Shown here one piece after another: positions 1-37,273 of a DNA stretch of 37,273 nt (position 1 is its first letter; the number at the start of each line of letters is the position of its first letter). This stretch comes from Hahella sp. (lineage in GTDB: Bacteria > Pseudomonadota > Gammaproteobacteria > Pseudomonadales > Oleiphilaceae). Under the pieces are notes generated by a model. That model ran no database searches. It had not been told where the DNA came from and worked only from the letters and a program-made list of their open reading frames with translations. The stretch is from the NCBI GenBank assembly GCA_028280065.1, contig JANQMN010000137.1, positions 1 to 37,273 of the forward strand, given 5' to 3'. Position numbers and translations under genes: made by a program.

Positions 1-1219
1 CATCCGACAACTCCCTATCCGTCGACATGGTTGTAAACAACCGATCGGTTATCTCAATCAGATTCTTATGAATGTCCGAAAACCGGGTATCCGCATGATC
101 GGGATAGAGCGCCAGTAATTGCCGGTTAATCGTATCCAGCAAACTGGTTGCCCGCCGAATATGGCGATTCTCAACCATGAGTAATTTGTTAATCGCTTCA
201 TCAATCTGCTTTTTACTGAAGTGTTCCGCAGGCGTTTCACTGGGCTTGTCGGCCGGATCTTTTATCAGCGACCCAGTCTGCAGGTCCGCGGTGACCTGCA
301 ACAGTTTGTTCAGGTCGTGAATCGCCTGCAGCGAAGCGGCGCTCGCTCTTGGATTGTCCAGACCCACAGGATTCGGTAAAAGCCTTGGGGGTGGATACCC
401 ACCGGACTTATGTTGCGGCGCGACATAACGCGATGCAGCGGGTTTTTCCTTTTGTGCGGCGGAAACACCGGGCGCATCCGGTTTTTCTAACCGAGCGGAT
501 TCGGGAGCTTTAGTCCTTTGTCCGGACACCGAAGAAGTTCTAGCGGAAGTTTGATTCAGATCCGCCTCGGTAATTTGCCGTGCCTTGGGATCTTTCTTAA
601 AAAGATCGACGACTTGCTGATAGAAGCCACCGAGCCGTCGGTTTAACGTCCTTTCGAACGCGCGATAGAGTATCGGTTGCGCTCCGGCAGGTATGGGTAA
701 ACGCAGGAAAAGCACGAAAAACAGCTCAGTCAGGTAGGCGGGCGCTAAAGGATTCCTGGTGTTTTCGAACTCGATTTCAAAGACTTTGGATAAGTACTGG
801 TTTAGCCATTTCAGATGGCTGACCTGTCTGGCTTCAAGCCGGTGGGCAATCTTTCGCGCCAGCAACTTGTTTTCCAGTTCCTTGTCGCTGAGCAAGGATA
901 ACTTATCGGCATCTTCCTGTTTGTGGCATTTAGCCAAAGCGGTTACCAGCCGGGTAGCCATCGCCAGTGGTACTTTTTCCTCCAGAGCATTACGATGTTT
1001 TTTAAGAAGGTTGAGCGTAAGGATATATTCCGGCCGCTGGTGCTGAGTATTCGCGTGACTTGCAGCCACCAGGAACTCATTGACCACGTCGGTAACGAAA
1101 CCATTAATCACTGCTCGCCAGTTGGCGACAATAATCGGTCTGAGGTGTTGAAACGAGTATTGCTGAACAGTCTGCAATTTTGCAGATGTTTCGTTGTCTG
1201 CATTGCTGCGTCCTATCAT
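1..1219 (-). CDS. DUF1631 family protein, N-terminal part (runs off the left edge)
   Basis: The minus strand is open from an ATG at 1217-1219 to the left edge, giving about 406 residues without a stop. The segment around residues 105-155 reads like DUF1631 proteins: LSLLSDKELENKL, then a basic helix, then NPLAPAYLTELFFV. A proline/alanine-rich linker follows at about residues 225-300, then another helical, charged region. Sequence GGGAG before the ATG is a usable ribosome binding site. DUF1631 proteins are long cytoplasmic proteins of unknown function. The C-terminal part lies outside the window, so length and domain completeness cannot be judged. The family call rests on pattern resemblance only. 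The plus-strand open frames at 759-1300 are shadows of this gene. Confidence 0.7.
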   Translation of the reverse strand, partial: MIGRSNADNETSAKLQTVQQYSFQHLRPIIVANWRAVINGFVTDVVNEFLVAASHANTQHQRPEYILTLNLLKKHRNALEEKVPLAMATRLVTALAKCHKQEDADKLSLLSDKELENKLLARKIAHRLEARQVSHLKWLNQYLSKVFEIEFENTRNPLAPAYLTELFFVLFLRLPIPAGAQPILYRAFERTLNRRLGGFYQQVVDLFKKDPKARQITEADLNQTSARTSSVSGQRTKAPESARLEKPDAPGVSAAQKEKPAASRYVAPQHKSGGYPPPRLLPNPVGLDNPRASAASLQAIHDLNKLLQVTADLQTGSLIKDPADKPSETPAEHFSKKQIDEAINKLLMVENRHIRRATSLLDTINRQLLALYPDHADTRFSDIHKNLIEITDRLFTTMSTDRELSD

Positions 1220-1544
1220 CGCAACTCCCAATTCAACCGGTACATGATTTATCGTTATTCGTCATGGTCTTCTTCGTCCGTGGCGATTCACCCATATTGA
1301 TTAAAATAACGCCAAACTGAATACTATTGATTCCGCTTCCGTCAAAAAATAGCGCGCTACCGTAGTTAAAGGATAGCTGAAATTTACGGATTATTAATGC
1401 GAATGCATCCTATTTACTTATTTTAGAAAGGCTTTTTTAGTAAAGTCCAGACTTGCCCCAAACTATTTGACTCTACTCGGATAAACGTCTTATTCTGCCA
1501 CCACCGATTAGCTAAATTCTGTCATCCAGAATATTGATTATCTG
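1220..1544. other. Divergent intergenic region, AT-rich
   Basis: This is the shared upstream region of the minus-strand DUF1631 gene and the plus-strand methyltransferase-like gene. It is AT-rich and holds no coding frame I can support. The only motif I would name is the possible plus-strand promoter listed separately at 1467-1496. Confidence 0.6.
1467..1496 (+). promoter_or_regulatory. Possible sigma70-type promoter
   Basis: TTGACT at 1467-1472 and TATTCT at 1491-1496 are separated by 18 bp, about 50 bp upstream of the ATG at 1545. Both hexamers are close to consensus. This is a motif match only. Confidence 0.4.
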
Positions 1545-2150
1545 ATGGAATCTGTCGACATTTTTGTCCGCCATTTTCTCGCTATTTACTTTGTCCTGTT
1601 CGGTCTTCACTTTGCAAGCCGTACATTTGCGCTAAGCGAACGCACCGGATACACCCATATACGCTATGGTGCACGGTTTTCCAGTAGTTGGTGGCACCGG
1701 CACGTTTTCAATTTTTTTCGAGCCGCAATATTGGTGGTATGCCTGATCCGTGTCGTGATCGATATTGATCCCTATCTGATTCCGATCAAAATTTTATTCA
1801 TTCCGTGGGTACTTATTACCGGCGTTATCCTGATGTTGGTTTCCTTTGTCGCTATTGATTATTCACATTCCTACATGCATCAGGATTGGCGTTCCGGTAT
1901 CGCCAGAGATAGCGACCAGCAACTAGTCACCGAGGGCCCCTTTGGAAGAACCCGGAACCCGATATTTCTTGGTGTTTTCATCGGACAGTTAGGCTTTTTC
2001 CTGGCGCTTCCTTCGGTGTTTTCTTTGGTTTGTCTTCTAGTCGGCGTATATACGATCGCCAATCAGACTAAGCTGGAAGAAAAAGCCCTTATCAAGCAAT
2101 TTGGCGAGGCTTACGAACAATACAAGCGCAAAGTACCACGCTGGTTATAA
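1545..2150 (+). CDS. Isoprenylcysteine carboxyl methyltransferase-like membrane protein
   Basis: This is a 201-residue protein with about five hydrophobic segments. The C-terminal half carries the ICMT/PEMT-type SAM-binding signature: LVTEGPFGRTRNPIFLG near residues 127-143, then EEKALIKQFGEAYEQY and a VPRWL ending. Members are integral membrane enzymes that methylate lipids, prenylcysteines or other small substrates; the bacterial substrates are mostly unknown. The start at 1545 is the first ATG in frame, with only a weak ribosome binding site. The gene stands alone, with a possible promoter at 1467. Substrate cannot be inferred from context. Confidence 0.8.
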   Translation: MESVDIFVRHFLAIYFVLFGLHFASRTFALSERTGYTHIRYGARFSSSWWHRHVFNFFRAAILVVCLIRVVIDIDPYLIPIKILFIPWVLITGVILMLVSFVAIDYSHSYMHQDWRSGIARDSDQQLVTEGPFGRTRNPIFLGVFIGQLGFFLALPSVFSLVCLLVGVYTIANQTKLEEKALIKQFGEAYEQYKRKVPRWL

Positions 2151-2292
2151 TTTATGGTAATAACTGTGGTCCGCCTGCTGCGTCCCTGCTAACTTGATTC
2201 ACCCAGGCGAATGCGTTTCCGCTCAGGATCGATGGTTTCTAGAGTGCCCGCACCGCCGATACAATCCGAATGACTTAGAAAAGGAGATTACA

Positions 2293-2772
2293 ATGGGTTT
2301 TGCTCTTTCCACCATGCAACTCAGCAGTAGCGCTTTTGCCAACGACGGCGCTATCCCCTCCAAACACACCGGAGAGGGGGAAGACGTTTCTCCGGAATTA
2401 ACCTGGAAGGAGGCACCGGAAGGCACCAAAGGCTACGCCGTGATTTGTCATGATCCCGACGCACCTTTGGTTACCCCAGGCGGTACTTATGGGTTTGTGC
2501 ATTGGGTGCTGTACAACATCCCCGGAGACGTCACCTCGCTGACTGAAAGTGATAGCGGCTACACTCAAGGCATGAATGACTTCGGCAATGCCGGCTACGG
2601 CGGACCGATGCCGCCGAACCAGCACGGAACGCATCGGTACTACTATTGGATTTTAGCTTTGGATACAGCAACCTCGTTACCGGAAGGGCTAACACTTTGG
2701 GAGTTGCTGAAGGAGCTGGAACCTAATCTGCTTGGCATGAACCGTTTGGTTGGCACCTATCAACGGGATTAG
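2293..2772 (+). CDS. YbhB/YbcL (PEBP) family protein
   Basis: The protein has 159 residues. It shows the phosphatidylethanolamine-binding-protein fold signatures: GEDVSPELTWKEAPEGTKGYAV, CHDPDAP, FVHWVLYNIP, and the GYGGPMPPNQHGTHRYYYWILAL ligand-pocket block quoted here in parts (GYGGPMPP and HRYYYWILAL). The start was set at the ATG at 2293, because AAGGAG lies at 2281-2286 and the family begins about here; the frame is open further upstream from 2194. Bacterial PEBP proteins are small soluble proteins of largely unknown role, a few acting as protease or kinase inhibitors. It converges with the TPR gene of the exporter operon. Confidence 0.9.
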   Translation: MGFALSTMQLSSSAFANDGAIPSKHTGEGEDVSPELTWKEAPEGTKGYAVICHDPDAPLVTPGGTYGFVHWVLYNIPGDVTSLTESDSGYTQGMNDFGNAGYGGPMPPNQHGTHRYYYWILALDTATSLPEGLTLWELLKELEPNLLGMNRLVGTYQRD

Positions 2773-2810
2773 CCTCAGTTCTTAGCCAACTTTATACTGC
2801 TCAATAATGC

Positions 2811-2858
2811 AAAAAGGATCCCGCAACAAAGACCGGGTACAAACCACTCAGCGGGATC
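2811..2858 (-). terminator. Intrinsic terminator of the exporter operon
   Basis: The arms GATCCCGC (2817-2824) and GCGGGATC (2851-2858) are perfectly complementary. On the minus strand they are followed by five T residues (2811-2815). It sits directly after the stop of the minus-strand TPR gene and between two convergent genes. The loop of about 26 nt is long for a terminator. Confidence 0.6.
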
Positions 2859-2861
2859 TTA

Positions 2862-2877
2862 AACGAAGCGCTTCGTT
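2862..2877. repeat. Perfect 16-bp palindrome
   Basis: The sequence AACGAAGCGCTTCGTT reads the same on both strands. It lies between the terminator-like hairpin and the stop of the TPR gene. It may extend the termination signal for the PEBP gene or be a protein site; nothing distinguishes these. Confidence 0.5.
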
Positions 2878-2894
2878 ATAAAAATCGATGGGAA

Positions 2895-3779
2895 CTAAGG
2901 CTGTAGTTCAGCTTTTCGCTTTGCATAGTGCGCTGCCTTTTGCTGATCGTTGCGAGCCTTATAAAGCGCTTCTAATTCCTCAAAGACATAAGAGTCGGGC
3001 TTCCCCGCAGCCTCAGATTCCTTTTCCAAACGCAATTGAATTTCCAAAGCTTCTTCGGTGCGCTGCATCGCGCGCAGGGTCCAGGCAACCATCCAATAGG
3101 CAACGCGCAAGGCTTCTTCGTTGCCGCCCTGTTTTCTCAGCTCCACGGCCTTTTCAAATTCACTCAAGGCGTCCTCATAATTTCCCATCTGGTGCAAAGC
3201 ATAGCCGAGATTGTTGCGTACTGAAGCCTCCCAATTCTTGGCCGACGCCTGGCTCGACTGCTCAACAACCGCTAACGCTTCTTTTGCCCACTTCACCTGG
3301 TCTTCCGGCGCGGTATCGACAAACGCCAGCATATGAATGGCATCAACAGCCAACCCATCGAGTTCCGCTTTTTTAGCGACGGCCATTGCCCGGTGATAGG
3401 CTTCACGGGCAATTTCCAGGTTTTCCGGAGTTTGCGATTCGGCACTGTGGGCGGCGGACGCGTAAGACCTGCCCCATTCAAGATAGTATCTTACCTGCGC
3501 TTCAGCATTGGCTGCTTCCACCTTGGACTGCAGGGGTTTAAGGATCTCCCGTACCTTGTCGAAATTTCCACGTAATCCCCAGGTGCGGGCAATCTGGGTT
3601 TGTAATACCAAGGCATCATCGCCTTTTGCTGTTTCCAACGCCTCCCGGAACCGCTGTTCGCTCAGTTCCGGATTACTGAAGTCCCAAAGCTCGCCTAGTC
3701 CCAATGCCATCGTTTTATTTCCCGCGAAAGTAAACAAGAACAGTACGCAGCCAGCATACTGTTTCCAACAACTACCCAT
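2895..3779 (-). CDS. TPR-repeat protein, last gene of the ABC exporter operon
   Basis: Using the ATG at 3779, the protein has 294 residues. The first ~25 residues are hydrophobic (CVLFLFTFAG) and could be a signal peptide. An alternative start at 3710 would give a soluble protein beginning MALGLGELWDF. The rest is helical with tetratricopeptide-like repeats, clearest at NNLGYALHQMGNYEDALSEF, which is a canonical TPR pair. The start lies 10 bp after the stop of the M3 peptidase gene, so it is almost certainly the fourth gene of the same operon. TPR proteins are scaffolds; the partner here is unknown but could be the exporter or the peptidase. Confidence 0.75.
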   Translation of the reverse strand: MGSCWKQYAGCVLFLFTFAGNKTMALGLGELWDFSNPELSEQRFREALETAKGDDALVLQTQIARTWGLRGNFDKVREILKPLQSKVEAANAEAQVRYYLEWGRSYASAAHSAESQTPENLEIAREAYHRAMAVAKKAELDGLAVDAIHMLAFVDTAPEDQVKWAKEALAVVEQSSQASAKNWEASVRNNLGYALHQMGNYEDALSEFEKAVELRKQGGNEEALRVAYWMVAWTLRAMQRTEEALEIQLRLEKESEAAGKPDSYVFEELEALYKARNDQQKAAHYAKRKAELQP

Positions 3780-3789
3780 AAGAACAAAC

Positions 3790-5553
3790 CTAAACCAATG
3801 CTTCAAAAGCCGAAATCGAAGATTCAACCATATCCAGGGAATCCTGCCAGAAGGCGGCTTTACCGATGTCCCGGTCCAAGTGTTTTTGAATGCAATCCTC
3901 AGCACTCATCCGGCCTGTATCTCGCAACAACTCCCGGTAGGCAAAGCGGAAATTATCTCCCTGCTTATCTTTCTGGGCATACACGCCCAAGGCGAACAGG
4001 TAACCAAAGAGATAAGGGTAGTTATAAAAGCCGATTTCTGCGATGGAGAAGTGCAGCTTACTGGCCCAGAACATCTCGTCATATTCAGAAATACTGTTGC
4101 CGTACCATTTTTCCCAAGCTCCAAGCATTAGCTTACGTGCGGCATTGGCAGATACCTTGGTGGATTTTCTGGCTTCGACAAAGTTCTTTTCAAACTCGAA
4201 CCTGGCTGGGATGTTAATCAGTAATGCAGATGCCGTCTCCGCTTCCTGCCAAAGGATATGGCGTTTCTCCGCGTCTGTTTCAGCTTTATTTAGCAATGCC
4301 TGTCGCACCAGCGTTTCGGCAAAGATACTGGCCGTTTCGGCTAACGTCATTGGGTATTCCCTTTCACTCGGCTGCAAATCACGCAGCAACCAAGCATGCC
4401 AAGCATGCCCCAATTCATGCGCTAACGTCAGTACATTTCCCATCGTGCCCTCATAGGTCATAAAAACCCGAGGTTCTCCTGCACCATCAAAACTTGTGCA
4501 GAATGCCCCGGTAGCACGATTTGGTGTCGGGTCAGCGTCAACCCAGCCTTTGTCGGCCATCATGCGGGTAAACTCCGCCATTTCCGGATCAAACTCGCCG
4601 AAAGCCTTGCAAATAATGCCCATAGCCTCGGCAAAAGGAATGCTCGCCTTTTCGACATCATCGGTCTCTTTCGGCGCAGCCATCAGGTCCCAGGGTTTGC
4701 CGTCTTCTATACCGTTCCAACGGTTCATCGCCTGGATCGCCCGATGCCCAACCGCTCGGTTTTCATAACCGGTGTCCAACAATGCATCCAAAGTACTGCG
4801 CTGGATATGGCTTTGATGACAGGCAATATCCAGATAATGCAGATCCTTTTTATGGGAACGGCGGGAAAATTCGCTCAAACGCCAACCGTTAATCGCATTT
4901 AAACCCGCGACAACAGACTCCTGGTGGGTAGACCATCCCTGACGTATTGCCTTCCATGCAGCCTCCCGAATGTCCCGGTCTGCCGACTGAGTCAAATTAA
5001 AAGCGCTGGCCAATCCCATGGTTTCACCATTTATCTCGACCTGAATCGTAGCGGACAGCTTGAAATACTGGTCATCCCATGCCTGCAGGCCATCCACGGC
5101 CATCTGTTTAAGCAAGGTTTCTTCTGCCACCGACAAGCGGTGAACCGCCATCTCGCGCCGATGCCGGAGTGTGAAATGGTAAGGAGTGAGCACAGGCTCA
5201 TCCAGCAACCGCTGAAAATCTGCATCACTCAGTTCCATCAAACGGTTATTCAATGGCACAGCGAGCTGCGCCAACTCCGAAAGTAAAACGTCCGCACGAG
5301 CAGTCAATTGCTCCGCAGCTTCATTGCTGCTATCGACGACTTGGATCAAGGTCGCGAAGGTGTAGATATCGTTAACGACAATTTCCGCATCATCGAAACT
5401 TTTTAAACAAGACGCCAGGTTGTTGGCATCTTTGAATTCCAGGGAGGCTGCCAGTTCGGCAGCCGACTTTCCCTGTTGCAGAGCAGCAGCCAGATCCTTT
5501 TCAATCTTCGGATCTTCGAGGCTTGCATAGATATTGGCATTATCAAATTTCAT
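3790..5553 (-). CDS. pepF: M3 family oligoendopeptidase F-like zinc peptidase
   Basis: This 587-residue protein has the size and layout of oligoendopeptidase F. The zinc motif HELGH lies at residues 379-383, with a likely third ligand Glu406 in TLAETASIFAET. The preceding VFMTYEGTMGNVLTLA stretch is the usual active-site strand. M3 oligopeptidases cut short peptides (roughly 6-20 residues) inside the cell. There is no signal peptide. The ATG at 5553 has AGGACG upstream and lies 11 bp after the stop of the second ABC gene, so the gene is co-transcribed with the exporter. This pairing suggests the operon deals with peptides, either maturing an exported one or clearing imported ones; that is inference. 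Confidence 0.9.
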   Translation of the reverse strand: MKFDNANIYASLEDPKIEKDLAAALQQGKSAAELAASLEFKDANNLASCLKSFDDAEIVVNDIYTFATLIQVVDSSNEAAEQLTARADVLLSELAQLAVPLNNRLMELSDADFQRLLDEPVLTPYHFTLRHRREMAVHRLSVAEETLLKQMAVDGLQAWDDQYFKLSATIQVEINGETMGLASAFNLTQSADRDIREAAWKAIRQGWSTHQESVVAGLNAINGWRLSEFSRRSHKKDLHYLDIACHQSHIQRSTLDALLDTGYENRAVGHRAIQAMNRWNGIEDGKPWDLMAAPKETDDVEKASIPFAEAMGIICKAFGEFDPEMAEFTRMMADKGWVDADPTPNRATGAFCTSFDGAGEPRVFMTYEGTMGNVLTLAHELGHAWHAWLLRDLQPSEREYPMTLAETASIFAETLVRQALLNKAETDAEKRHILWQEAETASALLINIPARFEFEKNFVEARKSTKVSANAARKLMLGAWEKWYGNSISEYDEMFWASKLHFSIAEIGFYNYPYLFGYLFALGVYAQKDKQGDNFRFAYRELLRDTGRMSAEDCIQKHLDRDIGKAAFWQDSLDMVESSISAFEALV

Positions 5554-5564
5554 TTTTTATCGTC

Positions 5565-7394
5565 CTATGCATTGAGCAGTTCCTGTTCCTGCTCTGTTTG
5601 ATATTGTTTTCGATACAACTCGTAGTAATGTCCCTTTTGGGCCAGCAATTCGCTATGACTGCCCTGTTCTATCAGGCGACCGCTTTCTATCACCACGATA
5701 AGATCGGCATTACGAATCGTTGATAACCGGTGGGCGATTATAAAGCTGGTTCTGCCTTCCAGAACTTTCTGCAGACTGGTCTGCAGGCGGGCTTCTGTCT
5801 GCGTATCCACCGAAGCGGTCGCCTCGTCCATGACCAAAATTTGCGGATCATGGATGATGGCGCGGGCGAACGATATCAGCTGCTTCTGGCCGGTGGACAG
5901 ATTAGAGCCGCCCTCCTGCACCTCCGTATCGTAGCCATTTTCCATCTGCATGATGATATCGTGCACGTTGACCGCTTTTGCGGCGGCAATAACATCTTCA
6001 TCGGAAGCATCCAGTTTGCCATAGCGAATATTGCTTTTCACCGTTCCCGAGAATAGAAACGGCGTCTGCAACACGATACCCAAATTGGACTGCAACCAAT
6101 GCAAGCTGCGCTCGCGATAGTCAATGCCATTAATCAGTAACTCGCCCTGGGTGGGTTCATAGAATCGGCAAAGCAGCGACACGATCGTCGATTTACCGCT
6201 TCCGGTCGGTCCCACTAACGCCACGCTTCTACCTCGTTCCACCTGCAGGTTGAAGTTCGATAGCACCGGTTCTTCAGGTTTGTAAGCGAAATCAACATTG
6301 CGAAACTCTATGGAGGCAATCCTGGTATCACCACCGTCGTGAGCCTCGGCGCCTCTCTCGTAGGCATCCTGAATCAGCTGTTCAACCTTCTCTGAATCCT
6401 TAATACTGGGCTCAACCGCAAGCAAGCCGATGACCCGCTCAACACAGGCTGTGGTTCTTTGCAGGTTGGCCAAGGTTTCGCTGACTTCCAGCATCGGGTC
6501 CATCAAGGTTCTGGCATAAGTCATAAAAGCCACCAGGGTGCCCAAGGTCAGCGCACCGGCGAGCACTTCAGCGCCTCCCAGCCAAAGCGCTATACCCATC
6601 GCCAGACTGACGAATACGTTTACAAAAGGAAAAAACGCCGAAGTCAGCAATAGGTTATGCATGGACTGTCGATACATTTTAGCGCTATCAACCTGAAACT
6701 CTTCCAGGTTTTGCTTTTCCCGTACCAGGATCTTGCTGGTTTGGATGCCGGCAATACCCTCGTTGTAAACCGCAGTCAACCTGGAGTTGGTGCGACGCAA
6801 ATCCCGAGAGCTGTTCAAGATCTTCTGATTGAATATCCAAGCGACCGCGGCCAGAAAAGGAAACAATCCTAATACAACCAAACCCAGCTTAGAATCTAAT
6901 ACAAACAAGACAATGAAGATTCCCAGAATCATCGGGATTCCCCAGAACAGGTCTAAAGTCCCCCATGCTACTATCCGGGCAATTCTGGCAGTGTCAGAGG
7001 TTATCCGCGCCACCAGCCAGCCCACTGCATTGTTGTCAAAAAAGTCAAACGATAAGGTCTGTAGATGTTCGAAACTGCGCTTGCGCAGACTGTACATCAG
7101 ACTGGTCGAGAGTTTCCCCGTATCCCGAATAAAGGTCCGGATGCAGTAGATCAGCACCGCCAACATCGCCATATACAGCAAACCATAGCCAGCCAGGTTG
7201 GCGTCCTTGCCATGGGCGACGATTTCATCCACTACCTGCTTGGTGATCAGGGTAAATGAAGCTTCTATGGCGGCAGTCATCAATGCCAATACAATGACCT
7301 TGTGAAACAGCTTTTTCTGCGGCAGGTAGCACATCCGAAAAACTGTTTTCCATCCGCCCCTCTCTATGGGCGTACTATTTATTTGCTCATTCAT
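5565..7394 (-). CDS. ABC exporter half, MdlB-like, with catalytic ATPase site
   Basis: A 609-residue fusion of six transmembrane helices (about residues 20-320) and a nucleotide-binding domain. Walker A is GPTGSGKST, the signature is LSTGQ rather than LSGGQ, Walker B is ILVMDEATASVD with the catalytic Glu, and the switch is IAHRLS. It begins one base inside the stop of the upstream ABC gene (TAATG), so the two are translationally coupled and surely form a heterodimer. It supplies the active Walker B; its partner carries Asp there. Families of this type (MdlAB, BmrCD, TM287/288) export drugs, lipids or peptides. Substrate is not readable from sequence. Confidence 0.92.
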   Translation of the reverse strand: MNEQINSTPIERGGWKTVFRMCYLPQKKLFHKVIVLALMTAAIEASFTLITKQVVDEIVAHGKDANLAGYGLLYMAMLAVLIYCIRTFIRDTGKLSTSLMYSLRKRSFEHLQTLSFDFFDNNAVGWLVARITSDTARIARIVAWGTLDLFWGIPMILGIFIVLFVLDSKLGLVVLGLFPFLAAVAWIFNQKILNSSRDLRRTNSRLTAVYNEGIAGIQTSKILVREKQNLEEFQVDSAKMYRQSMHNLLLTSAFFPFVNVFVSLAMGIALWLGGAEVLAGALTLGTLVAFMTYARTLMDPMLEVSETLANLQRTTACVERVIGLLAVEPSIKDSEKVEQLIQDAYERGAEAHDGGDTRIASIEFRNVDFAYKPEEPVLSNFNLQVERGRSVALVGPTGSGKSTIVSLLCRFYEPTQGELLINGIDYRERSLHWLQSNLGIVLQTPFLFSGTVKSNIRYGKLDASDEDVIAAAKAVNVHDIIMQMENGYDTEVQEGGSNLSTGQKQLISFARAIIHDPQILVMDEATASVDTQTEARLQTSLQKVLEGRTSFIIAHRLSTIRNADLIVVIESGRLIEQGSHSELLAQKGHYYELYRKQYQTEQEQELLNA

Positions 7395-9256
7395 TAGGTG
7401 ACTCCTAACTCAATATCGCCCTGCTGTTTGGCAGAACTGACATCCTGCTCAAAGCGCTCTTTCTGACCGCTCTGAATCTCCCAAAGCTCCCGATAAAAAC
7501 CATGTTTGGTCAGCAAATTGCGGTGACTGCCTTGCTCCACCAAACGACCGTTTTGCATGACGAATACACGATCGGCCTTTTGGCAGACGCTGATACGGTG
7601 GGTAATGATCAGCAGGGTTTGCTCACCCTTCTTGCTATGCAGCGCTTGAATAATCTGCTGTTCCGTCGCCGCATCGACTGCACTCAGCGTATCGTCCAAG
7701 ACCAGGATGGGCGGTTCCTTTAACAAGGTTCGAGACAGCGTTACCCGCTGCTTTTGGCCACCGCTCAAACTCACACCGCGCTCACCGATGACCGTTTCAT
7801 AGCCTTTCTGAAAGGATTCGATGGTGTGGTGAACCGCTGCGGATTTCGCCGCTAGCACCATGGCTTCATCTGACGCTTTGAGATGACTGAACTTGATGTT
7901 TTCCCGCAGACTCCGGCTGAACAAAAAGGGTTCCTGCAACAGCGTGCCAATCTGCCCACGTATGTGCTTTCGACCGATATGTTTTAGTTCCATCCCGTCG
8001 ATCTTGATGGAACCCTTTCCATAGTCGTAAAGGCGCATCAGCAACTGTATCAAGGTGCTCTTACCGGCTCCCGTGGGTCCGACAATGGCCACTGTTTCTC
8101 CCGCGCGAATACTGAAACTCACATCATTTAACACCTGCCGATCCGGCTCATAGCCGAAACTGACCTGGTCGAACTCAATAGTCCCCTTAAAGCGCTCAGG
8201 TAGATGCATTGCCTTTGCACTGCTGGTTTCTTCAGGGGCGTCCAGAATTTCCTGAATCCGGGTGATCGCCACGGTAGCCTTACCGGCCTCGCTCAGCTCT
8301 TTGCCCAACTGACGAATCGGCCAGATCAGCATGGAGGTATAGCCGATAAAGGCAAAGTAAGTTCCTACCGTGATAACACCCTGACTAGCCAGCCAGCCTC
8401 CCCCGAAGAGGACCAATCCACTTTGCAACAGGCACAACAAATCTGAGAACGCCCAGAAGTTGGCAAACATACAGATCAACCGATAGTTGAGATCGCTATA
8501 AGTGCTGTTCTTCTCTTCAAATTTCTCGCATTCGTAATCCTGTCTGGCAAAGGCGCGAACCACACGAATACCAGTGAGGTTTTCCTGGACGATAGTCGTC
8601 AATGCCCCTTCGGCTTCATCCACCTGTTGAAACAGATCCCGCACTTGGAAAAAGAACTTTCTGGCGTAATACAGGACGATCGGCACCAATATCAACGACA
8701 ATAACGTCATGCCTGCATGTTGCATAAACATCAACGGAATCACGATTGCCATCAACACCAATGTCCTACCGATATTCATTACCTGCATGGTTAAGAATTC
8801 CCGCAAGGTATCGATATCGGATGTACAACGTTGCAATATGTCACCGCTTTCAGCGCTCCCAATGTACTTCTCAGAGAGATGGTGAAGGTGGTGATACAAA
8901 TGGTCACGCAGGCGTTGGACGGTTGATTCACAGGCACTGGCAGCCAGGTAATCTTTAAGGTACATGAACAACCCTGAAACGATGGTTACCAGTACAATGG
9001 CACCACCTGCGAGCCACAGTTGGTTGGCCAGCATTTCGGCACCGCCAGCCCAATCAATCATGCGTTGAACGAGATCTTCTTTTTCTACCCGTGGTTCGGT
9101 AAGGACCCGGTCAATCGCCTCTTTACCGATAGTGGGCACCAAGAACATAAAGTAACTGGCGATACCCACACTGATAACGGAGCCCAGGTAGTACCACTTC
9201 TTGTTTCGAATCAGGTCGATCAGTACCTGATATTGGGAATGAGATTTCGTACTCAC
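7394..9256 (-). CDS. ABC exporter half, MdlA-like, with degenerate ATPase site
   Basis: A 620-residue membrane/ATPase fusion with six transmembrane helices and a nucleotide-binding domain. Walker A is GPTGAGKST, the signature LSGGQKQR is canonical, and Walker B is ILVLDDTLSAVD, where Asp replaces the catalytic Glu. This substitution is typical of the MdlA/BmrC-type subunit of asymmetric heterodimers. The start is a GTG at 9256 with weak AGAGAC upstream. It is the first structural gene after the leader region and terminator at 9320-9490, so its expression is probably set by read-through of that terminator. It overlaps the next gene by one base. Confidence 0.92.
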   Translation of the reverse strand: MSTKSHSQYQVLIDLIRNKKWYYLGSVISVGIASYFMFLVPTIGKEAIDRVLTEPRVEKEDLVQRMIDWAGGAEMLANQLWLAGGAIVLVTIVSGLFMYLKDYLAASACESTVQRLRDHLYHHLHHLSEKYIGSAESGDILQRCTSDIDTLREFLTMQVMNIGRTLVLMAIVIPLMFMQHAGMTLLSLILVPIVLYYARKFFFQVRDLFQQVDEAEGALTTIVQENLTGIRVVRAFARQDYECEKFEEKNSTYSDLNYRLICMFANFWAFSDLLCLLQSGLVLFGGGWLASQGVITVGTYFAFIGYTSMLIWPIRQLGKELSEAGKATVAITRIQEILDAPEETSSAKAMHLPERFKGTIEFDQVSFGYEPDRQVLNDVSFSIRAGETVAIVGPTGAGKSTLIQLLMRLYDYGKGSIKIDGMELKHIGRKHIRGQIGTLLQEPFLFSRSLRENIKFSHLKASDEAMVLAAKSAAVHHTIESFQKGYETVIGERGVSLSGGQKQRVTLSRTLLKEPPILVLDDTLSAVDAATEQQIIQALHSKKGEQTLLIITHRISVCQKADRVFVMQNGRLVEQGSHRNLLTKHGFYRELWEIQSGQKERFEQDVSSAKQQGDIELGVT

Positions 9257-9319
9257 TGTTTTTGTCTCTAGTTAAGCTCTACTTCACGGACAAATCAGTC
9301 CGTTTGGGTTAGCGCGGAC

Positions 9320-9346
9320 AAAAAAGCCCGCATGAATGCGGGCTTT
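9320..9346 (-). terminator. Strong intrinsic terminator in the exporter leader
   Basis: On the minus strand AAAGCCCGC (9338-9346) pairs with GCGGGCTTT (9323-9331), followed by a run of six T (9320-9325). It lies 64 bp upstream of the first exporter gene and downstream of the leader ORF, in the orientation of both. A terminator here would be useless unless it is conditional or ends an upstream small transcript. Confidence 0.85.
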
Positions 9347-9433
9347 AACGGAATACGAATAAAATTAGATTTCGTGACTCCAACCCGCTAATCCTGAAGA
9401 CGGGTCGGCACGAATGTGACTAGCTACCCGTCA
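9323..9433 (-). promoter_or_regulatory. Candidate transcription attenuator with alternative stems
   Basis: On the minus-strand RNA five arms can pair in mutually exclusive ways. Arm 1 GACGGGT (9426-9432) overlaps the stop codon of the leader ORF and pairs with arm 2 ACCCGTC (9399-9405). Arm 2, extended to CCGACCCG (9401-9408), also pairs with arm 3 CGGGTTGG (9380-9387), with one G-U pair. Arm 3, read as GCGGGTT (9382-9388), also pairs with arm 4 AGCCCGC (9338-9344), again with one G-U pair. Arm 4 is the 5' arm of the terminator and pairs with arm 5 GCGGGCT (9325-9331). This 1:2, 2:3, 3:4, 4:5 chain is the classical layout of ribosome-controlled attenuation. The direction of control is not decided by the sequence. 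Confidence 0.6.
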
Positions 9434-9490
9434 GCAAGATCCTCTTGGCGCACCAAAGACGCCGGTATGTCCGGTATAAATGCTCATCAT
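9431..9490 (-). CDS. Candidate leader peptide of the ABC exporter operon (19 residues)
   Basis: ATG at 9488-9490 to TGA at 9431-9433 encodes MMSIYTGHTGVFGAPRGSC. AAGG lies about 10 nt upstream. The stop codon is inside the first arm of the downstream RNA stems, so a ribosome pausing at the end of the ORF would block that arm. I do not recognise the peptide. The ending GAPRGSC, with Pro-Arg-Gly close to the stop, is the kind of C-terminus that can arrest ribosomes, but this is inference. A second, shorter minus-strand frame (MINKLWINKQ, 9503-9535) lies upstream. The element parallels the BmrB leader of the heterodimeric BmrCD exporter in Bacillus. Confidence 0.5.
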   Translation of the reverse strand: MMSIYTGHTGVFGAPRGSC

Positions 9491-9566
9491 ATTGATCAGA
9501 CCTTATTGTTTATTGATCCAAAGTTTGTTGATCATGGTTACCGATTGACGGGTTAAAGTAATTAGG

Positions 9567-9583
9567 GTTCGCTGTTTGCGAAC
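9567..9583. promoter_or_regulatory. Inverted repeat upstream of the exporter leader
   Basis: GTTCGC and GCGAAC are perfect 6-bp arms separated by TGTTT. It lies about 80 bp upstream of the leader ORF and overlaps sequence where a promoter for the operon is expected (a TAATTA is at 9559-9564). It may be an operator. No regulator gene is adjacent. Confidence 0.35.
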
Positions 9584-9590
9584 AAGGACT

Positions 9591-9809
9591 CAACTTAGTG
9601 GAAAAAAATTTAGAACGCAAGAAAAAAATTAAATAAATTCAAGTGCAGACTCAGATAATCTTCCTTGAGCCATTTGTCCATTGTCTTCCATGTCCGCAGG
9701 ATGCGCTGACGGTTGGCCTTGCATTGCAACTTACACTAGCCTTGCTGGGGGATGAAGTTCAACAAGCGTTCTGGAAGCGTCCCTTTTTGGTGTCGGCCGG
9801 CGTTGCTTC
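9591..9809. other. Non-coding stretch between exporter leader and GNAT gene
   Basis: The stretch includes an A/T-rich part with two A runs (9602-9640) followed by mixed sequence up to the GNAT stop. I see no supported gene. The plus-strand open frame across it runs antisense into the GNAT gene and has no family resemblance. Confidence 0.4.
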
Positions 9810-10229
9810 TTATGCATCTGAAATTAGCCTTTTACCCAAACCAACAACCTCATCCGTTGAATAGGACAAATTGTTGTAAAAGCCTAATACGCGCTCATTA
9901 GTACTACGAACAACTATGTTTAGCTTCGGGCACCCCATTTCCGTAAGCACATTTTCTATATAAGCCATTAGTTTCTGACCATACCCAGAACCTTGATGCT
10001 CTGGGTTAACCGCAAGATAAAATACGGAACCTCTATGACCATCGTAACCCGCCATCGCAGACGCGATAAGTTTGGAACTGACAGTGCCGACAAAGAACAG
10101 ATCGGGCTGGAACTGAACCTTTCGATCAATATCCTTGTTCGGATCATTCCAAGGCCGAGTCAGACCACAATCTTCCCAGAGTTCGATAACGTCTGCCCTA
10201 TCCGCTTCTTTATATATTCGAATTTCCAT
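9810..10229 (-). CDS. GNAT acetyltransferase, YpeA-like
   Basis: This 139-residue protein has the GNAT fold. Strand 4 and the acetyl-CoA loop read VFYLAVNPEHQGSGYGQKL (Q/R-x-x-G-x-G/A type), and motif B follows at RVLGFYNNLSY. The N-terminal EADRADVIELWEDCGL is typical of the YpeA subgroup. YpeA-type proteins acetylate unknown small molecules or proteins. The gene sits in a region of accessory debris: a fragment of a second, closely similar GNAT copy lies at 11053-11094, and a broken toxin gene lies just upstream. It may once have been a mobile cassette. Confidence 0.88.
   Translation of the reverse strand: MEIRIYKEADRADVIELWEDCGLTRPWNDPNKDIDRKVQFQPDLFFVGTVSSKLIASAMAGYDGHRGSVFYLAVNPEHQGSGYGQKLMAYIENVLTEMGCPKLNIVVRSTNERVLGFYNNLSYSTDEVVGLGKRLISDA
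9907..9948 (-). repeat. Copy 1 of a repeated GNAT segment
   Basis: This ~42-bp segment inside the GNAT gene (coding for about VLTEMGCPKLNIVV) is nearly identical to 11053-11094. On the plus strand both copies read CGAACAA, then TATGTTTAGCTTC, then GGCACCCCATTT and GTAAGC, differing at only a few positions. Confidence 0.75.
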
Positions 10230-10272
10230 GCTTGTTTACGCAAAACGCAGATGCGTCTCATGCCTGCAACTG

Positions 10273-10562
10273 TTAAAGCCTATTTTGCCAAAAACCCGGC
10301 TTGCGTCTCTTATGAGCGACCGCCAATACTTGAACCTCACTCCTTGAAACCCGGTATAGTACCTTAAAAGGGAATGTTTTCATCTTCACCAAGTAAATGA
10401 ACTCGTTCACTTTTTTGTGCCTCTCCGGAGCATTGCATACATAACTCATCGTTCGTTCAAACTCCGCAAGAAACAATCCTCTAATCCCGGACGTTTATCT
10501 TCATAGTATACTATTTGACTTAAATACTCTTTCTCAGCAGAAGGATGAAAATTGTATCTCAA
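10273..10562 (-). pseudogene. Frameshifted RelE/ParE-family toxin
   Basis: The C-terminal part (10273-10476) is ParE-like: ERHKKV, VLYRVSRSEVQVLAVAHKRRKPGFW. The N-terminal part is in another frame upstream: from a TTG at 10562 it reads RYNFHPSAEKEYLSQIVYYE then DKRPGLED. The frames meet at about 10478, where one base appears missing before FLAEFERTM. Joined, they give a normal ~95-residue ParE-like mRNA-interferase or gyrase-toxin-type protein. The TTG overlaps the stop of the antitoxin gene (TTGA), the usual coupling of such pairs. As read, the toxin would be truncated; a sequencing error or programmed frameshift is possible but less likely. Confidence 0.7.
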
Positions 10563-10783
10563 CGCAATAGTTCCCTCGCTTTTTTCAATGCCACATCTGC
10601 TGGTATCGCCTCAACCAAGCCATCATCCAGCTCCTTAGCTCTTTTTGCAGCCTCGCAAACCCGCTCTTTTTCAACATCGGCCTCTGATTCTTCTTCAAGA
10701 CTAAGGAGAAGCTTTTGAGCCAACTCAGCCCGTTGATTGAAAGGCAAATTCATAGCTTCTATTTCAACTTGATCTTTCTTCAT
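10559..10783 (-). CDS. Addiction-module antitoxin component
   Basis: This 74-residue, acidic, helical protein matches the putative addiction module component type that accompanies ParE-like toxins. It contains LPFNQRAELAQKLLLSLEE near the N-terminus and ends ADVALKKARELLR. It is intact, with TTATTTCCCTC on the plus strand giving GAGGGAAAT ahead of the ATG. The downstream toxin overlaps its stop by four bases but is frameshifted. With no working toxin the gene would be under no selection as an antidote, unless it protects against homologous toxins elsewhere. Confidence 0.75.
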   Translation of the reverse strand: MKKDQVEIEAMNLPFNQRAELAQKLLLSLEEESEADVEKERVCEAAKRAKELDDGLVEAIPADVALKKARELLR

Positions 10784-11160
10784 CTTATTTCCCTCATCTA
10801 TAAAAAAGAACTATCGCTTTATCACTTGCAGCATGGGGCCGGAGAAAACTGACACTTTTTGCGCTTTGAACAAACCGTGACAGTCTGCAGAGGTCAAGCC
10901 AACAGCGCGTTCAGGGCTGCACTTGTTAGGAATTTACTTTCAAGCCATTCTACGGCTCTTAATTACCATGCTGTAAACCCAAATTTGACCCTGATGCAAG
11001 TGAAGCAGGCAATTGACGAGGCTAGGATAATTTGAGGCCACCCATTATCCCCCGAACAAATATGTTTAGCTTCAGGCACCCCATTTCTGTAAGCGCTTTG
11101 CCGAAGCTTGTTAAATTCACCGACGCTAGATTGACCGCTTTATTGCCTGCTCATGCAAAG
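10784..11160. other. Intergenic stretch with cassette and GNAT relics
   Basis: It holds no intact gene. Two relics are visible: the GNAT fragment at 11053-11094, and a TTGTTAGGA at 10923-10931 resembling an integron core site with an AGCCAAC about 20 bp to the left. That spacing is too short for a working attC. The rest shows no structure I can name. Confidence 0.5.
11053..11094 (-). pseudogene. Fragment of a second GNAT acetyltransferase gene
   Basis: About 42 bp nearly identical to 9907-9948 in the intact GNAT gene, in the same orientation. The similarity ends on both sides, so this is a remnant of a duplicated or replaced copy. The response regulator gene begins about 65 bp further on. 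Confidence 0.7.
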
Positions 11161-11811
11161 TCAGTCTTCCAGCAGACCTTTTTCAATGGCGATTAGTACT
11201 GCCCTGGTTCGATCTCGTGCGCCTAATTTTGCCAGGATGGCCGACAACTGATTCTTTATCGTCCCCTCGGATTTGGCTAATAGGTTGGCGATCTCTTTAT
11301 TCGAATAACCGCTGGCCACCAAGCGCAGAACATCTTTTTCCTTGACCGACAAGGGCTCGATATGCAGCGGTTTTTCGTACTCCGGTGTTTGCTTGGCAAC
11401 TCCTTTAATCAAGCGTTCCGTCAATGCCGGTTGAATCAATGATTCTCCTGCGGCCACGCGAGAAATTGCGTTGATTAGCACGTCGAGATTGACATCTTTT
11501 AGCAGATAACCTTGCGCACCTGCTTGTATCCCTTTCAGCACCAACTCGGGATCATCGAAAGTAGTCAGGATCAGGATGGGTACCTGATTGTCGTTAGCGC
11601 GGATTGCCGCGATCAGTTCAATACCGTCCATCTCAGGCATCGAGAGATCGGTTAGGACAATGTCGGGAGAATTCTTAGACAATACTTCCAAAGCTTGTCT
11701 GCCATCACTGGCCTCCGAGATCACCTCTACTGCATCGGAAAGATTGAGCAGGCTGATGATACCAGCCCGTACCAAGGCTTGGTCATCCACTAATACAATA
11801 CGAATAGTCAA
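11161..11811 (-). CDS. NarL/FixJ-family response regulator
   Basis: This 216-residue protein starts at a TTG at 11811 that overlaps the kinase stop (TTGA), placing MTIRIVLVDDQ at the N-terminus where the receiver domain must begin. The frame is open upstream to 11937, but that part lies inside the kinase gene. The receiver domain has acidic D9/D10, phospho-acceptor D55 (VLTDLSMPEMDG) and a conserved Lys in GYLLKDV. The C-terminal LuxR-type helix-turn-helix reads LSVKEKDVLRLVASGYSNKE then IANLLAKSEGTIKNQLSAI. It is the partner of the upstream kinase. Likely targets are its own operon or the divergent membrane-protein genes. Confidence 0.93.
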   Translation of the reverse strand: MTIRIVLVDDQALVRAGIISLLNLSDAVEVISEASDGRQALEVLSKNSPDIVLTDLSMPEMDGIELIAAIRANDNQVPILILTTFDDPELVLKGIQAGAQGYLLKDVNLDVLINAISRVAAGESLIQPALTERLIKGVAKQTPEYEKPLHIEPLSVKEKDVLRLVASGYSNKEIANLLAKSEGTIKNQLSAILAKLGARDRTRAVLIAIEKGLLED

Positions 11812-12953
11812 ACTGACGCCTCCAAAGGTACCGACACTTCTATCTGCAGAGAACGCCCGCAAGTCGACACATCCATCTTGCCGCCAACGGCTTGAATGCG
11901 CTCCCGCATTCCGGTCAATCCATTGCCTTCTTGCCAATGGGCTGCAACTTTACCGTCATCCTTGATGCGGACTTCAACTCCTGCTTCGGTGGTAATCTGG
12001 ATTTGCATGGATTTTGCGCCACTATGCCTGAGAGTATTGGTCATTGCCTCCTGTATAGTACGCAATACTGCTTCCGCGACGCTGAAACGCTCGATCGGCA
12101 ACTTATGGAGTCGCTCCGGATAGTCGATTCGCAAGTCAATCTTGAGCGACTCTATTTGTCTCACCATGGTTTCCAGGGAACTCAGTAAATCAACGTTCTG
12201 ATAATCACGAAGCGCTCCCACGGCGGATCTGACATCCTGCAGCAACTGCTTCGCTAACAGGTGGCACTGACTGACTTTGTCGTGAGCCTCCCCTTCTGTC
12301 AAGTGTTCCGCCACCTGCAAATTAATCGTCAAGGCGGTTAGATGGTGCCCGAGCAAATCATGAATATCCCGGGCAATACGGGTCCGCTCCGTCTGTTTAC
12401 TCAACTCGGTCATCAAATGCTGTGTCGCCTGCATTTGACTATGTTGCATTTGCAATGCTTCGCGGGAGGATTTCTCCCGAATAAATTGAAAATAGGCGAA
12501 TACGGCAAACAGATGGAAAGACCAGAATAATATCCCATAAATCCAGACATCTTCCTGCCAACGCTGGTTGAACGCCCAAAACCAGATAAAGACGCCTGCA
12601 CTGCTGACCAACAGTGATTTTCGGAGACTAAAGAAGTGCGGCAGGGCAGCTGACCAAATAACGGTGAGAATGGATAAAAATGCAAATGGAACTAACCAGA
12701 CCATGGCGAACGCACAAGCGTACTGCCCTATCATAAACAAATACCGGGTACTTCTTTCGACCTGAAAACGGGGAGACTCAAAGGTCATCCCCAAGAAGCA
12801 AACAACCGTGCCAAGAAACCCCAGAAGTAACAGGGAAATCTGCTCGCGATACTGCTCGAGCTGCAGACATAGATATACCGAAATGACCGCTACCACCAGC
12901 AGTGTGATAAACACCATCAGGTCGCCTAAGTCAAAAATCTTATGCAGTTTCAT
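11808..12953 (-). CDS. DesK/NarX-type sensor histidine kinase
   Basis: This 381-residue kinase has about five to six transmembrane helices in the first 155 residues. A coiled coil and the HisKA_3 box follow: RIARDIHDLLGHHLTAL, with His198 as phosphorylation site. The ATPase domain has EAMTNTLRHSGA (N box) and GNGLTGMRERI (G box). There is no large periplasmic sensor domain, so the signal is probably membrane-borne (lipid order, temperature or a membrane ligand), as in DesK. The gene overlaps the response regulator by four bases. It is divergent from the gene at 13114 across a nested inverted repeat. Confidence 0.93.
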   Translation of the reverse strand: MKLHKIFDLGDLMVFITLLVVAVISVYLCLQLEQYREQISLLLLGFLGTVVCFLGMTFESPRFQVERSTRYLFMIGQYACAFAMVWLVPFAFLSILTVIWSAALPHFFSLRKSLLVSSAGVFIWFWAFNQRWQEDVWIYGILFWSFHLFAVFAYFQFIREKSSREALQMQHSQMQATQHLMTELSKQTERTRIARDIHDLLGHHLTALTINLQVAEHLTEGEAHDKVSQCHLLAKQLLQDVRSAVGALRDYQNVDLLSSLETMVRQIESLKIDLRIDYPERLHKLPIERFSVAEAVLRTIQEAMTNTLRHSGAKSMQIQITTEAGVEVRIKDDGKVAAHWQEGNGLTGMRERIQAVGGKMDVSTCGRSLQIEVSVPLEASV

Positions 12954-13020
12954 TGCTTCTCTGTTGTTCTTTCCATAAAGCTTCGGTCAATTTTGCCTAG
13001 TTCGCCAGCCGTATGCCAAT

Positions 13021-13059
13021 AGGCCGAAAGTCACGAAAAAAGTAGTGACCATTGGGCCT
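13021..13059. promoter_or_regulatory. Nested inverted repeat between the two-component and membrane-protein operons
   Basis: Two pairs of complementary arms are nested: AGGCC (13021-13025) with GGCCT (13055-13059), and GTCAC (13030-13034) with GTGAC (13045-13049). The centre is A-rich. It lies in the 160-bp space between divergently transcribed operons, a natural place for the response regulator to bind. Binding is inference. Confidence 0.45.
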
Positions 13060-13113
13060 GCAACAATCATCGACTGCCAAATAGACTGGCACCAGATTCG
13101 TAAGGAGCCGGTT

Positions 13114-13899
13114 ATGTACGTTTTGCATCAAACTTTACTCATTAGCCATATCATTATGGGCATTATCGCCATGGTTGCCTTCTGGATTCCGTTAATTGCG
13201 GCAAAAGGCGGTCTCGTACACCGCCAATCGGGAACAATCTATGCGATAAGCATGTATATCGTCAGCAGCTTTGGCATTGTCATGAGCATAATGTCGTACG
13301 CAGATCCAATCGGCACCCATATTCAATACGCTACGCTGACTACAGAGCAGCAAACCCAAGCCATTCAGCAAACGCAAGCCCTGAGCATGTTACTTGTTAC
13401 GCTTTCATTATTGGTATTTTGCAATCTTCACCATGGCTTGCAGGTACTGAAGGCCAAGGACAGCCGCTCGAAACTGAAAACCCCTTTACACATTGGCGCT
13501 TTGCTGGGTCTCGCGTGCTTTGGTGCAAACTTGTTTTACCAAGGACTGAGCCGGGAAATCGTCATCTATTGGGTGTTCGGGGCGCTGAGTATGTACTCCG
13601 CCTATGGAATGCTGCATTACATCTTCAAAAGCCAATTAAAAACACGTGAATGGATGATCGAGCATCTCGCGTACATCTGTGGTTCAGGTATCGGTCTCTA
13701 CACTGCCTTCGCGGCTGTCGGCGGGCGCCATTGGTTGGCAGAATTTTTCCCAGGCCAATCGCAGTTGGTGTTTTGGATAGGTCCAGGTGTTTTTGGCGGT
13801 ATCGCTATCACCATCGCCTCCTACCGCTTTACCAAACGCTTTCGGGTATGCGCAACCGGCAACCAACCGGAAAATACAGGAAAAGTCACATGCGATTGA
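13114..13899 (+). CDS. DUF2306-like multi-pass membrane protein
   Basis: Starting at the ATG at 13114, which has AAGGAG at 13102, the protein has 261 residues. An upstream ATG at 13045 is in frame but lacks such a site. It has seven or eight hydrophobic helices. The first, with HQTLLISHIIMGIIA, and the following GGLVHRQSGTIYAISMY resemble DUF2306-type proteins. Conserved His residues in helices (HQ, SH, VHR, HH) hint at heme or metal binding, which is inference. It overlaps the next gene by 10 bp. It stands divergent from a membrane-sensing two-component pair. Confidence 0.65.
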   Translation: MYVLHQTLLISHIIMGIIAMVAFWIPLIAAKGGLVHRQSGTIYAISMYIVSSFGIVMSIMSYADPIGTHIQYATLTTEQQTQAIQQTQALSMLLVTLSLLVFCNLHHGLQVLKAKDSRSKLKTPLHIGALLGLACFGANLFYQGLSREIVIYWVFGALSMYSAYGMLHYIFKSQLKTREWMIEHLAYICGSGIGLYTAFAAVGGRHWLAEFFPGQSQLVFWIGPGVFGGIAITIASYRFTKRFRVCATGNQPENTGKVTCD

Positions 13900-14852
13900 T
13901 TCATTTATTCATAACTGCCGGTCTTCTTGCAGCGGCGAATAGCCAGGCTGGAACGATGCAGTCAGCCTTTGACCGGCAAGACTGGCATACCATCCAGGAA
14001 CAATGCGTGGACCTCACTATCCCCCGTTGTGCATACTTTTTGGGAAGGATCGCCTACGAACGAAATCAATTCGAGGAAGCAGAAGATTACTTCGAAGACG
14101 CTATTAAGCAGATTAACCCCGATGCTGATGATTTCTACTGGTTGGGCCGGATAAAAGCCGAACTGATTAACGAGGTTTCCTTTTTCAACAAAGCGTTTTA
14201 CGCATCCGCCATAAGGAATAACTTTACCGCTGCATTGGATAAGAATCCTCATCATATGGGCGCTTTGGTTGGCTTGCAAAAATACTATACCCATGCCCCG
14301 GCAATTGCCGGGGGCTCGAAGGAAGAAGCTCTGGCATTCGCGGCAAGAATCCAAGCGCTGGATACCGACCAAGGATTTGTAGCGGAACTTGAAATTTACA
14401 GGAAGTTCGAGGATGAGCAAAGAGCATGGGATGCAATAGATAAACGCAGATCTGCTTCTGCTATAGACCCTGATGTTTGGTTCCAAATTGGCGTTACCTA
14501 CTCACGCTTTGGCAAAAGCCAGGAAGCGCATGAAGCCTTTGAAAAAGGCTCGGACACTTCAGTCAAGAAGAACATCTGGCACTACCAGAATATGTACCAG
14601 CTCGGAAGACTAAGTGCTCTGCACCGGCAAAATTTGGATAAAGGCGAGCGAGCACTCCGGAAATTCATTACTGAAGCGCCCGAAAGCAGCGAACTAGCCG
14701 CTCCGTACTGGGCGAAGCTGCGACTTTCACAGATTCTCCTTCATCAGCAAAAGAACGAAGTTGCGCGTAAGTTGCTAGAAGATACAGAAGACGTTAAAAC
14801 CAATGACGAGCAGTTTTCCGCGCTGCATAAAGAAACCTGGGCCAAACTGTAA
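13890..14852 (+). CDS. Exported TPR-repeat protein
   Basis: This 320-residue protein starts at the ATG at 13890, inside the 3' end of the preceding gene, which places a clean signal peptide (MRLIHLFITAGLLAAANSQA) at the N-terminus. The mature part contains several TPR-like helix pairs, for example RCAYFLGRIAYERNQFEEAE and DVWFQIGVTYSRFGKSQEAH. The layout YWLGRIKAELIN resembles proteins that count repeating units along a periplasmic solenoid. The overlap with the membrane-protein gene implies one operon, and the two products probably act together at the inner membrane. No enzymatic motif is present. Confidence 0.75.
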   Translation: MRLIHLFITAGLLAAANSQAGTMQSAFDRQDWHTIQEQCVDLTIPRCAYFLGRIAYERNQFEEAEDYFEDAIKQINPDADDFYWLGRIKAELINEVSFFNKAFYASAIRNNFTAALDKNPHHMGALVGLQKYYTHAPAIAGGSKEEALAFAARIQALDTDQGFVAELEIYRKFEDEQRAWDAIDKRRSASAIDPDVWFQIGVTYSRFGKSQEAHEAFEKGSDTSVKKNIWHYQNMYQLGRLSALHRQNLDKGERALRKFITEAPESSELAAPYWAKLRLSQILLHQQKNEVARKLLEDTEDVKTNDEQFSALHKETWAKL

Positions 14853-15348
14853 GTTCAAATTACTTTTGATACTGCTTCCAATTTCTTTGGGCAGCATTAA
14901 GGACTTCCTTCGGTTCAGCATCATCCCCATGTCCACGTAGTGGCGCCCGGCGAAGACTTTTTGAAAATCATTCTTTAGCACGTCTTGCCAATGGGTTTTC
15001 TTCGTGTGCGGGATTATGATTTTTTGCATGGGAATGCTAAAGCCCTGTTAAGAACGGTCCAATGGAGATTGCCGGTCAATATCGCGCCGCAGTCAAATCT
15101 GATAGAGCCCTGTTCTACCTGCCCGAATTGTCAGCACAACATCGTCATGATCCGAATCATAAAGCCAATAATCCCTCTGGCTAAAGGCTCATGGGGTAAA
15201 TAATAAGCCCACTTAAAAAAGAGGATCGAGAACAGGATGATACAGACAAATTAAAAGATCGCCTTACCGGTGAGGCTGACGCTCGTCTAGACAAAACCGG
15301 CTATGCTGAGACCAGCGTTCTGAAAGAAAACCGCTTGCTAAATATTCC
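14853..15348. other. Degraded coding-like sequence at the left end of the cassette array
   Basis: No intact gene is seen. Three stretches look like protein-coding relics. A minus-strand frame over about 14862-15029 begins QKIIIPHTKKTHWQDVLKND. A plus-strand stretch near 15061-15180 reads MEIAGQYRAAVKSDRALFYL then PELSAQHRHDPNHK. A plus-strand stretch from about 15207 reads KKEDREQDDTDKLKDRLTGE then ADARLDKTGYAET. I do not recognise any. Their composition looks like genuine coding sequence broken by stops, which would fit an old recombination boundary. Confidence 0.35.
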
Positions 15349-15600
15349 CTATAAATATTTGACACCATTTTTAGTTTCAGAGATTAAAAAGTCGTTTGCG
15401 GCAGAATTGCATTTCTGAACCCATGATGCATCTTGTGCAACGGTTCTGTTTAGTGGTTTACAAATTAATTCATAACTTGCATTAGTTATTACTGCCGAAA
15501 ACGCAATTGACTCTTCTGGAGTTGCCGTTTTCTGAGTACTGCTACAGGCTGCCAATAAGACTACAAGCGCAACAATGGGGATTCTTTTAAGTGTATCCAT
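15349..15600 (-). CDS. Small lipoprotein carried by an integron cassette
   Basis: This 83-residue protein has a lipoprotein signal peptide with lipobox LAAC (Cys about residue 19) followed by SSTQK. The rest is short, with two further Cys residues (ELICKP, VQKCNS) that could form a disulfide in the periplasm. The ATG at 15600 lies 20 bp after the R' core of the attC site at 15620-15707, the normal start position in a cassette. No attC follows its stop, so this is the truncated end of the array and its C-terminus may be altered. Function unknown. Confidence 0.7.
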   Translation of the reverse strand: MDTLKRIPIVALVVLLAACSSTQKTATPEESIAFSAVITNASYELICKPLNRTVAQDASWVQKCNSAANDFLISETKNGVKYL

Positions 15601-15619
15601 TATTAAATTTTCCTTTAAG

Positions 15620-15707
15620 ACATAACGCCTGCCTTCAGCCGACTGCTAGGAGCGGATGACCGAAGGGAAGTAGCGGAAAGTGGGTCGGCTGCAAGGCATT
15701 GTTAGGC
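15620..15707 (-). repeat. attC recombination site A (integron cassette)
   Basis: On the minus strand: R'' GCCTAAC (15701-15707), then arm TGCCTTGCAGCCGAC, a ~35-nt loop region, arm GTCGGCTGAAGGCA, and R' GTTATGT (15620-15626). The arms pair perfectly except for one extra G in the left arm, the extrahelical base that sets attC polarity. It follows the stop of the SRPBCC gene and precedes the lipoprotein gene. Confidence 0.9.
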
Positions 15708-16157
15708 GACCTTTCCCCAAGCAGCAGCCATCAAATCAAACCCCTGTTGCCAACCCTCTTCACTAGCAGAAGTGGTACCAGGTAAAAGTGTTCGTAATTC
15801 GCTTGCAATATCCTCACCGGACTGCACAAACGTGACAACACAACCCGTCTCTTCTGGAAGAATTGTAATGGAAATGATGTCACTGTTCGGTGAGAACTGC
15901 GGCATCGCATATGTATACTGGAGTCGATGAGGACGATCAATTTCTAGGTACTCACCAGTCGCCGTATACGCTGTTTCTTCTTCTCTACGAATGATTGTCC
16001 AACGACCGCCAACTCTTAAATCAATGTCAAAAGTCGTCTGATCCGTCCACCACACGCGCATCGACTCCGGCTTTGTGAATGTATCGAATACGACATCCGG
16101 CGCAACGTCGAACTTACGGACAATTCGTAGAGAGGTTTTTTCTATAGCTTTGGTCAT
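15702..16157 (-). CDS. SRPBCC/AHSA1-type ligand-binding protein (cassette gene)
   Basis: This 151-residue protein belongs to the Aha1/START-like SRPBCC fold: LRIVRKFDVAPDVVFDTFT, then RVWWTDQTTFDIDLRVGGRW, and C-terminal EEGWQQGFDLMAA. These small proteins bind hydrophobic ligands and often have no known substrate. The start was set at the ATG at 16157, which lies 20 bp after the R' core of attC B and has a GAG upstream; the frame is open further. The stop codon lies within the R'' core of attC A, as is common for cassette genes. Transcription probably depends on read-through from the upstream toxin-antitoxin promoter. Confidence 0.88.
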   Translation of the reverse strand: MTKAIEKTSLRIVRKFDVAPDVVFDTFTKPESMRVWWTDQTTFDIDLRVGGRWTIIRREEETAYTATGEYLEIDRPHRLQYTYAMPQFSPNSDIISITILPEETGCVVTFVQSGEDIASELRTLLPGTTSASEEGWQQGFDLMAAAWGKVA

Positions 16158-16177
16158 ATTGCTCGTTGTTATTTGTC

Positions 16178-16235
16178 GCCTAACGCTCCCTGAATGAGCG
16201 CAGTTCACTGCGTCTCATTGCTGGGCTTGTTAGCA
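16178..16235 (-). repeat. attC recombination site B (integron cassette)
   Basis: On the minus strand: R'' TGCTAAC (16229-16235), arm AATGAGACGCAG, loop TGAA, arm CTGCGCTCATT, and R' GTTAGGC (16178-16184). The arms pair over 11 bp with one extra A on the left, the extrahelical base. CCC and GGG add an outer stem. At 58 bp it is a short, canonical attC. Confidence 0.9.
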
Positions 16236-16240
16236 CATTT

Positions 16241-16528
16241 TTAGGATGCAAGTGCTCGAAGAACCGTTTCTGGTTCTTTAGAAACAACATTCAGGAGCAC
16301 AAGAGCCGGGCCCTGTGGAGAGCGATCTCCTCGCTCCCAATGGCGGAGCGTACTTACGCTAATACCAAAAGCAGAAGCAAATTCGTTTTGGGACATACCC
16401 AATTGGGTTCGTATATTTTTCACATCTAAGGGGCTGAATTCATGCACAACTGCTTTTTTCAGCTTACCTTCAGAATAATCAATAGCCTCTTTGAGACCCT
16501 GCTTTATGCTAGAGAAGGCACTAGTCAT
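16241..16528 (-). CDS. XRE-family antitoxin, HigA2/NadS-like (cassette gene)
   Basis: From the ATG at 16528 this is a 95-residue protein; an ATG at 16540 would add four residues. A C-terminal helix-turn-helix reads VKNIRTQLGMSQNEFASAFG then ISVSTLRHWERGDRSPQGPA, the hallmark of HigA2/NadS proteins with the conserved RxPxGPA tail. It overlaps the end of the toxin gene, so toxin precedes antitoxin, as in higBA systems. It should neutralise the toxin and repress the promoter at the palindrome at 16873-16889. Toxin-antitoxin cassettes with their own promoters are common in chromosomal integrons, where they help stabilise the array. Confidence 0.88.
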   Translation of the reverse strand: MTSAFSSIKQGLKEAIDYSEGKLKKAVVHEFSPLDVKNIRTQLGMSQNEFASAFGISVSTLRHWERGDRSPQGPALVLLNVVSKEPETVLRALAS

Positions 16529-16862
16529 TTGAGCCACCATAGTTTTGAATTAATAAACTAGTAAACTTGGCTAATTCGTTCCGCTCAGCCTTGCTGAGAC
16601 TAGCCTTTTCACCTTTGCCGAAAACGGTAAGAAGAAAAAGCGGCATTGATTCACTGTGAAAGTAATAAATTACCCGAACACCACCACTTTTGCCTTTACC
16701 CTGAGCAGACCAGCGTAGCTTCCGAATACCGCCGGTTCCTTGCATTAGATCACCTGATTGAGGGTGAGAAGCCAAATAATTGATAACACTCGCCTTTTCT
16801 TCTTCCCGCATTAAGCCAGAGACTCGTTTCTGAAATTCAGGTAGTTCTACTATAGTCTGCAT
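16521..16862 (-). CDS. RelE/HigB2-like toxin (cassette gene)
   Basis: This 113-residue protein has the HigB2-type core QGTGGIRKLRW, then GKGKSGGVRVIYYF, then LFLLTVFGKGEKASLS. This arrangement closely follows HigB2 from the Vibrio cholerae superintegron. Such toxins are ribosome-dependent mRNA endonucleases. The ATG at 16862 has no Shine-Dalgarno sequence and sits about eight bases from the -10 element, so the mRNA may be nearly leaderless. The gene is followed by its antitoxin with an overlap. Confidence 0.88.
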   Translation of the reverse strand: MQTIVELPEFQKRVSGLMREEEKASVINYLASHPQSGDLMQGTGGIRKLRWSAQGKGKSGGVRVIYYFHSESMPLFLLTVFGKGEKASLSKAERNELAKFTSLLIQNYGGSND

Positions 16863-16869
16863 AAACCAA

Positions 16870-16899
16870 AGCGTAATCCATTGGATTACACCTGGTCAA
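16870..16899 (-). promoter_or_regulatory. Promoter and palindromic operator of the HigBA-like pair
   Basis: On the minus strand TTGACC (16894-16899) and TACGCT (16870-16875) are 18 bp apart. Between them lies the perfect palindrome GTAATCCA-T-TGGATTAC (16873-16889, plus strand), with 8-bp arms and overlapping the -10. This is a standard autoregulatory operator position for an XRE antitoxin. Confidence 0.65.
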
Positions 16900-16918
16900 T
16901 AGTGTTTTTGGGTGCGTC

Positions 16919-17098
16919 ATGGTAGAACGCCCCGTTACCGAGACGCCCCCATACAGATCCGGACTTGCGGAATTAACGCATCCGGCTCTTGATTTAAGGC
17001 TCCGCGCATCGCACAAGACTCGATACGGGTGGCGGTCTAAGCCTTACCCGAAAGGGACTTTCACCCTGTAAGTAGATGACAAGCTTCGCTTGTCGCAC
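16919..17098 (-). mobile_element. Group II intron remnant next to attC site C
   Basis: On the minus strand this ~180-bp element begins GTGCGAC (17092-17098), matching the GTGYG intron 5' end. It contains AGGGTGAAAGTCCCTTTCGG, the domain-I-like hairpin common in bacterial introns. It then shows a 34-nt hairpin with arms GAGCCGGATGCG and CGCAAGTCCGGATC, matching domain V including the AGC triad. It ends in a GGGGGCGTCTC...TTCTACCAT segment like domain VI and the AY 3' end. Most of domain I, domains II-IV and the reverse transcriptase are missing, so it cannot move or splice by itself. It starts immediately after GTTA of the attC R' core. Confidence 0.6.
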
Positions 17099-17203
17099 TA
17101 ACGCCGGAATAACCGGCATTTAGTTTTTATGTGTTGCGCTAGCGTAGCGTTCAGCGCATAAACAAGAACAACTAAAATGTCCGAGTTGATGACCTTGTTA
17201 GGG
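17096..17203 (-). repeat. attC recombination site C, long type
   Basis: On the minus strand: R'' CCCTAAC (17197-17203); an outer imperfect stem pairs GGTCATCAACTCGG with CCGGTTATTCC; an inner stem pairs CATTTTAGTTGTTC with the ACTAAATG side; R' is GTTAGTG (17096-17102). At about 108 bp it resembles VCR-like long attC sites. The R' core is imperfect because the intron remnant starts inside it. Confidence 0.75.
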
Positions 17204-17250
17204 CTTACATGCTAGAATTGTACGGAAATACGGTACACTTGGAGCCAGCA

Positions 17251-17523
17251 ATGAATACTGTAAGCGTAAACCAATTTAGAGATAAACTAAAAACATTTGT
17301 AGAACAAGTAGTTACGAGCCACACACCATTAAGAGTAACTCGCCGCGCTGGCGATGATTTTGTGATTATGAGCGCGGACGACTGGGAGAGAGAGCAAGAA
17401 ACCCTTTACGTACTTCAAAACACCAGTTTAATGAAACAAATAGCCGAATCTAGCGGAACACACGCAAAAGGCACAGGCTACAGCCCGACCCGCGAGGAGA
17501 TGAATGAGATCACTGGTATTTGA
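17251..17523 (+). CDS. YefM/Phd-like antitoxin
   Basis: From the ATG at 17251 (GGAG about ten bases upstream) this is a 90-residue protein with the Phd/YefM N-terminal fold: MNTVSVNQFRDKLKTFVEQ, then RAGDDFVIMSADDWEREQET. The flexible C-terminus GTGYSPTREEMNEITGI would wrap the toxin. The frame is open from an earlier ATG at 17209, which lies next to the attC core. It overlaps the toxin start. The pair runs against the direction of all other cassettes in the array, which works because toxin-antitoxin cassettes bring their own promoter. Confidence 0.85.
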   Translation: MNTVSVNQFRDKLKTFVEQVVTSHTPLRVTRRAGDDFVIMSADDWEREQETLYVLQNTSLMKQIAESSGTHAKGTGYSPTREEMNEITGI

Positions 17524-17779
17524 AGGACAGACTTGGGAAACTTATGAAGAGCTGCGAGAGAAAGATAAAAAACTACACAAAGCTCTTTGCAAACTATTAA
17601 AAGAAATGCTCCGAGGAGACCCAAGTACAGGCATAGGAAAGCCAGAGCAGCTCAGACATAATCTTGCTGGGTTTTGGTCAAAACGAATTTCTCAAAAAGA
17701 CCGTTTAATCTATAAATTTGATGATAAATCAATTTATATTTTTGCTATTGGCGGGCATTACGCCAACAAAGACAGATGA
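17504..17779 (+). CDS. Txe/YoeB-like mRNA-interferase toxin
   Basis: A 91-residue protein of the Txe/YoeB family: LLKEMLRGDPSTGIGKPEQL, then NLAGFWSKRISQKDRLIYKF, and C-terminal IFAIGGHYANKD. Residues that correspond to the YoeB active site are present: Glu48, Arg67, His85 and Tyr86. Such toxins cut mRNA at the ribosomal A site. The start ATG overlaps the antitoxin 3' end by 20 bases. It converges with the amidotransferase gene, with a hairpin between the two. Confidence 0.88.
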   Translation: MRSLVFEGQTWETYEELREKDKKLHKALCKLLKEMLRGDPSTGIGKPEQLRHNLAGFWSKRISQKDRLIYKFDDKSIYIFAIGGHYANKDR

Positions 17780-17809
17780 AATAAACGTTCTGATAAATAG
17801 AAAAAGCGG

Positions 17810-17828
17810 TTAGTCGCTTCGCGACTAA
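17810..17828. terminator. Hairpin between convergent toxin and amidotransferase genes
   Basis: TTAGTCGC and GCGACTAA are perfect 8-bp arms around a TTC loop. No long T run follows on the plus strand; on the minus strand CGCTTTTTC follows (17801-17807), so it may terminate the amidotransferase transcript. Confidence 0.5.
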
Positions 17829-17872
17829 GAGAGGGTATTGCTGTCTATTGACATCGAGAAGGTTCATATGTA

Positions 17873-18568
17873 CTAGCCTCGTCTCGCGTGTAAGTATTCA
17901 AGAACTTCAGCCATTAGATTATTGATTGAAGAGTAACGCCCTGAACATTCAGACAGAATATCTGCCTCAGATTGAATAAATTCGCCTTCAGCGAGTTCAT
18001 CATTGCAATGTTCGACAATTGCTTTTGCAGAATCCGGAGTGGTTTCCAGGTGAAACTGCAATCCGATTACGTTGCTACCGATTTGGAAGGCTTGGTTTTT
18101 ACAGCCCTCGCTTTCTGCGATTCGAGTAGCTCCCTCCGGCAGGCAGAAAGTTTCGCCGTGCCAATGAAATACCTCCGTTTTCTCAGGAAACTGAAAAACT
18201 GGCATCCCTTTGGTTTTGACCGACACAATCGGATACCAACCAATTTCTTTTACCGAGTTGGGAAGTACCTTGGCCCCCATTGAATTCGCAATGAGTTGTG
18301 CCCCTAGACAAATTCCAAGAACAGGCTTTCCCGCTTCAATAACATTTCTTATGAATTCTTTTTCGACTGCCAGCCACGGGTGATCAGATTCGTCATTGAC
18401 GCTCATGGGGCCACCCATTACGACGAGGAAATCAATCGCCTCGATTTCTGGCAGGCTTCCTTTACCAAAAAACTGAGTACATGAGATTTCGTAACCAGCT
18501 TTTCGGAGCCACGTTTCGATACTGCCTAAGCCTTCGAAAGGGACATGTTGCAAATAGTGTGCTTGCAT
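17873..18568 (-). CDS. Class I glutamine amidotransferase (cassette gene)
   Basis: From the ATG at 18568 this is a 231-residue class I glutamine amidotransferase-like protein. The nucleophile elbow is PVLGICLGAQLIANSMG (Cys in GICLGAQ), and the His-Glu part of the triad is in GLQFHLETTP. WYPIVSVK and VFHWHGETFCLPEGAT are typical of the stand-alone group close to GMP synthase subunits. It releases ammonia from glutamine or acts on a gamma-glutamyl substrate; the partner is unknown. The frame is open to 18655, but 18568 lies 20 bp after the attC D core and fits the family start. As a cassette gene it is unlikely to be the housekeeping GMP synthase. Confidence 0.88.
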   Translation of the reverse strand: MQAHYLQHVPFEGLGSIETWLRKAGYEISCTQFFGKGSLPEIEAIDFLVVMGGPMSVNDESDHPWLAVEKEFIRNVIEAGKPVLGICLGAQLIANSMGAKVLPNSVKEIGWYPIVSVKTKGMPVFQFPEKTEVFHWHGETFCLPEGATRIAESEGCKNQAFQIGSNVIGLQFHLETTPDSAKAIVEHCNDELAEGEFIQSEADILSECSGRYSSINNLMAEVLEYLHARRG

Positions 18569-18588
18569 CTTGAAATTCACTTTATTGA

Positions 18589-18699
18589 GGCTAACGCAAA
18601 GTTCATAGGCAGTTTGTGGAGTGGCCAAATGTGTTGTAATGAAATGGAAACACAATTGAAGCCAGGGAGCAAACTGTCCTATGCAATGTCTTGTTAGCC
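18589..18699 (-). repeat. attC recombination site D
   Basis: On the minus strand: R'' GGCTAAC (18693-18699), arm GCATAGGACAGTTTG, a ~50-nt variable part, arm CAAACTGCCTATG, and R' GTTAGCC (18589-18595). The arms pair over about 13 bp with an extra A (GG-A-CAG against CTG-CC). It is 111 bp long. The stop codon of the HNH gene lies in R''. Confidence 0.88.
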
Positions 18700-18978
18700 G
18701 ATCTGAGTGTCACTTTTTCCCCAGTTGCAACTTGAGCAAAGCGTTTGAAGGTTTTTTAATACTGTAGCACCACCGTTTGCCCACGCTACGATATGGTCAA
18801 CATGAAGTTCCACGCCAGGAGTAAGAGCCGGTGATGCACCACAGGCCTTACAAGTAAACCTATCTCTCTTTAAAACTTGCCACCTTAACCTAAGAGATGG
18901 ATATCTTGAGCCTCGGTTTGAATTCCTTGAATTTTCTTCTATAGCTTGTATTTCTTCATTTCCATTTGCATATTCCAC
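18694..18978 (-). CDS. HNH endonuclease (cassette gene)
   Basis: A 94-residue HNH nuclease with a zinc ribbon and the betabeta-alpha metal motif: FTCKACGAS, VELHVDHIVAWANGG (catalytic His in DH), NLQTLCSSCNWGK. The start is a GTG at 18978, seven bases after a half attC core. HNH proteins of this size are common integron cassette genes and may cut invading or damaged DNA; specificity is unknown. Its stop is inside attC D. Confidence 0.88.
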   Translation of the reverse strand: MEYANGNEEIQAIEENSRNSNRGSRYPSLRLRWQVLKRDRFTCKACGASPALTPGVELHVDHIVAWANGGATVLKNLQTLCSSCNWGKSDTQIG

Positions 18979-18984
18979 GAAAGC

Positions 18985-19014
18985 TTCTAACGCTTTCCAG
19001 CACGATCCGAATCT
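18985..19014 (-). repeat. Half attC or array boundary
   Basis: On the minus strand GTTAGAA (18985-18991) follows GGAAAGC, looking like the R' side of an attC. No matching R'' lies upstream before the stop of the YciI gene at 19015. It marks the right-hand end of the cassette array, either a truncated attC or an old attI-like junction. Confidence 0.5.
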
Positions 19015-19326
19015 TCAATCCCGTAACGGCAACGCAATCCGAAAAGGAAACAGCTCGGCATTCATGACTTTTTCACGCACGGCCGGATCGTTTTGCATAA
19101 TGCAGGTAGCGCGGTCCGCATCGGCCACTTTGAGAATCACGATGCCGAATGTATCCGGCGTTTGGGTATCGGTTCTGCCTGCCAACGCAACTTCGCCGGC
19201 GCTATGTAGCTCCTGAAGATAGTTAAAATGGTCAAAGATTATCTTTTCTTCTGCGGCAGTCGGCCCTTCCTGAAGTAACGCCGGCCGGCGGAGGGTCAGC
19301 CGGTAGATAAATTGTTGTGATCCCAT
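19015..19326 (-). CDS. YciI-like protein
   Basis: From the ATG at 19326 this is a 103-residue protein of the YciI fold: MGSQQFIYRLTLRRPALLQE, then EEKIIFDHFNYLQELHSAGE and VALAGRTD, with the conserved His and Asp that form the putative active site. Members are small ferredoxin-like enzymes; a few are dehydrochlorinases or help degrade aromatic compounds, most are uncharacterised. An alternative start at 19350 adds eight residues. It is next to the last half attC but has none at its 3' end, so it is probably chromosomal rather than a cassette. Confidence 0.85.
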   Translation of the reverse strand: MGSQQFIYRLTLRRPALLQEGPTAAEEKIIFDHFNYLQELHSAGEVALAGRTDTQTPDTFGIVILKVADADRATCIMQNDPAVREKVMNAELFPFRIALPLRD

Positions 19327-19447
19327 GATATACCTTAATAGATTGCTCACATTACTTGGATAGCCCGGCAGAAGCCGGCAGATGAGAATAAATCAAAGTC
19401 CACTGCCGAAACTAACGATAGGACAAATTGCAGTAACTTCTACCCAA

Positions 19448-20356
19448 CTATAGCGCCGGATTAAGAAAGTTCCGCATCCTGTTCGTCATCTTTAGCCAGG
19501 TTTTCCGTCCAACCGTCTCCTCGCTGATCATTAAGTGGTTCAGACTTGTCGAAGTTTCTTGAGTCTTTGTAACACGATAAATCGTCCACCGATCAAAACC
19601 CTTGTCGGCCATGAAATTTTCCAACCCCGATGCCGACACCAGCTCATCATCGTCGTCGATAAAGAGAAGCGTTTCCATGTTATGGTTACTGTCAACGGAT
19701 TGTTCCAAGTCACTGACTAATGCATATAACGCACCGTACGCCGCCATCGGAGTTCCTTCGTTAACTCTGAATTTTTTTGATGAAAAACTTGGAATAACGA
19801 GGCTCGGAAAAATCGTCAACGGGGCTAGTAAATAGGACGTTGCTTTCAAGTCTATCGCCGGGGCGAAGAGGATTTGCTTATCGAAAGCGGCACGCTGCAG
19901 TTGAGTGGTCAGGTCCAGCCCTAAAGCTCCTCCAAGCGAGAAACCGACAAGAACCAGCGGGAGATTCTTACGTTGCGCTATTTCGGCTGCCTGTAAATAT
20001 GCACACATGGTTTCCTGCCGCCAAATAGGAAGGCTGACCGATTTAAACTGTTCCAGTAGATCGGCATTCCTCTCATCTTCGGAATGGCCTTTAAGCGAGA
20101 GCCTAACAACCTCAAGACCATTGTCCGAAAGAAAGCCTGCAATATCATCCATTGCGGATGGTCGTAAATTAAGCCCGTGCAATACCAAAGCAACACCGAC
20201 CGGCGTTTCGAATGCAACTGATCGGCTAGTATCACAGGTATTTGGTAGAATCTTGTGTTCGCCTTTCTCCAAGATAGGGGCGCACCCGCTCAACTGTGTA
20301 TAGAACAGTAAGAAAACCAGACTAATCCTTCTTATTCGTTTTTGAATACTTTGCAT
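19448..20356 (-). CDS. Alpha/beta-hydrolase lipoprotein
   Basis: This 302-residue protein has a lipoprotein signal ending LSGC (Cys about residue 25). The catalytic domain shows the oxyanion strand GVALVLHGLNLRP, the nucleophile elbow LVGFSLGGALG (Ser in GFSLG), and a late acidic/His pair candidate: Asp in LLFIDDDDELVSASG and His in SLNHLMIS. It should be an esterase or lipase-like enzyme anchored in a membrane facing the periplasm. The lid region at residues 170-220 is hydrophobic. No operon partner is evident; the 3' neighbour is YciI 120 bp away. Confidence 0.85.
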   Translation of the reverse strand: MQSIQKRIRRISLVFLLFYTQLSGCAPILEKGEHKILPNTCDTSRSVAFETPVGVALVLHGLNLRPSAMDDIAGFLSDNGLEVVRLSLKGHSEDERNADLLEQFKSVSLPIWRQETMCAYLQAAEIAQRKNLPLVLVGFSLGGALGLDLTTQLQRAAFDKQILFAPAIDLKATSYLLAPLTIFPSLVIPSFSSKKFRVNEGTPMAAYGALYALVSDLEQSVDSNHNMETLLFIDDDDELVSASGLENFMADKGFDRWTIYRVTKTQETSTSLNHLMISEETVGRKTWLKMTNRMRNFLNPAL

Positions 20357-20560
20357 GCAGTCGTGTGATTACCAGGGGAAGCAATTGTACTAACATCTAA
20401 CATCAGGGGCAGACGTCCCTGACAGGGCTATTATGGGATTTCCAATAATCATCGAAGCACAAACCGCTGGAATCAAACAGTAAGAGAGACTGCTTTGTCA
20501 TTTAACACGCGGGAGATTAGAAAATAAACACGACAATGACGGCACAAACTCTCCTTAGGC

Positions 20561-21022
20561 TCAGCGGCCAATTTTTCTCTCTACAACCAATACTGGCTTA
20601 TCTAATGATTGTTCATAGGCTTCAATAATAACAAGACCCGCCCCATCATCGGCTTTCACAACGACTTGCAATTGATTCTTTGGATCTGGTTCGTTTGGTA
20701 CAATGGCCAGATTATTGGGCATTATTGGAACACCGATGCTACGCAGCTGTTCCTTCTCACCTTCGTCAAATGCAACCGGCCATTCCGCGCTACCCATCGT
20801 AGAAAAAATATATTGAACAAAGTCTGATGGATTTTGTTCGGGATAAAGGCTCGAAAACGCGGACCTCGATAAAAACTTCTTACTCGTCATGTACTTCATG
20901 GAGGCAACCCCTTGCTCAAGACGAGGATCAACATTTGAGCTCGAGCAACCGGTTAGCATTGCCAGTAACATTACCGCGACAGCGATTTCTTTCCAGTTTA
21001 ATTTCTGAGCCATTGTCATCAT
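20561..21022 (-). CDS. Unknown lipoprotein
   Basis: A 153-residue protein with lipobox LTGC (Cys about residue 26) followed by SSSNVDPRLEQGV. An AAGGCG lies just upstream of the first of three closely spaced ATGs (21022, 21019, 21013). The mature part has no motif I recognise and contains two short charged strands near the end (LQVVVKADDGAGLVIIEAYE). It is probably attached to the outer membrane. The gene stands alone, upstream of a decayed hydrolase gene. Confidence 0.7.
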   Translation of the reverse strand: MMTMAQKLNWKEIAVAVMLLAMLTGCSSSNVDPRLEQGVASMKYMTSKKFLSRSAFSSLYPEQNPSDFVQYIFSTMGSAEWPVAFDEGEKEQLRSIGVPIMPNNLAIVPNEPDPKNQLQVVVKADDGAGLVIIEAYEQSLDKPVLVVERKIGR

Positions 21023-21048
21023 TGACGCCTTTTGTCAAATTGTATTTC

Positions 21049-21383
21049 CTATAGACTATTCGCCATCTCTTTTAAGGAAAAGCCTATTACCACCCCTGAC
21101 AGTACTGCCATCATTATGTGGGCCGAGAAAAAGAGCTCCTGTTGTTTGACCCAACCTGTGCCCTCACCCTTGAAGCTAAGATTTTTAGCGGTTTCCCCAC
21201 CTCGCACATCAAGATAAAGATAGCCCCAGGTTGGTATTCCATGCATCAAAAGAATCGTGCCGTTGATATCCCATCATGATCAATGTAACGAACAGTCACC
21301 GGTATATGCACCGCCGCGCCTGCAGGGAGTTCGATTTCCTTCTGAGCAGACTTGAATTCTTTCAAGCTTGCCCAATTGATCAT
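21049..21383 (-). pseudogene. Frameshifted, truncated alpha/beta-hydrolase relic
   Basis: From an ATG at 21383 the frame reads MINWASLKEFKSAQKEIELP and later VRYIDHDGI, then stops at 21246. In the next frame the sequence continues NGTILLMHGIPTWGYLY, the oxyanion block of haloalkane-dehalogenase-like hydrolases, so the two frames belong together and a base change of frame occurred near 21265. After GYLY the similarity is lost: the rest (to 21049) has no hydrolase features and ends in a hydrophobic helix. The catalytic nucleophile region is absent, so the gene is dead as a hydrolase. Two small overlapping coding frames (ATGA at 21246-21249) remain. Confidence 0.6.
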
Positions 21384-21415
21384 AGATGTCCACCTTCTGA
21401 TAAATACCTGACCGA

Positions 21416-21435
21416 GACTAACGACTTTGTTAGGA
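21416..21435 (-). repeat. Collapsed pair of integron core sites
   Basis: On the minus strand TCCTAAC and GTTAGTC, shaped like R'' and R' cores, are separated by only AAAGTC. A working attC needs stem arms between them. It could be a site whose stem was deleted, or chance. It lies 33 bp upstream of the hydrolase relic, as expected for a cassette boundary. Confidence 0.35.
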
Positions 21436-21626
21436 GCGGAATGTGTTTGCAAAAGGGTTCTCCGTGAACCTTTGCAGCTTGCCCCAACCTAGAATGTTGC
21501 TGAGGATTAACTGTTACCAGATAGAACACTATCACCAACCCGTTTCTGTTATATTCCAAATTTGCGAAAGAATCCAGCGCCGCCCTTAAGTCTATAATTC
21601 CAGACTTCTAACAGCAGGTAACAGGT

Positions 21627-22415
21627 ATGACGAATCTCACTAGCGAAGTCGCTGAGTTAATTGTTGAAGCCGACAATATTCTGTTTATTACGGGCGCTGG
21701 AATTTCGGCAGACTCAGGTTTACCTACTTACCGGGGTGTCGGTGGCTTGTATGAAGACAGTCATACGGAAGAGGGTTTCAGTATCGAAGAGGCATTAAGC
21801 GGTTCGATGTTGGTGTCCAGACCTGAAATCACCTGGAAATATCTCTGGCAAATAGGTGCATCCTGCCAGCTGGCCAAACCCAATGAAGCCCATCATATCA
21901 TCTCGGAAATTCAGCAAATGAAGCCTGGGAGCTGGGTGTTAACACAAAATGTGGACGGATTTCATCGTCAAGCGGGCTCGGAAAACCTGATCGAGATACA
22001 TGGCTACGCGTTTGATTTGTACTGCATGAGTTGCGGACATGAAGCTTCGGCAAAACAAATGATCAACGACTTTGCCGGCGATCCGATACTCCCGCCAATA
22101 TGTCCGAAATGCCGGGGGGTTATGCGTCCTGCCGTTGTATTGTTCGGCGAAATGCTGCCGGAAAAGGAAGTGGCGAAACTATACCAGCTGGAAAATATCG
22201 ACATTGATCTGGTGATATCCATCGGCACCTCCGGATTGTTCCCCTATATCATTGAGCCGGTGTACCGGGCGCATATGCTAGGTTTTCCTGCTGTCGAAGT
22301 TAATCCGGTGGATACCGAGTTTTCTTACTTATATACCCATCAATTGAGAATGGGTGCCGCAGCTGCCATGTCGGATATTCGAATGTATTTAGAAGACAAG
22401 CAATTCGACGTTTAA
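21627..22415 (+). CDS. Sir2-family NAD-dependent deacetylase (sirtuin)
   Basis: A 262-residue sirtuin. NAD-binding motifs are ILFITGAGISADSGLPTYRG and VLTQNVDGFHRQAGS; the catalytic His is in LIEIHGYAF. The structural zinc site has two Cys pairs, CMSC and CPKC. The late IGTSGLFPYI and VEVNPVDTEFS loops are typical. It removes acetyl or other acyl groups from lysines, using NAD and producing nicotinamide. The ATG at 21627 has AGCAGGTAACAGGT upstream. It is a single gene. It differs from CobB in details (no Tyr/Arg desuccinylase pair that I can confirm), so I give no symbol. Confidence 0.93.
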   Translation: MTNLTSEVAELIVEADNILFITGAGISADSGLPTYRGVGGLYEDSHTEEGFSIEEALSGSMLVSRPEITWKYLWQIGASCQLAKPNEAHHIISEIQQMKPGSWVLTQNVDGFHRQAGSENLIEIHGYAFDLYCMSCGHEASAKQMINDFAGDPILPPICPKCRGVMRPAVVLFGEMLPEKEVAKLYQLENIDIDLVISIGTSGLFPYIIEPVYRAHMLGFPAVEVNPVDTEFSYLYTHQLRMGAAAAMSDIRMYLEDKQFDV

Positions 22416-22521
22416 ATCCCCCACTTTTCACCCACCATTAACAATTACCGACCTGAGTGGGCCTCCGCCCCTATTTAAGCACTATCAGTGTCATTTTTAG
22501 AAATTTGGCATGATCTTCTAC

Positions 22522-22550
22522 TTGACCTACGTTCGTAGTATGTCTCATAG
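22522..22550 (+). promoter_or_regulatory. Possible sigma70-type promoter
   Basis: TTGACC (22522-22527) and TCATAG (22545-22550) are separated by 17 bp. Transcription would start about 22557, which favours a translation start at 22571 or 22637 over 22562 for the following gene. Confidence 0.4.
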
Positions 22551-22561
22551 TTCCTTTTGTC

Positions 22562-23431
22562 ATGATTTGTATGAAGCGCAATGCCCCTCTGACGATTATC
22601 CGCATTCCGGTTTTCGAGATCAGCCTTTCCCTACTCGTGAAGCAACTTCTAAAAAGCGTTGTCAAACTGGGCCTGATTTCGGGGGTATGCATATCCTTGG
22701 CCGACGCCACGGTGTTGAAAGTTGGATTTCAGGATAATGATGCATCACCGACGTTGATTGGCAACGGCCCTGAACTGGCGGATCCACCGGGTATCAGCGT
22801 GGATATTCTCAAGTTGGCGGTCAAAGATCTCAATATCAGGCTGAATATTATCAGACGGCCCAATCAACGGGTTCACCATGATTTAAAGACCGGACGGTTC
22901 GACCTTTCAGGCATATACTCCTTCAAGCCGTCCAGGATGGAAGAGGGCGTATTTCCCCGCACCGAATCAGGAGAATTGGATAAGGACCGGCGCGTATTTA
23001 CCCAAAGCTATTACATGTACGCTTATTCTTACTCCGACTTTGAGTGGAATGGCAACGCGGTCAGTCAAGGTTCGCTGGTAGGTGCCAATCTCGGCTATTC
23101 GGTTGTATCGGATTTGAAAAAGTTGAACATTTCAGTGTTTGAAGCAAAGACGGTAAAGCAGAATCTGCAGATGCTAAAGGCCGGAAGAATCCACGCCTAT
23201 GCGGCACAGAATACCACCTTGGACCCCATCATCCAGCATTACCCGGAATGGCAACAGCTTCGCAAAGTCGGCCCCTCCATCAAGACGAAAGCCTATTATT
23301 TCGTGTTCAGCCACCGTTTCTATCAGGACAATAAAGAACTCGCGGAAAAAATCTGGGACAACATCGGCAGGGTTCGTGAACAGGTGTTAGAGCGCTATAG
23401 GCAGATGTCCATAAAACCAAAAATCCAGTAG
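22562..23431 (+). CDS. Periplasmic solute-binding-like protein
   Basis: The frame from 22562 gives 289 residues. A signal peptide is clear if translation starts at the GTG at 22637 (KQLLKSVVKLGLISGVCISL, then ADA), giving 264 residues. ATGs at 22562 and 22571 are alternatives with an unusually long N-terminus. The mature part is a type II periplasmic binding fold: VLKVGFQDNDASP, then GISVDILKLAVKDLNIRLNI and later LQMLKAGRIHAYAAQ. Such stand-alone proteins in gammaproteobacteria resemble amino-acid-binding components or sensor inputs. No transporter genes are nearby. Confidence 0.75.
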   Translation: MICMKRNAPLTIIRIPVFEISLSLLVKQLLKSVVKLGLISGVCISLADATVLKVGFQDNDASPTLIGNGPELADPPGISVDILKLAVKDLNIRLNIIRRPNQRVHHDLKTGRFDLSGIYSFKPSRMEEGVFPRTESGELDKDRRVFTQSYYMYAYSYSDFEWNGNAVSQGSLVGANLGYSVVSDLKKLNISVFEAKTVKQNLQMLKAGRIHAYAAQNTTLDPIIQHYPEWQQLRKVGPSIKTKAYYFVFSHRFYQDNKELAEKIWDNIGRVREQVLERYRQMSIKPKIQ

Positions 23432-23488
23432 TATGCTCCTCCAATCCGTCTTGGACTTTTAACGCATTGAATCTAGTGGAGCCGGTGC

Positions 23489-23953
23489 ATGAGCTGGGTT
23501 ATTCGGGAGTTTAATGAAAATGATGAGGCAGGCTGCCTGGCGGTTATGCAATCCAATATGCCTACCTATTTTGCCGATTACGAATTAGCAGAATTCCAGC
23601 TGGATCTGGAAAATCGGGCTAGGTTGGCTAAGCGCAAATGTTGGCCTTACTTTGTGCTCGTTACCAATGGCCGGATTCGCGCTTGCGGCGGATATGAAGT
23701 AGATCGCCGAAGTAACGCCCATCTGTTATGGGGCATGGTGGATCGTAATGAGCATCGCTCCGGCTTAGGCAGCCTTCTGCTAGAACATCGTCTGCGCCAA
23801 ATGCGACAACGCCAAGTCGCCAAACAAGTCCTGCTCGATACCACACCGGCATCTTTCGGTTTTTACCGCAAAGCGGGATTCGTTCAAACCGGCTTTGAAA
23901 AAGATGGCTATGCTCCGGGATTGGATAAAATACTGGCGAGTAAGCCCCTGTAG
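23489..23953 (+). CDS. GNAT acetyltransferase
   Basis: A 154-residue GNAT protein. The acetyl-CoA-binding segment is WGMVDRNEHRSGLGSLLLEH (R-x-x-G-x-G type), followed by VLLDTTPASFGFYRKAGFVQ, motif B with the usual Tyr. The N-terminal MSWVIREFNENDEAGCLAVM is the family start. The substrate is unknown. It starts 57 bp after the preceding stop, so it may be co-transcribed with the binding protein. Confidence 0.88.
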   Translation: MSWVIREFNENDEAGCLAVMQSNMPTYFADYELAEFQLDLENRARLAKRKCWPYFVLVTNGRIRACGGYEVDRRSNAHLLWGMVDRNEHRSGLGSLLLEHRLRQMRQRQVAKQVLLDTTPASFGFYRKAGFVQTGFEKDGYAPGLDKILASKPL

Positions 23954-24038
23954 AAGCTCGTTTTTTCAGAGAGTTAACAGGGCAACCGATAGTTTTCGAA
24001 GTAAAACTTAGAATTCTTAACTTTTTTTCATTTTTCTA

Positions 24039-24066
24039 TTGCAAAAAAAACCTATTCCGTTAGTCT
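24039..24066 (+). promoter_or_regulatory. Probable promoter of the small dicistron
   Basis: TTGCAA (24039-24044) and TAGTCT (24061-24066) are 16 bp apart, in an AT-rich region just ahead of a stem-loop and the 40-codon ORF. Confidence 0.45.
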
Positions 24067-24072
24067 AGCCAC

Positions 24073-24092
24073 TAACCGGCAAACGCCGGTTA
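24073..24092 (+). promoter_or_regulatory. 5' untranslated hairpin
   Basis: TAACCGGC and GCCGGTTA form a perfect 8-bp stem around AAAC. If the promoter at 24039 is used, the hairpin starts at the very 5' end of the mRNA, where it would stabilise the message or serve as a regulatory structure. Confidence 0.5.
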
Positions 24093-24140
24093 TTCATCGC
24101 GGACAATGAGTTCAGTTCGCGCCCTACAGGAGAAACAGTT

Positions 24141-24263
24141 ATGCAAAGAACCATGACGCTAAGGTCAGCTGTTTCGGCACACCCAGGTTGTGCAGGCTGT
24201 TATATGGGCGCTTCTCTAGTCGACTCAGCTATCCTTAATCCGCGAACGAATTCACAAACCTAA
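24141..24263 (+). CDS. Small ORF (40 residues) ahead of the DUF1127-like gene
   Basis: ATG at 24141, stop at 24261-24263, with a strong AGGAG (24128-24132). The product is MQRTMTLRSAVSAHPGCAGC followed by YMGASLVDSAILNPRTNSQT. It contains a Cys-x-x-Cys pair (CAGC) but no clear transmembrane helix or known family. The excellent ribosome binding site, upstream promoter and a following perfect hairpin argue that it is translated. It could be a leader peptide controlling the DUF1127-like gene or a free small protein. I do not recognise it. Confidence 0.5.
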   Translation: MQRTMTLRSAVSAHPGCAGCYMGASLVDSAILNPRTNSQT

Positions 24264-24278
24264 GAACCATGTGAAACG

Positions 24279-24303
24279 TAACCGCGGGTCTGTTCCGCGG
24301 TTA
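24279..24303 (+). promoter_or_regulatory. Perfect hairpin between the small ORF and the DUF1127-like gene
   Basis: TAACCGCGG and CCGCGGTTA form a 9-bp stem with a 7-nt loop. No T run follows, so it is not a standard terminator. It may be a translation-control or RNA-processing element. Confidence 0.6.
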
Positions 24304-24368
24304 TGATGAATACCTCCATCTGTCCCCTTTCAGACCCGTGGTCGTTTTACTCAAACGAGGAAACAACC

Positions 24369-24587
24369 ATGACACTGAACACTTTACTAAACAAATTCGT
24401 CAGTATTTTCAGAGCCAATACATTTAGAGATAGAAACCGCATTCAAACGCTGAACCATGAGCATCTCAATGCGCACATAGCTAAAGATATCGGCTTGACC
24501 AACATCAGCAGCGAGCACAGCATCGGCACTCCCGAAGCTCCTCGGAAACTGCTGACAACCGGGCTCATTTTAACCCGGGCCCCCTAG
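24369..24587 (+). CDS. DUF1127-like small protein
   Basis: This 72-residue protein starts at the ATG at 24369 behind GAGG. The middle contains RIQTLNHEHLNAHIAKDIGL, matching the DUF1127 pattern (L-x-x-x-x-L-x-D-I-G-L) of small Arg-rich bacterial proteins, here extended by about 20 residues. DUF1127 proteins bind RNA or modulate phosphate, carbon and stress metabolism in alphaproteobacteria; their role in gammaproteobacteria is little known. The frame is open from 24303, but the hairpin lies there and the ribosome binding site favours 24369. Confidence 0.7.
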   Translation: MTLNTLLNKFVSIFRANTFRDRNRIQTLNHEHLNAHIAKDIGLTNISSEHSIGTPEAPRKLLTTGLILTRAP

Positions 24588-24599
24588 CTAACCTTGCAC

Positions 24600-24628
24600 A
24601 ACACCTACCGACTGTCCCGGTAGGTGTT
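24600..24628 (+). terminator. Hairpin terminator after the DUF1127-like gene
   Basis: AACACCTACC and GGTAGGTGTT form a perfect 10-bp stem with a 9-nt loop 13 bp after the stop codon. The following T stretch is weak (GCTTAT). Confidence 0.65.
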
Positions 24629-24794
24629 GCTTATACAGGCATTTCCGAACTTTCTGCTTCCGCGTTTCTTCCACCAAAAATCCTTGCTATTTATTTCGCG
24701 CCTAACTTTTATCGGATACATTCCCTGCATTCCTGTTACAGAACACTAACAACCGCTTACCCGATTGCAACGGAAATCTGGCGCTGCTCTGACT

Positions 24795-24962
24795 ATTATT
24801 TTAATCGTGGATTTGAGTAGTATCCCCCATTTAGAGCGGGTTGGTTATGTAGTACACCCGCTACTTTTTGGGCCCCGCTGTTGCGGAAGGTACGAAAGTT
24901 TTGTGTTTAGTTAGTCCCTCCAAGAGTTTCTTTAAGGCAACCATCGATGGTTGCCTTTTTTT
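24795..24962 (+). ncRNA. Candidate small RNA
   Basis: The 460-bp gap between the DUF1127-like and LemA genes has no gene but ends in a very strong terminator. Upstream of it lie a TATTAT that could be a -10 (about 24799) and two further stems: AGCGGGT with ACCCGCT, and CCGC with GCGG (GCTGTTGCGG loop). The region between is not coding in any frame I trust. Together this looks like an independent small RNA of about 150-165 nt. I do not recognise the family. Confidence 0.4.
24934..24962 (+). terminator. Strong intrinsic terminator
   Basis: AAGGCAACCAT-CGATGGTTGCCTT is a perfect 24-bp palindrome (24934-24957) followed by T residues to 24962. No plus-strand protein gene lies within 340 bp upstream, which suggests it ends a non-coding transcript. 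Confidence 0.85.
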
Positions 24963-25047
24963 ATGCATCCCCAAACGGCATACAGCGCAGGCACTCGCTC
25001 GTCATGTCCTGCAACGATCTCTGCAGTTGATGCTGGTTTCCGAATAT

Positions 25048-27327
25048 TTACCCCGCTAACGCAACAAAGTCCTTTGATCGAAATCCAAACAGGCGAGCAA
25101 ATATCAGATCCGGGAAGCTGCCCAAGCGGGTAAGGTAAGTTTCGACAGCCGAGTTATAGCCCTCTCGCATGAGGGCTATTTCATCTTCAAGTCTTGTTAG
25201 ATTTTCCATTAACTGCAGGGCGGCCTGGTCTTGCTTCAGTTCCGGATACTGTTCCCGCAATCCAAAAAACTGCCCTGCGATCAGGGACTGTGAGGTCAGC
25301 CTTTTTATCCTATCCGGCAATGCTGCTGGTGAGTTACCTTTCTGTTTCCGCATCCGGGTAAGCGAACCCAGCAGTTCCTGTTCGTGAGCCGCGAAACGCT
25401 TTACAACCGGTATCAGGTTTTGCAATAAATCATGACGTTTCTGAAAAGCGACATCGATATTGGCCAGGCACCTTTCAGCCCTGTGTTTTAGAAACACCAG
25501 ATCGTTGTAGTGCATAATCAGCATCAACAAAAACAGATAACCAGTCGATATCAAAGCCGTGGTCAAAAAGTCCAATCCAGAAAATACTCCGGTGCTCGTC
25601 AAAAGCAGTAGGCTAGCCAACAGCAATGCGCTGGCCGCAAAATTCAGCAGCAATAGGCCAAGACGACTCTTCCGCAGCAGTACTTCATATTCTGAACGAT
25701 TACTCAATATACAGGGCTCGCCAGAATCACCCTTCCCGAGAACGTAGGGATAAGCTTCGGCGGTCGAGTGTCGGGTAACTCCCAGCAAATAAAGCGGATC
25801 GCCAAAACGGATGGAAGTTTCCGTGTAGCGCAGGTTGCCTTGTCTGCGGGTCTTCTTGTGGGAACTGATCACCTCCGCATCCTTCGGGTCTGCCAACGCC
25901 TGTCCTGAATCATCCCGCAGCAGGAACTGCTGACTTTCACACCGGCGCTCTATCCGCTTCCATGAGGTTTTATTTCCCTGTTTAATCCGCTCATAGACCC
26001 GGTAGTCGAACCAACAACAGTCGGCATTGGACAACGGTCCCCGGATAGATTGCCCGGCGTACTTTTCCACAACGCCGTTTAACTCATTCAAGCCCCAGGC
26101 AACTCCCGCGATCTTGGATGTAGGAATATTTTCCATCCAACGTTTGGTTTTGACGGCTCGCAGTCCGAACCAGGTGAGCAGGACAGAACCCAGGCAGGCA
26201 ATCGCCATCGCTATCCAAATCCACAGCGGCGCAACCGGACGTGATTCGGCGATATCACCGGCCAACGCATCTAAGTTACCACTTTGAATGGCTGCCGGGG
26301 TAGTTAGGGCAATACCCCAAGCAGGCGCCAGCCAGCGGTTGGGAATAAGGCTCATTTGGTAGACGTTTGTCAGGTACGCACGCTCCAAACTCGATTTTAA
26401 GCCACTGATCCGCCTGTTATCGGCTTCCGCCAAATCTCCCAATAACACAAAGCTATTACTGCCTGTCAATCCGCCCCACTCCTGGTTATTACGTTTCGCG
26501 ATAACGCCAATTTCCTTATCGACAGCGGCAACCTGTCTATCCCACCTTGCCACAAGTTCGGAAAGGTCGACCTTGTAGGTATGCAAGCCGAGCCCAAGCA
26601 GCAGCGCAATCATCGTCATGCTGAGCAAGGTCAGGAAAGCAAGTGTGCGATGAATCGCCAATCCATAACAGACTGCATAAATTGCCAAGCCCAGTAACAA
26701 CATTCCCGCCCACAGAATGAAAACTCCGCCTTGGCCCAAGGCCTGAATCTCATACCCTGGCCCATAAGTGGTAACGATGGGCAGATAATGCCCAGGCTCG
26801 CTAAAACTGATGACAGGTTCGCCAGCCTGTAGAGCATACCAGCCGAAAATCGATACCGAGTCGTTCGGACGCAGCAACCATTCCGTGTATCTGTGGTTGC
26901 CTTTAGATCGGCTGGCACTGACCTGCAATGACCAGTCTATCGCATCGACAGTAGCCTCGACTGAAACTGGAAGGCTCTTCTGGCCGGACGATATTGAAAA
27001 GTCCGCCGCCTGTTGAATATCCTCAACCGTCCGCCATCGGCGGTCATCACCGGACCCCTCTTCTACTTCGTGCAGATAGCGAAAATAAATTGCCGGTTGT
27101 TGGGTTAGCCGGCTGGTAAGCAAAGTATCCTGCTGGTCGATAACGCCGCTGACCAAGACTTCTCCCGGCAACAGGGCATCAATAGGCGCTGCCGGAATTC
27201 TCTCCAATTCCCAGACCGATTTAATTTTTCCAAATCCCCAATGACCTACAAACAACCCCGCAACGCTTAGCAAGACGGCGACGGCAAGGGCAAGTGCACG
27301 GTGATAACGATTGGCTGAAGACTTCAT
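25048..27327 (-). CDS. Membrane protein with two GIDE-type domains and a LemA domain
   Basis: From the ATG at 27327 the protein has 759 residues. A transmembrane helix at about 12-32 is followed by a GIDE-like domain (WELERIPAAPIDALLPGEVL, then VSGVI and YFRYLHEVEEG). Two transmembrane helices, an extracytoplasmic segment and another transmembrane helix follow. A second GIDE-like domain contains LNELNGVVEKYAGQSIRGPL and WFDYRVYERIKQG. Two more helices lead into a C-terminal LemA domain (HYNDLVFLKHRAERCLANID, then VAFQKRHDLLQNLIPVVKRF). LemA and GIDE proteins are usually separate and found together; here they are fused, with the GIDE domain duplicated. The role is unknown; LemA proteins are linked to membrane stress and envelope assembly. 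Confidence 0.75.
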   Translation of the reverse strand: MKSSANRYHRALALAVAVLLSVAGLFVGHWGFGKIKSVWELERIPAAPIDALLPGEVLVSGVIDQQDTLLTSRLTQQPAIYFRYLHEVEEGSGDDRRWRTVEDIQQAADFSISSGQKSLPVSVEATVDAIDWSLQVSASRSKGNHRYTEWLLRPNDSVSIFGWYALQAGEPVISFSEPGHYLPIVTTYGPGYEIQALGQGGVFILWAGMLLLGLAIYAVCYGLAIHRTLAFLTLLSMTMIALLLGLGLHTYKVDLSELVARWDRQVAAVDKEIGVIAKRNNQEWGGLTGSNSFVLLGDLAEADNRRISGLKSSLERAYLTNVYQMSLIPNRWLAPAWGIALTTPAAIQSGNLDALAGDIAESRPVAPLWIWIAMAIACLGSVLLTWFGLRAVKTKRWMENIPTSKIAGVAWGLNELNGVVEKYAGQSIRGPLSNADCCWFDYRVYERIKQGNKTSWKRIERRCESQQFLLRDDSGQALADPKDAEVISSHKKTRRQGNLRYTETSIRFGDPLYLLGVTRHSTAEAYPYVLGKGDSGEPCILSNRSEYEVLLRKSRLGLLLLNFAASALLLASLLLLTSTGVFSGLDFLTTALISTGYLFLLMLIMHYNDLVFLKHRAERCLANIDVAFQKRHDLLQNLIPVVKRFAAHEQELLGSLTRMRKQKGNSPAALPDRIKRLTSQSLIAGQFFGLREQYPELKQDQAALQLMENLTRLEDEIALMREGYNSAVETYLTRLGSFPDLIFARLFGFRSKDFVALAG

Positions 27328-27450
27328 CAAAGACTCCGTGTTTGGCGATGGGATTACTTGGGTGACGAATGCTTGCAGGGCACACAATCATTGACAATAC
27401 TCTAAATACCAACATTTACAACACCGATAAAAAGATAACCTCTACAATTT

Positions 27451-28653
27451 ATGATCAAGCGAATCCCTATCAAGAACTTGGCCGTGGGCATGTACATCTC
27501 TGACTTGAATTCAGAGTGGATTCCGCACTCGAACCTAAAGAAAAAGGGATTGATCAAGTCGGAAGAGGTGATCGAACGCATTGCAAAACTCGGCGTTGAC
27601 GAAATCTATATCGACACTTCCCAGGGTAAGGATTGCCAGGATGGTTTGCCCGAATCCGAGGTAGCGGCGAATAACCAGGCGGCACTGGAAAAAGTAAGCG
27701 CACTCGCGCCCATCATGAAGCCCAGTCTGGCATTGGGCGATGAAATGCATGCCGCTCGGAAGGTGCATATTGAAGCGCTAGGTTTGGTTAACGACTTGGT
27801 GGAAGGCGTAAAAACCAAACAACCTATTCGGCTCGAAGCCTTCGAAACCGTCGCAGACGGAATGCTCGATTCAATATTTCGCAATCATAATGCACTTTCC
27901 TGCCTTGGCCGTATCCGTGAGAAAGACAGCTACTTAATGGAGCATTCCGTTAATCTCGCCGTGTTGATGTCAGTATTCAGCAAATCGCTAAGGCTGGACA
28001 GAAAGATTATGCAACATATTGCCATCGGAGCAATGCTGCACGATATCGGAAAGATCCTGATTCCCGATATTATTCTTCATAAGCCTGCACGCCTGACGGA
28101 ACAGGAATTTGAAGTAATGAAACAACATGCCCGATTTAGCCGGGAGTTACTGCACCGAACCAAGGGGATGCCGAAACTGGCGGTGACCGTTGCGGCACAG
28201 CACCATGAAAAAATCAACGGCAGCGGTTACCCGGACGGACTGACAGGAGATGAGATTTCTCCTTATGGTAAAATGGCGGCCATCGTCGATGTCTATGATG
28301 CGATTACCGCGGATCGTGTCTATCACAAGGGAATGCCGCCGACGGCGGCGTTAAAAAAACTTCTGGAGTGGAGTAACCATTTGGACCGGTCAATGGTGCA
28401 CCATTTCATCCGCTGTATCGGAGTCTACCCGGTAGGCTCCTTGGTGTTGCTGGAAAGCGGCCGGCTGGGAGTGGTTATCGAGGCGAATGACAGCGATCAG
28501 CGTCTGCCCTTACTGCGGGTGGTGTACCACACAAAGTTCCGCTCATTTATTAAAGTGGAAAGGATCGATCTGGCAAAGCCAAGCGTGCAGGACCGAATCG
28601 TAAAAGCCGTTGACCCGGAGGAATACAGCATCAATATCGGCGACTTCCTGTAA
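27451..28653 (+). CDS. HD-GYP cyclic-di-GMP phosphodiesterase
   Basis: A 400-residue protein with an N-terminal DUF3391-like domain ([20 protein letters not shown]) and an HD-GYP domain. The metal-binding HD is in MLHDIGK (His197, Asp198) and the GYP signature is [14 protein letters not shown] (Gly259-Pro261). The N-terminal part lacks transmembrane helices. HD-GYP enzymes hydrolyse c-di-GMP to pGpG and often onward to GMP. The C-terminus has an extra ~60-residue region ([20 protein letters not shown]) typical of this subgroup. It converges with the DHH gene, 24 bp away. Confidence 0.93.
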
Positions 28654-28677
28654 CCGATTTTCATATTTCTAATGTCT

Positions 28678-29571
28678 TTAGGTTTCCGATTCAGGCGGAA
28701 CCTCGACAACTCTCACCGAAGCCGATAAAGGGGTCGTGAATCCCGCTGCCCTGGCATGCCCTCCACCTCCTAAGCGCAACGCAATTTCCGCCACATCCTC
28801 GCCTTCAGGCGTGGATCGGAGCGACCAGGCGCGTTTATGAGGCTTGTCGATATAACCTGCGGCAAAGGGTTTGCCTTTGGCCAGTTCGCCAAGACATTCA
28901 CTTACCACGCCCGTAGGACAGTTGACAACGGGGACCACAAATCCCGCAACCTTCCCCAGGATAGCGCGCTTTTTGTAAACATTGATTTCCTGTTGCCGAT
29001 AGCGATTGATTGCCCGGCCTTCATCCCGAAGCCGTTCCAGCACCTCTTCGTACCGCACCCAGATATCCCAAAGACTGAAATCGAAGGGGTAGGAAGCCAG
29101 GGCGGCGGTAACGTCCAAGGAATCCGGATGTTCCCAGCGCCAAAGATCGCGGTCCTCTATATGCCGGTAAAGCAGGGGTAAAGGTTTGCGGTTAAAAAAC
29201 TCCCAACTGATAACGGCGCCCGAGCGTTTCATGTCGAAATGTAATTCGAGATTTTCGATCTCATCGTCCAAGCCCAGAGTTTCACGAAATGCGCTAATGT
29301 GGTGATCAAGTACGACAATACGCTTCGCCTTGCCACATAGTTCCTGCATTATTTTCTTGTTGTAGCAGAAGTCCAACATAAAGACGTCACGCTCATCCAC
29401 CTCCGGTGGGGCTTCGCTGTGCTGCGCCGCAAAGTATTCGATATCCAAGCCCTGCTTTTCAGCAAAATGATAGTGCGCAGCCAAAGCACTCGCAAAACCG
29501 TCTAAACACCCTCCTCCGTGATAAATAATCATGGGATTGGTGACATCTTTAATCCGTTCTATTTCCGCCAT
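28678..29571 (-). CDS. DHH/DHHA1-family phosphoesterase
   Basis: A 297-residue protein of the DHH family. The N-terminal domain has YHGGGCLDGFASALAAHYHF, VFMLDFCYNK and the DHH motif itself (IVVLDHHISAF). The C-terminal DHHA1 domain has LGGGGHARAAGF. Related enzymes (NrnA/B, Pap-like) degrade nanoRNA, pAp or linear dinucleotides such as pGpG. Located between an HD-GYP phosphodiesterase and a diguanylate cyclase, it could clear the pGpG product; this is inference. The start ATG at 29571 has an AGGAC-poor upstream (AAGTCCTATGG), with the first ATG chosen. Confidence 0.9.
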   Translation of the reverse strand: MAEIERIKDVTNPMIIYHGGGCLDGFASALAAHYHFAEKQGLDIEYFAAQHSEAPPEVDERDVFMLDFCYNKKIMQELCGKAKRIVVLDHHISAFRETLGLDDEIENLELHFDMKRSGAVISWEFFNRKPLPLLYRHIEDRDLWRWEHPDSLDVTAALASYPFDFSLWDIWVRYEEVLERLRDEGRAINRYRQQEINVYKKRAILGKVAGFVVPVVNCPTGVVSECLGELAKGKPFAAGYIDKPHKRAWSLRSTPEGEDVAEIALRLGGGGHARAAGFTTPLSASVRVVEVPPESET

Positions 29572-29922
29572 AGGACTTATTCGACTAGCCGCAAAGCTCA
29601 GATTTCAAGTGTAAGAGCCCCCGCCCGGTTGTTCGCGCACTCCCCCCTGATGGCAGTTGGTCGGCGCCGGCAATGAGTCTGAGGTGCCTTTACCTTTGAG
29701 TTGGAAAGTTGAGATGCATCGCAAATAACCAACTATATTTCTTAATCCTAGCACTTTGTCGACGTTTGCAAACTGTTAGCGGTATAAACTATGACAATAT
29801 TGCCACGAACATTGATTGAGCAGCGGCGCACGCCAATCCTTGTAGGAGAATACTCAAATTCGTCTATACTGAAACCAACCCGCTGAATTCCCGCAACTAT
29901 CAATCCTAGCAGCAATAGATGT
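29572..29922. other. Divergent intergenic region
   Basis: This region separates the divergent DHH and diguanylate cyclase genes. A TATACT (about 29864) with TTGTAG upstream is a poor promoter match (19-bp spacing) for the cyclase. I see no gene, repeat or clear hairpin. Confidence 0.4.
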
Positions 29923-31050
29923 TTGTCAGCGCCAATTAGGGTAAAGGACTTGACGCAAGATCAATCTGACAAAAACAACATAAAGACTTTTAGCTCTATT
30001 TTAGATGAAGAGGCCAATGTCACCGGCGTTATTCGTGGAATATCCTATGCGGGCGCATTCACCCTATTGGCCATTGGTGTCAAGTCCTGGTTTTCCAGCC
30101 ACCCCTACCATGCGGCAACCCTTTTTGTCTTCGCCGGAATTCTGATACTTAACAGTATTGCCCACTCCAGGCACCAGAATTCCAGTTTGTTCCGCAATCT
30201 GTTTCTGTGGTTGGTTGGCGTTTTGTTTCTCTACCTCATTGCCTCGGGGGGTGAGAGCAATACGGGCATTCTTTGGTTTTATGTTTTTCCGCCATTCGTT
30301 TTCTATGTTGCCGGGCTAAAGGCAGGTTGGTGGATGATGGGGCTAATGGTGGTATTCATAGCGCTAATTTTTCGTAACCCGGAGTGGTCTTGGATAAGCG
30401 CACAATATGACGCAGATTTTCAAATTCGCTTCGCAGCCAGCGTTTCGTTCGTGACGGTGTTCGCTTTTGTTATGGATTATTCCCGGCGTAAGGCTCGGGA
30501 AGAGTTGTTGAGCATGGCAAATCTATATGAACGCGCCGCCAGAACCGACGAACTTACCCAACTTCCCAATCGCCGGGATATGCGGCAACAGCTGGAAAAG
30601 GAATATTTCCGTTACAAACGCCATGGCAGTTATTTTTCCGTGATTTTGCTGGACATAGACCACTTTAAAAACATCAATGACAACTTCGGGCATGATGCAG
30701 GCGATTATGTTCTGCTCAAGTTTGCCCAACTGCTCAGCGATACCTGCCGAAAAATCGACACCACCGCGCGCTGGGGAGGCGAGGAGTTTCTCGTCCTTTT
30801 GCCCGATACCTCATTGGTCCAGGCCCTGGCGATGGCGGAGCGGCTGCGTAAAATCGTCGAAGCGGAAAGGTTGGTCTATAAGAGCCGGGAAATTCGCGTG
30901 ACCACAAGCTGCGGTGTTTGCTCAATAAGCCAGACAAAGGATCTCAGCAGTTTGCTCAAGCAAGCGGACATCAACCTCTACCAGGCGAAAATAAAAGGCC
31001 GGAACCTGGTAATACCATTAGTCGTGCAAAAGGCGGAAGAGAACGTCTGA
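29923..31050 (+). CDS. Membrane-bound diguanylate cyclase (GGDEF)
   Basis: A 375-residue protein with about five to six transmembrane helices in residues 35-190 and a GGDEF domain from about 205. The signature is RWGGEEF (Gly285-Phe289), so it is catalytically competent. An inhibitory I-site RxxD (Arg276-Asp279, RKID) lies five residues before it, so c-di-GMP should inhibit it. LLDIDHFKNINDNFGHDAGD is intact. The start is a TTG at 29923; no in-frame ATG or GTG exists upstream before a stop at 29884, so this start is uncertain. Confidence 0.9.
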   Translation: MSAPIRVKDLTQDQSDKNNIKTFSSILDEEANVTGVIRGISYAGAFTLLAIGVKSWFSSHPYHAATLFVFAGILILNSIAHSRHQNSSLFRNLFLWLVGVLFLYLIASGGESNTGILWFYVFPPFVFYVAGLKAGWWMMGLMVVFIALIFRNPEWSWISAQYDADFQIRFAASVSFVTVFAFVMDYSRRKAREELLSMANLYERAARTDELTQLPNRRDMRQQLEKEYFRYKRHGSYFSVILLDIDHFKNINDNFGHDAGDYVLLKFAQLLSDTCRKIDTTARWGGEEFLVLLPDTSLVQALAMAERLRKIVEAERLVYKSREIRVTTSCGVCSISQTKDLSSLLKQADINLYQAKIKGRNLVIPLVVQKAEENV

Positions 31051-31125
31051 CACTTTCTGTTGCTTTTTGGCTCGAGCCTTGTCGCGTTACCTAAACTAGC
31101 GTAACTCGTAGAAAGATACTGAAAC

Positions 31126-31587
31126 TTATAGCCTGTAAACGTCCATGATATGTTGCCAATGTACATCGGCGACCGGCATGACAGACAACCGGCTGTGCTT
31201 CAATAAGGTCAAATCCGCCAATGCAGGATCACTCTTCAGCACCCCCAGGCTGATAATACCCGCCAGAGTTTCCGTCCAGGTAACATCAACACAACTCCAA
31301 CGGTTATTGTCAGGGTCACTCTTTAAGTCGAAATAGGAGGAATCAGGATCGACGGCCGTAGGGTCCGGGTAGGCTGCGCGGGAAACTTTCGCTAATCCCG
31401 CAATACCGGGCACCTTGCAGCTGCTATGGTAGATAAACGCCTCATCATCTACTCGCATTTCGCGAATAAAGTTACGCGCCTGGTAGTTACGCACCCCTTC
31501 CCACATGCTGGTGCGGGAAGGGGAGTTTTTCAGGTCTTCGATACTGAAGGTGTTTGGTTCGGTTTTCAGGAGCCAATAGCCCATCAT
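31126..31587 (-). CDS. EVE domain protein
   Basis: A 153-residue protein that is a single EVE domain: GYWLLKTEPNTFSIEDL at the N-terminus, MWEGVRNYQARNFIREMRVD and FIYHSSCKVPGIAGLAKV, with the conserved aromatic pocket. EVE domains bind modified bases such as methylated or hydroxymethylated cytosine. Two consecutive ATGs are possible (31587 and 31584). It stands between the cyclase and the secreted protein. It may act in RNA or DNA modification sensing; no restriction genes are nearby. Confidence 0.92.
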   Translation of the reverse strand: MMGYWLLKTEPNTFSIEDLKNSPSRTSMWEGVRNYQARNFIREMRVDDEAFIYHSSCKVPGIAGLAKVSRAAYPDPTAVDPDSSYFDLKSDPDNNRWSCVDVTWTETLAGIISLGVLKSDPALADLTLLKHSRLSVMPVADVHWQHIMDVYRL

Positions 31588-31609
31588 TCAAAACTATCAA
31601 TCGTTTTAC

Positions 31610-32311
31610 TTAATTGGGTTTTATTAACACTTTCGGATCACCGCTAATGATTACCGGTTTTCCGCCTTTGCAATTACCGCCATCGTTCTTGGAATTTGCC
31701 TCAATTTTTACGAAAACGGCACGTTCACTCTGATTCCGCTCAAGATCCAGGCTTTTTGGAAAATAATGCGCTTTCACTTCCGGGAAGTACCTTCGCGCTT
31801 GTCCGTTATTTTTAGCAAAAGGCAGTAACTTGCCGCTCCTTCCCGTACGAGGGTCTTTTAGGCAGCCAATGCCTTGGCCTCGGTTATCGCATCCCGATAA
31901 ATACCAAGTGTCGTCTATAGCTGGTCGCAGCTTCTTATTAATATGCTTGTGTTTATCGTATCCCGCTTTATCTTTAAACATGACCACTCGAAAACAATAA
32001 TTATCAGAAATACCTTCTGCCGTTTTAACGAACTCCAACGTGTCGGCAGGTCTCCGATCGTTCCTGTCGAAAGTCAGTTCAATGGCTTTGCCTGCGGTTG
32101 TCAGGTCATATTTGTAACCGTCTCTGGTCTTGAAGCAAATTTGGGGGCTGCTGACGAGCTTGTCGCAGGATGCTCCGTTTTTAAAAATACTGAACTCAAT
32201 TTTTTGGTGGGTCGTTTGAGCGCTGGCACTGTTTTCAAGCTGGGTGAGAGACGGCAGCAACTGACACAGGATAAAAAGAAGAAAAAATCTGCCAGGAATT
32301 TGGGTTCTCAT
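31610..32311 (-). CDS. Secreted protein of unknown function, next to a Ser/Thr kinase
   Basis: From the ATG at 32311 (GGAGG about ten bases upstream) this is a 233-residue protein with a signal peptide (RFFLLFILCQLLPSL, cleavage near SASAQ). The mature part contains several cysteines (CDKL, ICFK, YCFR, GCDNRG, GCLKD, NCKGG) that probably form disulfides. I do not recognise the family. It begins 33 bp after the kinase stop codon, so it is almost certainly co-transcribed with it. The frame is open to 32353, which would overlap the kinase gene and lose the signal peptide. Confidence 0.7.
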   Translation of the reverse strand: MRTQIPGRFFLLFILCQLLPSLTQLENSASAQTTHQKIEFSIFKNGASCDKLVSSPQICFKTRDGYKYDLTTAGKAIELTFDRNDRRPADTLEFVKTAEGISDNYCFRVVMFKDKAGYDKHKHINKKLRPAIDDTWYLSGCDNRGQGIGCLKDPRTGRSGKLLPFAKNNGQARRYFPEVKAHYFPKSLDLERNQSERAVFVKIEANSKNDGGNCKGGKPVIISGDPKVLIKPN

Positions 32312-32343
32312 CTGCACAATCCTCCGCGAGCAAATAAAAAGGA

Positions 32344-35067
32344 TTAATGCCAATCCAATTCGGCAAGTTGAGGCGTTCTTTCAATGAGGTTTGTCGGGAA
32401 AAACATTTCTGCTGCTTTTCTAACTTCTTCTTTCGCCGCCATCAACTTTCCCTGATTGACAAGACTTATTCCGCGATAGTAGTACAAACTGGGATTTTCG
32501 CTATCCAGGGCTTCGGATTTCTCGAAGTACAAGTCGGATTGCAGATAATCCTGAACTTGGGAATGATAATGCGCCAGATCGATATAAATGTCAGGATCGC
32601 TTATTCCATCGCCAAGGTCTTTTTCAGCCAGCTCAATCGCTTTGAAATAATAGGCTTTAGCTTGATCCTGTCCTTTTTCAATTTCATTCACGGTATCAGC
32701 CAAGTTCCCGTAAATCGCATAGGAATTAGGGGACAATGCCATTGCACGTTCGAACTTGGACCTTGCAGACGAAAAATCTCCTAAAAAATAGAGGACTGTT
32801 CCATGGTTTGTCAGCGAGTAAAAATCAGCATCCAAGGAGTTGATACGAGAATATATTTCATTGGCATCTTCTAACCTTCCAAGCTGGAAATAGCCTGCAG
32901 CCAGATTTATCAAAATAGTGACTTTGTCAGGATAGAGATCCAAAATCCTCTGGTATGCGGATATCGAACTCCCGATATCGTTGATCTTCCAATAAAGCTC
33001 TCCCATTTTCTGGTCTATTCGCCAACGATAAATGGAAGACTTGGTCGCATAGGCCGTTAGTTTCTGCAACGCTAACTCGTAGTTGCCATCGCTTGCTTCA
33101 ATGTCACTATAGGCCAAATACCAGTCGGTACTTCTATTTTTCACCTCGCCAAGGAACAGACGCGCCGTTTCCAGATCGCCAATGGCAGAAAAATAGTTCG
33201 CCATTGTTATCAACGATTCACTACTTTCAAATCTGTTTTCAAGTAGATACATGCAAGCAGGTTTTGCCATTTCTAACCAGTGCTTAGTAGCATCTTTGAA
33301 ATGCGCTTGCTTATATAGGAAAAACTGGCATTTCAATACTAACGCCGGTTCATGGGTCGGCGATATTTTCAGCGCCGATTCCAGAAGCGTTTCCACCGCA
33401 TCGAACGTCAGTTTGGATAAATTGGAATCCAGCTTCGCCTTTGCTTGCAGAAAAATAAAGTTTGCCCGGCTGCGCCAGCGTTCGTCATCGCTGTTCCTTT
33501 TACGACCGCTGCTCTTAGGACTGGTCAGTCCAAAATAGTCCGTTACAGCCGCTATGCTATCTTGTGAGATATTTCCCAGCTCTTCCTTATCGTATAAACG
33601 CTTAAATATCAGTTGCCCTTGCGTTTCCTCCGCCTTTTGAATGTACAGGTTGTAATCCACACCGCCGCTACCGGATTTGAGCTTACCGGTCAACGCATAT
33701 TCTGCATTAATCGCTTTACTTGCCACCAATATCTCACGAGTTGAAGAGCCTTCTTCTATATCCAACATTTCGATATCAAATTCGGTGGCCAAGCTTCTCT
33801 CCAGCTGCAAACTTGCACCCCGCGCCAAAACCGATAGTTCCGTGTCCCTGCCCTGGTATCGGATAGGTGCAAAGGCAATCTTAACCATCGGGTTGTCAAT
33901 GGCGTTACCGACTGTTGATTCGGAGTAATTTGCCGGGCTATCCAAACGGCTGGAAACTAAATATACCCATACAGAGACCCCAATCAGAACTGCCGCCAGA
34001 CAAAAACTGAAAAATGCAAATCTGTTCGGCGTAGATTTCCAAGCTTTGGCGTTAGTATCTTCAACGCTTTTTCGTGCTTCCCCGGCTATCGATACAGCGG
34101 CATGAGAACTTTCGGCAGTCTCGGAGAGCGCCACGGTTTGCAGTTGCGGCGAGGTTGACTTGGTCATGGTCTTCGTTAAAACCTGAATCACCTGCAACGC
34201 ATTCTGCGGACGTAATCTCGGATCCAGGTTCAAACACCACTCCAATACCCCAAGAAACGAATTGCTGTAGTGTTTGGCATTCTCATGCTCCGTTAGCGGC
34301 TGTAACGGGTCCGGCAAACCATCCCTTACATGGTCGCTTCGCTCCGTACCCTCGACCGGAGGATGGCCGGTGATCAGTTTGTAGCATACAGCGCCGACCG
34401 CATAGATATCGCTCCACGGTCCCTGCCGTTTGCTGTTGCGGCTGTATTGTTCGGAGGGAGAAAAACCGGCGCTGGCAATGGCGGATACACTTTTTGAATG
34501 GTCCGCCAGATTCTGCCGAGCGGCACCGAAATCAATCAACGTGGGCTCGCCTTCCCGGCGCAGGTAGATATTGCCCGGTTTGATATCGCGGTGCAGCATA
34601 CCTGCCTTATGCACTTCAACCAGACCATTAAGAATCGGCAAAATGATCTGCTTGATTCTGGTTTCCGGCATTCCACCTGCAAAGTGGGTGCGTTTCAGCT
34701 CGTCAGACAGACTTTCGCCCAGTTCATAGTCCATGGCGATGTAGCCTGTACCATTAGCCTCGATAAAATTGGAGACGCGCACGATATTGCGGTGGCGAAA
34801 CTTGTTCAATCGTTTCGCTTCATCGAGAAAATAATTCAAACCCTTTTGAAAGTTGACATAACGGCCGCTTTTCGGCTGGATGGTTTGCGTATCGCCGGCC
34901 CGGCCGGCAATATCGTGGGGAAAGAACTCCTTCAGCGCGACGTACCCTTCCAGCCGAGTATCCCAAGCCTGGTAGGTAATTCCGAAGCCGCCCGCACCGA
35001 GTACTTTTTCGATGCGATAGCGATCAACAAGAGTTCCCGGTAATAAGGAATAGTCAAGCTCATCCAT
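32344..35067 (-). CDS. Hanks-type Ser/Thr protein kinase with TPR repeats
   Basis: A 907-residue protein. The kinase domain occupies residues ~15-300: glycine loop VLGAGGFGITY (24-29), Lys46 in VALKEFF, catalytic loop LHRDIKPGN (Asp161), metal loop IDFGAAR (Asp179). All key residues are present, so it is active. A single transmembrane helix lies at about 349-372 (FFSFCLAAVLIGVSVWVYLV). The C-terminal ~500 residues lie across the membrane and contain a CsgG/TolB-N-like segment then TPR repeats, for example LINLAAGYFQLGRLEDANEI and YYYRGISLVNQGKLMAAKEE. It is followed by a gene for a secreted protein. Confidence 0.92.
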   Translation of the reverse strand: MDELDYSLLPGTLVDRYRIEKVLGAGGFGITYQAWDTRLEGYVALKEFFPHDIAGRAGDTQTIQPKSGRYVNFQKGLNYFLDEAKRLNKFRHRNIVRVSNFIEANGTGYIAMDYELGESLSDELKRTHFAGGMPETRIKQIILPILNGLVEVHKAGMLHRDIKPGNIYLRREGEPTLIDFGAARQNLADHSKSVSAIASAGFSPSEQYSRNSKRQGPWSDIYAVGAVCYKLITGHPPVEGTERSDHVRDGLPDPLQPLTEHENAKHYSNSFLGVLEWCLNLDPRLRPQNALQVIQVLTKTMTKSTSPQLQTVALSETAESSHAAVSIAGEARKSVEDTNAKAWKSTPNRFAFFSFCLAAVLIGVSVWVYLVSSRLDSPANYSESTVGNAIDNPMVKIAFAPIRYQGRDTELSVLARGASLQLERSLATEFDIEMLDIEEGSSTREILVASKAINAEYALTGKLKSGSGGVDYNLYIQKAEETQGQLIFKRLYDKEELGNISQDSIAAVTDYFGLTSPKSSGRKRNSDDERWRSRANFIFLQAKAKLDSNLSKLTFDAVETLLESALKISPTHEPALVLKCQFFLYKQAHFKDATKHWLEMAKPACMYLLENRFESSESLITMANYFSAIGDLETARLFLGEVKNRSTDWYLAYSDIEASDGNYELALQKLTAYATKSSIYRWRIDQKMGELYWKINDIGSSISAYQRILDLYPDKVTILINLAAGYFQLGRLEDANEIYSRINSLDADFYSLTNHGTVLYFLGDFSSARSKFERAMALSPNSYAIYGNLADTVNEIEKGQDQAKAYYFKAIELAEKDLGDGISDPDIYIDLAHYHSQVQDYLQSDLYFEKSEALDSENPSLYYYRGISLVNQGKLMAAKEEVRKAAEMFFPTNLIERTPQLAELDWH

Positions 35068-35256
35068 GGAAGGAAGAAGTCCGCGCCGAATTGATTATTA
35101 AGGAGATTTTGGCTAGAAGAAGCGACTGTACAACAGTATTGGCACTTCGACCGCTAGTGCTCCGCTCTATAATTAATGGCACAATCAGCGTTTAATTACA
35201 GGATGGGGCGTTAATAGCCTTACACTAATAACGAATTCACGGCAGAGTATCAAGTT

Positions 35257-35715
35257 TTGAAGCACTTTCATATTTGTATCGGCACCGTTTTCGGGGGCGC
35301 ACAGGAAACCGCCAGAGCAATTAAAAAAGCCGTCGCCGAAAAAGGCTACGATACCAGTTTGCATACCAATCCCAGTTTCACACAGTTGCAGAACGATGAA
35401 GATCCAATACTTATTTGCACGTCCACAACCGGTTCAGGAGAAGTACCTGCGAATATCGCCCCCCTCTATGAAACCTTAACCACGGAGTTTCCCAACATTG
35501 TCGGGCGGATTTTTGGTGTCATTTGTCTCGGTGACAGCTCTTATGGCGATACTTTTTGTGGCGCAGGCAAACTATTTGACGAGGCATTCTCCGAATTGGC
35601 GGCACAGCACCTCAGTGAACCCCTGTTTATCGATGCCATGGAAACAACGGAGCCGGAACAGGAAGCCGTTCCCTGGGTGTTGAAATGGATAGAAAAAATG
35701 CCGGATCAGCACTAA
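35257..35715 (+). CDS. Flavodoxin-like protein
   Basis: A 152-residue flavodoxin fold protein. The FMN phosphate-loop equivalent is CIGTVFGGAQETA, the later loops are CTSTTGSGEVPANI and CLGDSSYGDTFCGAG. This is the MioC/short-flavodoxin type that carries electrons or supports biotin or FeS metabolism. The frame has no ATG or GTG start; TTG at 35257 (MKHFHICIG) is the best, as the residues before it are not conserved. The gene diverges from the kinase gene. Confidence 0.87.
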   Translation: MKHFHICIGTVFGGAQETARAIKKAVAEKGYDTSLHTNPSFTQLQNDEDPILICTSTTGSGEVPANIAPLYETLTTEFPNIVGRIFGVICLGDSSYGDTFCGAGKLFDEAFSELAAQHLSEPLFIDAMETTEPEQEAVPWVLKWIEKMPDQH

Positions 35716-35738
35716 AGCAAACTAAAGTGGGATACAGG

Positions 35739-35767
35739 AAAAGGGCGGCATGAATACGCGCCCTTTT
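35739..35767. terminator. Bidirectional terminator
   Basis: AAAAGGGCG (35739-35747) and CGCCCTTTT (35759-35767) form a perfect 9-bp stem with T runs in both directions. It lies between the convergent flavodoxin and small membrane protein genes. Confidence 0.8.
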
Positions 35768-35805
35768 GCTGGAAAATTTGAATCGGCATTCCAATTGGCG
35801 AAAGA

Positions 35806-35970
35806 TTAGTTTCTAGCTTGTTCCGAATCTGAAGCGGGAAGCTGTAAAGAAGACAGCAAAACGGTAGCAGGTTTTTCTTTCGTATAGCTAAAGGTGGTGA
35901 AACCACTGATAACTAAACCGACACAAAAGATGATGACAAGCGTGATCATCATATCAGGCTTGCGATTCAT
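35806..35970 (-). CDS. Small single-pass membrane protein (54 residues)
   Basis: ATG at 35968-35970, stop TAA at 35806-35808, with a very strong GGAGG just upstream (AAGGAGGAACG). The protein begins MNRKPDMMITLVIIFCVGLV, followed by ISGFTTFSY, a clear transmembrane helix with positively charged N-terminus, then a hydrophilic tail with KEKPATVLLSSLQLPASD. Strong ribosome binding site, helix and terminator downstream make it a real gene. No family recognised. Confidence 0.7.
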   Translation of the reverse strand: MNRKPDMMITLVIIFCVGLVISGFTTFSYTKEKPATVLLSSLQLPASDSEQARN

Positions 35971-36152
35971 CGTTCCTCCTTAACATTCCTGAGTTTTTTA
36001 TTGTTATGACCCTGTCTAAGGCCAGAACTTTCTGTTCGGCTATTTTCAACGCTCCACAGTGTACTTATTTTTACGTATTGACGATAGTGGCTCTTTTCGA
36101 TCCATTTTTCGTCCGGGTCACTGCATTGTTTTGAAAGTGTAGTCAGAACCAA
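35967..36152 (-). CDS. Possible small ORF coupled to the membrane protein
   Basis: An open frame of 61 residues from a TTG ends in TGA overlapping the ATG of the small membrane protein (ATGA). The product is hydrophilic and basic (KLRNVKEER at the end). Coupling suggests translation, but there is no ATG or ribosome binding site and no family match. It may be only 5' untranslated sequence. Confidence 0.2.
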   Translation of the reverse strand: MVLTTLSKQCSDPDEKWIEKSHYRQYVKISTLWSVENSRTESSGLRQGHNNKKLRNVKEER

Positions 36153-36249
36153 ATAAATATCAAGCCGTTAGCAGGTATTCTTTAGAAAAACCCGAGAAAT
36201 AACGCCTAACCTACTTCTGAATTGATTAATAAATGGTAACAGAGCTGTA

Positions 36250-36271
36250 AAATCCGCCACTTGGGTGGATC
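36250..36271 (-). terminator. Weak terminator-like hairpin after ilvA
   Basis: ATCCGCC (36252-36258) and GGTGGAT (36264-36270) pair with one mismatch on the minus-strand RNA, followed by a short TTTT. It lies 15 bp after the ilvA stop codon. Confidence 0.35.
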
Positions 36272-36285
36272 TGTTAAGCCCGTTT

Positions 36286-37273
36286 TTAATTGCCTAGAAA
36301 TAGCTGATAGGCGGGATTATCCGTTTCTTCCCAATAACGGAATCCTACCTTATCCAGCATCTTCTTGAACTCCTTCATTTGGGATTTTTCCACTTGTACG
36401 CCCATTAGTACGCGGCTATAGGCAGCACCATGGTTTCGATAGTGGAACATGGATATATTCCACCGGGTACCTAGGGAAAGGAGGAATTTCATCAAGGAAC
36501 CGGGGCGTTCCGGAAACTCAAAGCGGAATACCCGCTCATTTTCCAAACCCGGTGCATGACCACCGACCATATGGCGAATGTGCATTTTGGCCATTTCGTT
36601 GTCAGTCAGGTCCAGAACCGGCAATCCATGCTCTTCCAAGGCATTCAACAATTCCTGCCTTTCCTGGAAACCTTCACGAATCTGCACACCGACAAATATC
36701 TGGGCCTCTTCAGGATCGGAATAGCGGTAATTAAACTCGGTGATATTGCGCCGGCTCAACGCTTGGATGAACTTTTTGAAGCTTCCCGGTTGTTCGGGGA
36801 TCTTCACCGCCAGAATCGCCTCGCGCTCCTCCCCCACTTCGGTACGTTCGGTGACATAGCCCAACCGGTCGAAATTCATATTGGCTCCGCTGACCACGGC
36901 AATCAGATTCTCTTCTTCAATGCGTTCGCGGGCGACATACTTTTTCATCCCCGCCACCGAGAGTGCTCCGGCGGGCTCGGCGATAGACCTGGTATCTTCG
37001 AAAACATCCTTGATTGCCGCGCACATCTCGTCAATGGTCACTGTGACGACCTCATCGACGTTGTCTTTACAGATTTCCCAAGGCAGTTTGCCAACCTGCT
37101 TAACGGCCACCCCATCTGCGAAGATACCGACTTCTTTTAGGACCGCACGGCGGCGGGCTTTTAACGCCTCCTGCAAGCAGTTGGCATCTTCCGGTTCAAC
37201 CCCGATAACTTTTACTTCAGGCCGTAAATATTTGATATAAGCGGCCATCCCGGCGATTAATCCTCCGCCGCCC
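36286..37273 (-). CDS. ilvA: Threonine dehydratase (biosynthetic), C-terminal part
   Basis: The frame is open to the right edge, giving about 329 residues of the C-terminal part. It starts with the PLP phosphate-binding glycine loop (GGGGLIAG, 37249-37272), passes EPAGALSVAG and VVSGANMNFDRL, and ends in two ACT-like regulatory domains (IPEQPGSFKKFIQAL and FPERPGSLMKFLLSL). Two ACT-like domains mark the isoleucine-pathway enzyme that deaminates threonine to 2-oxobutanoate and is inhibited by isoleucine. The N-terminal catalytic Lys lies outside the window. A weak hairpin follows the stop. Confidence 0.95.
   Translation of the reverse strand, partial: GGGGLIAGMAAYIKYLRPEVKVIGVEPEDANCLQEALKARRRAVLKEVGIFADGVAVKQVGKLPWEICKDNVDEVVTVTIDEMCAAIKDVFEDTRSIAEPAGALSVAGMKKYVARERIEEENLIAVVSGANMNFDRLGYVTERTEVGEEREAILAVKIPEQPGSFKKFIQALSRRNITEFNYRYSDPEEAQIFVGVQIREGFQERQELLNALEEHGLPVLDLTDNEMAKMHIRHMVGGHAPGLENERVFRFEFPERPGSLMKFLLSLGTRWNISMFHYRNHGAAYSRVLMGVQVEKSQMKEFKKMLDKVGFRYWEETDNPAYQLFLGN

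Follow-up and report, generated by a model that had tools for sequence, protein, structure and literature searches.

A conserved leader upstream of a heterodimeric ABC exporter in Hahella sp. and Reinekea-type relatives: a likely ribosome-mediated transcription attenuator

The genes of a heterodimeric ABC exporter in Hahella sp. are preceded by a conserved RNA leader that is probably, at about 0.78 as judged from its sequence and those of its relatives, a ribosome-mediated transcription attenuator. The leader lies in a stretch of 37,273 nt that was analysed as a whole (hereafter the window). All the sequence evidence is consistent with a conserved attenuator in which the position of the ribosome is the likely switch, and the pump would most likely be made only upon stalling of a ribosome in a 19-codon open reading frame (ORF), as under ribosome-blocking antibiotics. 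The initial annotation of this DNA had read the region as translation-controlled attenuation, and the conserved ORF, the conserved pairing arms and a promoter-like site upstream of them lend support to that reading. The kind of control is known; the host group, the target and the layout are new.

The elements on which the argument rests are the following, in the order of transcription; arms are numbered, and 1:2 denotes arm 1 paired with arm 2.

9593..9620, minus strand: candidate promoter, picked by eye (-35 TTGCGT at 9620-9615, 16-nt spacer, -10 CTAAGT at 9598-9593)
9567..9583, minus strand: 5' hairpin GUUCGC-aaaca-GCGAAC, directly 3' of the expected transcript start
9546..9554, minus strand: arm 0, AACCCGUCA, 5' of the AAGG, with arm 1 or arm 3 as pairing option
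9501..9504, minus strand: Shine-Dalgarno-like AAGG, read in the sequence 10 nt 5' of the ATG
9431..9490, minus strand: leader ORF, MMSIYTGHTGVFGAPRGSC, with its ATG at 9490, 19 codons and TGA at 9433-9431
9426..9433, minus strand: arm 1, UGACGGGU, of which the stop codon forms the first bases
9399..9408, minus strand: arm 2, CCGACCCGUC (ACCCGUC at 9405-9399), partner of arm 1 or arm 3
9380..9388, minus strand: arm 3, GCGGGUUGG (GCGGGUU at 9388-9382), partner of arm 2 or arm 4
9338..9346, minus strand: arm 4, AAAGCCCGC, 5' arm of the predicted terminator
9331-9326 and 9325-9320, minus strand: arm 5, GCGGGC, and T6, the 3' arm and U tract of the predicted intrinsic terminator
7394..9256, minus strand: exporter subunit A, ABC type, 620 aa, Walker B LVLDD (degenerate catalytic site)
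5565..7394, minus strand: exporter subunit B, 609 aa, Walker B LVMDE (canonical)

The 19-codon ORF with its AAGG and with its stop inside arm 1, and the five chained arms of which the last two form the terminator upstream of the exporter, can all be read in the sequence as the initial annotation had described them; the 64 bp that it gave between the terminator and the first exporter gene come to 63 nt when counted to the GTG at 9256. A pattern-based scan of positions 8800-10000 listed neither a terminator nor a promoter, and no consensus sigma-70 site. The terminator hairpin and its six Ts are legible directly in the window, and the scan probably missed them because its rule allows the stem to swallow part of the T run. 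Rfam 15 produced no match on the window at gathering score, the best permissive match being a weak one to Trp_leader (26.9 bits against a gathering score of 41, E 0.0019). A dispersed repeat was considered and rejected, as a DNA search of the same genome with 301 nt returned one full copy and 13 other matches of only 15-32 nt. The LVLDD/LVMDE pair is the mark of heterodimeric exporters in which one of the two ATP sites is degenerate. Solved bacterial chains matching subunit A include TM_0288 and YheI; for neither subunit did any of the 25 NCBIfam families listed reach its curated cut-off.

By itself, the chain of arms in the window is weak evidence, since the whole chain was regained in 24 of 400 shuffles in which the middle was randomized and arm 1 and the terminator were held fixed (154 of 3200 over the eight sequences compared below). 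The 201-nt fold of the region has a z of -3.5, with 0 of 200 shuffles as stable. It is the relatives that settle the question: wherever the close family has the exporter, in seven genomes, the ORF, its stop within arm 1 and the five arms recur, and the conservation that the first reading had called for is thereby borne out.

These relatives were gathered at several taxonomic depths. A scan of public genomes returned two close orthologues, in Reinekea forsetii (L009, 74%, with the family label Saccharospirillaceae) and Reinekea sp. (L010, 68%), and five further loci that are distant. Within the window's own family the exporter occurs in 1 of 151 genomes, which is that of the window (E <= 1e-100, eight candidates scored per genome). 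At the level of the order, matches were found in 25 of 390 genomes (E <= 1e-90), and the R. forsetii family holds the exporter in 7 of 22 genomes (E <= 1e-120), one of them with two copies; none of 368 further genomes of the wider class gave an orthologue at E <= 1e-140, with three candidates scored in each. Each of these seven Reinekea-type genomes carries the leader. Once duplicates had been removed (L017, L018 and L046, equal to L009, L010 and L045, respectively), eight distinct leaders were available, namely those of the window, L009, L045, L010, L019, L020, L021 and L022, of which L009 and L045 are near-identical. Subunit A of the relatives is 62-75% identical to that of the window, and a tree places the window within the Reinekea-type clade (98/98) with R. 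forsetii as its neighbour (91/89); the long branch of L062 in this tree is to be disregarded, its protein frame having been wrong. Because the exporter is present in a single one of 151 own-family genomes and is placed inside the Reinekea-type clade, exporter and switch were probably gained together by horizontal transfer. One R. forsetii-like genome (G525) carries leader and exporter twice (L045 on contig C1, L046 on C2), and the contig of one copy, 24.6 kb long, may be a plasmid or may have arisen by duplication in the assembly.

A covariance model of the leader, R1, built from six of the eight, scores the window at 98.5 bits and the next place in the same genome at 27.1 (150 of 993 candidates scored). 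Over the 22 genomes of the R. forsetii family, all matches above 40 bits among those listed are exporter leaders. L021 and L022 score 31-32 bits, inside a background that reaches up to 37.5, and are thus recognized by their genomic place. The weak R1 matches L085/L166 and L088/L167 were rejected as leaders of the same kind because, judged by ORF layout alone, they run opposite to an ORF or fall at the end of a gene.

Throughout the eight leaders the ORF measures 18-22 codons (19 in the window, L009, L045, L010 and L019), is served by a purine-rich ribosome-binding sequence and has its stop codon at the identical base of arm 1. A frame with ATG and Shine-Dalgarno-like sequence that reaches arm 1 is found in the stop frame in 8/8 leaders, versus 1/16 among the other two frames. 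The encoded peptides diverge: Met-1 is the sole invariant column of their alignment, and none of the eight contains a run of one residue longer than two. Counted without gaps from the start, Ala stands at residue 14 in the window, L009, L045, L010, L019 and L020, and at residue 15 in L021 and L022. In L021, TAA replaces TGA, at the cost of one 1:2 pair and with the stop retained, which argues that stopping at arm 1 matters. A design of this kind would keep the length and position of the ORF and leave its sequence free.

Upstream of the ORF, a promoter-like site (TTGC..., 16 nt, CTAAAT-like) was seen by eye in 8/8 leaders, the -10 of L022 (AATAAA) being poor; it points to a start of transcription 5' of the leader and, as the attenuation reading entails, not downstream of 9320. 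The motif [A/G]CCCG follows 32-39 nt 3' of the -10 in all eight, and GCGGGC with five or six Ts closes each leader. The 5' hairpin is likewise found at this place in 8/8 with differing stem sequences (Fisher p 1e-5 over seven leaders, a figure that kinship inflates; 0.49, not significant, in R. forsetii alone). A hairpin inside the ORF looks constant by eye and is not significant (p 0.08).

All eight leaders possess the full chain. Pairs were counted on hand-anchored arms, since the MAFFT alignments A1 and A2 and the model-fitted alignment A4 misplace arms in some rows. Standard pairs occupy 69 of 80 cells for 1:2, with double changes at 2 of 10 pairs; the corresponding counts are 62/72 and 4/9 for 2:3, 65/80 and 0/10 for 3:4, and 78/80 and 0/10 for 4:5. 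Helix cores are invariant and covariation is confined to the flanking pairs, as is expected if every arm serves two partners. The inner stem of 3:4 is kept with changed sequence in comparisons over seven (Fisher p 6e-4), L022 having none, and that of 1:2 is not significant (Fisher p 0.08), values that overstate the case because the sequences are related.

The mechanism that we propose presumes that the ORF is translated and that translation is coupled to transcription, the transcript starting near 9586. On the one hand, an unhindered ribosome reaching the last codons or the stop would hide arm 1, arm 2 would pair with arm 3, and arm 4 would be left free to build the 4:5 terminator, so that the exporter would be off. 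On the other hand, a ribosome held before about codon 15 would leave arm 1 free to pair with arm 2, and arm 3 would take arm 4 before arm 5 had been synthesised; in this 1:2 + 3:4 state RNA polymerase would continue into the exporter genes. The signal would be a general slowing of elongation, for example by ribosome-blocking compounds that the pump may export. Such general slowing, rather than a shortage of one amino acid, is most likely since no residue run exceeds two and the peptide is poorly conserved.

Folding with and without arm 1, a check put forward with the initial annotation, turned out as expected for the cores and unevenly at full length. Core RNAs without arm 5 adopt 1:2 + 3:4 in 8/8 leaders, and full cores with the first 17 nt masked adopt 2:3 + 4:5 in 8/8, the two sets excluding each other; with both the mask and the removal of arm 5, 2:3 forms in 5/8, and 3:4 persists in the window, L009 and L045. 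For the window, moving a ribosome footprint along the leader keeps P(3:4) at 0.96-1.00 as long as the P site lies within codons 1-15; the value is 0.05 when codon 17 or 19 occupies the P site, and 0.28 when the stop codon does. Over the full-length scans as a set, the switch is clear in two of eight leaders, partial in three and absent in three. Between the states without a ribosome and with a ribosome at the last codon, P(3:4) drops clearly in the window (0.99 to 0.05) and L010 (1.00 to 0.13), and partially in L021 (0.99 to 0.59, and 0.02 one step further) as well as, with arm 0 competing, in L019 (0.47 to 0.00) and L020 (0.28 to 0.00); no switch is seen in L009 (1.00 to 0.98), L045 (1.00 to 0.94) and L022 (0.05 to 0.19). 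As the terminator is favoured at equilibrium in seven of the eight full-length RNAs even without a ribosome (P(4:5) 0.88-1.00), antitermination would have to be kinetic, that is, a matter of timing. In L020 the terminator is disfavoured in nearly all states (P(4:5) 0.21-0.37; 0.83 at codon 15). We argue from these models that a stall before about codon 15 would raise read-through.

A further element, arm 0, may extend this scheme. The 5' untranslated region, which holds the conserved [A/G]CCCG of arm 0, shows complementarity both to arm 1 (Fisher p 8e-5) and to arm 3 (p 0.004), both values being inflated by kinship. Pairing 0:1 would free arm 2 for arm 3 and pairing 0:3 would hide arm 3, either of which would tip the balance towards the terminator in the absence of a ribosome. 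Arm 0 would thus keep an untranslated leader terminating, and we infer that induction would need a ribosome both engaged and stalled. This need can be likened to the translation requirement of bmrB in Bacillus subtilis, where blocking bmrB translation abolishes lincomycin induction (PMC4191407). Three states would follow: off when untranslated, with arm 0 on arm 1 or arm 3; off with a freely moving ribosome; and on with a stall in the first 15 codons or so. The Ala codon at 14 or 15 would put a chloramphenicol-type stall near the last permissive position, chloramphenicol having been described to stall ribosomes in a context-dependent way, after Ala, Ser or Thr (PMC11505993); the tie between this stalling and Ala-14/15 is one that we infer.

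A second, large family of the order (f39), in which a homologue of 36-50% identity occurs in 112 of 200 genomes (E <= 1e-120), shows a shortened version of this logic. Upstream regions were examined for 98 of the 112, 38 of them from the search and 60 fetched, L074 being left out with its 7-nt flank. In 19 of the 98, TGAGC is present with a CCGCTC arm no more than 95 nt behind it; the other 79 lack this motif. An ORF with ATG and Shine-Dalgarno-like sequence ends exactly at the TGA in 12 of these 19, versus 3 and 1 in the other frames, and this frame control is the more independent part of the evidence, the pairing figures being partly circular because the motif was the entry criterion and was chosen after some of the sequences had been viewed. 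A looser rule was matched by 15 of the 98 upstream regions. Here arm 1 can pair straight with the 5' arm of the terminator (arm 4), and under a strict terminator rule the arm 1:arm 4 duplex reaches -12 kcal/mol or lower in 6/98 upstream regions versus 0/198 shuffles (six for each of 33 of the 98). Seventeen loci entered the folding and 15 were scored, L120 and L122 being one sequence type. Before arm 5 is made and without a ribosome, P(1:4) is at least 0.82 in 12/15 and 0.00-0.43 in L051, L062 and L067, and a ribosome placed at the stop leaves it at no more than 0.39 in 15/15, both counts being subject to the same partial circularity. The full RNA without a ribosome favours the terminator in 11/15, and L095 lacks 4:5 in either state. 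For L023 and L075, the upstream regions carry short ORFs of another kind (MRFDIVLELRP...) close to a terminator whose arm match is weaker (-8.3 kcal/mol), and perhaps represent a third architecture.

Taken together, these features allow a tentative extension, which we consider possible but rather doubtful: a six-arm switch with three translation states, built in two architectures for one exporter family across the order and stalled at Ala-14/15. If true, the five-arm pumps of the Reinekea type and the three-arm pumps of the second family would form a class of Gram-negative stall-induced exporters. As a separate observation, L010, L019, L020 and L022 (by eye) and 13 of the 15 scored second-family upstream regions contain a further CCCG-type arm between the terminator and the exporter start, which could pair with the 3' arm of the terminator only after read-through.

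Other readings of the leader were weighed against stall-induced attenuation. A chance arrangement around an ordinary terminator finds some room in the shuffles of the window alone and is scarcely credible in view of a chain kept in all eight leaders, which are otherwise diverged. A terminator and antiterminator answering to a bound protein or small molecule, with the ORF as an incidental feature, is very unlikely: five alternative arms would also suit a riboswitch or a protein-bound leader, and the conserved 5' hairpin and arm 0 fall outside a simple ribosome model, but no Rfam family reaches gathering score, an in-frame ATG with Shine-Dalgarno-like sequence is present in 8/8, and the stop is fixed in arm 1, as TAA in L021.

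Classical amino-acid attenuation of the trp/his type, in which the stall comes from shortage of one charged tRNA, is alike in logic and geometry and could draw on the permissive Trp_leader match. We nevertheless judge it quite improbable, as a run of regulating codons is absent (none exceeds two), only Met-1 is invariant and the target is an exporter; Ala is present at 14/15 in 8/8, yet one Ala codon, or two in a row, would make for a weak signal. Finally, the short ORF might encode the exported substrate, a secreted peptide or RiPP precursor, the terminator just setting the ratio of peptide to pump, and its place directly 5' of an ABC exporter, with a peptidase gene following in the window, would fit. 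That the peptide sequence is unconserved whereas its length, frame and stop in arm 1 are kept makes this very unlikely; no double-glycine-type leader was seen by eye, no such peptidase is among the genes scanned downstream in six relatives, and arms 1-3 would lack a reason for retention. Ribosome-mediated attenuation is therefore the reading that we prefer.

In the attenuator of the trp operon, the position of the ribosome chooses between antiterminator and terminator, and Trp codons are needed; the present leader differs in having no codon run and one extra pairing step, by which a ribosome at the stop would, unlike in trp, help the terminator by hiding arm 1. The gene msrD is reportedly controlled by leader-peptide attenuation. 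Its macrolide-responsive, ribosome-mediated control has been described (PMC10314930), the target being a streptococcal ABC-F resistance gene that encodes a translation factor, whereas here it is an ABC exporter. In B. subtilis, chloramphenicol, erythromycin and lincomycin induce read-through into bmrCD, and translation of the leader is required; leader peptide, alternative stems, intrinsic terminator and heterodimeric ABC drug exporter are all shared with the present case, slowed translation leads to read-through there, as is proposed here, and a predicted anti-anti-terminator is also discussed for BmrB (PMC4191407). The BmrB ORF has 53 residues and contains the terminator within its coding region, a trait absent here, where 19 codons end with a stop in arm 1 at 9431 and the terminator (9346-9320) lies wholly downstream; the BmrB host belongs to another phylum, and control by AbrB belongs to the bmrCD side.

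The initial annotation knew of no comparable system for an exporter of this type in Gram-negative bacteria. As a statement about Gram-negative bacteria in general this does not hold, since PA5471.1, upstream of the MexXY anti-repressor gene armZ in Pseudomonas aeruginosa, senses ribosome-targeting drugs through a proposed transcription attenuation, with a short leader peptide, predicted downstream terminators and an efflux output, as in the present case (PMC12057347). By the same source, PA5471.1 differs in acting on an anti-repressor gene and thereby on an RND pump, not directly on a pump operon nor on an ABC exporter. For the exporter type itself the statement stands as far as was searched: no report of leader-peptide control in Gram-negative bacteria appeared among the papers listed from open-access literature, most subscription papers lying outside it, and for Reinekea with attenuation the papers listed look unrelated. 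The short upstream ORF toiL of topAI-yjhQ in Escherichia coli senses several classes of ribosome-targeting drugs and differs in controlling translation of the next gene, in Rho-dependent termination and in its toxin-antitoxin target (PMC12121999). A survey listed 205 candidate attenuated ABC transporter genes, including a multidrug export operon in lactobacilli (PMC2965389). The present leader suggests that in Gram-negative bacteria an ABC exporter operon may be controlled directly through a leader peptide; it could help to flag pumps that may have ribosome inhibitors as their natural substrates, and could serve as a test bed for the way in which translation stress is read out.

The gene neighbourhood of the exporter varies. 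The M3 oligopeptidase gene that the initial annotation had included in the operon does follow the exporter in the window, and in the window only; as an operon trait it falls away, and the oligopeptidase was rejected as a partner, since scans of genes downstream of the exporter in six relatives showed none. The genes scanned there encode instead a GNAT protein (L010, L019), another ABC half (L020), a sulfatase (L021), an MFS protein (R. forsetii) and, after one 174-aa ORF left unscanned, an FAD oxidase (L022). Upstream of the leader, the window contains a GNAT acetyltransferase gene (9810-10229) and one for an Unstab_antitox addiction-module protein (10559-10783), a stretch (9810-10783) that looks accessory, and a second, partial GNAT-like frame was noticed by eye at about 11022-11120. 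Farther away, positions 32344-35067 encode a protein of 907 aa that in its N-terminal part resembles numerous kinase-type models of PADLOC (mad6, PD-T4-6) and is probably an ordinary Ser/Thr kinase rather than a defence protein.
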